Positions 1 to 64,000 of a stretch of DNA of 64,000 nucleotides are shown here, piece after piece. Location of the stretch: positions 2,852,001 through 2,916,000 of the forward strand of contig NZ_CP038026.1 of the NCBI RefSeq assembly GCF_004421005.1, read 5' to 3'. The number at the start of each line of letters is the position of its first letter. Within the stretch, counting starts at the first letter, position 1. Both the position numbers and the translations under genes were made by a program. The notes under the pieces are model-generated. The model was not told the DNA's origin and searched no databases. It saw only the letters and a list, made by a program, of their open reading frames with translations. The stretch is from Pseudoduganella plicata. GTDB taxonomy: Bacteria > Pseudomonadota > Gammaproteobacteria > Burkholderiales > Burkholderiaceae_D.

Positions 1-2
1 CT

Positions 3-425
3 GTTCTTTCTTCCCGCTGCAATGTTTTCGGCCGGCCTGATGCTGTCAAGTTCGGACTAACATTGCGGCCCGAAGTACTGGATTGGAAGACGCCGGTGCA
101 GTGGATACAGGCCGCAGTGTCGATCTGGCCTGCTCAGTTTGCTTCGTTCGGGCCGTTCTGGTATTCAGAAAGAGCTGTGTTCTCTGACAGGCCAGGTGTG
201 GGTTGGATGCTTTATTTGCCGAAAAAGCTCACGGTACAACAGGTGCCAGAGGCTCGGGCCTTGGTTCCAGTGATGAACAAGAATAGCGAACAGATCGGCA
301 CAATTATTGTCAGTGTGACGGATGCGCCATTCTCGTTAGACAATGCTGACCATATCAAAGTGGCGAATGACATCGAAATTCGATTGGCTGATCAAGACCT
401 ATTATCGCGCTTCGCCGATCTCTAG
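3..425 (+). CDS. Imm52-like immunity protein, 5' end outside the window
   Basis: The frame is open to the left edge of the window, so the true start lies upstream; a TTG at 63 is only an internal codon. The visible 140 residues include the segments PGVGWMLYLP, VPEARALVPV and GTIIVSV, which I associate from memory with the Imm52 family. Members of that family are predicted immunity proteins of polymorphic toxin systems, often next to Tox-REase-5 toxins. No toxin gene is visible; it would lie to the left. GC is clearly lower than in the housekeeping genes, which fits an acquired cassette. The family call rests on motif recognition only; a plain conserved hypothetical is the alternative. Confidence 0.55.
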   Translation, partial: VLSSRCNVFGRPDAVKFGLTLRPEVLDWKTPVQWIQAAVSIWPAQFASFGPFWYSERAVFSDRPGVGWMLYLPKKLTVQQVPEARALVPVMNKNSEQIGTIIVSVTDAPFSLDNADHIKVANDIEIRLADQDLLSRFADL

Positions 426-460
426 CGGAAGCCCTTAGCCCCAAAAGGCCGTTAGCTTGT

Positions 461-867
461 TGCAGGCCGGAACGCCGGTAAGGTTCGATATCGTCTCGGT
501 CGGGCGATCACCACGCAGTTCGAGCTGCGCATGCCGAACTGCTTGATGCGCTCGCGCAGCGGTGCCCATTCCATCGGCGACGACATGTCCTGCTCCAGGT
601 AGCCGCCGCGCTCTTCCGCCAGCAGTTTCACGGAATCCTGCGGCAGGATGCCGCGGTCCCACATAGAACCCTTGTACGACTAGTAATGGCGGTGCTCTGC
701 GGCCAGCTCCGTCGAGGCGCAGTAGGCGTAGTAGCAGACCGCTTCCATCGACGTGCCGGCTCACTCCACGGCGGCTTGCGACTGGTTCGGCACGCGCATC
801 ATGTGCAGGCAGTCCTGGAAGCCCATTCATATACCCCTTGTCCATGCCCACCGGGCGGTGGCTCATG
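461..867 (-). pseudogene. Decayed internal fragment of nrdA
   Basis: This stretch aligns over its whole length with 4469-4866 inside the intact nrdA of this window, in the same strand sense, with about nine in ten bases the same by eye. It covers roughly codons 651-783. It cannot be translated through: a TAG replaces an Ala codon (minus strand, 680-682), a G is missing from a G-run near 500, and about 10 extra bases lie near 827-837. Similarity stops sharply at both ends. It has no start or stop of its own and no domain ends, so it is a relic of a duplication or of a recombination event, not a gene. Confidence 0.9.
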
Positions 868-937
868 CTACTTTCGGTGACTGCTCCATACAGACTCAGT
901 CGTCAAAAACGGACGCCATTCTTCGCAGTACTGATGA

Positions 938-2344
938 TTAGTTTTCTGGATCTTTTTTATTCTCCGGCTGCGGAGTTGGTTTCCGCCACGCGGCTGCGGC
1001 CCCTTTCCGCTCCGGTATGGGCTCGAGCATATTCCTAGCTTTTAGCCTCAAGAAGACGTTTTTCATAGTATTCTCACTTTTGATACCAGTAACGTCACGC
1101 GCAACTGTATTTGTGATCTCATCATGCATTTCCATGTATTTCATAACTAGCTCCTCTGGAGAGCCAAGAGATTCATGTTTGATCACTACAATTACCGATT
1201 CTTCAGTTTCTGTAATTATTGGGGGCTTTAGACGCAACGCCTCCATTGCCGCAAACGCAGTATCGAGCCCCTCCCCAACGTCCTTGTTAGGAGGGTTCGG
1301 AAATTTGTTAATCAAGCGGACGAGTGCCGGATTCCTTGCACTCTGAGCTTTCAATATGTTCCGGGGTGTAACGTGACCCGGCAATTTCCCTGGACTTTCG
1401 ACCTCTACACGATTGTCAAAAATGCGGATTTGAACATCCGTCGCGATACTGTAGTCCCGATGCAGCACAGCATTTGCGATCACCTCGTGAAGCACTTCTT
1501 CTGGATACTCGACCGATTCGAGCCCTTGTTCGCCAAGCTTCTTCACCCCTTCGATGATCTTCTTCGTCTCTGCCACCGCGTTATATATCAAGTTATATAC
1601 ATCACCCTCGATAGTCAAGGGAATGTCCTTAAGGTACTCCCTCCCGATATCGTCTTTGGTTTGATACCGTGTAACTTTAATACTACTGCGTTTTGCCAGA
1701 AATACTGCCGGCTCATCACAGAATAACAAAACTCCCGTTACTCGCACATGATTATCTTTGACAAGGTCTTGATTTTCCAAGTAGGTCAAAGGCTCAGCAG
1801 AAGGAATAACATTTATTAAAAAATTGATGATTGAATTACTATTCTCGACCCGCCTGAGCGGCATTTCAATCCATTCATTTTCAAAAGTAATAATTCCCTT
1901 ATCCAGCTTAAGGCGAGAAAGTTTTTCCTCCGTATCAATTTTTTGCTTTCCCGCATTGACTCGGACAAAAACATCCCCACCAGAAGACTTTACTATGTCC
2001 TTAACCTTCTTTACGGTAATGTGGAGTACTAATCCAGGCAAATTCCTGCTTGACAGAAATTCAAATTTTAAATGATTTCCAAATGGATGTGCTTAAAAAA
2101 GGACGTGGGCAACAGCGTTCGCCTCTTCGACATCATCAAATCCAACCCAAGTCATACTCTGACTTTGTTTGTCCTCACTAATGCCAACATAAATATCACC
2201 CCCGGCGGCGTTAGCAAACGCTGATACTGTTTCAGACAACTTGGCAGGCTTTATTTCCTTCGCCTTAAAATCGTTCCAATAACTCTCTTTTTTCGCGAGG
2301 ATCGTCGCCGCCTGATCATCGCCAATCTCATAAACAGGATACAT
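938..2344 (-). pseudogene. AlbA_2 / HATPase_c_4 protein interrupted by an in-frame TAA
   Basis: The ATG at 2344 follows a good ribosome site (GAGGGG). The first 83 codons look like an AlbA_2 (Schlafen-type) domain, with ESYWNDFK and AFANAAGGDIYVGI. A TAA at 2093-2095 then stops the frame. The same frame continues without shift through 2041 to 938 and encodes the rest of the family: the end of AlbA_2, then an HATPase_c_4 region with EVIANAVLHRDY and a GEGLDTAF-like segment, then a basic tail. Intact it would be about 468 residues. Proteins of this type (COG2865-like) are annotated as ATP-binding regulators and are frequent in genomic islands. The gene is AT-richer than its surroundings. It is a nonsense pseudogene unless the stop is read through or translation restarts. 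Confidence 0.8.
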
Positions 2345-2549
2345 ACGCCCCTCGAATGACTGTTGTTATCTCAAAGAAATACTTCGCCTTTGGATTTCGG
2401 CTGCACATTTTGCTACCTAGCATCAAAAATGCTGCTCCCGACGCACCTATAAACGCCAGCTAGATCTATCAAAAAAGAGCTGAGCGAAGACTCACTCCTC
2501 AAATTTGGTTTCGCTAATACCAATTGAAGATCCCTGTGTACTCTTCAGG

Positions 2550-3662
2550 TCAATCCCAGTTCAACGCCCCACCAGTCTGATACTCGGTCACGCGCGTCTC
2601 GAAGAAGTTGCGCTCCTTCTTCAGGTCAATCATCTCGCTCATCCATGGGAACGGGTTTTCGTCCTGGTCGAACAGCGGCTCCAGGCCGATCTGCACGGCG
2701 CGGCGGTTGGCGATGAAGCGCAGGTAGCCCTTGAACATGGTGGCGTTCAGGCCCAGCACGCCGCGTGGCATCGTGTCTTCCGCGTAGGCGTATTCCAGCT
2801 CGACGGCTTTGAGGAACAGCGTCTTGATCTCTTCGCGGAATGCGGCGGTCCACAGCTGCGGGTTTTCCAGCTTGATCGTGTTGATCAGGTCAATGCCGAA
2901 ATTGCAGTGCATCGATTCGTCGCGCAGGATGTACTGGTACTGCTCGGCGGCGCCCATCATCTTGTTCTGGCGGCCCAGCGCCAGGATCTGCGTGAAGCCG
3001 ACGTAGAAGAACAGGCCTTCCATCAGGCAGGCGAAGACGATCAGGGACTTCAGCAGTTTCTGGTCGTTTTCGATCGTGCCGGTCGTGAAGGCCGGGTCGG
3101 TCAGGGTGTCGATGAACGGGATCAGGAACTGGTCCTTGTCGCGGATCGACTTGACTTCGTTGTAGGCGTTGAAGATCTCCTGCTCATCCAGGCCGAGCGA
3201 CTCGACGATGTACTGGTAGGCGTGCGTGTGGATCGCTTCCTCGAACGCCTGGCGCAGCAGGTACTGGCGGCATTCCGGCGCCGTGATGTGGCGGTAGGTG
3301 CCCAGCACGATGTTGTTGGCGGCCAGCGAGTCGGCCGTCACGAAGAACCCCAGGTTGCGCTTGACGAGGCGGCGCTCGTCTTCCGTCAGGCCGTTCGGGT
3401 TCTTCCACAGCTCGATATCGCGCTGCATGTTCACTTCCTGCGGCATCCAGTGGTTGGCGCAGCCGGCCAGGTATTTGTCCCACGCCCACTTGTACTTGAA
3501 CGGCACCAGCTGGTTGACGTCCGTCTTGCCGTTGATGATGCGCTTGTCGTCCGCGTTGACGCGCAGCGCGACCTGCTCGGCAGTGGATTCCTCGCCGGCG
3601 GCGCCGGCTGGCAGTGGTGGTTGGCTTGGCGCGGCGGCCGCTTCATCATCCCAGGAGAGCAT
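2550..3662 (-). CDS. nrdB: Class Ia ribonucleotide reductase small subunit R2
   Basis: NrdB houses the di-iron centre and tyrosyl radical that R2 passes to NrdA for reduction of ribonucleoside diphosphates in the cytosol. The 370-residue protein has the expected ligands: D111, E142 and H145 (EEAIHTHAY), E215, E249 and H252 (RDESMH). Y149 sits where E. coli Y122 does, so this is a tyrosyl-radical R2 and not a radical-free type. The C-terminal tail that docks on R1 is present. The start ATG has AAGGAA ahead of it. It lies 216 bases downstream of nrdA on the same strand. That gap holds a GC-rich inverted repeat near 3824-3853 without a U-tract, so nrdA and nrdB are probably co-transcribed. Confidence 0.97.
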
Positions 3663-3878
3663 TGTTATTCCTTCAGTTCTGTATTTGAATCCTCAATAGC
3701 TGTTGCCGGGGTCACCGGTCGTGGCGTTCTTGGAGTTCGATGGTTGGTCATGGCGCCACCCCGGGCGGGATGGCGACTTGTATCAGTTGGCGACTCGACG
3801 GGCGCCAATCAAGAGCTGACAGCATGGGCCGGCAGGACGGGCCGGCGGCCCATCCTGTTGCCTCAGCTTATTGGCAAC

Positions 3879-6818
3879 TCATTGGCAGGCTTCGCATTCC
3901 TCGAAACCGGCGTCGCCCGGACGCAGGTAGCATGCGGCGCCCTCTTCCACCTGCTGCACCGTGGTCGGCGCTTCGTGGGTCGGCACGGCCGGTGCGCTGC
4001 CTGCGGCGGCGACACCGCCCGTGGCCGGGCCGTGGGCCGAGACGGCGTTCAGCGCGCCCGTCTTCGACGTCGACTTCTCCATGTGCGACGCGGCGATCGT
4101 GCGCAGGTAGTACGTCGTCTTCAGGCCGCGCAGCCAGGCCAGCTTGTACGTCTCGTCCAGCTTCTTGCCCGACGCGCCGGCCATGTAGATGTTCAGCGAC
4201 TGGGCCTGGTCGATCCATTTCTGGCGACGCGATGCAGCTTCCACCAGCCACGTCGGCGAGACTTCGAAGGCCGTCGCGTAGATGTCGCGCAGGTCTTGCG
4301 GCACGCGGTCGATCTTGGTCAGCGAGCCGTCGAAGTACTTCAGGTCGGCGATCATGACTTCATCCCACAGGTCGCGTGCCTTCAGGTCGCGCACCAGGTA
4401 CGAGTTGATCTCGGTGAATTCGCCCGACAGGTTCGACTTCACGTACAGGTTCTGGAACGTCGGCTCGATGCAGGCCGAGACGCCGATGATGTTCGAGATC
4501 GTCGCGGTCGGGGCGATCGCCACGCAGTTCGAGTTGCGCATGCCGAACTGCTTGATGCGCTCGCGCAGCGGCGTCCAGTCCATCGACGACGACATGTCCT
4601 GCTCCAGGTAGCCGCCGCGCTCTTCCGCCAGCAGTTTCACGGAGTCCTGCGGCAGGATGCCGCGGTCCCACAGGGAACCCTTGTACGACGCGTAATGGCC
4701 GCGCTCTTCGGCCAGCTCCGTCGACGCATAGTAAGCGTAGTAGCAGACCGCTTCCATCGACGTATCGGCGAAGTCCACGGCGGCTTGCGACTGGTACGGC
4801 ACGCGCATCATGTGCAGGCAGTCCTGGAAGCCCATGATCCCCATGCCGACCGGACGGTGGCGCATGTTGGCGTTGCGGGCCTTCTCGACGGCGTAGTAGT
4901 TGATGTCGATGACGTTGTCCAGCATGCGCATGGCCGTGCGGATCGTCTTCTGCAGCTTGACGTGATCGAGCTTGCCCTCTTTCATATGGGCCGGCAGGTT
5001 GACGGAACCCAGGTTGCAGACGGCGATTTCGTCCGGGCCCGTGTTCAGCGTGATCTCGGTGCACAGGTTCGAGCTGTGCACGACGCCCACGTGCTGCTGC
5101 GGCGAGCGGATATTGCAGGGATCCTTGAACGTGATCCATGGGTGGCCCGTCTCGAACAGCATCGACAGCATCTTGCGCCACAGGTCCAGCGCCTCGATCT
5201 TCTTGAAGACGCGGATTTCGCCACGGGCGGCTGCCGCTTCGTAGCCTGCGTAGGCTGCCTCGAAGGCCTTGCCCACTTTATCGTGCAGGTCCGGCGTTTC
5301 GGACGGCGAGAACAGCGTCCAGGTGCCCTTTTCCATCACGCGCTTCATGAACAGGTCGGGAATCCAGTTGGCCGTGTTCATGTCGTGCGTGCGGCGGCGG
5401 TCGTCGCCCGTGTTCTTGCGCAGGTCGAGGAACTCCTCGATGTCCATGTGCCACGTTTCCAGGTAGGCGCAGACGGCGCCCTTGCGCTTGCCGCCCTGGT
5501 TCACGGCCACGGCCGTGTCGTTGACCACTTTCAGGAACGGCACGACGCCCTGCGATTTGCCGTTGGTGCCCTTGATGTGGGCGCCCAGCGCGCGCACCGG
5601 CGTCCAGTCGTTGCCCAGACCGCCGGCGAACTTGGCCAGCAGCGCGTTTTCCTTGATGGCGTCGTAGATGCCTTCCAGGTCGTCCGACACCGTGGTGAGG
5701 TAGCACGACGACAGCTGCGAGCGCAGGGTGCCCGAGTTGAACAGGGTCGGCGTCGACGACATGAAGTCAAAGCTCGACAGCAGGTTGTAGAACTCGATGG
5801 CGCGCGCTTCGCGGTTCGCTTCGTTCAGCGCCAGGCCCATCGCCACACGCATGTAGAACGCCTGCGGCATTTCGATGCGCACGTCGCGCACGTGCAGGAA
5901 GTAGCGGTCGTACAGGGTCTGCAGGCCGATGTAGCCGAACTGCAGGTCGCGGTCGGCGACGATCGCTTTGGCCAGCTTGGCCAGGTCGAACTCGGCCAGC
6001 TTGGTGTCCAGCAGCTCGGCCTGGATGCCCTTGGCGATGTATTGCGGGAAGTAGTCGACATACGCCGCGGCGGCCTGCGCCTGCGGGGTTTCCTTGCCGA
6101 AGACTTCCTTGCGGATCGTGTGCAGCAGGATGCGGGCGGTAACCTGCGAGTAGGCCGGGTCCTTTTCCATCAGCGCGCGGGCGGCCAGGATGGCGGACTT
6201 GTGCAGCTCTTCGACGGGCACGCCGTCGTACAGGTTCTTGACCGTTTCGGCCAGGATGGCATCGGCATCAACGTGCTTTTCCAGGCCGGAGCAGGCGGCG
6301 GCGATCAGGTCGCGCACTTCCTGCATCACGAGCGGACGGCGCTGGCCGTTCTCAAGCACGTGCAGTTCCGGTTCGGCCACGTCAGGCGTGCCGGCGGCGG
6401 CCTTCTTGGCGCGGCGCTCTTCCATCTGCTTGGCGCGGTACAGCACGTAGGCGCGGGCCACGTCGTGTTCGCCGGAGCGCATCAGCGCCAGCTCGACCTG
6501 ATCCTGTACGTCTTCGATGTGGAACGTGCCGCCGGATGGCTGGCGGCGCACCAGGGCATTCACCACGTTGTTCTTCAGCTCTTCGACCAGTTCGCGGATG
6601 CGCGCGGACTCGGCGCCATGCCCGCCTTGCACGGCGAGGAAGGCCTTCGTCATCGCGACAGCGATCTTGGTGGGTTCGAAGGCGACGACGGCGCCGTTGC
6701 GACGGATGATGCGGTAGTCGCCCAGCGCGCCCGACGTTGCCATGCCACCTGACACGGACGCTGCGGACGCCGGCACTTGCGATGCCGGATTGGTGGTGAT
6801 GTCTTGGTTAGATTGCAT
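3879..6818 (-). CDS. nrdA: Class Ia ribonucleotide reductase large subunit R1
   Basis: NrdA binds nucleoside diphosphates and carries the catalytic cysteines. I place the start at the ATG at 6818 (product begins MQSNQDIT), with GGGGAG just ahead; the upstream in-frame extension to 6938 would run through the operator. The product is 979 residues. Two ATP-cone regions are visible at the N-terminus (near residues 40-140 and 160-250), the arrangement known from Pseudomonas aeruginosa NrdA, so dATP feedback control is expected. Catalytic residues are C372 and C601 (redox pair), C586 with N584 and E588, the radical-path pair Y903/Y904, and the tail pair C975/C978 in CEACQ. Nothing essential is missing. 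A decayed copy of codons about 651-783 lies 3.6 kb away. Confidence 0.97.
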   Translation of the reverse strand: MQSNQDITTNPASQVPASAASVSGGMATSGALGDYRIIRRNGAVVAFEPTKIAVAMTKAFLAVQGGHGAESARIRELVEELKNNVVNALVRRQPSGGTFHIEDVQDQVELALMRSGEHDVARAYVLYRAKQMEERRAKKAAAGTPDVAEPELHVLENGQRRPLVMQEVRDLIAAACSGLEKHVDADAILAETVKNLYDGVPVEELHKSAILAARALMEKDPAYSQVTARILLHTIRKEVFGKETPQAQAAAAYVDYFPQYIAKGIQAELLDTKLAEFDLAKLAKAIVADRDLQFGYIGLQTLYDRYFLHVRDVRIEMPQAFYMRVAMGLALNEANREARAIEFYNLLSSFDFMSSTPTLFNSGTLRSQLSSCYLTTVSDDLEGIYDAIKENALLAKFAGGLGNDWTPVRALGAHIKGTNGKSQGVVPFLKVVNDTAVAVNQGGKRKGAVCAYLETWHMDIEEFLDLRKNTGDDRRRTHDMNTANWIPDLFMKRVMEKGTWTLFSPSETPDLHDKVGKAFEAAYAGYEAAAARGEIRVFKKIEALDLWRKMLSMLFETGHPWITFKDPCNIRSPQQHVGVVHSSNLCTEITLNTGPDEIAVCNLGSVNLPAHMKEGKLDHVKLQKTIRTAMRMLDNVIDINYYAVEKARNANMRHRPVGMGIMGFQDCLHMMRVPYQSQAAVDFADTSMEAVCYYAYYASTELAEERGHYASYKGSLWDRGILPQDSVKLLAEERGGYLEQDMSSSMDWTPLRERIKQFGMRNSNCVAIAPTATISNIIGVSACIEPTFQNLYVKSNLSGEFTEINSYLVRDLKARDLWDEVMIADLKYFDGSLTKIDRVPQDLRDIYATAFEVSPTWLVEAASRRQKWIDQAQSLNIYMAGASGKKLDETYKLAWLRGLKTTYYLRTIAASHMEKSTSKTGALNAVSAHGPATGGVAAAGSAPAVPTHEAPTTVQQVEEGAACYLRPGDAGFEECEACQ

Positions 6819-6903
6819 TGTGGCTCCCCGAAAACGACGTGCAGAAAAGGGTTGGACCGCGCGGATGAAATCGCTGCGGTCCCTTGATTTGTAGAAACTT
6901 TGA

Positions 6904-6950
6904 TCACTAGATTTAGTGAGTAGTGCAAGTTGTTGCACTAATTGTAGTGA
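6904..6950 (-). promoter_or_regulatory. Pair of NrdR boxes upstream of nrdA
   Basis: Two 16-bp near-palindromes, TCACTAGATTTAGTGA (6904-6919) and GCACTAATTGTAGTGA (6935-6950), resemble the NrdR consensus acaCWATATATWGtgt. Their starts are 31 bp apart, about three helical turns, as is typical of NrdR operators. They lie 86-132 bases before the nrdA start, so NrdR repression of nrdAB is likely. The remaining bases up to the pilR end at 7259 hold no gene I can support. Confidence 0.85.
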
Positions 6951-7258
6951 GAGCGCCGGCCTTCTACAAGCGCTACAGCCGCAAAATAATTTGCCAGAAC
7001 GTCCAAGTTTCGATTGACTTTTTGATGTGCCTCAAACGACGGGCGTTATCGTGTAAGCAAGCGCTAACATCGATTTTAACGGTTGGGTACGGCTGCTGAA
7101 ACGGCAGGCAGACGCAGACCGGGACGTTGAACTTATGACAAACTTATAGGCCGGACACTACCACGCTGTGCGGCGCGGACCGGCATTATAGACGATGGCA
7201 GCCGCGGCCGTGATGGGGCCTGCCCCGCCTGCGCAGGGCATTCGCAGGCCTGCCGGAT

Positions 7259-8674
7259 TCATTCCTTGATATTGAGTTTCTGCATCTGGTAACGCAACTG
7301 CCGAAAACTGATCCCCAGCAGCTGGGCGGCCTGGGTGCGGTTGTATTGCGTCTGCGCCAGCGCCCGCACGATGATTTCTCGCTCCACGCGCTCCAGGTAT
7401 TCCGGCAGGTTGGCCGGCAGCACCGTCAGGTCGGGCAGCGGCGGCAGATCCGCCGGCAGCGGTTCGGCAGCAGGCGCAGGCGGCGAGGCAACCACGGGAT
7501 CGGCGCGGACGGGGGCCTCGGCCACCTTCGCCCCCTTCAGCGCCAGGTCCTCGACGTGGATCACGCCGTCGTTGGCAAACGCCAGCGCCCGTTCCAGCAC
7601 GTTTTCCAGTTCGCGCACATTGCCGGGAAAGCTGTAGCCGCGCAGCGCGTCCAGCACGCCCGGCCCCAGCGTGGCCCGGGGCCCGGTACCGGACAGGCGC
7701 GCCAGGATCGCTTCCGTCAGCACCGGCAGATCGTCCAGCCGCTCGCGCAGCGGTGGCAGTGCCAGTTCGATCACGTTCAGGCGGTAAAACAGGTCCTGCC
7801 GGAACCTGCCCTGCTCCACGCAGCGGGCCAGATCCTGGTGCGTGGCGCTGACGATGCGCACGTCGACGGGCTCCTCGGCCGTGGCGCCGATCTTGCGCAC
7901 CCGCCGCTCCTGGATGGCGCGCAGCAGTTTGACCTGCATGGCCAGCGGCAGGTCCGCCACTTCGTCCAGCATCAGCGTGCCGCCGTGCGCTGCCTGGAAG
8001 AAGCCGTCGCGCTCATCCGCGGCGCCCGTGAAGGCGCCCTTGCGGTAGCCAAAGAACTCGGCCTCCATCAGCGCTTCGGGAATGGCCCCGCAGTTGACGG
8101 CAATGAACGGCCTGTCGGCGCGCGAGCCTTGCGCATGGATTTCGCGTGCGGCCAGTTCCTTGCCACTGCCCGATTCGCCCGTGATCGCGATCGGCGCCAT
8201 CGAGCGGGCCAGCCGGGCAATCTGCGCTCGCAGCGCCTGCATGGCCGCCGACTGTCCCTTCAGGCGGCTGTCCACGGCGTCGCCGCGCGGTACCGGCGTC
8301 GGGCCGTTCAGCTGCAGCGCCGACAGCACGAGCTGGCGCAGCTGGTCCAGCTGCACCGGTTTGCTGACATAGTCGAACGCGCCTGCCTTCAGCGCGACCA
8401 CGGCATTGTCCGCACTGCCGAACGCGGTGACGACGGCGATCGGCGTGTTCCTGCCGCTGGCGGCGATTTCCCGCACCAGCTCCAGCCCGAGCCCGTCGGG
8501 CAGGCGCATGTCCGTCAGTACGAGGCCATATTCGGCGCCGCCGCCCAGGCAGGCCCGCGCCGTGCGCAGGTCGGCCGCGCTGTCCACGTCGAGTCCCATC
8601 TTCAGCAGCGTGATCTCCAGCAGCTCGCGCAGATCGTCTTCGTCGTCGACCACCAGAACTTTCGGAGCACTCAT
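7259..8674 (-). CDS. pilR: PilR-type sigma-54 response regulator
   Basis: This is an NtrC-class activator of 471 residues. The receiver domain (about 5-120) has the acidic pocket D10/D11 and phospho-acceptor D55 in LTDMRLPDG. The AAA+ domain (about 143-370) has the P-loop GESGSGKE and the sigma-54 contact loop GAFTGA. A Pro/Ala-rich linker leads to a Fis-type helix-turn-helix at the C-terminus. It sits 45 bases downstream of a membrane histidine kinase on the same strand, and the pair matches PilS-PilR, which activate pilin transcription through RpoN. No pil structural gene is in the window, so the target is inferred from the family and neighbours. Confidence 0.85.
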   Translation of the reverse strand: MSAPKVLVVDDEDDLRELLEITLLKMGLDVDSAADLRTARACLGGGAEYGLVLTDMRLPDGLGLELVREIAASGRNTPIAVVTAFGSADNAVVALKAGAFDYVSKPVQLDQLRQLVLSALQLNGPTPVPRGDAVDSRLKGQSAAMQALRAQIARLARSMAPIAITGESGSGKELAAREIHAQGSRADRPFIAVNCGAIPEALMEAEFFGYRKGAFTGAADERDGFFQAAHGGTLMLDEVADLPLAMQVKLLRAIQERRVRKIGATAEEPVDVRIVSATHQDLARCVEQGRFRQDLFYRLNVIELALPPLRERLDDLPVLTEAILARLSGTGPRATLGPGVLDALRGYSFPGNVRELENVLERALAFANDGVIHVEDLALKGAKVAEAPVRADPVVASPPAPAAEPLPADLPPLPDLTVLPANLPEYLERVEREIIVRALAQTQYNRTQAAQLLGISFRQLRYQMQKLNIKE

Positions 8675-8719
8675 CGGCGGACCTTTGCTGTCTATATATA
8701 GAGGCGATGCGTGGAACGG

Positions 8720-10390
8720 CTAGGTGCCAGCGCGGGCAAACGTGATGACGAACCGGCCGCTGGACGCAGGGCTGGCGCCGCCCGCCACGTCGAAGCGGTA
8801 TTCGTAATCGAGCATCGCGTCGTTATTCAAGCATAACTCACGTGCCAGATACAGGCCCAGACCGGTGCCCCTGGAGGACGTCGTATAAAACGGCTCGAAG
8901 AGGTGAGCACGCACTTGCGGCGCAATGCCCGCGCCGTCGTCCTGCACGTGCAGCTCGGGCGGCCAGCCGGGCGCCGCGACGACAAACAGGCGGATGCTGG
9001 ACGGCTTGCGGCTGGCATAGCGCACCGCGTTGCCCAGTAGGTTGAGCAGCACGCCGCGCAGGTGTACCGGGTCGAAGCGGACGGTGATGTCGGCCACGCC
9101 GGCGATATCGAGGACGGCACGGTCCAGGCCATGCAGCTCGTCGAATTCGTCCTTCAAATCCGCCACCAGCGCCCCCAGGGCCAGCGGCTCGCCGTGGCTG
9201 TGCGCCTTGCGCGACAGTTGCAGGATGTCCTCGACCATGCGGTTTACCCGCGCCACGTTGTCGCCGACGATTCTCAGCAGGCGCACGTGCACGGGCGCCG
9301 ACAGGTCCTCGGCCAGCAGCGACGTGGCATGGCCGATGGCCGACAGGGGATTTCTCACCTCGTGCGCGATGCTGGCGGTGAGCCGCCCCATCGACGCCAG
9401 CTTGAGCTGCTGCGCCTGATTCTCGATGGCCGTGACGTCCTCCAGGAAGATGACGTTGCGCTCCAGGCCGGGCGCGGTCGTCTCCGCGGCGGCAAAGCGC
9501 AGTTTCAGGTGGGCGGCCAGGTCGCGCCGGCCGTTCCAGGCGGCCGTCATGTCCTGCAAGGCCGGATCGGTGTACGGCTTGATGGTGACGAACGCCGTGG
9601 CGCGGGCCGGATCGGCGCGCCAGTCGTCATAGGCCTGCGCGATCGCGTGCAGCGAGGGCAACGCGCCCAGCCGCAGGCCCAGCGCTCCCGCCACGCCCAG
9701 CATCTGCTGCGCGGCGGGATTGCCGGCGTGGATCTCGCCATCGGGACCGACCACCACGACGCCATCGCCCGCATGGGACATGACGAGCCGGTTGACGGCC
9801 TGCTGCACGCCGATCTCCAGGCCGCGCTGCACGGCGAGTTCTTCCTGCAGGATCAGGCGTGCCGCCATGCGGTTCACCAGCAGCACGACGGCGAAGAAGG
9901 CGGCGCCCAGCATGCCGGCCTGCAGCACGGCCGCGTCGCCCTCGGCATTGAGCAGGCGCCAGACGCTGTCGCCCAGCACGAACAAGGTGACGAGGGCCGC
10001 GCAGAACAGCGCCAGCACGAGGGGTGCCAGGATGGCGCAGCCGGCCAGCGGAAACAGGTAGAGGATCGCCAGGCCGCCGCGCACGCCGCCGCCGCCCACA
10101 TACAGCAGCGAGATGACGGCCAGGTCGCAGGCGACCTGCGACAGCAGCTGGAACAGGAAGCGGCGGCGCCAGCGCGCGGCCACCACGGCAAACAGCACGG
10201 ACAGCGCCAGGTAGCCGCCGCAGACGCGGGCGTACAGCAGGTCGCCCGAGTTGTGCAGCCCGCGAGTATCGACGCTGAGGTAGACCAGCAGGACGAGGGC
10301 GATGACGACGCGGGTGCCGTTCAGGGTCTGCAGCGAACGCCAGAAGGTGTCGCGCGACTGGGCCGAGAGGGCGAGCGGTGCGATGGACAC
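8720..10390 (-). CDS. pilS: PilS-type membrane histidine kinase
   Basis: The 556-residue kinase has about six transmembrane helices in the first 190 residues, a PAS-like segment after that, and a HisKA/HATPase core with the phospho-acceptor in SIAHEVRNPLSAI and a G2-type motif GTGLGLYLAREL. In PilS the membrane part senses pilin in the inner membrane and the core phosphorylates PilR, which is the next gene. The chosen start is GTG at 10390, since no ATG with a ribosome site lies nearby. Identity follows from topology and from pairing with the NtrC-type regulator. Confidence 0.85.
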   Translation of the reverse strand: MSIAPLALSAQSRDTFWRSLQTLNGTRVVIALVLLVYLSVDTRGLHNSGDLLYARVCGGYLALSVLFAVVAARWRRRFLFQLLSQVACDLAVISLLYVGGGGVRGGLAILYLFPLAGCAILAPLVLALFCAALVTLFVLGDSVWRLLNAEGDAAVLQAGMLGAAFFAVVLLVNRMAARLILQEELAVQRGLEIGVQQAVNRLVMSHAGDGVVVVGPDGEIHAGNPAAQQMLGVAGALGLRLGALPSLHAIAQAYDDWRADPARATAFVTIKPYTDPALQDMTAAWNGRRDLAAHLKLRFAAAETTAPGLERNVIFLEDVTAIENQAQQLKLASMGRLTASIAHEVRNPLSAIGHATSLLAEDLSAPVHVRLLRIVGDNVARVNRMVEDILQLSRKAHSHGEPLALGALVADLKDEFDELHGLDRAVLDIAGVADITVRFDPVHLRGVLLNLLGNAVRYASRKPSSIRLFVVAAPGWPPELHVQDDGAGIAPQVRAHLFEPFYTTSSRGTGLGLYLARELCLNNDAMLDYEYRFDVAGGASPASSGRFVITFARAGT

Positions 10391-10408
10391 GTGCCGCGCG
10401 CCCGCTCG

Positions 10409-10663
10409 CTATGGCGCGGGCGTGTGCGCCGCGCTGCAGTAATCGCGCCCGCCGGCGGGCACGTTTTCCGATGCCGGGTAATACATGCCGCAGTGGGCGC
10501 AGCACAACATCGGCTCGGCCGTCACCGCCGGCGGGCGCGCAGCCTGGCGGCGCGCCTGGGCCGCGATTTCCTCCTGCTGGCGGCGGATATTGGCGCGCAG
10601 CTTGGCGCGAACGGCGGCGACGACCAGGAACGCCAGCGCCACCCAGAACAGAATACGTGTCAT
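10409..10663 (-). CDS. PP0621-family small protein
   Basis: This 84-residue protein starts with one hydrophobic helix (about 4-20), followed by a basic, coiled stretch and a C-terminal Cys-rich motif CCAHCGMYYPASENV that ends in YCSAAH. That CxxC plus late Cys/His pattern is typical of the PP0621 family and may bind a metal. Its ATG overlaps the stop of ypjD (ATGA), so the two are translated in coupling, and pilS follows. I do not know the family's function. Confidence 0.8.
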   Translation of the reverse strand: MTRILFWVALAFLVVAAVRAKLRANIRRQQEEIAAQARRQAARPPAVTAEPMLCCAHCGMYYPASENVPAGGRDYCSAAHTPAP

Positions 10664-11463
10664 GCGTAACCTCGATGCAAAACCACTTCCAGCACGAAGC
10701 GGGTACCAACATACGCCAGCAGCAGCGTGGCGAAACCGGCCAGGGTGAAACTGAGCGCCGTCTTGCCGCGCCAGCCGCGGAAGTGGCGGCCGGCCAGCAG
10801 CGCGGCAAACAGCAGCCATGACAACAGCGTGAAGACGGATTTGTGGTCCCACTTCAGCGCCTGGCCGAACAGCTCCTCGGAGAAGAAAATACCGGACAAT
10901 ACCGTCAGGGTCAGCAGGGTGAAACCGAAGCCGATCAGGCGGAACAGCAGCTTTTCCATTGTCAGCAGGGCGGGCAGCTGGTCCAGCGCGGCCCACAAGA
11001 GGCCCGCGCGAGCCGTGCGCGCATGCAGCCGCGACTCTTGCAATGCCATCAGCACGGCGTGGAAGGCGGCGATCGTCAGCGTGCTGTAGGCCAGCGTGGC
11101 GATGGCGATGTGCCAGCCGAACAGCGGCGAGCGGCCTTCCAGCGGAATCAACGCGCCGGGGAATATCCCCTGCAGGACGACGGCAATGGCGGCGCACGGC
11201 ATCACCATGCGGCGCAGGCCGTCGAGCGGGAAGTTACGGTTTTCGATCCAGTAGGCACCCACGGAAATCCACAGAGCCGACGACAGCATGGCGGCAAACC
11301 CGAGCCGTAACGACCCGGGCACCATGACGTCGAACCACAGCGCCGCGCCATGCGCCAGCCACGCCACGGGCGTGATGCCGGCAATCAGGCGGGATTTCGC
11401 GGCAGGCAGCAAGGCGCACACGAGGTACAGCAATGCGGCTGCGATGAGAAAATTTGTCTGCAT
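10660..11463 (-). CDS. ypjD: YpjD/CcsA-type inner membrane protein
   Basis: This 267-residue protein has about eight hydrophobic helices and resembles the CcsA/CcmC cytochrome c assembly family. Conserved elements include LFGWHIAIATLAYSTL, FRLIGFGFTLLTLTVLSG and KWDHKSVFTLLSW, with His residues placed like the haem-handling His of that fold. In proteobacteria this is the YpjD branch, commonly found beside ffh; its exact role is not settled. Here it begins the ypjD-PP0621-pilS-pilR unit, but ffh is 7.4 kb away with other genes in between. Confidence 0.82.
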   Translation of the reverse strand: MQTNFLIAAALLYLVCALLPAAKSRLIAGITPVAWLAHGAALWFDVMVPGSLRLGFAAMLSSALWISVGAYWIENRNFPLDGLRRMVMPCAAIAVVLQGIFPGALIPLEGRSPLFGWHIAIATLAYSTLTIAAFHAVLMALQESRLHARTARAGLLWAALDQLPALLTMEKLLFRLIGFGFTLLTLTVLSGIFFSEELFGQALKWDHKSVFTLLSWLLFAALLAGRHFRGWRGKTALSFTLAGFATLLLAYVGTRFVLEVVLHRGYA

Positions 11464-11527
11464 CGGCGCAGTTTACTATAGCGCTGCACATGTCGGGGGC
11501 CGGCGCCGGGTCACGGCGAAAAAACCG

Positions 11528-11568
11528 GAGCCTGTCACCGGTTTTTCTGAGAAACCGGTGACAGGCTC
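11528..11568. repeat. Inverted repeat, GAGCCTGTCACCGGTTT type (copy 1)
   Basis: Two perfect 17-base arms, 11528-11544 and 11552-11568, are separated by 7 bases and form a strong hairpin. The arms are identical to those of the repeat at 28150-28188. It lies between the end of the ABC ATPase gene and the start of ypjD, both on the minus strand. Confidence 0.9.
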
Positions 11569-11572
11569 GGAT

Positions 11573-12370
11573 TTAGTCGACCGCGGCGAGGCGCAATTCG
11601 TCGTTGTGATGGCGCTGCTGCTCCTCCATCACCAGCTGCCCCAGCTCGCGCTTCAAGGCGTTGAATTCGGCCGATGCGGGATCGCGCAGGCGCGGCAGGT
11701 CCACCAGCAGGTCGCGCTTGATCGTGCCGGGCCGGTACGTCATGACGACAATGCGGTCGGCCAGGTAGATCGCCTCCTCGATGCTGTGCGTGACGAAAAT
11801 GATGGTCTTTTTCAGCTCGGACCAGATGCGCAGCAGTTCGTCCTGCAGGTTGCGGCGGGTCAGCGCATCGAGGGCGCCGAACGGCTCGTCCATCAGCATG
11901 ATGGGCGAATCGAGCGCCAGCACGCGGGCAATCGCCACGCGCTGGCGCATCCCGCCCGACAGGTCCTTCGGATAGCGTGCGCGGAAGTCCGCCAGCGACA
12001 GCATCTTCAGGAGCTTGTCGACGGTGGCGCGGATCTGCGCTTTCGGCTGGCCCTTGATCTCCAGCCCGAAGGCGACGTTGTCCTCGACCGTCATCCACGG
12101 GAACAGCGCATATTCCTGGAACACCATGCCCCGCTCCGGCCCCGGGCCCGTGACGACCTGGCCGTCCGCCGTGATGGTGCCGGACGACGGCGGCGCGAAG
12201 CCGGCCACCGCGTTCAGCAAGGTCGACTTGCCGCAGCCGGAGGGGCCCAGCAGGCAGACGAACTGGCCGCGCGGGATTTCCAGGTTGATGTCCTTGAGCG
12301 CGATGACGTCGCGCCCCGGCGTGGAAAAGATCTTGTTGACGTGCTTGACGACGATGTGCGGTGCGCTCAT
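11573..12370 (-). CDS. ABC transporter ATPase, SsuB/TauB/NrtD type
   Basis: The 265-residue ATPase energises the adjacent permease. It has Walker A GPSGCGKST, the Q-loop MVFQEYALFPW, the signature LSGGMRQRV, Walker B IMLMDEP and the switch His in FVTHSIEEA. The family imports sulfonates, taurine, nitrate, thiamine precursors and similar compounds; sequence alone does not give the substrate. It begins one base after the permease stop, as the last gene of a binding protein-permease-ATPase operon. Confidence 0.92.
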   Translation of the reverse strand: MSAPHIVVKHVNKIFSTPGRDVIALKDINLEIPRGQFVCLLGPSGCGKSTLLNAVAGFAPPSSGTITADGQVVTGPGPERGMVFQEYALFPWMTVEDNVAFGLEIKGQPKAQIRATVDKLLKMLSLADFRARYPKDLSGGMRQRVAIARVLALDSPIMLMDEPFGALDALTRRNLQDELLRIWSELKKTIIFVTHSIEEAIYLADRIVVMTYRPGTIKRDLLVDLPRLRDPASAEFNALKRELGQLVMEEQQRHHNDELRLAAVD

Positions 12371-12371
12371 G

Positions 12372-13193
12372 TCAGTTCTCCAGGCCGCGATGCCAGCGCA
12401 GCAGGTGGTTGTTCAGTTTGTTGACGCCGATATCGATGGCCAGGCCGATCACGCCGATGGTCAGCATGCCGGCGATGATCTTGTCGGACCAGAAGTACTC
12501 GCGTGCTTCCGTGATGCGGAAGCCCAGGCCATTCTGGACGGCGATCATCTCGGCGACGATGACGACGATGAACGCCGTGCCGATGCCGATCCGCACGCCC
12601 GACAGGATATACGGCACGGCAGCCGGCAGGATCACGCGCACGAACATCGTCGTGCCGGAAGCGCCCAGGTTGCGGGCCGCGCGCAGGTAGATGCCGTCCA
12701 CGTGGCGCACGCCGGCCACGGTATTCATCAGCACGGGAAAGAACGCGCCCAGCGCGATCAGGAAGATCGCCGGCGGATTGCCCAGCCCGAACCACAGGAT
12801 CGACAGCGGAATGTAGGCGATCGGCGGGATGGGCCGCAGCAGCTGCACCAGAGGGTTGAGCCACGCATAGACGTGACGGCTCGCGCCCATGGCAAGTCCG
12901 ATGGGCAGGGCGAGCCCGGCGCCGACCACAAAGCCGACAAACACGCGGTACAGGCTCCCCAGCGAATCGTGGATCAGCTCACCGGAAAACGCCCACGCCA
13001 GCTTCGACCCGGCGGCCGGGTCGTAGGCCTGCAACGGCAGCAGGTACTCGATCCATTTCGCCACCACCGCCGCTGGCGACGGCAGCACCTGCGGGTTGAC
13101 CCACTGCAGTTGCGCGGCCGTGTGCCATAACGCAATCACCAGCGCCGGGACCACCAGGCCGACACCGACTTCCCGCCAATCGATCCTTGCCAT
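12372..13193 (-). CDS. ABC transporter permease, SsuC/TauC type
   Basis: This 273-residue inner membrane protein has about six helices and the EAA-loop region around YLRAARNLGASGTTMFVRV, which couples to the ATPase. The pattern matches the nitrate/sulfonate/taurine permease family. It lies between the binding-protein gene (10 bases upstream) and the ATPase gene (1 base downstream), so all three are one transcript. Confidence 0.92.
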   Translation of the reverse strand: MARIDWREVGVGLVVPALVIALWHTAAQLQWVNPQVLPSPAAVVAKWIEYLLPLQAYDPAAGSKLAWAFSGELIHDSLGSLYRVFVGFVVGAGLALPIGLAMGASRHVYAWLNPLVQLLRPIPPIAYIPLSILWFGLGNPPAIFLIALGAFFPVLMNTVAGVRHVDGIYLRAARNLGASGTTMFVRVILPAAVPYILSGVRIGIGTAFIVVIVAEMIAVQNGLGFRITEAREYFWSDKIIAGMLTIGVIGLAIDIGVNKLNNHLLRWHRGLEN

Positions 13194-13203
13194 GCCGGCC
13201 CCC

Positions 13204-14190
13204 TTACTTCACGCCCAGGCTTTTCTTGGCCTGTTCGAGCAGATCGGTCTTGACCCAGTCCTTTGCCACGGGCGGACGGCTCATGCGGCCCACGCCCGTC
13301 TTGACCATGATGTCGGTCGTTGTCTGGATATGTTCCGGCGTGATGTCGTAGCTGTACGGCGAATTGCCGATGGCATCCTCGAAGTCGTCCTTCGTGATCT
13401 GGCCCTTGAAGATCACCTCGCGCACGTATTTTTCGGCCGTGGCCTTGTTGTCGATGAACGTCTTCGTCGCTTCCACGAAGCAGCGCATGAACTTCTCGGC
13501 GACAGGACGGCGCTCTTTATAGAACTTTTCCGTCATGACCATCGTGCGCACCGGCTCGCCGATGGGCGTGTTGTAAGGCTTCATGATCTCAATGCCGAAG
13601 CCCTTGTTGATGGCCTGCGAAGACTGGGGTTCGGATTGCATCATGGCGTCGATATTCTTGCCGAGCAGTGCCTGGTTCAGGTCCGCGTAGGCCAGGAGCA
13701 CGAGGCGCACGTCCTTGCCCGGCTGGTCGGAAGCGGTCAGGCCAGCCTGCTGCAGTTCCGCCAGCAGCAGAACTTCCTGGATGCCGCCGCGCGTGACGCC
13801 CACGCGCTTGCCCTTCAGGTCCGCGATCGACTTCAGTTTCAGGTCGCTGCGGCCCACCAGCCGCGCGCCGCCCTTGGCGAAACCAGCCACCGCATAGATC
13901 GGCGCCCCGCCGGCGCGGCCGGAAATGGCGGCCTCCGACGCGGTGGTACCCACATCGAGCTCGCCGGCGATGATGGCCTGCATGACGTCCAGGCCCTTGG
14001 CAAAGATATGCTCTTCCACCTTGATGCCGCACTTTGGCGCGATCTCCTTGATATAGGAAACGGCGCCGTAGTGGGCAAACTTCAGGTTACCCAGCCTCAC
14101 CACTTCCTGCGCCTGTGCGTGCATCGGCACGTGCAGCGCCAGCGTGGCCAGTGCGAGCGTTGCCGCCAGCGTCGTCGATTTCAGTCTCAT
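13204..14190 (-). CDS. ABC transporter periplasmic binding protein (SsuA/NMT1-like)
   Basis: The 328-residue protein has an export signal (MRLKSTTLAATLALATLAL, cleavage likely after MHAQA) and the two-lobed fold of SsuA/TauA/NMT1-type binding proteins. Telling segments are GLDVMQAIIAGELDVGTTASEAA and DLKGKRVGVTRG. The start at 14190 is supported by AGGAGA upstream and by the signal peptide; the longer frame to 14268 has neither. It should capture a small anionic or organosulfur compound for the permease/ATPase pair. The ligand cannot be told from the sequence. Confidence 0.88.
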   Translation of the reverse strand: MRLKSTTLAATLALATLALHVPMHAQAQEVVRLGNLKFAHYGAVSYIKEIAPKCGIKVEEHIFAKGLDVMQAIIAGELDVGTTASEAAISGRAGGAPIYAVAGFAKGGARLVGRSDLKLKSIADLKGKRVGVTRGGIQEVLLLAELQQAGLTASDQPGKDVRLVLLAYADLNQALLGKNIDAMMQSEPQSSQAINKGFGIEIMKPYNTPIGEPVRTMVMTEKFYKERRPVAEKFMRCFVEATKTFIDNKATAEKYVREVIFKGQITKDDFEDAIGNSPYSYDITPEHIQTTTDIMVKTGVGRMSRPPVAKDWVKTDLLEQAKKSLGVK

Positions 14191-14352
14191 CCGGTCTCTC
14201 CTCAGATAACTCGTGATCGCGCCGGCGTTACCGCCTGCCGGCCTCATGTTTGGTGCCCGGGAAATCATACCTCGGATTGCCCGGCAGTTTTACGGCCTCG
14301 CAATGCCTGTTGCGGGGCGGCTGCGCGCAGCATGTCGCGCCCCGGCCCCGAA

Positions 14353-14411
14353 CGAGACTAGGGAGCACAATGCATTCCCGACGGAAAGTTGTCAATGAGA
14401 AATGGCAAAGA
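14353..14411 (-). promoter_or_regulatory. Promoter-like element, copy A (upstream of the ABC operon)
   Basis: On the minus strand this stretch reads ATTTCTCATTGACAACT and then, 17 bases after TTGACA, CATTGT. TTGACA is a perfect -35, but the -10 is weak. Seventeen bases (14387-14403) are identical to those at 16588-16604, and the similarity extends over about 55 bases (shared GACTAG, GAGCAC, TGCA, CAAA). It points towards the binding-protein gene at 14190 and lies just past the end of the M48 gene. Confidence 0.5.
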
Positions 14412-14449
14412 GTGGGCCGCCGCGCGTGGTGGGCGCACGGCATGCCGGG

Positions 14450-15481
14450 TCAACGCAACCGCTCGCGCAGCCGCGCCAGGCGCTCCGCGGAGGGCGGATG
14501 GCTGGCCAGATAAGGCGGCATGGCGCCGTGCTCCTTCTCCAGGCCCTCCAGCGTTGCGAACAGACGCTCCAGGTGTGCCAGCGGAATGCCGTTCCGATGC
14601 AGCATGGCCGCCGCGTAATCGTCCGCTTCCTGTTCGGCGTCGCGCGAGTAGCGCATGTCCAGCGCCATCGTCGGCAGGCCGGCCACCAGCGAGCCGGCAT
14701 CGCCCACGACAACGGTAATGACGGCGGCCACCGCCGAACCCTGGATCAGCCGGCGCGTCATGTGCCTTTCGTGCAGGTGCCCCAGTTCGTGCGCCAGCGT
14801 GGCCAGCACGGCCTTGTCGTCCTCCAGCAGGTTCACCAGCTCGTCGGTCAGCACGATGTCGCCGGACGGCAGCGCGAACGCATTCGGGCCGATGCGGCTG
14901 CGGCGGAACACGAGCCGGTACGGCGGTGCGCCATCCTCTGGCGGCGCCAGCTGGGCGAACGCCTGCGCCAGTTCCTCCTGGCGGCTGGCGGCCAGCCGGG
15001 TGGGACTGAATACCCGGCGGTCCAGCATCTTCAGCACGCCCTCCCCCAGCTGCCGCTCGACGGACGCCGGCAGCATGCGCGCAACAAGCTTCGCCCCTGC
15101 CGGCACCACGAACAGATACCCGACCACCAGCACGATCACCAGCATGGCGAACGAGGCCAGCACGGCACGCCAGCTTTGCTGCATCCAGACCACCGTGCTG
15201 TCGCGATGGCCCGTGGCATGCAGCAGCGCCTCCATCGCACCCCGTTCGTCGGGCTCGAACACGGCTTCGTCGGCGAACGTCAGTTTGCGCGGCGCATGCG
15301 TGCTGCGTTCCGACACGCGAATGTCGTTGAGCGGCGTACACCGCTCGGCCTCCCCTTCCAGGCAGGCATGGCCGTCGCGCACGCGCAGCACGACCCGGTG
15401 CGCGCGCGACGTGACGCCGTCGTAGTAACGGCCGGCGACGGCCGTGCCGGCCGCCTCGTCGAGCGTTGCGCCGCCATCCAT
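14450..15481 (-). CDS. M48 family metallopeptidase, membrane-anchored
   Basis: The 343-residue protein has a zinc site H231-E-L-G-H235 and a probable third ligand E285 in EQEADD, which places it in peptidase family M48. One transmembrane helix (about 107-127) follows a roughly 100-residue N-terminal region with no family I recognise; the catalytic domain comes after it. The ATG at 15481 overlaps the stop of the YjgN-like gene (TGATG), so a membrane protease and a multi-pass protein are made together. Cleavage of membrane or envelope proteins is inferred from the family. Confidence 0.88.
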   Translation of the reverse strand: MDGGATLDEAAGTAVAGRYYDGVTSRAHRVVLRVRDGHACLEGEAERCTPLNDIRVSERSTHAPRKLTFADEAVFEPDERGAMEALLHATGHRDSTVVWMQQSWRAVLASFAMLVIVLVVGYLFVVPAGAKLVARMLPASVERQLGEGVLKMLDRRVFSPTRLAASRQEELAQAFAQLAPPEDGAPPYRLVFRRSRIGPNAFALPSGDIVLTDELVNLLEDDKAVLATLAHELGHLHERHMTRRLIQGSAVAAVITVVVGDAGSLVAGLPTMALDMRYSRDAEQEADDYAAAMLHRNGIPLAHLERLFATLEGLEKEHGAMPPYLASHPPSAERLARLRERLR

Positions 15482-16539
15482 CACAGCGACAGGTCGAAGC
15501 CCGCCAGGTCGGCAGCACCTTCGCCAAAGGCGCCGACGGCGTCGCCCTTGTTGGCGACAACATCATCCAGGCTGCCGTTGACCAGCACAGCGGTCGATTC
15601 CAGGCGATAGCGCAGTGCGCGCACGTGGGCAAACGGAATGAACAGGCCCAGCGTGAAGACAATGCCCAGCGTGTTCGTGAGGTACAGGCCGGCCAGGCGC
15701 GACCACGTCATCGTCGACTTGAAGCGGTGCGCGCCCAGTTGCGTGTGGTTCCAGATCAGGTTCTGCAGCACCGCCATCAGCGCCCAGCTCACGCACAGCA
15801 TGAAGGCATAGCCGACAACAACCAGCAGGATGACCGCGCCCGATGCGCCGGAGGCACCGCCCAGGAGGCCGGCGACGCCGCCCATTACGGCACCGGCGAC
15901 GCCCAGCGCGAAGCCGCCGCCGATCATCAATCCCAGAAACACGGCATACGTCTTGTAGAACTCACCGACCGTCGCGTCGAACGAGAAGTGCGTGCCGCCG
16001 TAGCGGCTTTCCGTGTGCTGGTACCGCTTCAGGCGCTGGTGCACGAATGGCGTACCGAAGCCGAGCGTGATGACGGAAAAGACCGGCAGCACAAGGTAGT
16101 GCAGATAAGTGCTTCCCAGGCTGCCGCGGAAGCCGAAGCGGATGCCGCGATAGCTGCTGTTATGCAGCGAGAACTGCAGGCTTTTCCAGACCAGCCACGG
16201 CATCACGGCGGCGACGACCACCATCATGACGAGGCCGAGCGGCAGCGAATAGCGCAGCGCGACGTTATATCCGCCCAGCAGAACGAGCGCGGCGATGCGG
16301 CCCTTCAGGATCGCCATCGGATTGCCGTGGTACTCGAAGGTGCTGCCTGCCAGTTTGGTGTTGGCGTAAAAATACTGGTTCCGCCGCACTTTCGCCCAAG
16401 CCGAGTAGATACCAAGAGTTACGATCGACAGCAGCAGGTTGACGATCCAGATGCGGAAGTACTCGCTTCCGGTGGCCGAGAACGCAAGACGCTCCTCGGT
16501 AGCGGCCGCAGGTACGGCCTGTTCAAAAACAGCGGACAT
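15481..16539 (-). CDS. DUF898 / YjgN-like multi-pass membrane protein
   Basis: This 352-residue inner membrane protein has six or more helices and repeated NQYFYANTKLAGSTFEYHG- and THFSFDATVGEFYKTY-type units, the hallmark of DUF898 (YjgN). The start at 16539 (product begins MSAVFEQA) has GGAGAG ahead; the frame extends to 16596 without support. Function is unknown for the family. It is translationally coupled to the following M48 peptidase, a pairing I recall from other proteobacteria. Confidence 0.85.
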   Translation of the reverse strand: MSAVFEQAVPAAATEERLAFSATGSEYFRIWIVNLLLSIVTLGIYSAWAKVRRNQYFYANTKLAGSTFEYHGNPMAILKGRIAALVLLGGYNVALRYSLPLGLVMMVVVAAVMPWLVWKSLQFSLHNSSYRGIRFGFRGSLGSTYLHYLVLPVFSVITLGFGTPFVHQRLKRYQHTESRYGGTHFSFDATVGEFYKTYAVFLGLMIGGGFALGVAGAVMGGVAGLLGGASGASGAVILLVVVGYAFMLCVSWALMAVLQNLIWNHTQLGAHRFKSTMTWSRLAGLYLTNTLGIVFTLGLFIPFAHVRALRYRLESTAVLVNGSLDDVVANKGDAVGAFGEGAADLAGFDLSL

Positions 16540-16548
16540 TTTCTCTCC

Positions 16549-16611
16549 CCAGACTAGACAAGCGAGCACCTTGCAGTCTCGCAGAATAGTTGTCAATGAG
16601 AAATCTCAAAT
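16549..16611 (-). promoter_or_regulatory. Promoter-like element, copy B (upstream of the YjgN-like gene)
   Basis: The minus strand reads ATTTCTCATTGACAACT followed 17 bases after TTGACA by CAAGGT. It is the second copy of the element near 14353-14411 and lies about 30-55 bases ahead of the YjgN-like ATG. The -35 is perfect and the -10 poor, so an activator or an alternative sigma factor may be needed. Confidence 0.5.
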
Positions 16612-16706
16612 GTTTGCCGAACCTGTGCACGAATGTGACAATTGGTGAGTTTCGCGCAGCGTTTTGGCCCTAAAATGCTCCGTTTTGACCATTCGCAAAA
16701 CCAACC

Positions 16707-18827
16707 ATGTCCTCCCGTTTCGCAATCCGGTCGTTCCGTCGAACCGCCATCGCCATGGTGCTGCCACTGCTGCTGGTCGCGTGCGGCGGCGGCTCCGAGA
16801 ACGATCCCCCGGCAACGCCGACAGCGCCAACCGCGCCGGCCGTGACGCTGGACGCCACCGCAAGCGCCGGCCAGCTGTTGGCGGGCGGCGCCACGACACT
16901 GACCGCCGCCGTTTCCGACAACAGCGCCGTCTCATGGCAACTGGCGGCCGGCGCGCCGGGCAAGCTGTCGGCCACGACGGGCGCCAGCGTCACCTACACG
17001 GCGCCCGCCTCGGGCATCGCCGTGCCCACGGCCGTCAACGTCACGGCCACCGCGGCGGGCGTCGGCAAGACCGTGCAACTCGTCATCAACCCGGCGCCGG
17101 GCGGCGCGGGCCTGAGCCTGATCGCCGGCGCGCTGGGCAGCCACACGGTGGTCGACGGCAACGGAGCCACGGCCCGTTTCGATAGCATCAGTGGCATTGA
17201 GGCGGCCGCCAACGGCTCCTGGCTGGTGATCGACAACCGCGCGTTGGCGCTTCGGCACGTCAGCGCCGGGGGCAGCACAAGTACAGTGGTCAACCTGGCG
17301 GTCAGCACGGACGGCTTCGGCCAGTTCCTGGGTATTGCGCCGGCGACCGACGGCTCCATCCGGGCGGTACAGCGTTTGAGCACCGGCGCCGTGCTGCGCA
17401 GGCTCGCCCTGGACGGCACCATAACGACCATCGGCTCCCCGACACCAGAGCTGGAAGGCACGCGCAGACTGGCAAGCAGCGCCGGTAACGACCTGTTCGT
17501 ACTGGCCTCGTCGGCGGCATACAGCGGCATTTATCGGGTGAGCAGCACCGGCACCGTGACTTTGCTTGCGGGTGGCACTGGCGGTGGCACACTGTCCGAC
17601 GGCCAGGGCGCGGCGGCGCGCTTCAACAGCCCGACGGACATGGTCCGGCTGCCAAATGGGGACTTCTATGTCATCGACGGGCAATCCGTGCGGCACGTAA
17701 CGGCCGCCGGCCGCGTCACGACGCTGGCACTGACCGACGTTGACCTGCCCGCCGACGCAACGCTGCGCAGCATCACAGCACGCGCCGACGGCACGCTGGG
17801 CCTGCTTGTGCATACGAACTCCCGCTACACCGTCTACGGCATGACAACCGGTGGCGCGTTGACGCCGCTCAGTGGCGGTTTGCGCGTCTTGCCGGCCGAA
17901 TCGGGCGGCTTGCGAAAGACCGATTTCGTCACCCTGCGCGCAGGGCCGGGCAGTACATTGGTGGTAGCTAATGGCGGCGAACTGCACACGTTGCAAGCCG
18001 CGCTACTGGAACCGCTGGCAGGGTTGGAAGACGACAGCTTGCGCGACACGGACGGCCTCGGCACCGAGGCGCGCTTCGTCGACCCGAAGTTCGTCGCATC
18101 GGATCAGCGCGGCAAGATCTATGTGGCCGATCACCCGACCGGCTATGGCGACGTTCCCGGCAGCCCCACGGATCACGGCCTGTACCTGCGCCAGATCGAC
18201 GCGGCCGGCCAGGTCACGACGCTGCTGACGAAGGACGACTTCGGCCGTCCGCGTGGCCTGCTGGCCGACACCGCTGGCAACGTGTACGTGCTGGAACAGG
18301 CACGCTGGCTGGGCCGGCTGGACAGGTCCGGTGGCGCAGTGTACAAGATCGCGCCGGGCGGCACGATGACGCTGATCGCCGGCCAGACGGAGGCGAACGA
18401 TACCCGCCCCATCGACGGCAAGGGTACCCAGGCACGCTTTGCCCGGCCGACGTTTGCCGGCATCGCGGCGGACGGCACGCTGTACGTTTATGACGTCGAC
18501 AATACGATCCGCAAGGTCGCCCAGGACGGCACCGTCACCACGGTGGCCGCACTGCCGGCCGACGTGGGCGTTGCGCCGGACGGCAAACGATACGATTACG
18601 ATGGCGAGACAGTCGGACGCATCGAAGCGGACGGCAGCCGCACTGTCGTCGCGGGCCAGAAAGGCAAGGAGGGCACCCTGCTGGGCACCCTGCTGGGCGC
18701 GCTGCCAGGCGCGCTCGGCGCAACCGGTGGCCAGGCCTCGCTGCCAGGCCTGCTGACGCCGACCGGCCTGCACACGTTCGCCCTTATTTCCAACAGCGCC
18801 ATCGTGAAACTGGTCCTGCCCCACTAA
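16707..18827 (+). CDS. Lipoprotein with Ig-like domain and NHL-type propeller repeats
   Basis: The 706-residue protein starts with a lipoprotein signal (lipobox LLVAC, then GGGSEND). About 80 residues of an Ig-like domain follow (PAVTLDATASAGQLLAGGATTLTAAV), and then a long set of repeats with GxxGxxRF and VDxGxxRxxxxDGxVTT patterns such as DGQGAAARFNSPTDM and DGKGTQARFARPTF. These are NHL repeats that build a beta-propeller. A short low-complexity run of GTLLG and GALPG units lies near residue 655. The protein probably sits in the outer membrane, with the propeller binding a protein or glycan. No partner is evident; it lies between two housekeeping blocks and runs alone. Confidence 0.8.
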   Translation: MSSRFAIRSFRRTAIAMVLPLLLVACGGGSENDPPATPTAPTAPAVTLDATASAGQLLAGGATTLTAAVSDNSAVSWQLAAGAPGKLSATTGASVTYTAPASGIAVPTAVNVTATAAGVGKTVQLVINPAPGGAGLSLIAGALGSHTVVDGNGATARFDSISGIEAAANGSWLVIDNRALALRHVSAGGSTSTVVNLAVSTDGFGQFLGIAPATDGSIRAVQRLSTGAVLRRLALDGTITTIGSPTPELEGTRRLASSAGNDLFVLASSAAYSGIYRVSSTGTVTLLAGGTGGGTLSDGQGAAARFNSPTDMVRLPNGDFYVIDGQSVRHVTAAGRVTTLALTDVDLPADATLRSITARADGTLGLLVHTNSRYTVYGMTTGGALTPLSGGLRVLPAESGGLRKTDFVTLRAGPGSTLVVANGGELHTLQAALLEPLAGLEDDSLRDTDGLGTEARFVDPKFVASDQRGKIYVADHPTGYGDVPGSPTDHGLYLRQIDAAGQVTTLLTKDDFGRPRGLLADTAGNVYVLEQARWLGRLDRSGGAVYKIAPGGTMTLIAGQTEANDTRPIDGKGTQARFARPTFAGIAADGTLYVYDVDNTIRKVAQDGTVTTVAALPADVGVAPDGKRYDYDGETVGRIEADGSRTVVAGQKGKEGTLLGTLLGALPGALGATGGQASLPGLLTPTGLHTFALISNSAIVKLVLPH

Positions 18828-18896
18828 TGTAAAATGACGGGATTCCGGCACCGGCTACCCGATGCCGCCCTCCCTTCTATTAGTACAGTACCCGAC

Positions 18897-20264
18897 ATGC
18901 TAGACAATCTGACTCAACGCCTTGCCAAGGTCGTCAAGACCATGCGTGGCGAGGCACGCCTGACCGAGGCCAATACCGCCGAGATGCTGCGCGAAGTGCG
19001 CCTGGCACTGCTGGAGGCCGACGTGGCCCTGCCGGCCGTGCGCGAATTCATCGCCAAGGTCAAGGAAAAGGCGCTGGGCGAGGAAGTGATCTCCTCGCTG
19101 TCGCCGGGCCAGGCCCTGGTGGGCGTGGTGCAGCGCGAACTGGGCGCCCTGATGGGTGCCGACCTGGGGCCGGAAGCGGCCCAGCTGAGTTTTGCCCAGC
19201 AGCCGCCGGCGATCATCCTGATGGCCGGCCTGCAGGGTGTCGGTAAGACCACCACCGTCGGCAAGCTGGCCAAGTACCTGCGCGAAGAGAAGAAGAAAAA
19301 GGTGCTGACGGTGTCGGCCGACGTGTATCGTCCCGCCGCCATCGCCCAGCTGCAGTCCGTCACGGGCCAGGCCGGTGCCGACTTCTTCCCGTCGTCGTCC
19401 ACCGACAAGCCGGTCGACATCGCGCTGGCCGCGCTGGACTGGGCAAAGAAGCACTATCACGACGTGCTCATTATCGACACGGCCGGCCGCCTCGGCATCG
19501 ACGAGGAGATGATGAAGGAGATCGCGGCCGTCCATGGCGCCGTCAAGCCGATCGAGACGCTGTTCGTGGTCGATGCGATGCTGGGCCAGGATGCGATCAA
19601 CACGGCCAAGGCGTTCAACGACGCGCTGCCGCTGACGGGCATCGTGCTGACGAAGCTCGATGGCGATTCGCGCGGCGGCGCCGCGCTGTCCGTGCGCCAC
19701 ATCACGGGTAAGCCGATCAAGTTTGCCGGCGTGTCGGAAAAGCTCGATGGCCTGGAAGCGTTCGATCCGTCGCGCATGGCCAACCGTATCCTGGGCATGG
19801 GCGACATCCTGGCGCTGGTGGAAGAGGCCCGCAAGGGTGTGGATCAGAAGGCGGCCGCCGATCTGGCGGCCAAGGTCAAGTCGGGCGGCAAGTTCGACAT
19901 GAACGACTTCAAGGCGCAATTGGGCCAGATGAAAAAGATGGGCGGCATGGCCAGTCTTGTCGACAAGCTGCCGGCGCAGTTCCAGCAGGCCGCGGGCGGC
20001 GCCAACATGGACCAGGCGGACAAGCAGGTGCGCCGCATGGTCGGCATCATCGATTCGATGACGCCGGCCGAACGCGCCAAGCCTGAACTGATCAAGGCCA
20101 CGCGCAAGCGCCGCATCGCGGCCGGCGCCGGCGTGCAGGTGCAGGAAGTCAATCGCATGCTCAATCAGTTCGAGCAGATGCAGACGATGATGAAGAAGCT
20201 CTCCGGCGGCGGCATGATGAAGATGATGCGGTCGATGAAGGGCATGATGCCCGGCCTGCGGTAA
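18897..20264 (+). CDS. ffh: Signal recognition particle GTPase Ffh
   Basis: Ffh binds 4.5S RNA and the signal sequences of nascent membrane proteins and delivers ribosomes to FtsY. The 455-residue product has the N domain, a G domain with GLQGVGKTTTVGKL, DVYRPAAIAQL, DTAGRL and TKLDGDSRGG, and a Met-rich M domain ending in MMKMMRSMKGMMPGLR. I chose the ATG at 18897 (product begins MLDNLTQRL), the usual N-terminus; the frame opens earlier at 18834 without family support. No 4.5S RNA gene was seen nearby. Confidence 0.97.
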   Translation: MLDNLTQRLAKVVKTMRGEARLTEANTAEMLREVRLALLEADVALPAVREFIAKVKEKALGEEVISSLSPGQALVGVVQRELGALMGADLGPEAAQLSFAQQPPAIILMAGLQGVGKTTTVGKLAKYLREEKKKKVLTVSADVYRPAAIAQLQSVTGQAGADFFPSSSTDKPVDIALAALDWAKKHYHDVLIIDTAGRLGIDEEMMKEIAAVHGAVKPIETLFVVDAMLGQDAINTAKAFNDALPLTGIVLTKLDGDSRGGAALSVRHITGKPIKFAGVSEKLDGLEAFDPSRMANRILGMGDILALVEEARKGVDQKAAADLAAKVKSGGKFDMNDFKAQLGQMKKMGGMASLVDKLPAQFQQAAGGANMDQADKQVRRMVGIIDSMTPAERAKPELIKATRKRRIAAGAGVQVQEVNRMLNQFEQMQTMMKKLSGGGMMKMMRSMKGMMPGLR

Positions 20265-20280
20265 GCCACGCCAGCGCCTT

Positions 20281-20334
20281 TCGGGGACAGGCACCCGTTG
20301 CGGGCGACGGCTCGCGACAGGTGCCTGTCCCCGA
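20281..20334. repeat. Inverted repeat, GGGGACAGGCACC type
   Basis: Perfect 15-base arms TCGGGGACAGGCACC (20281-20295) and its complement (20320-20334) enclose 24 bases. It lies 16 bases after the ffh stop and may end that transcript, although no U-tract follows. The rest of the 334-base gap to the SWIB gene (20335-20598) is AT-richer near its end and should hold the SWIB promoter; I see no gene there. Confidence 0.88.
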
Positions 20335-20598
20335 CGTTTATCCGGCGCAGTGCGGGCGCAACCAATGGCCGTCGCCACCACGCCGACTTTGCCGCATCGC
20401 CTGATCTGACAGGCTTCCCAACCCGGAACCGCCCTCCGTAAACACGTTCCACGGCTTTTTGCGTTTGTTAGTGTTCTCTTACGTGTCGTTTCCCACAAAA
20501 AACGCGAAAAACGCTTGCATACTTGTACAATCCCCACCAATATTAGCCGTGCGATTGTATAGCGCAATTTTCCATGTGTTTGTTAAGGAGGCTCGAAT

Positions 20599-20982
20599 AT
20601 GGCAACAGCCAAGAAATCCCCGGCAGCACCAGCCAAGAAGGCCGCGACCAAAGCGGCTCCGGCAAAGAAGGCGGCCGCTCCAGCGAAAGCTGCAGCCAAG
20701 CCGGCAGCGAAAAAGGCAGCACCGGCAGCACGCAAACCCAATGCAGCATTCATGAAAGAGATGACTCCTTCGGCGGAATTGTCTTCGGTAGTAGGCGCCT
20801 CCCCGCTGCCGCGCACCGAAGTGACGAAGAAGGTCTGGGACTACATCAAGAAGCACGATCTGCAGGACGCGGCGAACCGTCGCATGATCAATGCGGACGA
20901 CAAGCTGAAAGCCGTCTTCGGCGGCAAGGCCCAGGTCTCGATGTTCGAGATGACGAAGCTGATCTCCGATCACCTGAAATAA
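20599..20982 (+). CDS. SWIB/MDM2 domain protein with histone H1-like tail
   Basis: The 127-residue protein has two parts. Residues 1-48 are a lysine/alanine/proline repeat (AAKKA, PAKKA units) like histone H1 tails and bacterial AlgP or HU-type tails, which should bind DNA without sequence preference. Residues 50-127 are a SWIB domain (PLPRTEVTKKVWDYIKKH, MINADDKLKAVFGG, FEMTKLISDHL). A strong AAGGAGG site precedes the ATG. Chlamydial and plant relatives link this domain to chromatin or topoisomerase function; a nucleoid role is inference. A terminator follows, so it is monocistronic. Confidence 0.9.
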   Translation: MATAKKSPAAPAKKAATKAAPAKKAAAPAKAAAKPAAKKAAPAARKPNAAFMKEMTPSAELSSVVGASPLPRTEVTKKVWDYIKKHDLQDAANRRMINADDKLKAVFGGKAQVSMFEMTKLISDHLK

Positions 20983-21012
20983 GCGGCGGCGGCATGCAGG
21001 CCGTCGACGACA

Positions 21013-21044
21013 GCCCCGGCGCCTTGCGACCGGGGCATTTTTTT
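21013..21044 (+). terminator. Rho-independent terminator after the SWIB gene
   Basis: A GCCCCGG / CCGGGGC stem with a 10-base loop is followed by ATTTTTTT, 30 bases after the SWIB stop. Confidence 0.9.
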
Positions 21045-21072
21045 GGGTCAGGCGTTTAGCGAGCGTCCGCGT

Positions 21073-21729
21073 TCACTTCCAGTTGTTCCACGCCTTCAGC
21101 ACCGCATTCGGATACTCCGGCCGCCCACGACTGCCGTTATACCGGCCCAGCGCCAGGTACAGATTCCCGCCTTCCATATCGAGGTACATGCGCAGGATCG
21201 CGCAGCCGTAGCGCAGGTTCGTCTGCATGTTGAAAAGCTTGCGCCGGTCGCTGTCGCCGATGACGTTGGTCCAGAACGGCATTACCTGCATGTAGCCGCG
21301 CGCACCGACCATCGACACCGCGTATTTGCGATAGGCCGATTCGACCTGGATCAATCCCAGCACGAGGCCCGGATCAAGCCCCGCGCGGCGCGCCTCGTAC
21401 CATGCCGTCTGGAGGAACTCGGTGCGATGCTGGGCGTCCGGCAGCTTGCGCCGCAGCCGCTCCGACATCGTGGCGACCCATTGATCGTAGCGTTGGCGAT
21501 CGGCCGGATTGGCGAACGCGGGTTTCGGGGGGCGCGCATCGAGGATGGCATTCGACAGCGCCAGCCGGACCGAGTCGGCCAGCGCTTCTTCCTTCTGGTT
21601 GCCGGCAAAGCCGAACGGCGCGCACAGCACGCCGGTGGCAAAGGCCAACGTATGCCACCAGCGCAAGGGGCGCGCCCACCACCGGCGCCGTTCACGCCCG
21701 GACGCGCTGTGGTGGTGCGCCGCACTCAC
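21073..21729 (-). CDS. Lytic transglycosylase (SLT domain)
   Basis: This 218-residue, probably exported enzyme should cleave the MurNAc-GlcNAc bond of peptidoglycan. The SLT core is clear: [20 protein letters not shown] with the catalytic Glu, then GYMQVMPFW and LGRYNGS. I put the start at the GTG at 21729, whose TGA overlap with the proS stop (GTGA) implies coupled translation. A hydrophobic stretch [20 protein letters not shown] near residue 20 serves as signal or anchor. No ATG lies in a useful position, so the start remains the least certain point. Confidence 0.85.
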
Positions 21730-23462
21730 TGCTGCACTTTGCCCTTGATGAAGGAGACGATATCGGCCAGCGGTACATTGGTCGCCTCGGTGTCGCGACG
21801 GCCCTGGTATTCCAGCTGGCCTTCCTTCAGGCCGCGGTCGCCGATCACGACACGGTGCGGCACCCCGATCAGTTCCCAGTCGGCGAACATGGCGCCCGGA
21901 CGCAGGCCGCGGTCGTCGACGATGACGTCGATGCCCGCTTCCTGCGCCGCCGCGTACAGCTTCTCCGTTTGCTCTTTCACCAGCTCGCTGCGATCCATTC
22001 CCATCGGGCACAGCACCAGCTCGAACGGCGCGATCGACGTCGGCCAGATGATGCCCTTGTCGTCGAAGTTCTGTTCGATGGCGGCGCCCAGGATGCGCGT
22101 CACGCCGATGCCGTAGCAGCCCATCTGCAGCGGTGCCGGCTTGCCGTTTTCATCCAGGTACGTGGCCTTCATCGATTCCGAGTACGCGGTGCCAAGCTGG
22201 AACACGTGCCCCACTTCGATGCCGCGCTCGATCGCCAGCACGCCCTTGCCGTCCGGCGAAGGATCGCCTTCGACGACGTTGCGCAGATCGGCCGTGATCG
22301 CCGGTTCGGCCATGTCGCGGCCCCAGTTGGCGCCCGTGTAGTGGAAGCCTTCTTCGTTCGCGCCCGTGACGAAGTCGGACATATTGGCCACCGTGCGGTC
22401 GGCAACGACGGTCACGGCGCCCTTGGTGCCGATCGGCCCCAGATAGCCCGGCTTGCAGCCGTAGACTTCCAGGATTTCTTCTTCCGTCGAGAAGCGGTAG
22501 GCGCCCGTCAGGCCAGGCACCTTGGCCGCCTTGATCTCGTTGAGCTCATGGTCGCCGCGCAGCAGCAGCATGAAGTACTGCTTCGCGACCTTGCCGTCGG
22601 CTTCCGTTTCCGCCGTCAGCGCGATCGTCTTGACGGTCTTCGACAGGTCGATGCCCAGCAGCTTCGCCACGTCCTCGCACTTCGATGCCTTCGGCGTCGA
22701 CGTCTTCGTCAGTTCAGCCGTCGGTGCCGCGCGCGTGCCGGTCGCCAGCGCTTCGGCCGCTTCCATGTTGGCCGCGTAGTCCGAGTCCGGGCAGTACACC
22801 AGCGCGTCCTCGCCGGTGCTGGCGATGACGTGGAATTCATGCGAGCCGGTGCCGCCGATGGCGCCGTTGTCGGCCGCCACCGCGCGGAATTTCAGGCCGA
22901 AGCGCGTGAAGATCTTCGTATAGGCGTCGAACATGATCTGGTAGGACGTCTGCATGCCTTCCAGGTCGCGGTCGAACGAGTACGCATCCTTCATCGTGAA
23001 CTCGCGGCCGCGCATCAGACCGAAACGGGGACGGCGCTCGTCGCGGAACTTGGTCTGGATGTGGTAAAAATTCAACGGCAGCTGGCGGTACGATTTGATC
23101 TCGCTGCGCACCACGTCGGTGATCACTTCCTCGGACGTCGGCTGGATGGCGAACTCGCGGCCATGACGGTCCTTGACGCGCATCAGCTCCGGCCCCATCT
23201 TGTCCCAGCGCCCGGTTTCCTGCCACAGCTCGGCCGGCTGTACCAGCGGCATCAGCAGCTCGATGGCACCGGCACGGTTCATCTCCTCGCGCACGATGGC
23301 TTCGACCTTGCGGATCACTTTCAGGCCCATCGGCATGTAGGTGTAGATCCCCGAGCCGAGACGCTTGATCATGCCTGCCCGCATCATCAGTTTGTGGCTG
23401 ACGATTTCAGCATCGGAAGGCGCTTCTTTGAGGGTGGAAATAAAAAACCGGGAAGCACGCAT
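21726..23462 (-). CDS. proS: Prolyl-tRNA synthetase, bacterial type with editing domain
   Basis: ProRS charges tRNA-Pro in the cytosol. The 578-residue product is of the bacterial ProS type. Motif regions [16 protein letters not shown] and [17 protein letters not shown] are present, as are an inserted editing (INS/YbaK-like) domain in about residues 230-390 and a C-terminal anticodon domain ([19 protein letters not shown]). It is divergent from rppH and overlaps the transglycosylase gene by four bases. Confidence 0.97.
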
Positions 23463-23798
23463 AACAGTGAATTCTTTTCAAAAAGAGAGGGTTATAATCA
23501 ACCTAATTTTAAAGGATTAGCTGGCTGATGCGTCCATACTTTGTACAAATGCGTTCAATTGCGGGCCTTGCCGGCCGCTTTCGTACCCCGAAAGCGCAGC
23601 CGGCGGGCAGATAATGGCAACGATCAACCGTAGCGGCCGGGCTCGTACCCGACCGTGCAGTCAGGCCGTACCGAAAGGTCCGGGGGCTGCGGCACGATCG
23701 CATGCAGGCACCGGCGCCGCGCAACGGTTTTTCGTGCGTCCCGGATGTCGGCAACAATGTAAGAGGATAGCAAGGCCGCAGAAAGTTTGAGGTGCAAT
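23463..23798. other. proS-rppH divergent intergenic region with hairpin
   Basis: These 336 bases carry the promoters for both genes. The proS side is AT-rich, with TATAAC near 23492 on the minus strand as a possible -10. At 23570-23604 a strong imperfect hairpin pairs GCCGGCCGCTTTCG with CGAAAGCGCAGCCGGC. Two small plus-strand frames, 23528-23614 (28 codons) and one beginning near 23611, overlap as TAATG. They are Arg-rich and not convincing as genes. Confidence 0.5.
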
Positions 23799-24413
23799 AT
23801 GCTCGATCGGGAAGGGTTCCGCCCCAACGTCGGCATCATCCTGCTCAACGCCCATAACGAGGTGTGGTGGGGCAAGCGGGTGCGCGAGCACTCATGGCAA
23901 TTTCCGCAGGGCGGCATCAAGTACGGCGAGACGCCCGAGCAGGCGATGTATCGGGAGCTGGAAGAGGAGATCGGATTACGACCGGAGCACGTCAAGATCG
24001 TCGGGCGCACGCGCGACTGGCTGCGTTACGAGGTGCCCGATCACTTCATCAAGCGTGAAATCCGCGGCCATTACCGTGGCCAGAAGCAGATCTGGTTCCT
24101 GCTGCGGATGTGTGCGCGCGACAGCGAGGTCAATCTGCGCCTGACGGATCATCCCGAATTCGACGCGTGGCGCTGGCACGAGTACTGGGTACCGCTCGAC
24201 GTGGTGATCGAATTCAAGCGCGAGGTCTACCAGCGCGCGCTGCAGGAGCTGTCGCGTTTCCTGTCATGGCCGCCGCACGGCGAACGGCGCCATTCGGCCC
24301 GTTATCTGCGTCAGCCGCATGGCCGCGGCCAGCAGGGGCAGACGTCGAAGGACGTGCCGGCCCAGGAGGTCGTCGGCTGCGACGGCACGGCGCTCGCCGG
24401 CGCCAAGCGCTGA
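23799..24413 (+). CDS. rppH: RNA pyrophosphohydrolase RppH
   Basis: RppH removes pyrophosphate from 5'-triphosphorylated RNA and thereby opens it to RNase E decay. The Nudix box runs from [11 protein letters not shown] through the REUXEEXGU core as RELEEEIGL. The protein is 204 residues with a C-terminal tail of about 50 residues, Pro/Arg/Gln-rich, beyond the core. The ATG at 23799 has GAGGT ahead; the frame opens at 23787 without a ribosome site. Its position divergent from proS is common in betaproteobacteria. Confidence 0.93.
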
Positions 24414-24435
24414 CGCAACCAGCCTGATGTCCCGA

Positions 24436-24466
24436 GGCGCCGGCCTGACGCTGTCAGGCCGGCGCC
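24436..24466 (+). terminator. Hairpin after rppH, likely terminator
   Basis: A perfect 14-base stem, GGCGCCGGCCTGAC and its complement, encloses a GCT loop 22 bases past the rppH stop. A short T-run (GTCTTTT) follows a few bases later, so termination is probable but not textbook. Confidence 0.65.
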
Positions 24467-24521
24467 GTACGTCTTTTCCCCGTTCGTTCTACAATATCGG
24501 CCCAGCCGACCGCATTCATCC

Positions 24522-24950
24522 ATGTTCACGCCCTCCTCCCACGACGTCCGCCGCTTCTTCTGCGAAGTGTTCCGCAAGAACGCGGCCAAGGAAATCCTCA
24601 CGCCGCTCGAAGCGATGGCGCTCGACTGGGTGCTGGAGCATCCCGAATATGCCGACGCGCTGGCCGACGTGGACAGCGCCTTGACGCGCGACTACTCCGT
24701 CGAAGGCGGCCAGGCCAATCCGTTCCTGCATCTGTCGATGCACCTGTCGATCTCGGAACAGGTGTCGATCGACTCGCCGCGCGGCATCCGCGCTGCCTAC
24801 GAGGCACTGGCGCGCAAGCTCGACTCGCCGCACGAGGCGCAGCACGAAATCATGGAATGCCTGGGGGAGATGATCTGGAAGTCGCAGCGCTCCGGCCTGC
24901 CGCCGGATGGCGAGGCGTACATCGACGCCATCAAACGCCGCGCCTCATGA
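24522..24950 (+). CDS. DUF1841 family protein
   Basis: This 142-residue soluble protein matches the DUF1841 pattern known in betaproteobacteria and gammaproteobacteria: NPFLHLSMHLSISEQVSIDSPRGI in the middle and a C-terminal HEIMECLGEMIW. The His-rich NPFLHLSMHL stretch could bind a metal, but the function is unknown. A TACAAT sequence at 24490-24495 may serve as a -10. It converges with a cytochrome c gene across an inverted repeat. Confidence 0.85.
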   Translation: MFTPSSHDVRRFFCEVFRKNAAKEILTPLEAMALDWVLEHPEYADALADVDSALTRDYSVEGGQANPFLHLSMHLSISEQVSIDSPRGIRAAYEALARKLDSPHEAQHEIMECLGEMIWKSQRSGLPPDGEAYIDAIKRRAS

Positions 24951-24951
24951 A

Positions 24952-25056
24952 AAAACCCGGGACAGACCCGGGTTTTGAGGCAACAATTTCCAACAACGGG
25001 GACAATCCCCGATCCAAGGCAATCATCCCTCAAAACAGGGGTCTGTCCCGGGTTTT
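24952..25056. repeat. Long inverted repeat with GGGACAGACCC core
   Basis: Arms of 29 bases (24952-24980 and 25028-25056) match with two differences and face each other across 47 bases. The spacer holds a smaller hairpin, GGGGA/TCCCC around 24998-25010. It lies between the convergent ends of the DUF1841 gene and the cytochrome c gene and can act as a terminator for both. Confidence 0.88.
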
Positions 25057-25397
25057 CAGCGGCGTACCGTCAGCGTGCCCGGCAGGCTGTGCAGGTAGGC
25101 GGCAATATCCTTGATATCCTGGTTCGACAGCGGCTTGACCTGTCCCGTCATGATGGCGTTGTTGCGGCCATTGGCGCCGTCGGCGCGCTTGTAGGCGACC
25201 AGCGCGTGCTCCAGGTAGTCGCGGTGCTGCCCCGCCAGTTTAGGGTAGCTGGGATCGATCGGCGTGTTGTAGTCCTTGCCGTGGCATGTGGCGCAGGCAT
25301 ATTTTTCCGCCAGCGCCTTGCCCGTATCGACATTGCCGCCCGCGCTGGCACCCAGCGTGACGGCCGACAGCAGCAGGGCAACGGTGAATTGTTTCAT
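25056..25397 (-). CDS. Class I c-type cytochrome, single haem
   Basis: This 113-residue protein has a signal peptide (MKQFTVALLLSAVTLGASA), the haem site CATCHG, and a later Met in IMTGQVKPLSNQDIKDIAAYLHSL that should be the axial ligand. It is a small periplasmic electron carrier of the c4/c5 type. AAGGAG precedes the ATG, only 9 bases after the upstream cytochrome gene, so the two form an operon. The oxidase it serves is not in the window. Confidence 0.9.
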   Translation of the reverse strand: MKQFTVALLLSAVTLGASAGGNVDTGKALAEKYACATCHGKDYNTPIDPSYPKLAGQHRDYLEHALVAYKRADGANGRNNAIMTGQVKPLSNQDIKDIAAYLHSLPGTLTVRR

Positions 25398-25406
25398 GGT
25401 CGCTCC

Positions 25407-25726
25407 TTATTTCTGCTGTGAGTAGAAGGCGGCGATGTCGGCGATGTCCTGGTCGGACAGGCTGACGGCGATGCCTTTCATGGACGGATGCTTGCGGTCG
25501 CCCTTCTGGTATGCCCGCAGCGCCGCCTCGATATACTTCGCATTCTGCCCGCCGATCTTCGGCACCTGGAACACCTCGGGAAGGTGGCTTTATAGCCGGG
25601 AATGCCGTGGCAGCCGATACACATTTCGATCTTGTTGCGGGCTGCCGAGGCGTTGCCGACAACGTCGGCCGCCATGGCGGCGTTCGCCGCTCCGGCAAGC
25701 ACGAGAAGTGCGAAGAGTTTTTTCAT
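25407..25726 (-). pseudogene. Class I c-type cytochrome with a one-base frameshift
   Basis: The frame starts at the ATG at 25726 with a signal peptide (MKKLFALLVLAGAANAAMA) and the haem site CIGCHG, reads to GYKATFP, and then goes out of frame near 25578-25582 in a GGG run (CCC on the coding strand). With one added base it continues as EVFQVPKIGGQNAKYIEAAL and ends SLSDQDIADIAAFYSQQK at TAA 25407-25409. The corrected protein is about 106 residues and is a paralogue of the next gene. It is either a recent pseudogene or an assembly error at a short homopolymer. Confidence 0.85.
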
Positions 25727-25948
25727 GGGTGGCTAGATGAATCAAAAAAGGTAATCGGAGGGGACTCCTGGTTTGACGCGTCTCCGGTCCCCCTTGCTGC
25801 GTACACCAATACTTGACTTTCATACTACCAATCATTGATTCTAACCCAGCTATTTCGGGTCGTCCACAAAGTTGCCGGACCGTCCGAAAGCCTGCCACAC
25901 ACGCTTCCCCTTATACTTGGCGTTTTCTGTCACCGGGAAGTCAAGCTT

Positions 25949-26812
25949 ATGCATGCCGACAATAAATCCAGGCGTTTCGAAGGTTCCGACAGCTATGTTG
26001 CCACCGCCGACCTGAAGCTGGCCGTCAACGCCGCACTGACGTTGCAGCGTCCCCTGCTCATCAAGGGCGAGCCCGGCACCGGCAAGACGATGCTGGCCGA
26101 GGAAGTGGCCGCCGCGCTGGATCGCCCGCTGCTGCAATGGCACATCAAGTCCACCACGAAGGCACAACAGGGCCTGTACGAATACGACGCCGTATCGCGC
26201 CTGCGCGACTCCCAGCTGGGCGACGAGCGGGTGCGCGACATCCACAACTACATCGTCAAGGGCGTGCTGTGGCAGGCCTTCACCGCGCCCGAACCGGTCG
26301 TGCTGCTGATCGACGAAATCGACAAAGCGGACATCGAATTCCCCAACGACCTGCTGCGTGAGCTGGACCGGATGGAGTTCTACGTGTACGAGACGCGCGA
26401 GATGGTCACCGCGCGCCACCGTCCGCTCGTCATCATCACCTCCAACAACGAAAAAGAGCTGCCGGACGCGTTCCTGCGCCGCTGCTTCTTCCACTACATC
26501 CAGTTCCCCGACAAGGACACGATGGAAGCCATCGTCAAGGTCCATTACCCGCACCTGAAACAGGAGCTGCTGGCGCAGGCGCTGCAGTCGTTCTATGAAG
26601 TGCGCAACGTCTCTGGCCTGAAGAAAAAACCGTCCACGTCCGAGTTCCTCGACTGGCTCAAGCTCCTGATGGCCGAGGATATCGGGCCGGAAGCGCTGCG
26701 CAGCCAGGACACCAAGGCGATCGTGCCGCCGCTGCACGGTGCGCTGCTCAAGAACGAGCAGGACGTGCACCTGTTCGAACGCCTCGTCTACATGTCGCGC
26801 ACCAACCGATGA
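25949..26812 (+). CDS. MoxR-type AAA+ ATPase
   Basis: This 287-residue ATPase has Walker A GEPGTGKT, Walker B VVLLIDEIDKAD, sensor-1 region ITSNNEKELPDAF and the arginine RRCFFHYI. It belongs to the MoxR group, which work as chaperone-like ATPases with VWA-domain partners. The start at 25949 (product begins MHADNKSRRF) is preceded by GGAAG; the frame opens at 25835. Its stop overlaps a 44-codon frame (ATGA), and a VWA gene follows, which supports a MoxR-VWA system. The substrate complex is unknown; CoxD/CoxE-like pairs mature carbon monoxide dehydrogenase. Confidence 0.92.
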   Translation: MHADNKSRRFEGSDSYVATADLKLAVNAALTLQRPLLIKGEPGTGKTMLAEEVAAALDRPLLQWHIKSTTKAQQGLYEYDAVSRLRDSQLGDERVRDIHNYIVKGVLWQAFTAPEPVVLLIDEIDKADIEFPNDLLRELDRMEFYVYETREMVTARHRPLVIITSNNEKELPDAFLRRCFFHYIQFPDKDTMEAIVKVHYPHLKQELLAQALQSFYEVRNVSGLKKKPSTSEFLDWLKLLMAEDIGPEALRSQDTKAIVPPLHGALLKNEQDVHLFERLVYMSRTNR

Positions 26813-26943
26813 TCAACCTGCTGCGCCACCACGCCGCGCGCCGCCACGGCACCGTGTGCTACACGGTCATGCACAGCATCGTGCGTGGCGAGTGGCCGGA
26901 ATTGCGCGCGCGGCTCGACGACCTGCTGACCCGGGAGCGATGA
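26809..26943 (+). CDS. 44-residue ORF between the MoxR and VWA genes
   Basis: The ATG at 26809 overlaps the MoxR stop (ATGA), and its own TGA at 26941-26943 overlaps the first ATG of the VWA gene (ATGATG). The product reads MINLLRHHAARRHGTVCYTV, then MHSIVRGEWPELRARLDDLL and TRER: soluble, basic, one Cys, no recognised domain. The exact coupling at both ends argues that it is translated, or at least that ribosomes run through. It may be a small subunit or only a translational bridge. Confidence 0.5.
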   Translation: MINLLRHHAARRHGTVCYTVMHSIVRGEWPELRARLDDLLTRER

Positions 26944-28112
26944 TGCTGATCGATTTTTTCTTTACGCTCAAAGACGCGAAAATCCCTGTCACCATCAAGG
27001 AGTTCCTGACCTTGCTGGAAGCGATGCGGCAGAACGTCATCGACCAGTCGCTGGACGATTTCTACTATCTCGCGCGCCTGACGCTGGTGAAGGACGAGGC
27101 CCACTTCGACAAGTTCGACCGCGCCTTTGCCCAATACTTCAAGGGCATCAACGGCGCGTTCGAGACGGGCAGCGCGATCCCGCTCGACTGGCTGGTCAAG
27201 CGGATGGAGCGCGAGCTGACGGACGAGCAGAAGGCCGCGCTGGAGAAATTCGGCTACGACAAGCTGATGGACCGCCTGCAGGAACTGCTGAAGGAACAGA
27301 AGGAACGCCACGAAGGCGGCAGCAAATGGATCGGCACGGGCGGCACGTCGCCGTTCGGCAATGGCGGCACCAATCCGGAAGGCGTGCGCATCGGCGGCAA
27401 GGGCGGCAACCGCACGGCCGTCAAGGTGTGGGACCAGCGCAGCTACAAGGACTACGATTCGGACCGCGAGCTGGGCACGCGCAACATCAAGGTGGCCCTG
27501 CGGCGGCTGCGCCGCTTTGCCCGCGAAGGCGCCGCCGAGGAACTGGCGCTGGACCAGACCATCCGCGCCACGGCCAACAACGCCGGCTGGCTCGATATCA
27601 AGATGCAGCCGGAGCGGCGCAACAACGTCAAGGTGCTGATGCTGTTCGACGTGGGCGGCACGATGGACGACCATATCGAGCGCACGGAAGAACTGTTCTC
27701 GGCGGCGAAGTCGGAATTCAAGAACATGGAGTTCTATTACTTCCACAACTGCGTCTACGACTATCTGTGGAAGAACAACCGCCGCCGCAACGCCGAACGC
27801 TTCCCGACCTGGGACGTGCTGCGCAAGTACAAGCCGGATACAAAACTGGTGTTTGTCGGCGATGCCACGATGAGTCCTTACGAGATCCTGCACCCGGGCG
27901 GCTCCGTCGAGTACAACAACGAGGAAGCGGGCGCCGAATGGCTGGCGCGCTTCACGCACGCGTTCCCGAAATTCGTCTGGCTCAATCCGGAACCGGAAGG
28001 CCTGTGGCAGTACCGCCAGTCGATCGCCGTCATCCGCCAGCTGATGAACAACCGCATGTTTCCGATCACGCTCGCCGGGCTGGAAGGGGCGATGCGCACG
28101 CTCTCCAAATAA
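26940..28112 (+). CDS. CoxE-like VWA domain protein
   Basis: This 390-residue soluble protein has a C-terminal von Willebrand A domain (COG3552 type) and a helical N-terminal region (MLIDFFFTLKDAKIPVTIKEFL). The metal-ion site, normally DxSxS, reads DVGGTMD here, so it may bind metal weakly. A Gly-rich segment (WIGTGGTSPFGNGGTNPEG) lies near residue 130. The partner ATPase is two genes upstream. Two neighbouring ATGs (26940, 26943) are possible starts. Confidence 0.88.
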   Translation: MMLIDFFFTLKDAKIPVTIKEFLTLLEAMRQNVIDQSLDDFYYLARLTLVKDEAHFDKFDRAFAQYFKGINGAFETGSAIPLDWLVKRMERELTDEQKAALEKFGYDKLMDRLQELLKEQKERHEGGSKWIGTGGTSPFGNGGTNPEGVRIGGKGGNRTAVKVWDQRSYKDYDSDRELGTRNIKVALRRLRRFAREGAAEELALDQTIRATANNAGWLDIKMQPERRNNVKVLMLFDVGGTMDDHIERTEELFSAAKSEFKNMEFYYFHNCVYDYLWKNNRRRNAERFPTWDVLRKYKPDTKLVFVGDATMSPYEILHPGGSVEYNNEEAGAEWLARFTHAFPKFVWLNPEPEGLWQYRQSIAVIRQLMNNRMFPITLAGLEGAMRTLSK

Positions 28113-28149
28113 GCCGCGGCCAGAACGGGTGCCCGGAACCGGAAAACGG

Positions 28150-28188
28150 GAGCCTGTCACCGGTTTCTTGAAAACCGGTGACAGGCTC
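28150..28188. repeat. Inverted repeat, GAGCCTGTCACCGGTTT type (copy 2)
   Basis: Perfect 17-base arms (28150-28166 and 28172-28188) are identical to copy 1 at 11528-11568. CTGTTTTTTT follows directly, so on the plus strand it can work as the terminator of the moxR-VWA unit. Confidence 0.9.
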
Positions 28189-28289
28189 CTGTTTTTTTAC
28201 TGTCGCTATACGCGCACGCCGCCGTTCTTTACGCCCTTGTTACGGCGAAATCGCTATCGTGAAACTGTCTCCACTACCGATAGCGAACC

Positions 28290-28547
28290 ATGCAAACACT
28301 TACCGTCATGCCGCCGTCGACGCGGCTCATGCTGATCACCGTCGATACCGACCGCGTCATCGAACTGCGCCGCCTGGTTGCGCGGGCCTGCGGCAACCGC
28401 CTGTTGTTCATGCGCATGCAGCCGATCGAGCATGCCACGCGCATGCAGGTCTGGCTGCGCGTGACGGAACCGGGCGTCCAGCGCATCGTCGATGCGGTTA
28501 CGCGCAGCCTCCCTTCCGCGCAACTGGGCCGCGTGGTGGCGCCATGA
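28290..28547 (+). CDS. Small ACT-like protein, unknown function
   Basis: The 85 residues alternate strand-helix-strand-strand-helix in an ACT-like manner (RLMLITVDTD, VIELRRLVARACG, LLFMRMQPIE, ATRMQVWLRV, VQRIVDAVTRSL). No catalytic motif is visible. No good ribosome site precedes the ATG; a second ATG at 28308 is possible. Its TGA overlaps the ATG of the following ParA-like gene, so the two are translated together and probably act together. I recall similar small genes ahead of small ParA-like ATPases in Oxalobacteraceae, which is memory and not a search. Confidence 0.6.
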   Translation: MQTLTVMPPSTRLMLITVDTDRVIELRRLVARACGNRLLFMRMQPIEHATRMQVWLRVTEPGVQRIVDAVTRSLPSAQLGRVVAP

Positions 28548-29080
28548 TCGTCACCGTCGTCAACGAAGGCGTCGGCGTCGCCAAGCCGGCATTGGCCGAA
28601 CACCTCGCCGCGTTGCGCGGCCTGGCCGGGCGCAAGGTGCTGCTGATGGACGCCGATTCCCATCCGCATCCGAGCCACTGCGGCAAGGCGGCTTTGCCGA
28701 TCGCGGCGCGTGCCGTGTGCGGCAAGGGCGTGCAGGCCGAACTGGAAAACCTCGGCCAGCGCTTCCAGGACATCGTTGTCGATGCCGACGGCCGCGATTC
28801 GCTGGGCAGCCGCGCCGCCCTGATCGCGGCGAAAGTGGTGGTGATCCCTGCCGACGACCTGCATGGCGACCCGGCACGCGCTGTCAGGCTGGCCGAGCGG
28901 ATCGGCAATGCACTACTGTTCAATCCTGGCCTGCGCATCGTCATCGTGCCTTGCCACGGCTGGAGCGGCGGCAGCTGTCACGGCGCAGCGTGCGTCACCA
29001 CGTTACTGCAACAGCGCCTGGCGGGCGCCGAGCTGGCCGGACAGCCAGGCTCGTTGTACGCCACCGTCTTCGGCAATTAG
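28544..29080 (+). CDS. ParA/MinD-like protein with degenerate P-loop
   Basis: This 178-residue protein keeps the ParA scaffold: MIVTVVNE at the start, KVLLMDAD (second strand), and DIVVDADGRDSLGSR and AAKVVVIPADD as in Walker B and the following strand. The P-loop, KGGVGKST in active relatives, reads GVGVAKPA (residues 9-16). The signature lysine and the GK[ST]T core are lost, and only K14 remains. ATP hydrolysis is therefore doubtful. It may be a nucleotide-binding or dimerising scaffold, or a decaying gene with an intact frame. It is coupled to the small ACT-like gene upstream. Confidence 0.75.
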   Translation: MIVTVVNEGVGVAKPALAEHLAALRGLAGRKVLLMDADSHPHPSHCGKAALPIAARAVCGKGVQAELENLGQRFQDIVVDADGRDSLGSRAALIAAKVVVIPADDLHGDPARAVRLAERIGNALLFNPGLRIVIVPCHGWSGGSCHGAACVTTLLQQRLAGAELAGQPGSLYATVFGN

Positions 29081-29122
29081 CCGCACCCCGCGGCGGCACG
29101 TGCCGTGCCGCCGCCTCGCGCA

Positions 29123-29881
29123 TCAGAACACCTTCGACACCGTCAGCACCAGCGCATCCTTGCCCGTGAACTTGCCATTGACAGGCGAGGCGTACGCGCT
29201 CGCGCCGGCGTTGGTGGCGATCCACGCCAGCGCCACCGAAGCGACGCCAAAGTCCTTCGTCACACCCACCTTCCAGTCCGTATAGTCGGCCGCGTCGTGC
29301 TGCTTCACCTTCTGGCGACCGGCGTGCAGCGTCACGACCACGCCGCCGATCTCGCGGTTGAACGACAGATCGAGATAGCCGCTATGCCGGCTGTCGGTGA
29401 AACCGAACAGATTGGTCGCGGCATGGGAATACTTCAGCGTCCATGGCCCGGCGCCCAGCTGGCCATACAGCTCCAGGGTGTTGGCATCCGGGTGCAGGCG
29501 GTTGGAGGGGTAGACGTAGCCCAGCAGACCGGCGTCATACGAGATGGCGCTGCCGCCCAGGTTGCCGAGGGTGCCGCGTTTGCCGGCATACAGGTCCCAC
29601 TCGCTGCCGCCATCGCCGCCGGCATCCCTCGTCCACCTGATCGTCGACAGCCAGGCGCCCGCGTAAAAGCCGGTACCGGCATCGACCCAGTCCGCGCCGC
29701 CCTGCAGCGCCGGCTTCAGACGGGTCTGCGAGATGCCGCGGAAACGGTAGTCGGACGTCACGGCCACGTTGTAGGTCAGCGTGGAAGCGGGCGTGGGCGT
29801 GCTCTCCTGAGCCTTGGCGCCGGCGGCGAATACGGATGCAAATGCGAAGGCAAAGGGAATGCCTGAAAACAGACGTTTCAT
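29123..29881 (-). CDS. TorF-type putative porin
   Basis: This 252-residue outer membrane protein has a signal peptide ending near AGAKAQ, then LTYNVAVTSDYRFRGISQTRLKPALQ, the opening typical of TorF/TIGR02001 proteins. Alternating beta strands follow to the C-terminal VF. The family is predicted to form a 12- to 16-stranded barrel; its solute is unknown. It lies 89 bases behind kdpE on the same strand and could be read from the kdp promoter, so a role in outer-membrane potassium or ion passage is possible but not shown. Confidence 0.85.
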   Translation of the reverse strand: MKRLFSGIPFAFAFASVFAAGAKAQESTPTPASTLTYNVAVTSDYRFRGISQTRLKPALQGGADWVDAGTGFYAGAWLSTIRWTRDAGGDGGSEWDLYAGKRGTLGNLGGSAISYDAGLLGYVYPSNRLHPDANTLELYGQLGAGPWTLKYSHAATNLFGFTDSRHSGYLDLSFNREIGGVVVTLHAGRQKVKQHDAADYTDWKVGVTKDFGVASVALAWIATNAGASAYASPVNGKFTGKDALVLTVSKVF

Positions 29882-29970
29882 GATGTTCTTTCAATGTGCA
29901 AGGACGAACGGGGCCTTTGCCGTCACTGGCGTGGCGGCGCAGCTGGCCGGGTGCTGCGAATAAGAGGTTG

Positions 29971-30675
29971 CTAGCCGGGTGCGAGCAGCAGGCGGTAACC
30001 GACTGCCGTTTCGGTCAGCAGGTGTACGGGTTGGGCCGGCTCACGTTCCAGTTTCTGGCGCAGGTGCCCCATGTAAATGCGCAGGTAGTGGCCGCTTTCG
30101 GTATGCGACGGTCCCCATACCTCGCGCAGCAGCTGGGGATTGGTGACGACGCGGCCGGCATTGTTGACCAGTACGGCCAGCACGCGGAATTCGGTCGGCG
30201 TCAGGTGGACCATCTGGCCCGCCCGCGTGACCATGCGCGCCGGCAGGTCGACGCGAACGTCGCCGAACGACACGACACCGTCGCTGTCCCCGCCTGGGAC
30301 GCGCTGGCGGCGCAAGGTCGCGCGCACGCGGGCCAGCAGCTCGCCCACGCCGAACGGCTTGGTCAGGTAGTCGTCCGCGCCGGCGTCGAGCGCGCGGATC
30401 TTTTCCGCTTCGCCGACGCGGGCGGACAGCACGATGACGGGTACGCTCGACCACTTGCGCAGGTCGGAGATCAGGTCGATGCCGTCGCCGTCCGGCAGGC
30501 CCAGATCGAGGATGACGAGATCGGGCCGGCGCGTGCCCGCATCGATCAGGCCGCGCTGCATCGTCGCGGCCTCCTGCACATTCCAGCCTTCCGCTTCGAG
30601 CGCCATGCGCACGAAACGGCGGATCTGCGGCTCGTCTTCCACCAGCAGCGCGGTGGGATTCAACTTATCGTTCAT
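29971..30675 (-). CDS. kdpE: Response regulator KdpE
   Basis: This is an OmpR/PhoB-type regulator of 234 residues. The receiver domain has VEDEP and the phospho-acceptor Asp in LVILDLGLPDGDG, and the winged helix has VHLTPTEFRVLAVLVNNAGRVV and GHYLRIYMGHLRQKLE. KdpE turns on kdpFABC under potassium limitation. I use the ATG at 30675; a GTG at 30681 is also in frame. It overlaps the 3' end of kdpD, which fits a coupled two-component pair. Confidence 0.95.
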   Translation of the reverse strand: MNDKLNPTALLVEDEPQIRRFVRMALEAEGWNVQEAATMQRGLIDAGTRRPDLVILDLGLPDGDGIDLISDLRKWSSVPVIVLSARVGEAEKIRALDAGADDYLTKPFGVGELLARVRATLRRQRVPGGDSDGVVSFGDVRVDLPARMVTRAGQMVHLTPTEFRVLAVLVNNAGRVVTNPQLLREVWGPSHTESGHYLRIYMGHLRQKLEREPAQPVHLLTETAVGYRLLLAPG

Positions 30676-33361
30676 GTTCACTCACTGGTTCTTCCGGCAG
30701 CGCGGGCGCCGTGCCCAGCGGCAGGGCGATGACGATGGCGGCGCCGCCTTCCGGTGCGCGGCGGGCGCCGATACTGCCGCCGTGTGCCGTGACGAGCGCG
30801 CGGCAGATCGCCAGGCCAAGGCCAATGCCGGGCTTGGCCGACTCGCGCTCGCCGCGCGCGAATTTCTCGAAAATGACTTCTTCCTGCCCGGCCGGCAGCC
30901 CGGGACCATTGTCGCTGACGATGACCTCCAGCGAGTCGGCATCCACCTGTGCCGAGACGGTGATGGTGCTGCCGGGCGGCGTGTACTTGGCCGCGTTCTC
31001 CAGCAGATTGCACAGCACGCGTTCGATCAGTACCGCATCGTAGCGTACCAGCGGCAGATCGGCCGGCAGCCGGGTCGCCACGCGATGCTGCGCCAGCAGG
31101 GTGCGGCTGATGCGCAACGCACTGCCAACCACCTCCTCCACTGCCTGCCACTGCAGGTTCAGTTGCACGGCGCCGCTCTCTATCCGGGCCATGTCCAGCA
31201 GATTGGCGACCAGGGTTGCCATCCGCACCGTCTCCTGCTGCAGGGCGTGCGCCATCTCCAGCTGGTTCTCCGCCAGCGGCGGCTTCGACAGCGCCAGCGA
31301 CTCGGCCAGGCCGACGAGCGACGTCAAGGGTGTGCGCAGGTCGTGCGACAGCGCCGCCAGCAGCGAATTGCGCAGCCGCTCCGACTCCATCTGCACCAGC
31401 GCGCCCTGGGCCACGTCGATGTAATGCACCCGTTCCAGCGCGATCGCGGCCAGTGCGGCAAACGTGTCGAGCTGGCGGCGCTGCTCGGGAATGAGCAGCC
31501 AGCGCCGGTCGCGCGGCGCCAGCACCATGACGCCGCGCGTGCGCATCGGCGCGATCAGCGGCAGGTAGAACAACGGTGACGACGGCAGCGTCCCCGTATT
31601 GATGCCGGCCGCTTCCGCATGATCGAACGCCCACTGGGCAATGGCGGCATCGGGCACCGGGGCGGCCGGATCGGCGTCCTCCGGCTCGACCAGGCGGCCG
31701 TCCGCATCCGGCAGCAACAGCGTGACGCGGGCGCGGAACGCCTGCGCCAGTGTGCGCCGCGTGATCTCCAGCACCTGCCCGGCCTGCAGCACGCCGGTCA
31801 GTTCGCGCGCATATTCGTACAGCTCGCGCGAGCGCGCCTCGCGATTGGATGCCACGCGGGCCTGGAACCGCAGCCCGGCCGTCAGGTGACTGGTGATGAG
31901 ACCCACCACCAGCATGACGGCGAACGTGATCACATACTGGAAATCGCTGACCGCTAGCGAAAACGTGGGCGGCACGAACAGGAAGTCGAAGGCGGCCACG
32001 CCGACAAAGCTGCACAGCACGGCCGGCCCGCGCCCCAGCTGGAACGCCACCAGCAACACGGCCAGCAGGAACAGCATGGCGATATTGGTGATATCGAGCG
32101 CCTGCGCCAGCGGCACGCCAGCCGCCGCCACCAGCGCGGCCGCAGCCACGGCCAGCGCGTAACGCGCCCAGTCGCGGGGCGCGGCCTCGCTGGCGGTTGT
32201 CTCGGGCCGCGCCGCCACGCCGGCGGCGCCGCCGATTTCGATCAGGTCCACCGCCGGCGCGCGCACGGCGATGCGGCGCAGGTAAGCCCGGCGCCATGGC
32301 CAGACCCCGCTTGCGCGCCCCAGCACGATTTTCGAGATATTCTGGCCCAGGGCATAATCGGCGATCGCCGTGCCGATATCGTCGGCCGCCAGCACCGCTG
32401 TCGTCGCGCCCAGGTCTTGCGCCAGCTTCAGGGTCTGCAGGATACGTTCGCGCCGTGCGTCCGGCATGCGCCGCAGCGCCGGCGTCTCGACATACACGGC
32501 ATGCCACTGCGCATTGAGCTGGCCGGCCAGCCGGGCGGCACTGCGCACCACGTGTTCCCCGCCCGGCTGCGGACCGACGCAGGCCAGCAGCGCGACGCCC
32601 GTCTTCCACATCGGGCTGATCGATTGCTCCACGCGGTAAGCCTGCACATCGCCCTGCACCCGGTCGGCCGTGCGGCGCAGCGCCAGTTCGCGCAGGGCAA
32701 TCAGGTTCCCCTTGCGGAAAAAGTTGGCCGCCGCGCGCTCGGCCTGCGGTCCCTGGTACACCTTGCCGCCCTTCAGGCGTGCCAGCAGTTCGTCCGCCGG
32801 CAGGTCCACCAGCACCACCTCGTCGGCGTGGTCGAACACCGTGTCGGGCAGGGTTTCGGCCACGCGGATGCCCGTAATGCCGCCCACCACGTCGTTCAGG
32901 CTTTCCAGATGCTGCACGTTGACCGTGGTGAAGACGTCGATACCGGCATCGAGCAGTTCCTCGACATCCTGCCAGCGCTTCGGATGGCGTGCGCCCGGTG
33001 CGTTCGAGTGGGCCAGCTCGTCGACCAGGATCAGCGCGGGGCGCAGCGCCAGCGCGCCATCGAGGTCGAACTCGGGCAGCGTCTTGCCGCGCCATGCCAC
33101 CTCTCTCAACGGCAGCACGTCCAGCGTGTCGAGCAGTGCCGCCGTGTCGGCGCGGCCATGCGTTTCGACGATACCGACCAGCGGCCGCACGCCTTCGGCC
33201 TGCAGCTTGCGGGCGGCCGCCAGCATCGCGAACGTCTTGCCGACACCGGCCGATGCACCGAAGTAGATGCGCAGGCGGCCGCGCGCGGCCTTCCTTTCCC
33301 GCGCCTGGAACTGCGCCAGCAGCGTATCGGGATCGGGACGTTGGGGTTCGTCTGAAAGCAT
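30665..33361 (-). CDS. kdpD: Sensor histidine kinase KdpD
   Basis: KdpD senses low potassium or turgor and phosphorylates KdpE. The 898-residue protein has, in order: the cytoplasmic KdpD domain with the P-loop GASAGVGKT, a Usp-like domain (about 255-370), four close transmembrane helices (DUF4118, about 400-500), a GAF domain, and HisKA/HATPase with the phospho-His in AALSHDLRTPL. All parts are present. It starts 27 bases after the kdpC stop. Confidence 0.96.
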   Translation of the reverse strand: MLSDEPQRPDPDTLLAQFQARERKAARGRLRIYFGASAGVGKTFAMLAAARKLQAEGVRPLVGIVETHGRADTAALLDTLDVLPLREVAWRGKTLPEFDLDGALALRPALILVDELAHSNAPGARHPKRWQDVEELLDAGIDVFTTVNVQHLESLNDVVGGITGIRVAETLPDTVFDHADEVVLVDLPADELLARLKGGKVYQGPQAERAAANFFRKGNLIALRELALRRTADRVQGDVQAYRVEQSISPMWKTGVALLACVGPQPGGEHVVRSAARLAGQLNAQWHAVYVETPALRRMPDARRERILQTLKLAQDLGATTAVLAADDIGTAIADYALGQNISKIVLGRASGVWPWRRAYLRRIAVRAPAVDLIEIGGAAGVAARPETTASEAAPRDWARYALAVAAAALVAAAGVPLAQALDITNIAMLFLLAVLLVAFQLGRGPAVLCSFVGVAAFDFLFVPPTFSLAVSDFQYVITFAVMLVVGLITSHLTAGLRFQARVASNREARSRELYEYARELTGVLQAGQVLEITRRTLAQAFRARVTLLLPDADGRLVEPEDADPAAPVPDAAIAQWAFDHAEAAGINTGTLPSSPLFYLPLIAPMRTRGVMVLAPRDRRWLLIPEQRRQLDTFAALAAIALERVHYIDVAQGALVQMESERLRNSLLAALSHDLRTPLTSLVGLAESLALSKPPLAENQLEMAHALQQETVRMATLVANLLDMARIESGAVQLNLQWQAVEEVVGSALRISRTLLAQHRVATRLPADLPLVRYDAVLIERVLCNLLENAAKYTPPGSTITVSAQVDADSLEVIVSDNGPGLPAGQEEVIFEKFARGERESAKPGIGLGLAICRALVTAHGGSIGARRAPEGGAAIVIALPLGTAPALPEEPVSEHER

Positions 33362-33388
33362 GGTTCGCCAGTGTAGCCGATGCGGCGC

Positions 33389-33958
33389 TTATTGCTCGTC
33401 CAGCGCCAGGTTCAGCGCCAGCACATTGACTTTCGGCTCGCCCAGGAAGCCCAGCGTAGGCCGCTCGGCAAGACGCTCGATGACCGCCTGCACGCTTGCA
33501 GCGTCGATGCCGCGCGCGCGCGCCACCCGCGCCACCTGATACCGGGCAGCCGCCAGGCTCATGTCCGGATCGAGGCCGCTGGCCGATGCCGTCACCAGGT
33601 CGACCGGCACCGGCATCGTATTCGTCGGATCGGCCGCGCGCAGAGCCGCGACGCGCGCCCTGGCCGCATCGAGCAGCGCGGGATTGAGCGGTCCCTGGTT
33701 CGACCCGGACGAGCCGTTCCCGTTGGCCGCCATTGGCGCCGTGGCCGACGGACGGCCCCAGAAATAGCGTGGCGCCGTGAACGACTGGCCAATGAGGCGC
33801 GAGCCGACGACCTTGCCGTGGCTTGTGACCAGGCTGCCGTCCGCCTCGGCCGGAAAGGCCAGGCTGGCGATGGCCGTGACGCCGGCCGGGTAGATCGCGC
33901 CGCACAGGACGGTCAGCACGCCGAAGACGACGACAGCGGGACGGAGATGGGAAATCAT
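33389..33958 (-). CDS. kdpC: Potassium-transporting ATPase subunit KdpC
   Basis: KdpC stabilises ATP binding in the KdpFABC potassium pump. The 189-residue protein has one N-terminal transmembrane helix (about 5-25) and the family segments SRLIGQSFTAPRYFWGRPSA and GLDPDMSLAAARYQVARVA. The start is the ATG at 33958 (product begins MISHLRPAV); the 13 codons upstream in frame lie in the kdpB spacer. Confidence 0.95.
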   Translation of the reverse strand: MISHLRPAVVVFGVLTVLCGAIYPAGVTAIASLAFPAEADGSLVTSHGKVVGSRLIGQSFTAPRYFWGRPSATAPMAANGNGSSGSNQGPLNPALLDAARARVAALRAADPTNTMPVPVDLVTASASGLDPDMSLAAARYQVARVARARGIDAASVQAVIERLAERPTLGFLGEPKVNVLALNLALDEQ

Positions 33959-33969
33959 GTTGGATCCTT

Positions 33970-36015
33970 TCAGGCGAAGCGGAGGGCGACAAGGCACATG
34001 TCGATCAGTTTGATGCCGGCAAACGGCAGCAGCAGGCCGCCCAGGCCGTACACCAGCAGGTTGCGGCGCAACAGCGCACTGGCGCCGATGGCCCGGTAGC
34101 GCACGCCTTTCAGTGCCAGCGGAATCAGGAACACGATGATCAGCGCATTGAAGATGACGGCCGACATGATGGCCGAATCCGGACTGGCGAGGTGCATCAC
34201 GTCCAGGCTTTTCAGCTGCGGATACGTGCCCACGAACGCGGCCGGGATGATGGCGAAATACTTGGCGACGTCGTTGGCGATCGAGAACGTCGTCAGCGAG
34301 CCGCGCGTCATCAGCATCTGCTTGCCGATTTCGACGATTTCCAGCAGCTTGGTCGGATTCGAATCCAGGTCGACCATATTGCCTGCCTCCTTGGCCGCCT
34401 GGGTGCCACTGTTCATCGCCACGGCGACGTCGGCCTGGGCCAGCGCGGGCGCGTCGTTGGTGCCGTCGCCCGTCATCGCCACCAGCCGGCCTTCGCCCTG
34501 GTAGCTGCGGATCAGCCTGAGCTTGTCCTCCGGCGTGGCTTCGGCGAGAAAATCGTCCACGCCGGCCTCGGCGGCGATGGCGGAAGCCGTGAGCTTGTTG
34601 TCGCCGGTGATCATGACGGTCTTGATGCCCATCCTGCGCAGCTCGGCGAAGCGCTCCTTGATGCCCGTCTTGACGATATCCTTCAGTTCGACGACGCCCA
34701 TGACCTTGCCTTCGTCGACGACCACCAGCGGAGTGCTGCCGCGCCGGGCGACGTCGTCCACGCTACGGGCCACGTCGGCCGGATAGCGGTAGCCCAGGTC
34801 CTCGACATAGCGGCAGATGGTGTCCGCAGCGCCCTTGCGGATGCGGCGCGCGCCGATGTCCGCGCCGCTCATCCGGGTTTGCGCCGTGAATTCGACAAAC
34901 GCGATGTCCTCGACCGCGGTGCTGCTTTCGTGCAGATCGAAGCGCTGGCGCGCCAGCACGACGATACTGCGCCCTTCCGGCGTCTCGTCCGCCAGCGACG
35001 CCAGCCGGGCCGCCTGCGCCAGCTTTTCCTCGCTGACGCCGGGCGCCGGCAGGAACGTCGCAGCCTGGCGGTTACCGTGCGTGATCGTGCCGGTCTTGTC
35101 GAGCAGCAGGACGTCGACGTCGCCCGCCGCCTCGACGGCGCGGCCGGACGTGGCAATGACGTTCGCGCCCATCATGCGGCTCATGCCGGCCACGCCGATG
35201 GCCGACAGCAGGCCGCCGATCGTCGTCGGGATCAGGCACACCAGCAGCGCGATCAGCACCGCGACCGTCACCGGCTGGCCGCTGCCGGCCGCCTGGACGG
35301 AAAACAGCGAAAACGGTAGCAGCGTCACGGTAACGACCAAAAATACGATGGTCAGCGCCACCAGCAGGATCGTCAGCGCGATCTCGTTGGGCGTCTTCTT
35401 GCGGCTGGCGCCTTCGACCATGGCGATCATGCGGTCGATGAACGCTTCGCCCGGATTGACGGTGATGCGCACCACCAGCCAGTCCGACAGCACGCGGGTG
35501 CCGCCGGTGACGGCCGAGAAGTCGCCGCCGGACTCACGGATCACGGGCGCGGATTCGCCCGTGATCGCGCTTTCATCCACGGAGGCCACCCCTTCGACGA
35601 CTTCACCGTCGGCGGGCACCACATCGCCCGCTTCGACCAGCACGGTCATGCCCTTGCGCAGGTCCGTCGCCGGCACGGGCAGCCAGGTGGTGCCGTGGCG
35701 CGGCGTCGCCAGCTTCTTGGCCGTCACCTGGGTCTTGAGTGCGCGCAGCGATTCGGCCTGCGCCTTGCTGCGCCCTTCCGCCAGCGCTTCCGCGAAGTTC
35801 GCGAACAACACGGTAAACCACAGCCAGATCGTGATGGCGGCAACGAAGCCGCTGCCCGTCTGCAGCGCCAGCAGCGTCGTGACGATGCTGCCGACATAGA
35901 CGACAAACATGACGGGGCTGCGCAGCTGCACGCGCGGGTCCAGCTTGCGCACGGCGCCCAGCAGCGCAGGGCCGATCAGCTGGCCGTCGAAAAGTGTCAG
36001 CGAGTTGCGTGACAT
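33970..36015 (-). CDS. kdpB: Potassium-transporting P-type ATPase subunit KdpB
   Basis: KdpB is the catalytic subunit of the pump. The 681-residue product has the phosphorylation motif [10 protein letters not shown], the TGES actuator loop (AITGESAPV), the hinge [21 protein letters not shown], and seven or so membrane helices. A good AGAGGA site precedes the ATG, 10 bases after kdpA. Confidence 0.97.
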
Positions 36016-36025
36016 GGTGATCCTC

Positions 36026-37849
36026 TTATCTGTCAGTGAAAAGTTGCACGTGCTCGATGACGGGGCCCAGGGCCAGCGCCGGCACGTAGTTCAGGACGCC
36101 GACCAGCACCACGACGCCGATCAGCAGCACGACGAACAGCGGTCCATGGGTCGGCATCGTGCCGCCGCTGGCGGGCAGCCGCTGTTTGCGCGCCAGCGAA
36201 CCGGCAATCGCCAGCACCGGCACGATGACGGCGAAGCGGCCAAACCACATCGCGATCGCCAGCATGACGTTGTAGAACGGCGTGTTGGCGGACAGGCCGG
36301 CGAACGCACTGCCGTTGTTGTTGGCCGCCGACGTGAAGGCATACAGCACCTCGGAGAAGCCGTGCGCGCCCGGGTTGGCGATGCCGGCGACGCCGGCCGG
36401 CGCCGTCACGGCAATCGCCGTTCCCGTCAGTACCAGCACGGGTGTGGCCAGGATCGCCAGCGACATCATCTTCATTTCGTAGGCCTGGATCTTCTTGCCC
36501 AGGTATTCCGGCGTACGGCCGATCATCAGGCCGGCAATGAACACGGCCAGCATCGCAAACACCAGCATGCCGTACAGGCCCGTGCCGACGCCGCCGAAAA
36601 TGACTTCGCCGAACTGCATCAGCAGCAGCGGCATGGCTCCACCCAGCGGCATCAGCGAATCGTGCATCGCGTTGACGGCGCCGCAGGAGGCCGCGGTCGT
36701 GACAGCGGCAAACAGGCTCGATGCGGCGATGCCGAAGCGGGTTTCCTTGCCTTCCATATTGCCGCCGGACTGCAGCGCGCCGGCCGCCTGATCGACGCCA
36801 AGCGCGCTCAGCCCGGGGTGGGCCTGCTGCTCGGCGCCGACCAGGAACAAGGTGGCAAGCACGAACACGATCGTCATCGCGGACAGCACGGCCCAGCCCT
36901 GCCGGCTGTCGCCGACCATCCGGCCAAACGCGAAGCACAGTGCCGTCGGAATCAGGAAGATCGCGATCATCTGGGCGAAGTTCGACAGCGCCGTCGGGTT
37001 CTCGTAAGGGTGGGCGGAATTGGCGTTGAAGAAGCCGCCGCCGTTGGTGCCCAGCAGCTTGATGGCTTCCTGCGAAGCGACGGGCCCCATCGGCAGCGTT
37101 TGCGTGCGGGCGGTGCGCTGCTCCATGACCGGCTCGCCGGTGCTGTCCTGCAGCGGGTTGCCGTCGGCGCCCGCCTTGGGTACCGAGTAGGCCACCGGGT
37201 CAACCAGCGCCACGTCTTTATAGCCGGCGAAGTTCTGGATCACCCCCTGGCCGACCAGGAAGACGGCAAACAGCAGCGACAGCGGCAGCAGCACATACAG
37301 CGTGGAGCGCGTCACGTCCACCCAGAAATTACCGATCGATTTGCCCGAGCGCGCGGCGAACCCGCGGATCAGCGCAAACACGACGGCCATGCCGGTCGCC
37401 GCCGAGAAGAAGTTCTGGCCCGCCAGCGCGACCATCTGGGTCAGGTAGCTCATCGTCTGCTCGCCGGCGTAGCCCTGCCAGTTGGTATTGGCGACAAAGC
37501 TGACGGCCGTGTTGAAAGACGAATCCGGACTGACGGCGGCCAGTCCCTGCGGATTGAGCGGCAGTACGCCCTGCAGGCGCTGGACTCCGTAGACGAACAG
37601 CGTTCCCAGGGTATTGAACAGCACCAGCGCGATGGCATACGAGCGCCAGCCGGTATCCTTGCCCGTGTCCACGCCGGCCACGCGGTACAGCGCCCGTTCG
37701 GCGCGGTGCAGCCATGCCAGGCCGCGGATGGGCGCTGCGCCCTCTCCTACCATGGCCACCAACGCGCCCAGCGGCCAGGCCAGCACCAGCAGCGCGAGCA
37801 GAAACACGGTCAGCAGCGGCAGCAACGACAGCGATGCCTGGGCGGTCAT
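36026..37849 (-). CDS. kdpA: Potassium-transporting ATPase subunit KdpA
   Basis: KdpA carries the potassium selectivity filter in the inner membrane. The 607-residue protein has ten or so helices and repeated pore-loop regions ([45 protein letters not shown]). The ATG at 37849 overlaps the stop of kdpF (ATGA). Confidence 0.97.
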
Positions 37850-37947
37850 AAGTCCTCCGCCTTCAGCAATGCAAACAGCAGATACACCAGCAGCGCCGCG
37901 GCGACCAGCGCGCCGGCCAGGTAAACGGGCAGATGAGCGCCGCTCAT
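37846..37947 (-). CDS. kdpF: KdpF small subunit
   Basis: This 33-residue hydrophobic peptide ([20 protein letters not shown] then FALLKAEDL) spans the membrane once and ends in the usual acidic tail. KdpF stabilises the Kdp complex. Its ATG overlaps the stop of the 34-residue ORF before it, and its TGA overlaps the kdpA start, so three frames are chained by ATGA overlaps. Confidence 0.92.
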
Positions 37948-38048
37948 GGCCGGCCCTCCAGCTTGCCGCAGCCGGCGGCGAGGCCAAGCACCAGCGCCGC
38001 GAAGGCGCCGATCAAGGCGATATAGGCGATATCCAGCAGGATGTCCAT
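37944..38048 (-). CDS. 34-residue membrane ORF upstream of kdpF
   Basis: The product has one helix ([20 protein letters not shown] then [14 protein letters not shown]) and a short tail. AAGGAA lies ahead of the ATG, and its TGA overlaps the kdpF ATG. The length, single helix and chaining mark it as a real small gene of the kdp operon. I recall similar tiny ORFs (an A-F-x-A-L core and a basic/acidic tail) ahead of kdpF in other bacteria, mostly without annotation. A role as an additional small subunit is inference. Confidence 0.75.
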
Positions 38049-38327
38049 CGGGTTCCTTTCCAGGTCTGTTTCGATCCTGGCAGGTTATCGACGAGCCCCT
38101 AAAAACGGGGTAAAGAGTTGAAGCGCTGCTGTAAACAAGGTATAAAAACGAAAAAGACTGGATGTTTGTACAGTATTTGGCGACAATAGCAGGCTTGCCC
38201 TGCAGTGCCAGCGTCGCATTTTCGGCAGCGAGGTGGCGCCGGGATTCCTTCCCGGTCCGCAGTTGCGGATAGAATGCGCAGGCATCCGGCCACGAGGCCC
38301 CCATTCAAGAATTGCAATATTTATAGT
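38049..38327. promoter_or_regulatory. Divergent kdp / parE promoter region
   Basis: The 279 bases between the kdp and parE starts hold both promoters. On the minus strand TTTTTATA (38141-38148) resembles the half-site of the KdpE consensus known from E. coli and lies just upstream of TTTACA (38130-38135), a possible -35; the -10 at the expected place is weak. The parE side shows no clear consensus. A gene in this gap is not supported. Confidence 0.4.
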
Positions 38328-40325
<1,998 letters not shown>

Positions 40326-40341
40326 CGGAACACGTACTCAC

Positions 40342-42681
<2,340 letters not shown>

Positions 42682-42706
42682 TACGGGTGAGTATCTGAGG
42701 AGGAGC

Positions 42707-42742
42707 ACTGTGTGGCGCGACGCGCCACACAGTACTTTTTTT
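42707..42742 (+). terminator. Rho-independent terminator after parC
   Basis: A perfect 13-base stem (ACTGTGTGGCGCG and its complement) is followed by ACTTTTTTT, 26 bases past the parC stop. It reaches the end of the convergent patatin gene and could serve both. Confidence 0.92.
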
Positions 42743-43802
42743 ATGCCGCGCGCAGCGTCCGCCGTGGCGTCATCCGCGCCAGGTAGCGCTGCGCGGCGGC
42801 GCGTCCGGCCTGATAGCGGGCGCGGATGCCGGCTTCCGAAAAATCGTGGTCGCCGCCCTCCGCGGCCGGTCCGCTGGCGATCACGTGCAGGTTTTTCAGC
42901 GCACGCCGGCGCATCAGCCATTCGAATGCGGGCGTGCCTTCCACCGGCGTCCCTGCCGTGACCGATTCCAGCTTGTCGAGCATGGCCAGGAAGCCGTCCA
43001 GCCCCGCACTGCCGCCGTACTCGGTCCAGAAGCGGTTCTGGTATTGCAGCGCCAAGGCGCGCGTCTGCACTTCGCGCAGGTTGGCCGGCGACGACTGGCC
43101 GTCCGTCGGGAACAGGTCGACAACGAAAATCGGCAACGAGTCGATCTCGTCAGGCTCCAGCAGGTTCAGGAGCGCGTCGATGGGCGTGTTGCTGAACAGG
43201 CCGCCGTCCCAATAATCGGTGCCGTCAATGCGGGTGGCAGGGAAGCCCGGCGGCAGGCTGCCGCTGGCGACAATGTGCGATGGCGTCAGTTGCGCGCGCA
43301 CGGACTTGTGATGGCCGCCATCCGGATGCGCGCCTTCCCCGGTGTGGTTCGAGAAGGTCGTCAGGCCGCCCGTGTACAGGCTGGTCGCCGTCACGCCGAT
43401 GCGGATGTGCTGCGGATCGTTCAGCTGGCCGAAGTCCAGGTGCGATGCCAGGGTCTGCAGCATCGGGCCGGTCGTGCAGTAGCTGTTCCAGTTCCGCATA
43501 TTCCACACGTCCAAGCGTGACTGCCAGAAGTTCGGATTGCCCAGCAGGGAAAGGTCGCTCTGCTTGTTGGCCGGCAGCCAAGGCAGGGTGGGCAGCGTGA
43601 TCGCCTCCCATATGCCGTTCAGGCTGGCGGTGATATCGCCCCCTTTCGCACCGGCGATCGACGCCGCATTGATGGCGCCGATCGACACGCCCGTCACCGC
43701 GGTCGGATGCCAGCCATCCTCCAGCAATGCCGCCACCGCACCGAATTCAAACGCCCCCAACGCACCGCCGCCTTGCAGAATCAACCCCATCGACTTTTTC
43801 AT
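42741..43802 (-). CDS. Patatin-like phospholipase
   Basis: This 353-residue cytosolic lipid acyl hydrolase has the oxyanion motif GGGALGAFEFG, the nucleophile S40 in GVSIG, and the dyad Asp D199 in DYWDGGL. No signal peptide is present. The C-terminal 120 residues (to ARMTPRRTLRAA) match the longer DUF3734-containing members of the family. GGAG precedes the ATG. Substrate is unknown; related proteins act on phospholipids or polyhydroxyalkanoate-linked lipids. Confidence 0.9.
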   Translation of the reverse strand: MKKSMGLILQGGGALGAFEFGAVAALLEDGWHPTAVTGVSIGAINAASIAGAKGGDITASLNGIWEAITLPTLPWLPANKQSDLSLLGNPNFWQSRLDVWNMRNWNSYCTTGPMLQTLASHLDFGQLNDPQHIRIGVTATSLYTGGLTTFSNHTGEGAHPDGGHHKSVRAQLTPSHIVASGSLPPGFPATRIDGTDYWDGGLFSNTPIDALLNLLEPDEIDSLPIFVVDLFPTDGQSSPANLREVQTRALALQYQNRFWTEYGGSAGLDGFLAMLDKLESVTAGTPVEGTPAFEWLMRRRALKNLHVIASGPAAEGGDHDFSEAGIRARYQAGRAAAQRYLARMTPRRTLRAA

Positions 43803-43930
43803 TGCCGCTCCATCACAGTAAAGGAAGCGTTAGATTGCTCGATGGCATTTCCTCGATATTGACTTGTATCAACTGCCAGTTGGCGACGCGCACCTCCCTC
43901 TTGCACAGGGCAGATGGGTGTCGCCAAAAA

Positions 43931-43971
43931 CAACAAAAGCCGCCGCCCGCGCATGGCGGGACGGCGGCTTT
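43931..43971 (-). terminator. Hairpin after the Ala/Lys-rich gene (minus strand)
   Basis: AAAGCCGCCGCCCGC pairs with GCGGGACGGCGGCTTT (one bulge). In the minus direction TTTTGTTGTTTTTGG follows. It lies 17 bases past the gene's stop. Confidence 0.8.
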
Positions 43972-43987
43972 CAGTCAGCGCGGCAGG

Positions 43988-44473
43988 TTAGTGCTTGGCT
44001 GCTTCTTTCTTCACATCGGCGTTGGCCTTGGCGACAGCTTCGTCGGTCTTGGCGGCGGCCAGTGCTTTTTCCTTGTCGGCTTCAGCCAGCTCTTTCGAGA
44101 CCTTGGCGTTTGCCTTGGCATTTTCCTTGGCGGCTTTCGCTTCGGCGCCCGCAACTTTCTTGTCGGCCTTGGCTTGCGCTTTCAGCTTGTCTTCCGGATC
44201 GGCGTCTGCCACCTTCTCGTTGGCTTTGACGTATTCCTTGTCGGCCTTGTGAGCAGCCTTGGCTTTCTTCTGGTCAGCCTTGTGCTGGGCCTTCGCTACG
44301 TCCTCGTTGACGTCCTGAACTTTCTTGGCTTCCTTGTTCTGGGCCTTGGCGATATCTTTTTGTGCGTCAGCCTGTGCCTCGGCGACGTTCTGGTTCACTG
44401 GCGCGGTGTTGGTCTGCGCGTGAGCAGCAGTAGCGATAACACCGGCGATCAGGGTTGCGAGCAGTTTATTCAT
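43988..44473 (-). CDS. Exported Ala/Lys-rich coiled-coil protein
   Basis: This 161-residue protein has a signal peptide (MNKLLATLIAGVIATAAHA) and then about 140 residues of almost only A, K, E, D, Q, N and V in heptad-like order (AKAQNKEAKKVQDVNEDVAK, ADKKVAGAEAKAAKENAK). A long periplasmic helix or coiled coil is predicted. No domain is recognised. Low-complexity proteins of this sort are common in Oxalobacteraceae, and their role is not known. AAAGGTG precedes the ATG and a terminator follows, so it stands alone. Confidence 0.8.
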   Translation of the reverse strand: MNKLLATLIAGVIATAAHAQTNTAPVNQNVAEAQADAQKDIAKAQNKEAKKVQDVNEDVAKAQHKADQKKAKAAHKADKEYVKANEKVADADPEDKLKAQAKADKKVAGAEAKAAKENAKANAKVSKELAEADKEKALAAAKTDEAVAKANADVKKEAAKH

Positions 44474-44595
44474 GATTTGGCACCTTTCAATGTGGTTTGC
44501 GTTGTTTTCTTCTTGTCACGTGATCAGAATAAACTTTCCAGGCGCCATCAACCGTGCGCTACCGTACATTGAAACATTTTGTTGCCTTTCTTACT

Positions 44596-46008
44596 TTAAT
44601 TGCTTCGCGGACGCGAATACAGGTCGATGGTCTGGCCGATCGCTTCAGCGCAGACGGCGCAGAACGCTTCGCTGCGGTCGAACATCAGACACTGCTGCTG
44701 CGAACGGTAACAACCCGTCGCTTCATAGTTGGCGCCTTCGAACGCCCCAATGGCCTTGCCATGCGGCGCCTTCGAGAACAGCGCATTGGTCCATGCCAGG
44801 TCGTCGCGGAACAGCCGGTTCATTTCGCTCTCGGGGCGGTTGTCCTTGCGCAGCTGCGCGCGTACCTTCTGATACTCGCGCGAGTGCGCCTCGTACTCGG
44901 CCTTCGGCCATGGCGTCGGCAACGGCGTACCGGGGGTCACGTGGCGCCGCCATTTGATGTTGGCCGGGTCGCGCAGCGCCGTCACGTTCGGCTCCCACGG
45001 CTCCATGCGCTCGCCGCTCGACTGGTATGCCACCGGCGACGTGTAATACTCGTCCGCCAGGCCGGCGAAGTGATGGCCGAATTCATGCACGAACAGGTAA
45101 TTGGCCCAGTCGTTGTTGGCCGCTGCAGTGCTGAACTGGCCGTAGATGCCGCCGCCGCCGTAGGTATCGTTGTTGACCAGGATCTCGATGAACTCGTAGG
45201 GCGCGTGCTGGGCGATGTCGCGCAGCGCGCGGTTATCCGTCGTCAGCACGTAACGCTCGCTGCCGAAGATGTCGTAGCGCGTGTTCAGCGCGGACGCGTG
45301 GTGCGTACCTGTCGACGGCCGGCTTACGCCCGACTCCTGCGTCGGCACCGCCAGCGCCCAGACATTGAAGTCCGCCGCACGCTCGCGAAATGGCGAAACG
45401 GTGAACAGATAGTCGGCCAGACGTTTGGCCGACTGCTCGAATTTCTTCATCTCGGCGCGCGTGTAGCCATCGCCCAGGATCAGCAGATCGACCTTCTGCG
45501 GCGACGGCCCGGCAACGCGGATCGGGATGGGCCGCGCCGGCGCCGGCGGCTGCTTGCGCACGACGTCCAGCGCATCGGTGTCGATATCGGCGCTCCAGAC
45601 GATGGAAAAGGCGTTGCGCTCGTCGCGTTTCAGGATGCGTACCTTGACGGGGCGGTCCGGCTTCGGAAACCGCACCGACTCGCCGAACGCACGGCTGGCC
45701 TTTGCCGCCTCCTCCGTGCTGCGCCATTCGCCGAAGATCGTCGAAAACCCGCGCGAATACAGCAGCTGTCCCGTCTTCGCATCCACCACCTCGACCCGGT
45801 TGATGCCGCGGTCCGTGTCGTCGATGGTGCGGTCCATCGCGCCCGGCCACGGCAACGGCTCGATGACGACCCGTTCCAGCGCGTAGGTTTCGGCCAGCGC
45901 ATTGCCGCTGTGCAGATAATCGACCCGCACGGTGGCCGGCTGCGCGGCGCCGGCGGAAGCGGCAATGGCTGCCAGGAAGGCAGTGGCCAGACTACGGATA
46001 AAACGCAT
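44596..46008 (-). CDS. Secreted M64 family zinc peptidase
   Basis: This 470-residue exported enzyme has a signal peptide (MRFIRSLATAFLAAIAASAGA), an N-terminal beta-rich region (about 25-150) that opens with VRVDYLHSGNA, and the M64 catalytic domain after KVDLLILGDGYTRAEM. The zinc site is H308-E-F-G-H312-H-F-A-G-L followed by ADEY, as in the IgA peptidase M64 group. Late Cys pairs (CYRSQQQC, CAVC) suggest disulfides. A good AGGAGA site precedes the ATG. The natural substrate is unknown, and IgA is unlikely for an environmental organism. Confidence 0.9.
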   Translation of the reverse strand: MRFIRSLATAFLAAIAASAGAAQPATVRVDYLHSGNALAETYALERVVIEPLPWPGAMDRTIDDTDRGINRVEVVDAKTGQLLYSRGFSTIFGEWRSTEEAAKASRAFGESVRFPKPDRPVKVRILKRDERNAFSIVWSADIDTDALDVVRKQPPAPARPIPIRVAGPSPQKVDLLILGDGYTRAEMKKFEQSAKRLADYLFTVSPFRERAADFNVWALAVPTQESGVSRPSTGTHHASALNTRYDIFGSERYVLTTDNRALRDIAQHAPYEFIEILVNNDTYGGGGIYGQFSTAAANNDWANYLFVHEFGHHFAGLADEYYTSPVAYQSSGERMEPWEPNVTALRDPANIKWRRHVTPGTPLPTPWPKAEYEAHSREYQKVRAQLRKDNRPESEMNRLFRDDLAWTNALFSKAPHGKAIGAFEGANYEATGCYRSQQQCLMFDRSEAFCAVCAEAIGQTIDLYSRPRSN

Positions 46009-46143
46009 GGTGTCTCCTGGATGTCACGCTAGGGCGCGGATGGCGGCTATTGTATGCCGCTGTCCCGCCCACGGTACAGCAGCGGCTTGCCGGGGACGCA
46101 GAAGCACGATACCCTTTCATTACGCCCATTCAAACCACGCGCC

Positions 46144-46728
46144 GTGCCCTACGCCCATCCCAACGACCCCGAACAACTGCGCACCTGGCTGCTGGGTGCG
46201 GCCCGCAAGGATGCACAGGCGTTCCAGGCTCTGTACCTGGCCACGTCGCCAAGGCTGTTCGGCTTCGCGCTGCGCATCCTGCCCCGGCATGAGCTGGCCG
46301 AAGAAGCGTTGCAGGATGCCTTTGTCGCGATCTGGCATGCCGCCGGCCGTTATGAGGCCAGCGGGGCAGCACCGATGTCGTGGATGACGACGGTCGTGCG
46401 CGACAAGGCGTTCGACATCCTGCGCCGGCTCGATGCCAGGCCCGACGTCGACGTCGCGCAGTTCGAAGCCGACATCCTGAACGGCCTGGAGGACAAGGCA
46501 CTGGACCCGGCGCTGGCAGCGCGCACCAGCGGTGAAGCCCGGACGCTGGCGTTCTGTCTGGCGACGCTGGAAAAGACCCAGCGCCAGGCAATCGCGCTGG
46601 CCTACTTTCACGACATATCCCATGCAGAGGTGGCGCGCCAGCTGGCGCTCCCTATCGGCACCACCCGGACCTGGATCCGGCGCGGCCTGGCGACTTTGAA
46701 AACGTGCCTGGCGCGGGAGGCGGCGTGA
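46144..46728 (+). CDS. ECF-type RNA polymerase sigma factor
   Basis: The 194-residue product has sigma region 2 (YLATSPRLFGFALRILPRHE, EEALQDAFVAIWHAA) and region 4 (LEKTQRQAIALAYFHDISHA, WIRRGLATLKTCL). I use the GTG at 46144 (VPYAHPNDPEQL), which gives the usual ECF length; the frame is open back to 46054. The next gene is its anti-sigma factor. It is divergent from the M64 peptidase, which makes that gene a candidate target. Confidence 0.88.
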   Translation: MPYAHPNDPEQLRTWLLGAARKDAQAFQALYLATSPRLFGFALRILPRHELAEEALQDAFVAIWHAAGRYEASGAAPMSWMTTVVRDKAFDILRRLDARPDVDVAQFEADILNGLEDKALDPALAARTSGEARTLAFCLATLEKTQRQAIALAYFHDISHAEVARQLALPIGTTRTWIRRGLATLKTCLAREAA

Positions 46729-47438
46729 GCATGCGCGCCGCCATACGCAGCAACCCGGAACTGCGCGACCGGCTGGCTGCCGAGTACGTCCTGGGCACGC
46801 TGAAAGGCGGGGCGCGGCGGCGCTTCGAAAGCTGGCTGCATGACGATGCGGCCTTGCGCCGGCTCGTCCAGGAATGGCGCGCCCGCCTGGAACCGCTGGC
46901 GGAACTGAGCCCGCCGCGGGCGCCGCGGGCCAGCGTATGGCGCGACATCGAAGCACGCCTGCACCTGGCACCGTCGCCGAAGCGCTGGCAGCTGTGGCAC
47001 CGCGACCCGCTGCAATGGTGGCGCACGCTGGGCCTGACCGGCACGGCGGCCACCGCGGCGCTGGCCATCGTGCTGGCGATGCAGCGGCCGGCGCAGCAGG
47101 TCGACACGGTAGCGGCGCTGATGAACGAGCGCGCGCAGGCCGCGCTGCTCGCTACGGCGGATCACCGCAACGGCGTGATCGCCGTAAGGCTGCTGGGCGA
47201 CACCCTGGTCCCGGACGAGCGCACCTTGCAGCTGTGGGCCATCACGCAGCAGGGTACACCCCGCTCGCTGGGCATCCTGGACGACAGGGGCAGCGCCCAG
47301 CTGCCCGTCAATGACCGGGCCCTCGGCAGCGATGTTGCGCTGCTGGCCGTCAGCGTCGAGCCCAAGGGAGGCTCGCCCAATCCCAACGTGCCCACCGGCC
47401 CGGTGCTGTACCGCGGCGGCTGGGTGCGGCTGCAGTAA
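46725..47438 (+). CDS. Membrane anti-sigma factor, RskA-like
   Basis: This 237-residue protein has an N-terminal cytoplasmic part with ELRDRLAAEYVLGTLKGGAR (sigma-binding region; no zinc HxxxCxxC motif), one transmembrane helix (about 110-128), and a periplasmic RskA domain (LQLWAITQQGTPRSLGIL). The GTG at 46725 overlaps the sigma stop (GTGA) and GGGAGG lies 5-6 bases ahead, so coupling is likely; the ATG at 46731 is the alternative. It should hold the sigma factor inactive until the periplasmic part is released or cleaved. Confidence 0.85.
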   Translation: MSMRAAIRSNPELRDRLAAEYVLGTLKGGARRRFESWLHDDAALRRLVQEWRARLEPLAELSPPRAPRASVWRDIEARLHLAPSPKRWQLWHRDPLQWWRTLGLTGTAATAALAIVLAMQRPAQQVDTVAALMNERAQAALLATADHRNGVIAVRLLGDTLVPDERTLQLWAITQQGTPRSLGILDDRGSAQLPVNDRALGSDVALLAVSVEPKGGSPNPNVPTGPVLYRGGWVRLQ

Positions 47439-47452
47439 CGCACCGCGCCACG

Positions 47453-48778
47453 TCAGCGGTACTTGTACAGTGGCCGCGGAATATCGATGGGGCGGATATC
47501 CAGACGGATGTTCAGCACGGAATACGCTTCGGCGATGCCGGAGATGTAGCCCACGCTTTCCGGCGTCTTCGAGAAGCGGAACTCGAACCCCACCTCCGGT
47601 GTCGTGCTGCGCGGATTGCCGCTGGCGACACCGATGGCCTCCTCCTGGTCGCTGTCGATCAGCCGTTCCATCAGCTGGACGACCGCATAGTTGCCAAGGA
47701 TGTCGTTGCTGTAGACGGGGCCGCGCAGCGCCGTACGGCCCGCTTCGATCCGGCCTCCCGCCTTGTCCGGCGCCGGCGTGAAGCTTTGCGTGATGATGTT
47801 GAAGCGGTCGCCCCGGTCCAGGTAGCTGATGCGCACGTTGCTGACATTGAAGTCCGGCCTGGACTTGTCCCATACCGCCTGCGACGTGTCGATCAGGAGG
47901 CCACCGCTGTAGCCGATGACCTCGACCTCGCGCTGGGCGTTGATGACCAGCGCGCTGTCTTCGTCGATGCCCAGTCCCAGCTTGTAGTTCTTGGTCAGCA
48001 TGGCTGGAATCATGCGCGCGAAGCGGCCTCGTACCAGCAGGTGCTGGTCGACGAACACGTCGTCGCCGATGAAGCCGAGACCGGGCGCGATCTCCTGGCC
48101 GTCCGTGATCCCGTTGCGCAGCATCGGCAGGATGGCGCGCGGGTTGTGGAACATGGTGCTGCTCATGATGGCGGCGCCGGCGCTGGTCCCGGCCACGACA
48201 CCGCCGCGCCGGTACAGGTCCCAGACCGCTTCCAGCGCCGCCGTGCGGGTGCCGTCCTCGCGCACCAGCGCCTTGGTGATGCGGCTCTGGTCGCCGCCGG
48301 CGAAATACACGCCGCCGGATTTGCGGATCTTTTCCGCCAGCGCCGCGTCGTCGGCCGCCTTGCGGTAGTCGCTGCCGGCCAGGCGTACGGCGACGGGCAC
48401 GGCAAAGGCGTCCGCGCCGTATTTCTTCAGATAGCCGATGATGATCTCGGCAGCCCGCTCCGGCGTGCCGGACGCGGCCGGAAAGACCGCGATACGGGCG
48501 CCCTTGCCGCCGGCGAGGTTGACGATTTTCTGCCAGACGTCCGCGTTATCGCCGCGCAGGCCGCCGCCGATGATGACGAGCGAGCCTTTCGCGGCAGGCA
48601 GCGGCTTCTCGGCGGCAGGTGCCTCCGTCGGCGGCTTCAGGATGTCGGGTTCCTGGGCCAAGGCAGGCCCTTGTCCCAACAGCACAATTCCAGCGAGGAT
48701 GCCAACCTGGATTGTTGCGAGTGCATGCCTGCCCGCATGTACCGGCGACCGCCACGATCTGAACGACACCTTCTCCAT
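47453..48778 (-). CDS. Exported cyanophycinase (S51 family)
   Basis: Cyanophycinase releases beta-Asp-Arg dipeptides from cyanophycin. The 441-residue protein has an N-terminal export signal ending near PALAQ, the S51 fold with the nucleophile S199 in GTSAGAA, and GGDQSRITK. The C-terminal region (about 320-441) is beta-rich. The signal points to an extracellular or periplasmic CphE-type enzyme that feeds on other organisms' cyanophycin. No cyanophycin synthetase is in the window. A strong AGGAGG precedes the ATG. A TonB-receptor remnant lies upstream. Confidence 0.85.
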   Translation of the reverse strand: MEKVSFRSWRSPVHAGRHALATIQVGILAGIVLLGQGPALAQEPDILKPPTEAPAAEKPLPAAKGSLVIIGGGLRGDNADVWQKIVNLAGGKGARIAVFPAASGTPERAAEIIIGYLKKYGADAFAVPVAVRLAGSDYRKAADDAALAEKIRKSGGVYFAGGDQSRITKALVREDGTRTAALEAVWDLYRRGGVVAGTSAGAAIMSSTMFHNPRAILPMLRNGITDGQEIAPGLGFIGDDVFVDQHLLVRGRFARMIPAMLTKNYKLGLGIDEDSALVINAQREVEVIGYSGGLLIDTSQAVWDKSRPDFNVSNVRISYLDRGDRFNIITQSFTPAPDKAGGRIEAGRTALRGPVYSNDILGNYAVVQLMERLIDSDQEEAIGVASGNPRSTTPEVGFEFRFSKTPESVGYISGIAEAYSVLNIRLDIRPIDIPRPLYKYR

Positions 48779-48849
48779 GCATCCTCCTAGTCTTGTAACG
48801 CGCCGCGGCGTCCGAACGCCCCGGCAGGACCGAAGCGCCCGTTATCTGC

Positions 48850-49020
48850 GGTCAGGGAACCTGCGACCTTCCGCGAGGGAGGCAAAGTTCGCCATCCGGC
48901 GCCCGTTCAACAGTACGAGTGTGGACGACGTGCCGATGCCGCGCAGGTTGGCGCTGTTCCGACACGCTGGTCGCCGTCGACATTGATGCCTTGATCGGTT
49001 GTACGCCGGTCGGGCCATTG
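48850..49020 (-). pseudogene. Remnant of a TonB-dependent receptor plug domain
   Basis: In one minus frame the sequence reads TDQGINVDGDQRVG and, after a frame change near 48955-48965, SANLRGIGTSSTLVLLNGRR then MANFA. That is the plug domain of TonB-dependent receptors, with the family marker NLRGLGTSSTLVLLNGRR. No barrel and no signal peptide remain. The rest of the 421-base gap (48779-49199) shows nothing I can name. This is a relic, not a gene. Confidence 0.75.
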
Positions 49021-49199
49021 TCTGTTCCGCCCCTGACGACGCGACAGGTACGACGGCCGCCATGCCAGAAATGACAGTGTTTTCACTTTACGCACGTCCG
49101 TCTGAAAACTCAACCAGGGCGCGCGTGCTTATCCCGCAACGCCCCGGCATGGGGCCGAAAAGATGGCAGGCAGCTACGCTGCACCGCTGCCATGCGGTG

Positions 49200-49640
49200 T
49201 TATTCTGCCATGGTGCGGTAGAGATCGGGGAGGTAGCGCTCCATCAGCGCGTCGGCGAACGGCGTCGGTGCGAAGCCGTAGCGCGCGTACAGGTCCGATG
49301 CCGTCGTCGTCGTCAGCATGAAGCGGCGCACCGTCTGCAAGCCGGGATGCGCCATCACCGCATCCATCAGGCGCGTGCTGTGGCCCTGGCCGCGATGGGC
49401 CGGCAGCACGAAGACATCGAGCAGGTAGGCAAACGTGGAGTAGTCGGTAATGACGCGCGCGAAGGCCACCTGGGCGCCACCGGCATCGTACACGCCGAAG
49501 CACAGCGAACCGTCGATCGCGCGCTGCAGCACGCCGCGCGGCATGCCCTGCGCCCACGTCGATTCCTCGCCGAGGAAGCAGTGGATCATGCCGACATCGA
49601 GCCGGTCCCTGTCGGTATCGACTTCGAATGGGCCAGTCAT
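49200..49640 (-). CDS. GNAT family N-acetyltransferase
   Basis: This 146-residue protein has the acetyl-CoA binding segment VFVLPAHRGQGHSTRLMDAV and a C-terminal region LYARYGFAPTP, typical of GNAT enzymes. The start at 49640 (product begins MTGPFEVDTD) has AGGAG ahead; the frame is open to 49745. The acceptor substrate is unknown. It is divergent from argH. Confidence 0.9.
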   Translation of the reverse strand: MTGPFEVDTDRDRLDVGMIHCFLGEESTWAQGMPRGVLQRAIDGSLCFGVYDAGGAQVAFARVITDYSTFAYLLDVFVLPAHRGQGHSTRLMDAVMAHPGLQTVRRFMLTTTTASDLYARYGFAPTPFADALMERYLPDLYRTMAE

Positions 49641-49753
49641 CGCGAATACTCCTGTGCCGAGTCCTGCATGATCGCTTTCGTCAACAAAAATACAACAATA
49701 GCATCGTGACAGGCCGCAGGCCAGCAAAAGGCCGCCGGGCGGCAAACGTTGTT

Positions 49754-49759
49754 TATAAT
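49754..49759 (+). promoter_or_regulatory. Probable -10 of the argH promoter
   Basis: A perfect TATAAT lies 26 bases ahead of the argH ATG, but no recognisable -35 is found 16-18 bases upstream. It is a likely but incomplete promoter. Confidence 0.45.
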
Positions 49760-49785
49760 CGGTAAATTACTGGAACCTGCCCATC

Positions 49786-51183
49786 ATGACTGAACAACTC
49801 TCGAAAAAAGGCGAGGCCTGGTCGGCCCGCTTCTCCGAACCCGTCTCCGATCTCGTCAAGCGTTACACCGCCTCCGTCTTCTTCGACAACCGCATGGCCA
49901 AGGCCGACATCGAAGGCTCGCTGGCGCACGCCGAGATGCTGGCGGCGCAGGGCATCATTCCCGCCGCCGACCTGGACGCCATCCGCGCCGGCATGGCGCA
50001 GATCGCGCAGGAGATCGAGTCCGGCAAGTTCGAATGGCTGCTGGACCTGGAAGACGTCCACCTGAATATCGAAAAACGCCTGACCGAGCTGGCCGGCGAC
50101 GCGGGCAAGCGCCTGCACACGGGCCGCTCCCGTAACGACCAGGTGGCCACCGACATCCGCCTGTACGTGCGCTCGGCCATCGACGACATTACCGCCCTCC
50201 TCACGCAGCTGCGCAGCGCGCTGGTCGACCTGGCGGAAAAGCATGCGGACACGATCCTGCCGGGCTTCACGCACATGCAGGTGGCGCAGCCGATCACGTT
50301 CGGCCACCACATGCTGGCGTACGTCGAGATGTTCGGCCGCGATGCCGAGCGCATGGCCGACTGCCGCAAGCGCGTCAACCGCCTGCCGCTGGGCGCCGCC
50401 GCACTGGCCGGCACCACGTTCCCGATCGACCGCGAGCGCGTGGCGCGCACGCTGGGTTTCGATGACGTCTGCCACAACTCGCTGGACGCCGTCTCGGACC
50501 GCGACTTCGCCATCGAGTTCACGGCCGCCGCCTCGCTGATCATGACGCACGTGTCGCGCATGTCGGAAGAGCTGGTGATCTGGATGAGCCCACGAGTGGG
50601 CTTCATCGACATCGCCGACCGCTTCTGCACGGGCTCGTCCATCATGCCGCAGAAGAAAAACCCGGACGTGCCGGAACTGGCACGGGGCAAGACGGGCCGC
50701 GTCTACGGCCACCTGATGGGCCTCCTGACCTTGATGAAGGGCCAGCCGCTGGCGTACAACAAGGACAACCAGGAAGACAAGGAGCCGCTGTTCGACACCG
50801 TCGACACGGTTGTCGACACGCTACGCATCTTCGCCGATATGGCCGGCGGCATTACCGTCAAGCCCGAAGCGATGCGCGCCGCCGCGCTGCAGGGTTATGC
50901 AACGGCCACCGACCTGGCCGACTACCTGGTCAAGAAGGGACTGCCGTTCCGCGACGCGCACGAAGCGGTAGCGCATGCCGTGCGCACCTGCGTCGATGCC
51001 GGTTGCGACCTGGCCGACCTGTCTTTGGTCCAGCTGCAGAAATTCTCGCCGCTGATCGGCGACGACGTGTTTGCCGTCCTCACGCTGGAAGGGTCGGTGG
51101 CCGCGCGCGATCACGTCGGCGGCACGGCGCCGAACCAGGTGCGCGCCGCCATTGCCCGGGTCAGGAGCCAGCTCGCCATGTAA
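49786..51183 (+). CDS. argH: Argininosuccinate lyase
   Basis: ArgH makes arginine and fumarate from argininosuccinate, the last step of arginine synthesis. The 465-residue protein has the superfamily signature [12 protein letters not shown], the segment [16 protein letters not shown] and the active-site helix [16 protein letters not shown]. The start fits the family, and the gene is first in its own unit. Confidence 0.97.
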
Positions 51184-51270
51184 GCGCCCTCCCCTTACCG
51201 TCACGCCGCATCACACAACACCGCAATACGGACGCCAACGCAGCGTCCGAACACAAGCGAGGAGACAACG

Positions 51271-51849
51271 ATGTTCATGGCAGTTTCGCGGGCAATCGAC
51301 AAACTGAACGATTCAATCGCGGCGGCAGTGTCCTGGGCACTGCTGCTGGCGGTGCTGATCTGCGCAGGCAATGCGCTGGTCCGCTATTCGCTCAACATGA
51401 GTTCCAACGCCTGGCTGGAAATCCAGTGGTACCTGTTTGCCGCTGTATTCATGCTGGCTTCCCCCCACACGTTGCGGCGCGACGAACACGTGCGCATCGA
51501 CGTCGTTACCGGCCGCTTCACGAAACGCACGCAGGTATGGCTCGACCTGTTCGGCTACCTGTTCTTCCTGATGCCGGTCTGCCTCGTGATCCTGTATTAC
51601 GGCATCCCGTTCGGCCTGCTGTCGGTGCGAAGCGCCGAGATGTCCAGCAATGCCGGCGGCCTGATCGTCTGGCCCGCCAAGATCCTCGTCCCCATCGGTT
51701 TCGCGCTGATGATACTGCAAGGTATATCCGAGATCATCAAGCGCATCGCCTACCTGCGCGGCCGGCTCGACGCCAGCGCCTTCAGCAAGCATGCGACCAC
51801 GCCCGCGGAAGAAATCGCGGCGATCAAAGCAGCCAACCAGATCAACTGA
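51271..51849 (+). CDS. TRAP transporter small permease (DctQ type)
   Basis: This 192-residue protein has four membrane helices and the family segments NALVRYSLNMSSNAWLEIQW and HTLRRDEHVRIDVV. It pairs with the large permease 19 bases downstream. GAGGAG precedes the ATG. The genes resemble the TAXI/mannitol-type pair, in which the binding protein is encoded elsewhere. Confidence 0.9.
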   Translation: MFMAVSRAIDKLNDSIAAAVSWALLLAVLICAGNALVRYSLNMSSNAWLEIQWYLFAAVFMLASPHTLRRDEHVRIDVVTGRFTKRTQVWLDLFGYLFFLMPVCLVILYYGIPFGLLSVRSAEMSSNAGGLIVWPAKILVPIGFALMILQGISEIIKRIAYLRGRLDASAFSKHATTPAEEIAAIKAANQIN

Positions 51850-51868
51850 GCCGGGGACAGCCACCATA

Positions 51869-53542
51869 ATGGAAGCCTTCATCATCGCCAACATGGCGCC
51901 CATCATGTTCGGGGCGCTCGTCATCTTCCTGCTGTCCGGCTTTCCCGTCGCCTTCGCACTGGCGGCGAACGGGCTGCTGTTCGGCCTCGTCGGCATCGAA
52001 CTGGGCCTCCTGAAGCCCGAGCTGCTGCAGGCCCTGCCAAACCGCATCTTCGGCATCATGGCCAACGACACGCTGCTGGCCATTCCGTTCTTTACCTTCA
52101 TGGGGCTGATCCTGGAGCGCTCGGGCATGGCCGAGGACCTGCTCGACACGATCGGCCAGCTGTTCGGACCGATCCGCGGCGGCGTAGCGTACGCCGTCAT
52201 TTTTGTCGGCGCGCTGCTGGCGGCGACCACCGGCGTCGTCGCCGCCTCCGTCATTTCGATGGGCCTGATCTCGCTGCCCGTCATGCTGCGCTATGGCTAC
52301 GACAAGCGCCTCGCGTCGGGCGTCATCGCCGCTTCCGGCACGCTGGCGCAGATCATTCCGCCCTCGCTGGTGCTGATCGTGATGGCCGACCAGCTGGGCC
52401 GCTCGGTCGGTGACATGTACAAGGCCGCTTTCGTACCGGGCCTGCTGCTCACCGCCATGTATGCCGGCTACGTGCTGGCCGTGTCGATCTTCAAGCCGCA
52501 CCATGCGCCGGCGCTGCCGGAACATGCACGCAACCTGAAGGAGCCCAATGGCGACACGGGCGTGCGTTCGCTGCTGGTATTGGTGGTCGCGGCCGTGGCG
52601 GCCTCGTACGGCTTCGCTCACTATTACGAGGCAACCCACCCAGCTGCGCATGCCGACGAAGTGGGCATCTTTTCGGCCGCGTTGGGCATCGTCGGCGCTT
52701 TCGTTTTCGCCGCCGCCAACCGCTACCTGAAACTGGGCCTGTTGTCGAAAATGGCCGAGAAGGTGGTGTTCGTGCTGATTCCGCCGCTGGCGCTGATCTT
52801 CCTCGTGCTGGGGACGATCTTCATCGGCCTGGCCACGCCGACGGAAGGCGGCGGCATGGGCGCCCTCGGCGCCATCCTGCTGGCCATGATGAACCGCCGG
52901 CTGAACTGGGGCCTGCTGTCGCAGGCGATGATGTCGACGACGCGGCTGTCGTGCTTCGTCATCTTCATCCTGATCGGCTCCACCGTGTTCGCGCTGGTCT
53001 TCCGTGGCGTCAACGGCGACCTGTGGGTCGAACACCTGCTATCAAGCCTGCCAGGTGGCGCGACGGGCTTCCTTATCGTCGTCAACATCCTGTTCTTCGG
53101 GCTGGCGTTCTTCCTCGACTTCTTCGAGCTGGCCTTCATCCTCGTGCCGCTGGTGGGGCCGGTAGCGGAAAAGCTGGGGATCGACCTGATCTGGTTCGGC
53201 GTGCTGCTGGGCGTGAACATGCAGACGTCGTTCATGCACCCGCCGTTCGGCTTCGCGCTGTTCTACCTGCGCTCCGTAGCGCCGAAGGAAGTGAAAACCG
53301 CGGACATCTACTGGGGCGCGATCCCGTTCGTCTGCATCCAGGTGATCATGGTGGCGCTCATCATCGCCTTCCCCAACCTGGTATCGGTCAGCGCGAAAAC
53401 GGACATGACGGAGCAGATCGAACTGCAGATCGACGCGCCGGCCGATTACGGCTCGCCAGCCGAGGGTGCGCAGGACGAGACGAAAGACGGCGAGGCGCCG
53501 CAGCTGAACTTCTCGACCGACGAGGAAGAGAAGAAGAAATAG
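51869..53542 (+). CDS. TRAP transporter large permease (DctM type)
   Basis: This 557-residue protein has about twelve membrane helices and the segments FTFMGLILERSGMAEDLLDT, GLATPTEGGGMGALGA and NMQTSFMHPPFGFALFYL. An unusual acidic tail of about 50 residues (ending NFSTDEEEKKK) follows the last helix, and a loop of about 60 residues interrupts the middle. The family imports organic acids by sodium gradient. No DctP gene is near, so the ligand is unknown. Confidence 0.92.
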   Translation: MEAFIIANMAPIMFGALVIFLLSGFPVAFALAANGLLFGLVGIELGLLKPELLQALPNRIFGIMANDTLLAIPFFTFMGLILERSGMAEDLLDTIGQLFGPIRGGVAYAVIFVGALLAATTGVVAASVISMGLISLPVMLRYGYDKRLASGVIAASGTLAQIIPPSLVLIVMADQLGRSVGDMYKAAFVPGLLLTAMYAGYVLAVSIFKPHHAPALPEHARNLKEPNGDTGVRSLLVLVVAAVAASYGFAHYYEATHPAAHADEVGIFSAALGIVGAFVFAAANRYLKLGLLSKMAEKVVFVLIPPLALIFLVLGTIFIGLATPTEGGGMGALGAILLAMMNRRLNWGLLSQAMMSTTRLSCFVIFILIGSTVFALVFRGVNGDLWVEHLLSSLPGGATGFLIVVNILFFGLAFFLDFFELAFILVPLVGPVAEKLGIDLIWFGVLLGVNMQTSFMHPPFGFALFYLRSVAPKEVKTADIYWGAIPFVCIQVIMVALIIAFPNLVSVSAKTDMTEQIELQIDAPADYGSPAEGAQDETKDGEAPQLNFSTDEEEKKK

Positions 53543-53545
53543 CCG

Positions 53546-54058
53546 ATGACTAACCCTACACAAGAAAGCGGGCCGCAGGACTGGGTCGCGCTATTGCACG
53601 ACAAGGCCACCCGGTACGATGCAGTTTTGATGACGATCACGGCACAAGGACAGCAGCAGTATCTGGGCACCGTAGAAAGGGTCTACTCGCGGCGTTTCGA
53701 AGGGCCTGAAGCCTACGCGTCCGGCACCCTTCGCTTTGTCGGCGCCCCCGGAACCTGGGGTAACCAAACGCTGGCGGATGGCGAACGTGCCCTGGTTTTC
53801 GTCCGCTGGCTGCCACACTCCGGTCGTTATTACCAGGACCATTGGCACGGCCATTTCACGATCGTAGAGGTAAATGGAGTGGCGTGCGCGGTGGCGAACT
53901 GGCACTTGCTGCGATCGACGGAGCGGACATGGGGGCCGGAATGGCTGCGCAATGCCGCGTTCCTGCCGGACGAGAACAAGCCCTGGCAAGTTGCCATACC
54001 TTTCGCCCTGCTTGAACGCCACCTGATCGAAGAACTTGACCGCCCCGGCGTCCGGTAG
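53546..54058 (+). CDS. Unrecognised 170-residue protein after the TRAP genes
   Basis: The ATG lies 3 bases after the DctM stop, so it is probably co-transcribed. The soluble product is rich in aromatic residues and His (RYYQDHWHGHFTIVEVNGVA, ANWHLLRSTERTWGPEWLRN), with no signal peptide and no domain I know. The base composition is somewhat less GC-rich than its neighbours. It may be unrelated to transport. Confidence 0.7.
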   Translation: MTNPTQESGPQDWVALLHDKATRYDAVLMTITAQGQQQYLGTVERVYSRRFEGPEAYASGTLRFVGAPGTWGNQTLADGERALVFVRWLPHSGRYYQDHWHGHFTIVEVNGVACAVANWHLLRSTERTWGPEWLRNAAFLPDENKPWQVAIPFALLERHLIEELDRPGVR

Positions 54059-54107
54059 CAGCCGGCCGCCGGGGAAGATTTGCCCAGGCCGCCGTCAGGG
54101 AATGCGG

Positions 54108-54764
54108 TCAGTGCGTGACCAGCTTGGACAGCACCGCGAACGCGGCCCCCGTCTGGTCCTTGTCGAGGATCAGTGTCAGCTCGGTGTGTGTGGAGATCAG
54201 GTTGATGAGGTTGACCTTGTCCCACGCCAGCTTCTTCAGGATCGCGTGATAGATACCGGGTGTGCGGTGCGATTCGGCCGTCAGCTGCAACGTGACGGCG
54301 TTCAGGTTTTCCAGCCGCGCCAGCAGGCGTTCGCCGGAGAACACTTCCTCGACCAGCGGGATCAGCAGGCGGCTGCAGATCACCATGATCTCGTTGACAC
54401 CGCGCGTCACGGTCAGGAACAGGTCGCTGCGGCGTCCTGCCTGGGCCAGCAGCTGGCGGTGGCATTCGTCGGTGCATTCGGACTGGCGGTACGTCAGTTC
54501 GACGAGGTCCGTGCGCGCCGTCAGCTGGCCGGTCTTCTGCGCCAGCACGATATCGCTGGCGCCCTGCTCCGGCAGGCGCTCGGACACGCGTCGCAGCGCC
54601 ATCACCACGGCAGCCTGGCCGACGGGTTTCCATAAATCGTTCTCCAGCTGCGGCTGCAATTGCCGCGCCAGTTCCGACAGGTTGATCAGACCTCGCCGTA
54701 ATCCCTCGCTGAGGAACGGCGAATCCATGACGATACGTTCTACTTTGGTAGCTATGGACTGCAT
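54108..54764 (-). CDS. Unrecognised 218-residue protein with an ACT-like C-terminus
   Basis: The ATG at 54764 (product begins MQSIATKVERIVMDSPFLSE) is preferred; the frame runs on to 54860. The N-terminal half is helical (FLSEGLRRGLINLSELARQL) and includes a CTDEC pair. The C-terminal half resembles aspartokinase ACT regulatory units: LNAVTLQLTAESHRTPGIYH, then KKLAWDKVNLINLISTHTEL, then LILDKD. Amino-acid sensing is possible, but no catalytic domain is visible. The function is unknown. Confidence 0.7.
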   Translation of the reverse strand: MQSIATKVERIVMDSPFLSEGLRRGLINLSELARQLQPQLENDLWKPVGQAAVVMALRRVSERLPEQGASDIVLAQKTGQLTARTDLVELTYRQSECTDECHRQLLAQAGRRSDLFLTVTRGVNEIMVICSRLLIPLVEEVFSGERLLARLENLNAVTLQLTAESHRTPGIYHAILKKLAWDKVNLINLISTHTELTLILDKDQTGAAFAVLSKLVTH

Positions 54765-55460
54765 GGCAGCTTGCCCGCAAGGGCATCCTTTCTGGGTGGA
54801 CAGGTAATGCGCCGCTCCGCCGCGGGCAGCGGAGAACTGGCGTCCGAATTGCAAATACACGCCGGACGCAAGCGCCGGACGCGAAAAGGATGCTGCCTAT
54901 GTAGGTGGCGCGGTGGCGCCCGGTCGATGAAGGGCGAAGTGAATACGAGCGAGAAGGCCTGATACCTTGGTCATGATTGCGTCCCTGAAGTTTGCCTCAG
55001 CGCGTGATGGGATCCGAAAACCTGCTGGCACGGCGCGCCGCAAGCGGATGCGGCGGCGGCAACGGGTTTCGCATCCGTTCCCCTTTCCCAGCTGCGCTGT
55101 ATTTGTAAGCCCGTCGGGCATACGTGGCCGTTCGGTGCCACTGTAGTGTACGGCGCGGGATTCAAATATTGCAACCATCACACAACGTAACTGTTGCATG
55201 CGCGCCGAAAATCGAAAATGGAAACGATTACGTTGCGGCGAGCCGACAGCCGACAGCCAACCGCACGCCACAAAACACGTCGAAACGATAGTTGCGCCGT
55301 CGCCCCTGTGGTGGATGATGTCCCATTCTTAACAAAATTCGGTAACACGACTCATTTTGTGAGTTTTTTGACACGGCGAAGACGGACGGAATACTGTGCC
55401 GCTGACCCGGAGTCCGCCGCGGTCCTGCCCCCCTCCCCATTACCGATTTTTGGAGAAAAG
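54765..55460. other. 696-base region upstream of the M4 protease gene
   Basis: No convincing gene is seen. A minus-strand frame of 25 codons (54897-54974, begins MTKVSGLLARIHF) has AGGGA before it but no support beyond that. Near 55349-55366 ACTCATTTTGTGAGT is followed by a T-run and may terminate leftover transcription. TTGACA at 55368-55373 and TACTGT at 55392-55397 (18-base spacing) could be the protease promoter. Confidence 0.5.
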
Positions 55461-57998
55461 ATGAACCTTCGCTTGAGCATCATCGCTGCGGCTATCGCCG
55501 CACTCCCCGCTCTGCATGCCGACGCCCAGACCCGTGGTGTTCTGCCCGAGAGCCTGATGGCCGCCCCGGTCGAGCCCATGAACGCCACCGCCAAAGCCAA
55601 CCTGGAGAACCGCATGGCCGCACGTCGCGCCGCCGCAGGCCTGGACGACGAGCATGGCTACAAGATCACCGTGCAGCACCCGGGTGAAGCCGGCACGCGC
55701 ATCACGCGCGCCCAGCACACGTTCAAGGGCCTGCGCATCTTCGGCTCCGACTCCGTCATCGTCAGCGATGACAGCGGTGAGATCCTCAGCGAATCCGCGT
55801 CGAACCGCCGCCAGGGCCTCTCCAGCTCGCGCGCCGCCGTGGCCGCCGGCCAGGGCATGCCGGACGTGACGGCCGCCGTCACGCCGGAAGAAGTCATCAA
55901 CAGCGTCGTCAAGCGCGTGGCACCGGTCGGCGTGCACCGCTGGAAGCCGGAAGCGGAACTGCTGATCTACCCTGTCATGAAGACGGTGCGCACGGCCGCT
56001 GCCGCCAACAAGGCGGAATTCGCACTGAACGCGCTGGACCTGGAAGACGTGGTCGACCGCTATGAACTGGCCTATCTGGTCAAGACGCGCATGGCCAACG
56101 GCAGCAAGCTGGTGTACCGCGACAGCATCGTCAACGCCAAGACGGGCGCCGTGATCGCCGAATGGGATGCGCTGCAGACCGTCATCGGCCAGGGCAAGAG
56201 CCAGTACAACGGCACGGTGCCGATCAACACGACGCTGTCGGGCAGCACCTACCAGATGCTGGACACGAGCCGCGGCACGGGCGGCAAATACGGCGGCATG
56301 GCCATCACCAACGCCAACCACAGCTCGGCCAACGCGCCGAACCCAGGCAGCATCTATACCAACAGCACGAACACCTGGGGTGACGGCCAGCAGTACATCC
56401 CCGGCGGCAGCACCACCAACGCCAACGGCCAGACCGCCGCGGTCAACGCGCTGTGGGGCCTGATGAACACGTACGACACGATGAAGAACGTGGTCGGCTG
56501 GCGCAGCCTGGACGGCAACAACACGGCAACCTACATCGCCGTCCACGTCGACAACAACTACGACAACGCCTTCTTCGACCCAAGCTGCAAGTGCATGTAC
56601 ATCGGCGACGGCAGCAGCTTCAAGAACCTGGGTTCGATCGACGTGATCGGCCACGAAATGGGCCACGGCGTCACCGATGCCACGTCCAACCTGGTCTACT
56701 CCGGCGAATCGGGTGGCCTGAACGAATCGAACTCGGACATCCAGGGCGAAGCTACCGAAGCCTATGCCCGCGCAGGCGGCACCGGCACGACGATTCCTTC
56801 GACCGGCAATGATTGGGTGATGGGCGCGGAAATCAGCAAGACCGGCACGCCGCTGCGCTACATGTACAAGCCAAGCAAGGACGGCTCGAGCCCGAACGCG
56901 TGGAGCAGCACGATCAAGAACATCGACGTGCACTACAGCAGCGGTCCGAACAACCGCATGTTCTACTTCCTGGCCAACGGCTCGAGCGCCACGACCACCA
57001 GCGACTACTACAGCCAGTACCTGACCCAGAGCCCGAAGAACATGACGGGGATCGGCACGGACAAGGCGTTCCGCATCTGGTTCAAGGCCAACACCACCAA
57101 GTTCACGTCGTCGACCAACTACGCCGACGCTCGCAACAAGGTGCTGCAGGCGGCCGAGGAACTTTACGGCGTGGGCTCGAAGGAAGCGACGGCCGTCAAG
57201 CGTGCCTATGCGGCGATCAACGTCGGTACCGACGTGCCTGAATCGGGCGGCGGCACGGGTGTCTCGATCGCCACGCAGCCCGCTTCGATCACCGTGGCAC
57301 CTGGTGCCACCGCGAGCTTCAGTGTAAGCGCGAGCGGCGGCACCTCGCCATACAGCTACAAGTGGTTCAAGAACGGCACGCAGGTCAGCGGCGCCACGGC
57401 AGCAACCTACTCGTTCACCGCCCAGTCCACGGACAACGGCGCCGTGATCAAGGCCACCGTGACCGATTCGTCGTCCACGCCCGTCACCGTCACCTCCGGC
57501 AATGCAACCTTGACCGTCAGCAGCACCGGCGGCGGCAGCGCGGAGCGCGTCACCAACGGCGGCTTCGAGTCGGGCACCACCGGCTGGTCCGGCACCACTG
57601 GCGCGATCGGCTCGTTCTCGGGCCAGACGGCATACGAAGGCACCCGCTTCGCCTACCTGGGCGGCAACGGTGCGACGGCAACCGAAACGCTGACGCAGTC
57701 GGTCACCATCCCGTCGACGGCAACGGCGGCGGATCTGTCGTTCGCCCTGCATATCGACACGGCCGAATCGGGCACCACCGTGTACGACAAGCTGGTTGTC
57801 ACTGCCAAGGGCAGCTCGGGAACGACCACGACGCTGGCAACGTACTCGAACGCCAACGCGGCCGCGGGTTACCAGGTTCGTAATTTCAGCCTGCTGGGCT
57901 TCAAGGGCCAGACCGTGACGCTGTCGTTCGCGATGACGGAAGACACATCGGCACAGACGTCGTTCGTGATCGACAAGGTCAGCCTCGTCACCAGGTGA
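55461..57998 (+). CDS. Secreted M4 (thermolysin-like) metalloprotease
   Basis: This 845-residue extracellular enzyme has, in order: a signal peptide (to LHADAQ), an FTP/PepSY propeptide region (about 50-200), the M4 catalytic domain with H398-E-M-G-H402 and the downstream zinc ligand in GGLNESNSD, an Ig-like domain (about 600-690, SIATQPASITVAPGATASFS) and a C-terminal jelly-roll-like domain opening VTNGGFESGTTGW. The last two probably bind substrate or cell surface. GGAGA precedes the ATG. Confidence 0.95.
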   Translation: MNLRLSIIAAAIAALPALHADAQTRGVLPESLMAAPVEPMNATAKANLENRMAARRAAAGLDDEHGYKITVQHPGEAGTRITRAQHTFKGLRIFGSDSVIVSDDSGEILSESASNRRQGLSSSRAAVAAGQGMPDVTAAVTPEEVINSVVKRVAPVGVHRWKPEAELLIYPVMKTVRTAAAANKAEFALNALDLEDVVDRYELAYLVKTRMANGSKLVYRDSIVNAKTGAVIAEWDALQTVIGQGKSQYNGTVPINTTLSGSTYQMLDTSRGTGGKYGGMAITNANHSSANAPNPGSIYTNSTNTWGDGQQYIPGGSTTNANGQTAAVNALWGLMNTYDTMKNVVGWRSLDGNNTATYIAVHVDNNYDNAFFDPSCKCMYIGDGSSFKNLGSIDVIGHEMGHGVTDATSNLVYSGESGGLNESNSDIQGEATEAYARAGGTGTTIPSTGNDWVMGAEISKTGTPLRYMYKPSKDGSSPNAWSSTIKNIDVHYSSGPNNRMFYFLANGSSATTTSDYYSQYLTQSPKNMTGIGTDKAFRIWFKANTTKFTSSTNYADARNKVLQAAEELYGVGSKEATAVKRAYAAINVGTDVPESGGGTGVSIATQPASITVAPGATASFSVSASGGTSPYSYKWFKNGTQVSGATAATYSFTAQSTDNGAVIKATVTDSSSTPVTVTSGNATLTVSSTGGGSAERVTNGGFESGTTGWSGTTGAIGSFSGQTAYEGTRFAYLGGNGATATETLTQSVTIPSTATAADLSFALHIDTAESGTTVYDKLVVTAKGSSGTTTTLATYSNANAAAGYQVRNFSLLGFKGQTVTLSFAMTEDTSAQTSFVIDKVSLVTR

Positions 57999-58015
57999 TC
58001 GACTCGTAGCGCCAG

Positions 58016-58053
58016 GCGCAGGCAGGTGCCGTTCCCGGCCCTGCCTGCGCTTT
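58016..58053 (+). terminator. Probable terminator hairpin after the M4 protease gene
   Basis: GCGCAGGCAG (58016-58025) pairs with CTGCCTGCGC (58041-58050), but only TTT follows. It is a hairpin with a weak U-tract. Confidence 0.5.
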
Positions 58054-58095
58054 GGCCTGTTATGATTTCCGCTTCACATATGGAGCGGAGCAGCA

Positions 58096-59328
58096 ATGAG
58101 CACGATCGGAATCGGCGGCAAATCGGTGGACGAAGCATTGGCAGCACTGTCGGACATGACAGCGGGCGCCGTCCCGATCGCGCGCGACGAGCACCTGGCC
58201 CGCATCGAGCGCGCGCAAGCCTTCATGCGCCGACAGGGCATTGCCGCGATCTACCTGAACGCCGGCGCCAACCTGCTTTATTTCACCGGCACGAAATGGC
58301 ATGCCAGCGAACGCATGGTCGGCGCCATCCTGCCGGCCACGGGCGCGCTGGAATATATCGCCCCCGCCTTCGAGCGCGACACACTGATCGACTTCATGCT
58401 GGTCGAGGGCCAGGTCAACTGCTGGGAAGAACACGAAAGCCCCTACGCGCTGTTCATCGACGTGCTCGCGCGCATGGGCATTGCGGCCAACGCGGACCTG
58501 CCGCCGCGCATCGGCATCTGCGAAAGCGCCGCCTTCTTCATCTACGACGGCATCCGGCCGCTGGCTGCCGGTTACCGGCTGGAGAACGCCCGCGCCGTGA
58601 CGGCGCACTGCCGCACCCGCAAGTCCGCCGCGGAGATCGCGTTGATGCAACGCGCGATGGACATGACCCTGGCGGTGCACGTGGCAACCGCCAGCATCCT
58701 GCGCGAAGGCATCACGACAGTCGAGGTGGAGGAATTCATCGCCCGCGCGCACAGAAAGGTTGGCGCGCCTGGCTCGTACTTCTGCATCGTGCTGTTCGGG
58801 GCCGCCACCGCGTTCCCCCACGGCGTCAGCTACGTCCAGACATTGAAAGCCGGCGACACGGTGCTGATCGACACGGGCTGCAAGCTGCACAACTACATCT
58901 CCGACATCACGCGCACCTATGTCTACGGCGAGCCGAGTGAACGCCAGCGCTTCGTCTGGAACGCGGAGAAGGCAGCGCAGCAGGCAGCGTTCGAAGCCGC
59001 GCAGCTGGGCGTGCCATGCGAGGAAGTGGACGCCGCCGCGCGTCGCTCGCTCGTCTCGAGCGGCTTCGGTCCGGGCTACAAGCTGCCCGGCCTGCCGCAC
59101 CGCACGGGCCACGGCATCGGCCTGGATATCCACGAATGGCCGTACCTGGTGGGCGGCGACACGACGCCGCTGGACGTGGGCATGTGCTTCTCGAACGAAC
59201 CGATGATCTGCGTGCCGGGCGAATTCGGCATCCGCCATGAAGACCATTTTTATATGACGGCGAAAGGACCGGCGTGGTTCACCCAGCCGGCGCGGTCAAT
59301 CGACGATCCGTTCGGGCTGGCGGCGTAA
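58096..59328 (+). CDS. M24 family Xaa-Pro-type peptidase
   Basis: This 410-residue cytosolic enzyme has a creatinase/prolidase N-terminal domain and a pita-bread catalytic domain. The five metal ligands are present: D259, D270, H339, E368 and E382 (in DTG, DITRTY, GHGIG, NEPMI and RHEDHF). It should cleave X-Pro dipeptides or a related amide; close relatives include creatinase. It is monocistronic, with an inverted repeat behind it. Confidence 0.93.
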   Translation: MSTIGIGGKSVDEALAALSDMTAGAVPIARDEHLARIERAQAFMRRQGIAAIYLNAGANLLYFTGTKWHASERMVGAILPATGALEYIAPAFERDTLIDFMLVEGQVNCWEEHESPYALFIDVLARMGIAANADLPPRIGICESAAFFIYDGIRPLAAGYRLENARAVTAHCRTRKSAAEIALMQRAMDMTLAVHVATASILREGITTVEVEEFIARAHRKVGAPGSYFCIVLFGAATAFPHGVSYVQTLKAGDTVLIDTGCKLHNYISDITRTYVYGEPSERQRFVWNAEKAAQQAAFEAAQLGVPCEEVDAAARRSLVSSGFGPGYKLPGLPHRTGHGIGLDIHEWPYLVGGDTTPLDVGMCFSNEPMICVPGEFGIRHEDHFYMTAKGPAWFTQPARSIDDPFGLAA

Positions 59329-59333
59329 AAAGA

Positions 59334-59381
59334 GGCCAGACACCCGTCCCGGGCCGCTCGGCCCGGGACGGGTGTCTGGCC
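59334..59381. repeat. Inverted repeat, GCCAGACACCCGTCCC type
   Basis: Perfect 22-base arms (59334-59355, 59360-59381) surround a 4-base loop. It lies between the convergent ends of the M24 peptidase and DUF2846 genes and can end both transcripts. Confidence 0.92.
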
Positions 59382-59400
59382 CCGGCGTTCGCCTGCCCGA

Positions 59401-59843
59401 TTACTTCGCGGGCTTGCCGATATAGCTCAGTTCCGCGATTTCCTTCAGCGCTTCTTCCTGGCCGACCAGCTCCGGCTTGACGCGGCCGACCATCAGGCCC
59501 ATCGACACGGACGTACGCACGTACTTGGTCTCGCCTTTGTCCAGCACGAACGACAGGTTGTTCGTCGCTTCGGTGCTCGTTCCCGCTTCATGGCTGCCAG
59601 CCGACGTGTCGGCATAGATGTAGCCGCCCGGTTTGGACTCGCCGACGACGGCGCCGTCCAGCTTGATGTCCGGTTGGACGGCGGCGCCAACCATGCTGTT
59701 GACGCGGTAGAAGTAGACGCGGCCCTGGTCGGCGGCCAGCTTCGGCGTGTTCGCCTGCTGTTCGTCAAATTTCGGACCGGTGGCAGCGCAACCCGTCAGC
59801 GCGCCAGCAGGGCGATGGCGCCCAGTTTCAGAATGCTTTTCAT
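59401..59843 (-). pseudogene. DUF2846 lipoprotein with a frameshift in the signal peptide
   Basis: The ATG at 59843 starts a lipoprotein signal (MKSILKLGAIALLA), but a base is missing near 59799-59805 (GCGC region) and the frame stops. One base more restores LTGC as lipobox, followed by AATGPKFDEQQA and the DUF2846 domain (RVYFYRVNSMVGAAVQPDI, GYIYADTSAG, KYVRTSVSMGLMVGRVKPEL). Corrected length is about 147 residues. It starts 3 bases after the other small lipoprotein gene. It is a pseudogene or an assembly error. Confidence 0.8.
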
Positions 59844-59846
59844 TTG

Positions 59847-60227
59847 TTATCCCTGGTTTTGTAAGTGGAGTGACAGCGGCGTGCGCAACGGCGAAAAACC
59901 GCGTTCGGCCGGCAGGTAGAAGCCCACCAGTTGGTCCCTGTCGAGGACCAGCCATGCCTCATGAATATGCGCGCCCTCGACGGTAAAGACATCACCGACC
60001 GGGCGATATACCGTACCCTGAGCAATGGTGCCCGCCAGCGCCCAGCGGCTACCTGCGTTGATGGGCCGCGCGTAGCCGGAATCGAACGTCACGACAGCGC
60101 TGCGCGCCAGCACGACAGGTGTCGTGGCCGCGGCGGACGGGCTCAAAGACACCGGCGTGTGACGGACAGCGCCAGTGCAACCGCCAAGGAGCAGCGTCGC
60201 GGCAATGAAGAGAGCAGGCATTTTCAT
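59847..60227 (-). CDS. Small lipoprotein of unknown function
   Basis: This 126-residue protein has a lipoprotein signal with lipobox LLGGC. The mature part is beta-rich (VVLARSAVVTFDSGYARPIN, GTIAQGTVYRPVGDVFTVEG). No family is recognised with certainty. It sits 3 bases ahead of the DUF2846 lipoprotein gene, so the two form an operon. Confidence 0.75.
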   Translation of the reverse strand: MKMPALFIAATLLLGGCTGAVRHTPVSLSPSAAATTPVVLARSAVVTFDSGYARPINAGSRWALAGTIAQGTVYRPVGDVFTVEGAHIHEAWLVLDRDQLVGFYLPAERGFSPLRTPLSLHLQNQG

Positions 60228-60342
60228 GATGCCCGAATGCTACTCTTTTTGAAGCAGTGAAATCTATCGAATTATCACTTTGGAGGCCGGACTCTAGCGT
60301 TCGGCGGCGCAACGGGCGGCGAACATCGGCTTCTCGGGCCCG

Positions 60343-60372
60343 GGACGGGCACCTCGCGAGGTGCCCGTCCCA
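60343..60372. repeat. Perfect palindrome, GGGACGGGCACC type
   Basis: The sequence from 60343 to 60372 is its own complement (GGGACGGGCACCTCG and the reverse), a 30-base palindrome. It lies 5 bases past the paaZ stop and can act as its terminator. Confidence 0.9.
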
Positions 60373-60377
60373 GCTCC

Positions 60378-62423
<2,046 letters not shown>

Positions 62424-62448
62424 TTGGGTCTCCGATTGCTTGTACGTC

Positions 62449-62501
62449 GGGGACAGGCACCCGCCTCAGGGTCGAAGACCCCGAGGCAGGTGTCCGTCCC
62501 C
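62449..62501. repeat. Imperfect inverted repeat, GGGGACAGGCACC type, inside the paa operon
   Basis: GGGGACAGGCACC...GCCTC..GGGTC pairs with GACCC..GAGGC..GGTGTCCGTCCCC with a few mismatches around GAA. It lies in the 79-base gap between paaY and paaZ. Confidence 0.85.
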
Positions 62502-62502
62502 A

Positions 62503-63105
62503 TTATCTTTTTACCTGGTGCAGCGGCAGCGAGCTTTCCCACTGCATGCGCTGGCGGCCCGGCTCGGGCGCCGCCAGCGCCTCGACTTCGCGCATCGTCT
62601 CCAGCGAGCGCACCGCCAGTTCATGGTACTGGCCGGTGCCAACGTTCTTCCACGCCAGTTCCGCATCCGTCACCTCGCGCACGATGCGCGCGGGGGTGCC
62701 GATCACCATGCTGCGCGGCGGGATCTCCATGCCCGCCTTGACGAAGCACATGGCCGCCACGATGCTCTCGGCACCGACGGCGGCGTTGTCCATCACGACG
62801 GCATTCATGCCCACCAGTGCATTGCGGCCGATGCGGCAGCCGTGCAGCACGGCACCGTGGCCGATGTGGCCGTCCACTTCGACGACCGTGTCCGCGCCCG
62901 GAAAACCGTGCATCACGCACGTGTCCTGCAGGTTGCAGCCCTCTTCCAGCACCAGCCGGCCGAAGTCGCCGCGCAGCGAGGCCAGCGGGCCGACGTAGCA
63001 GCGCGGGCCGACGATCACGTCGCCGATCAGCACCGCGCTCGGGTGTACGTACGCACTCGGATGGACGACGGGCCGGATGCCGTTGATCTCGTAGACCTTG
63101 ACCAT
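62503..63105 (-). CDS. paaY: Phenylacetate-pathway thioesterase PaaY
   Basis: PaaY is a hexapeptide-repeat (left-handed beta-helix) protein of the gamma-carbonic-anhydrase fold. It removes dead-end CoA esters, relieving CoA block in phenylacetate catabolism. The 200-residue product has HPSAVLIGDVIVGPRCYVGP and metal-binding His in CVMHGFPG and GHIGHGA. It is 4 bases after the thiolase stop. Confidence 0.92.
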   Translation of the reverse strand: MVKVYEINGIRPVVHPSAYVHPSAVLIGDVIVGPRCYVGPLASLRGDFGRLVLEEGCNLQDTCVMHGFPGADTVVEVDGHIGHGAVLHGCRIGRNALVGMNAVVMDNAAVGAESIVAAMCFVKAGMEIPPRSMVIGTPARIVREVTDAELAWKNVGTGQYHELAVRSLETMREVEALAAPEPGRQRMQWESSLPLHQVKR

Positions 63106-63109
63106 GTCC

Positions 63110-64000
63110 TCAGACCCGCTCGATCACGAGGGCGATGCCCTGCCCCACGCCGATGCACATCGTGCAGAGCGCATAGCGCCCGCCCGTGCGCTCCAGCTGG
63201 TTGACGGCGGCCGTGACGAGCCGTGCGCCGGAGGCACCCAGCGGGTGGCCCAGGGCGATGGCGCCACCGTTCGGATTGACGTGCGGCGCGTCGTCCGGCA
63301 GTCCCAGGTCGCGCGTGACGGCCAGGCCCTGCGCGGCAAAGGCTTCATTCAGTTCGATGACGTCCATCTGGTCTATCGTCAGGCCCAGCTGCGCCAGCAG
63401 CTTTTTCGACGCGGGCGCGGGAGCGAAGCCCATGATGCGCGGCTCGATGCCCGCCGTGGCCATGCCCAGCACTTTGGCGCGCGGTCTCAGGCCATACTGC
63501 TCGACGGCCTTGCTTGACGCCAGCAGCACGGCGCAGGCGCCGTCGTTGACGCCGGACGCGTTCCCGGCCGTGACGGTGCCGTCGGCCTTGACGACGCCCT
63601 TCAGCTTTGCCAGCTGTTCGATCGATGTGTCGGGACGGGGATGCTCGTCGGTGTCGAATACCTTCGACTCGCCCTTTTTCGAGTGCAGCGTGACAGGCAC
63701 GATCTCCGCCTTGAACAGCCCCGCCTCGTGCGCGGCGGCCCAGCGCTGCTGGCTGCGCAGCGCGAACGCATCCTGGTCAGCGCGGTTCACATTGAACTGC
63801 TGCGCCACGTTTTCCGCCGTCTCCGGCATGGAATCGATGCCGTACTGCTCCTTCATGCGCGGATTGACGAAGCGCCAGCCGATCGTCGTGTCCTCGATCT
63901 TCGCGGTGCGCGAGAACGCCGTATCGGCCTTGCCCATGACGAACGGCGCGCGCGTCATGCTTTCCACGCCGCCGGCAATCATCAGGTGGGCTTCCCCGGC
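63110..64000 (-). CDS. paaJ: 3-oxoadipyl-CoA / 3-oxo-5,6-dehydrosuberyl-CoA thiolase, partial
   Basis: The frame is open to the right edge, so the N-terminal part is cut off. The 296 visible codons have the thiolase segments GGVESMTRAPF, NVNRADQDAFALRSQQRW, NGGAIALGHPLGASGAR (His) and CTMCIGVGQG (second catalytic Cys). The first catalytic Cys lies outside. The ties to paaY and paaZ support PaaJ; PcaF is closely similar and cannot be excluded. Confidence 0.9.
   Translation of the reverse strand, partial: AGEAHLMIAGGVESMTRAPFVMGKADTAFSRTAKIEDTTIGWRFVNPRMKEQYGIDSMPETAENVAQQFNVNRADQDAFALRSQQRWAAAHEAGLFKAEIVPVTLHSKKGESKVFDTDEHPRPDTSIEQLAKLKGVVKADGTVTAGNASGVNDGACAVLLASSKAVEQYGLRPRAKVLGMATAGIEPRIMGFAPAPASKKLLAQLGLTIDQMDVIELNEAFAAQGLAVTRDLGLPDDAPHVNPNGGAIALGHPLGASGARLVTAAVNQLERTGGRYALCTMCIGVGQGIALVIERV

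Follow-up and report, generated by a model that had tools for sequence, protein, structure and literature searches.

The locus and its surroundings

The window analysed here, a whole stretch of 64,000 nucleotides, comes from Pseudoduganella plicata, whose genus NCBI places in Oxalobacteraceae. At 28290-29080 it contains two overlapping genes, referred to below as the small gene and the ParA-like gene. The features in and around this pair are the following:

26940-28112: VWA gene, upstream of the pair
28146-28192, plus strand: strong, terminator-like hairpin with a T-run after it, separating the VWA gene from the pair (from folding)
28252-28285: inverted repeat CGCTATCG-N18-CGATAGCG, directly 5' of the first start codon (from the upstream alignment)
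28290-28547, plus strand: small ferredoxin-like (ACT/PII-like) protein, 85 aa (from the frame list, AlphaFold fold and homologues)
28544-28547, plus strand: ATGA stop-start overlap of the small-gene and ParA frames (from the sequence letters)
28544-29080, plus strand: ParA/ParF-fold protein with a lost P-loop, 178 aa (from profile matches and fold)
28568-28591, plus strand: P-loop remnant, residues 9-16, GVGVAKPA (from alignment with outgroup ParAs)
28769-28798, plus strand: residues 76-85, DIVVDADGRD, which we take to be a Walker-B-like strand with GRD (from conservation)
29123-29881, opposite strand: TorF-type porin gene, downstream of the pair

Coordinates and letters agree with the two ATGA-overlapping frames and the 178-codon open frame given in the initial annotation. 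A codon-usage gene caller also picked both frames on the plus strand, preferring start 28329 for the small gene. The neighbours on the two sides of the ParA-like gene are a VWA/MoxR pair, the small gene, TorF and Kdp genes. Past TorF come, presumably, kdpE, kdpD, kdpC, kdpB, kdpA and parE in this order; these names, like that of TorF, are presumed family assignments.

None of the genes flanking the window pair was identified as a ParB-type partner. Of the two DHDPS-family genes in this genome, neither lies in the window, and the nearer one is about 129 kb from the pair. Neither window protein matched a PADLOC defence family, and 28000-29900 has no Rfam match at gathering level.

In terms of transcription, positions 28135-28200 have a predicted folding energy of -45.4 kcal/mol (z -10.1). 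With this hairpin upstream and TorF on the other strand downstream, 28290-28547 and 28544-29080 look like their own transcription unit. Scanning 28100-29130 for sigma-70 promoters gave no match. In the upstream alignment the left arm GCTATCGTG of the 28252-28285 repeat is kept in 8 of 8 clade species and the right-arm core CGATAGC is exact in four of the eight; this repeat could be an operator or a hairpin.

The hairpin at 28146-28192 contains GGAGCCTGTCACCGGTTT, a copy of a dispersed palindrome. This 18-base half-site has 115 forward and 118 reverse genome matches with at most two mismatches (233 in total), against 0 forward and 1 reverse for its reversed control in the same genome, and is therefore a dispersed repeat. 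Many of the exact copies listed are arranged as facing half-sites.

The two proteins

The kinship of the 178-aa protein with ParA is weak by sequence and strong by fold. Its match to Pfam AAA_31 reaches 20.2 bits (cut-off 27) and that to NCBIfam NF041546 ParA_partition 42.3 bits, below the equivalog cut-off of 180, as are the scores of its relatives (122.7 for the GKT-bearing L066 and 154.8 for the plasmid protein L181). PHROG 164, a ParA-like group, matches at E 6e-5. The AlphaFold model (pLDDT 88.9, pTM 0.87) has as its best solved-structure match ParF, 4e03_A, at Z 17.8 and rmsd 2.6 over 169 aligned residues; MipZ, Soj and MinD structures also score above Z 15. Together with the alignment to the KGGVGKTT columns, the ParF match bears out the ParA-like label first given to this protein.

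The fold from end to end, the size class and a D-I-hh-D ... GRDS core are shared with ParF (TP228 ParA) and the small plasmid ParAs of NF041546. Canonical NF041546 members read KGGVGKT or similar, whereas the window protein has no recognisable P-loop. Its residues 9-16, GVGVAKPA, align column for column with KGGVGKTT of the outgroup ParAs, and depart from KGGxxK[ST] with just one glycine and K14 in place. The initial annotation, which counts the GK[ST]T core as lost, needs one correction. Missing are the signature lysine, replaced by G9, a pair of glycines, and the Ser/Thr, where P15 and A16 now stand; the Walker lysine in GK[ST] survives as K14.

Both K14 and A13 are invariant in 7/7 members of the window clade (defined below), as are D36, D38, D80, R84 and D85, while D76 is invariant in all 37 aligned members. 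We take D36 and D38 to be the Walker A prime and D80 the Walker B aspartates. To judge from the invariance of K14, D36, D38 and D80 in the clade, it is as if the pocket still held something. Since the Ser/Thr for Mg2+, two glycines and the signature lysine are missing, the protein probably does not hydrolyse ATP.

ParA-family proteins with altered loops are already known, and include named NCBIfam variant families. McdA of S. elongatus (SGGQGKT) and BcsQ (RGGVGTT) are described as having an altered, deviant Walker A (PMC9178275 and PMC6328274). McdA has strong ATPase activity despite its loop, and both proteins are still counted among ParA-family ATPases (PMC9178275), so that an altered loop alone need not end function. 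These two keep more of the loop, whereas the window protein also lacks two glycines and the Ser/Thr. The NCBIfam families NF040564 (SCO2523 family) and NF047398 (AAA_KGGVGR) are ParA-superfamily families with variant P-loops; they gave weak hits to the relative L162 and/or the plasmid protein L181, and no match to the window protein at E up to 1. We found no description of the small gene/ParA unit, or of serial loop loss, in the open-licence literature.

As for the 85-aa protein, AlphaFold predicts with pLDDT 90.8 a beta-alpha-beta-beta-alpha-beta fold (E11-19, H20-37, E38-46, E51-59, H62-73, E78-83). Its structure matches include SbtB (6n4a_C, Z 11.1, rmsd 1.6, 73 aligned), which heads the list, and TM1266 (2nzc_D, Z 10.7); less than 1 Z unit apart, the two count as a tie. 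IlvN is present in the Foldseek list. Sequence identity to the 6n4a_C and 2nzc_D chains is 8-10%. Searches with the small protein gave no Pfam family at E up to 1, no NCBIfam match and one chance-level PHROGs hit (E 0.57), and a 49-row profile found nothing among solved-structure sequences at E up to 10.

The small ferredoxin-like fold is common to PII-like proteins (SbtB, CPII) and to ACT domains (TM1266, IlvN). A long T-loop is a feature of PII proteins, whereas the 85-aa protein has a short beta2-beta3 loop at that place; the fold shared with both groups comes with no match to a curated sequence family. The description "ACT-like" appears fair as a label for the predicted fold, and "PII-like" seems to fit equally well.

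Loop states, selection and partner loss among relatives

Homologues of the small gene were found in 42 of 74 same-genus genomes (in 4 as a distant paralogue only) and in 132 of 392 same-family genomes, covering 14 of 44 genera. Relatives of the ParA-like protein (E up to 1e-30) are present in 113 of the 392 genomes and 10 of the 44 genera. The distant paralogue, of 99 aa, is encoded at a different conserved locus; the four species that have it lack the main copy (L107:7880-8179, L108:7099-7398, L109:7726-8025 and L110:7087-7386).

We read the P-loop in 63 in-family sequences, four of them of the PARB type described below, from loci fetched out of the 113 matching genomes. GK[ST] stands at the aligned place in 14 of the 63 and the Walker lysine in 37. 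Only L162a (KEGVGKST) has the signature lysine and GK[ST] together; L074 has a lysine at the first loop place and no GK[ST].

A tree of 67 tips was built without the loop columns, and 18 of its tips carry GK[ST]. The equal-cost reading gives seven changes, four losses and three regains, and barring regain gives 11 losses. The exact number of losses is soft, because several inner nodes have support of 50-70, and some losses may not be final, given the three regains of the equal-cost reading. On these alignments, P-loop loss recurs in a chromosomal ParA family of what is probably Oxalobacteraceae.

In the window clade (support 89), the degenerate ParA-like gene is carried by seven species of the same genus (G000, G020, G065, G066, G068, G074 and G076); the clade is sister to the proteins of genus g30 (support 100), whose loops read GGMEKS, GGMDKS or GRMEKS and keep K and S. 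The initial annotation named close homologues with an intact P-loop, together with neutral evolution of this copy, as a refutation. Homologues reading GG[SA]GKT are found at about 37-45% identity; the nearest relatives, however, have the degenerate loop in common with the window protein. In other genera, longer ParA-like proteins (L165, L166, L167, L168 and L171) form a clade of their own, with DDSTKRS, DESAKRS, DEFAKRS or DESSKRS at this place (omega 0.212, single-start).

Among plasmid records, the match listed first is named "AAA family ATPase" and carries EKGGTGKTT; at 42% identity over 78% of the query, it would suit descent of the window protein from a plasmid partition protein. A phage origin has little support: five phage records match, all below 60% identity and none covering 80%.

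Codon models fitted on the tree give the ParA-like gene of the window clade an omega of 0.177 (2dlnL 233.8 against omega 1). The branch leading to the window copy has 0.096 (2dlnL 3.67 against one ratio). Loop codons 7-22 do not differ from the rest (0.149 against 0.180, 2dlnL 0.62), and fitted alone they have omega 0.128, with neutrality rejected (2dlnL 28.7). Tree-wide values were preferred over pairwise ones, since pairwise dS often exceeds 1 and 2 of 21 pairs did not converge. In simulations, with six runs each, a true omega of 1 was returned as 0.88-1.27 and a true 0.177 as 0.15-0.21, which shows that the estimator is sound at the divergence of this clade.

By segment, in single-start fits, residues 9-20 have omega 0.195 and residues 56-100 have 0.070; residues 138-160 are nearly free (0.823) and residues 41-55 loose (0.464). 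The G066 branch is raised, at 0.377 (2dlnL 6.59, single-start). These values count against the role favoured below. Same-clade controls are the small gene (0.107), TorF (0.121) and MoxR (0.034), and GKT-bearing ParAs elsewhere in the genus have 0.116 on 7 rows and 0.125 on 9 rows. Single-start fits show constraint in further groups whose loops are altered or lost: PARB 0.140, NPGSAKD 0.039, g30 0.186 and g43/g36 0.151, along with the DDSTKRS group above.

Fits from several starts agree for the window-clade omega, the window-branch test, the loop partition and four control groups, the GKT control among them with 7 of its 9 rows. Single-start values are those of the segments, of all branch tests but that of the window branch, and of the groups PARB, NPGSAKD, g30, g43/g36, DDSTKRS and the rest-of-genus ACT gene.

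Judged by these models, the degenerate ParA-like gene is not decaying in the window clade, where decay is rejected (omega 0.177 against 1). The early decay stage that the initial annotation had offered as one reading finds no support, and the neutral evolution of this copy that it named as a refutation is not seen (0.177 for the clade, 0.096 on the window branch). Its two-gene unit with a lost P-loop is upheld as one that is maintained.

The small gene and the ParA-like gene are not an obligate pair. G003 keeps the small gene, and its ParA is an N-terminal stub that runs into a deletion; with the gene lost there, ParA is dispensable in part of the clade. Conversely, G068 and G076 keep ParA while the small gene is cut to 27 and 24 codons, with the ATGA overlap at the ParA start retained and no small-gene match in either genome. 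In G068, the 27-codon leader begins and ends like the full gene of G003 (MATMTDTVP and GRMVKS), which makes it an in-frame internal deletion.

Because ParA is retained without the folded product of its partner, the ATGA coupling probably has no less to do with expression level than with forming a complex. Furthermore, the upstream block TCT[TA]TAC plus GCTATCGTG is common to all eight aligned species, including those that lack one partner, which argues that expression coupling is preserved and not only a fixed complex of small protein and ParA.

Two fusions were seen. At L105:5642-6541 (plus strand), in a fragmented genome of 330 contigs, the small protein and ParA share one 299-aa open frame, an apparent natural fusion with the loop AGDGGKS. 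The other, at L079:6456-6872, is of a deletion type.

Gene neighbours were counted at 79 small-gene loci out of 88 examined, nine having no small gene; the loci were hand-chosen, some genomes enter twice and some contigs end nearby, so the numbers that follow are counts and not rates. A ParA-type gene lies within 4 kb of the small gene in 52/79 (PARB counted as ParA), a DapA-type lyase in 45/79, and both in 31/79. TorF is found within 5 kb in 51/79 and a Kdp gene within 9 kb in 50/79.

The lyase of L076 matches Pfam DHDPS (PF00701), and the other lyases were grouped with it by similarity. Those whose sequences were printed carry GTTGEA, YN[VI]PARTG-like and KEAGG-like stretches, presumably the catalytic motifs of the lyase. 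Where g30, g57 and g53 loci have all three genes, the order is small gene, DapA, ParA, and other g30 and g53 loci have no ParA hit. In the window clade, DapA is within 4 kb in 0/6 small-gene loci.

Genus g1 has many loci, beyond those of the window clade, where ParA accompanies the small gene and another ParA without a P-loop, PARB, lies next to DapA. In L076 this gene (6995-7549, plus strand; similar in other same-genus loci) overlaps the DapA-type gene by 4 bases, has no Pfam match, and lacks the P-loop altogether (MIVALTGMDGN...); its omega above is over 9 sequences.

Lastly, in six same-genus loci parE is separated from the pair, or from ParA, by a gene for a protein of about 274-303 aa: L085 (4665-5489, plus strand), L068, L070, L105, L117 and L118. 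The L085 protein has a weak C-terminal receiver-domain match (E 1.6e-4), below the cut-off.

Possible role of the ParA-like protein

We favour, with some reserve, the reading that 28544-29080 encodes a ParA/ParF fold without a working P-loop, kept by selection as a pseudo-ATPase-like partner-binder. Such a protein would act by binding protein, DNA or both, without an ATP-driven dimer cycle. Its ancestor may have been a partition ParA of the plasmid type which, once on the chromosome, became part of a unit with a DapA-type lyase and a small regulator of the ACT/PII-like kind. In the window clade, with no lyase gene beside the pair, the ATGA-coupled pair would be what is left.

The main rival is a cryptic nucleotide binder, in which K14 and the putative Walker A prime and B aspartates bind ATP, ADP or a phosphate ligand through a non-canonical loop and the protein is still a switch. 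It gains from the invariance of K14, D36, D38 and D80 in 7/7 clade members, from the K and S kept by the g30 sister group (GGMEKS, GGMDKS, GRMEKS), and from McdA (SGGQGKT) and BcsQ (RGGVGTT), which are listed as variants of the family (PMC9178275). We consider it unlikely, though a serious candidate, as the Mg2+ Ser/Thr is P, L or D within the clade, the glycines are unconserved, and elsewhere in the family the lysine is replaced by R, A, V, Q or D (K in 37/63). That the gene is instead a relic drifting slowly to loss is what the ParA stub of G003, the truncated, in-frame-deleted copies elsewhere in the genus (L078, L079, L080 and L101), small genes without a full ParA (for example at L076, L077 and L082-L084) and the raised G066 branch (0.377) would lead one to expect. 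This is very improbable: omega following the loss is 0.177, and 0.096 on the window branch, the loop codons are under the same constraint as the other codons, and the frames are open in seven species; GKT-keeping ParAs are just somewhat tighter (0.116 on 7 rows, 0.125 on 9).

The small protein might also sense a ligand and, in a fixed complex, control its ParA-like partner; alternatively, a full ParA might be poisoned by the ParA-like protein. The ATGA overlap, the 299-aa single frame of L105 and the ParA-type gene within 4 kb in 52/79 hand-chosen small-gene loci (PARB counted) agree with this. We hold it to be improbable, however, as each partner persists alone within the same clade, and in all eight fetched loci of g39, g47, g48 and g40 the small gene has DapA within 4 kb and no hit to ParA; from these loci, DapA may be the primary partner of the small gene. 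Ligand control by the ACT-like partner, suggested in the initial annotation, is weakened as an obligate mechanism by G068 and G076, which keep ParA with a short leader, and by G003, with its small gene and ParA stub. Most likely such control is not required for the partner-binding role that we favour.

At the level of the family, we put forward more tentatively, and as a possibility short of even, that it was turned into pseudo-ATPases by repeated P-loop loss followed by purifying selection, many of them in or near a metabolic unit made up of a DapA-type lyase and a regulator of the ACT/PII-like kind. Their job would then have nothing to do with ATP-driven positioning. The current view of ParA/MinD proteins is that of dimers switched by ATP. 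If the switch was indeed lost repeatedly under selection, the ParA fold can work without it, and there would be a whole family of ParA-fold pseudoenzymes. The loop series KEGVGKST, GGAGKT, GGMEKS, GVGVAKPA and DDSTKRS would then offer natural variants for finding which step ends ATP binding, dimerisation and function.
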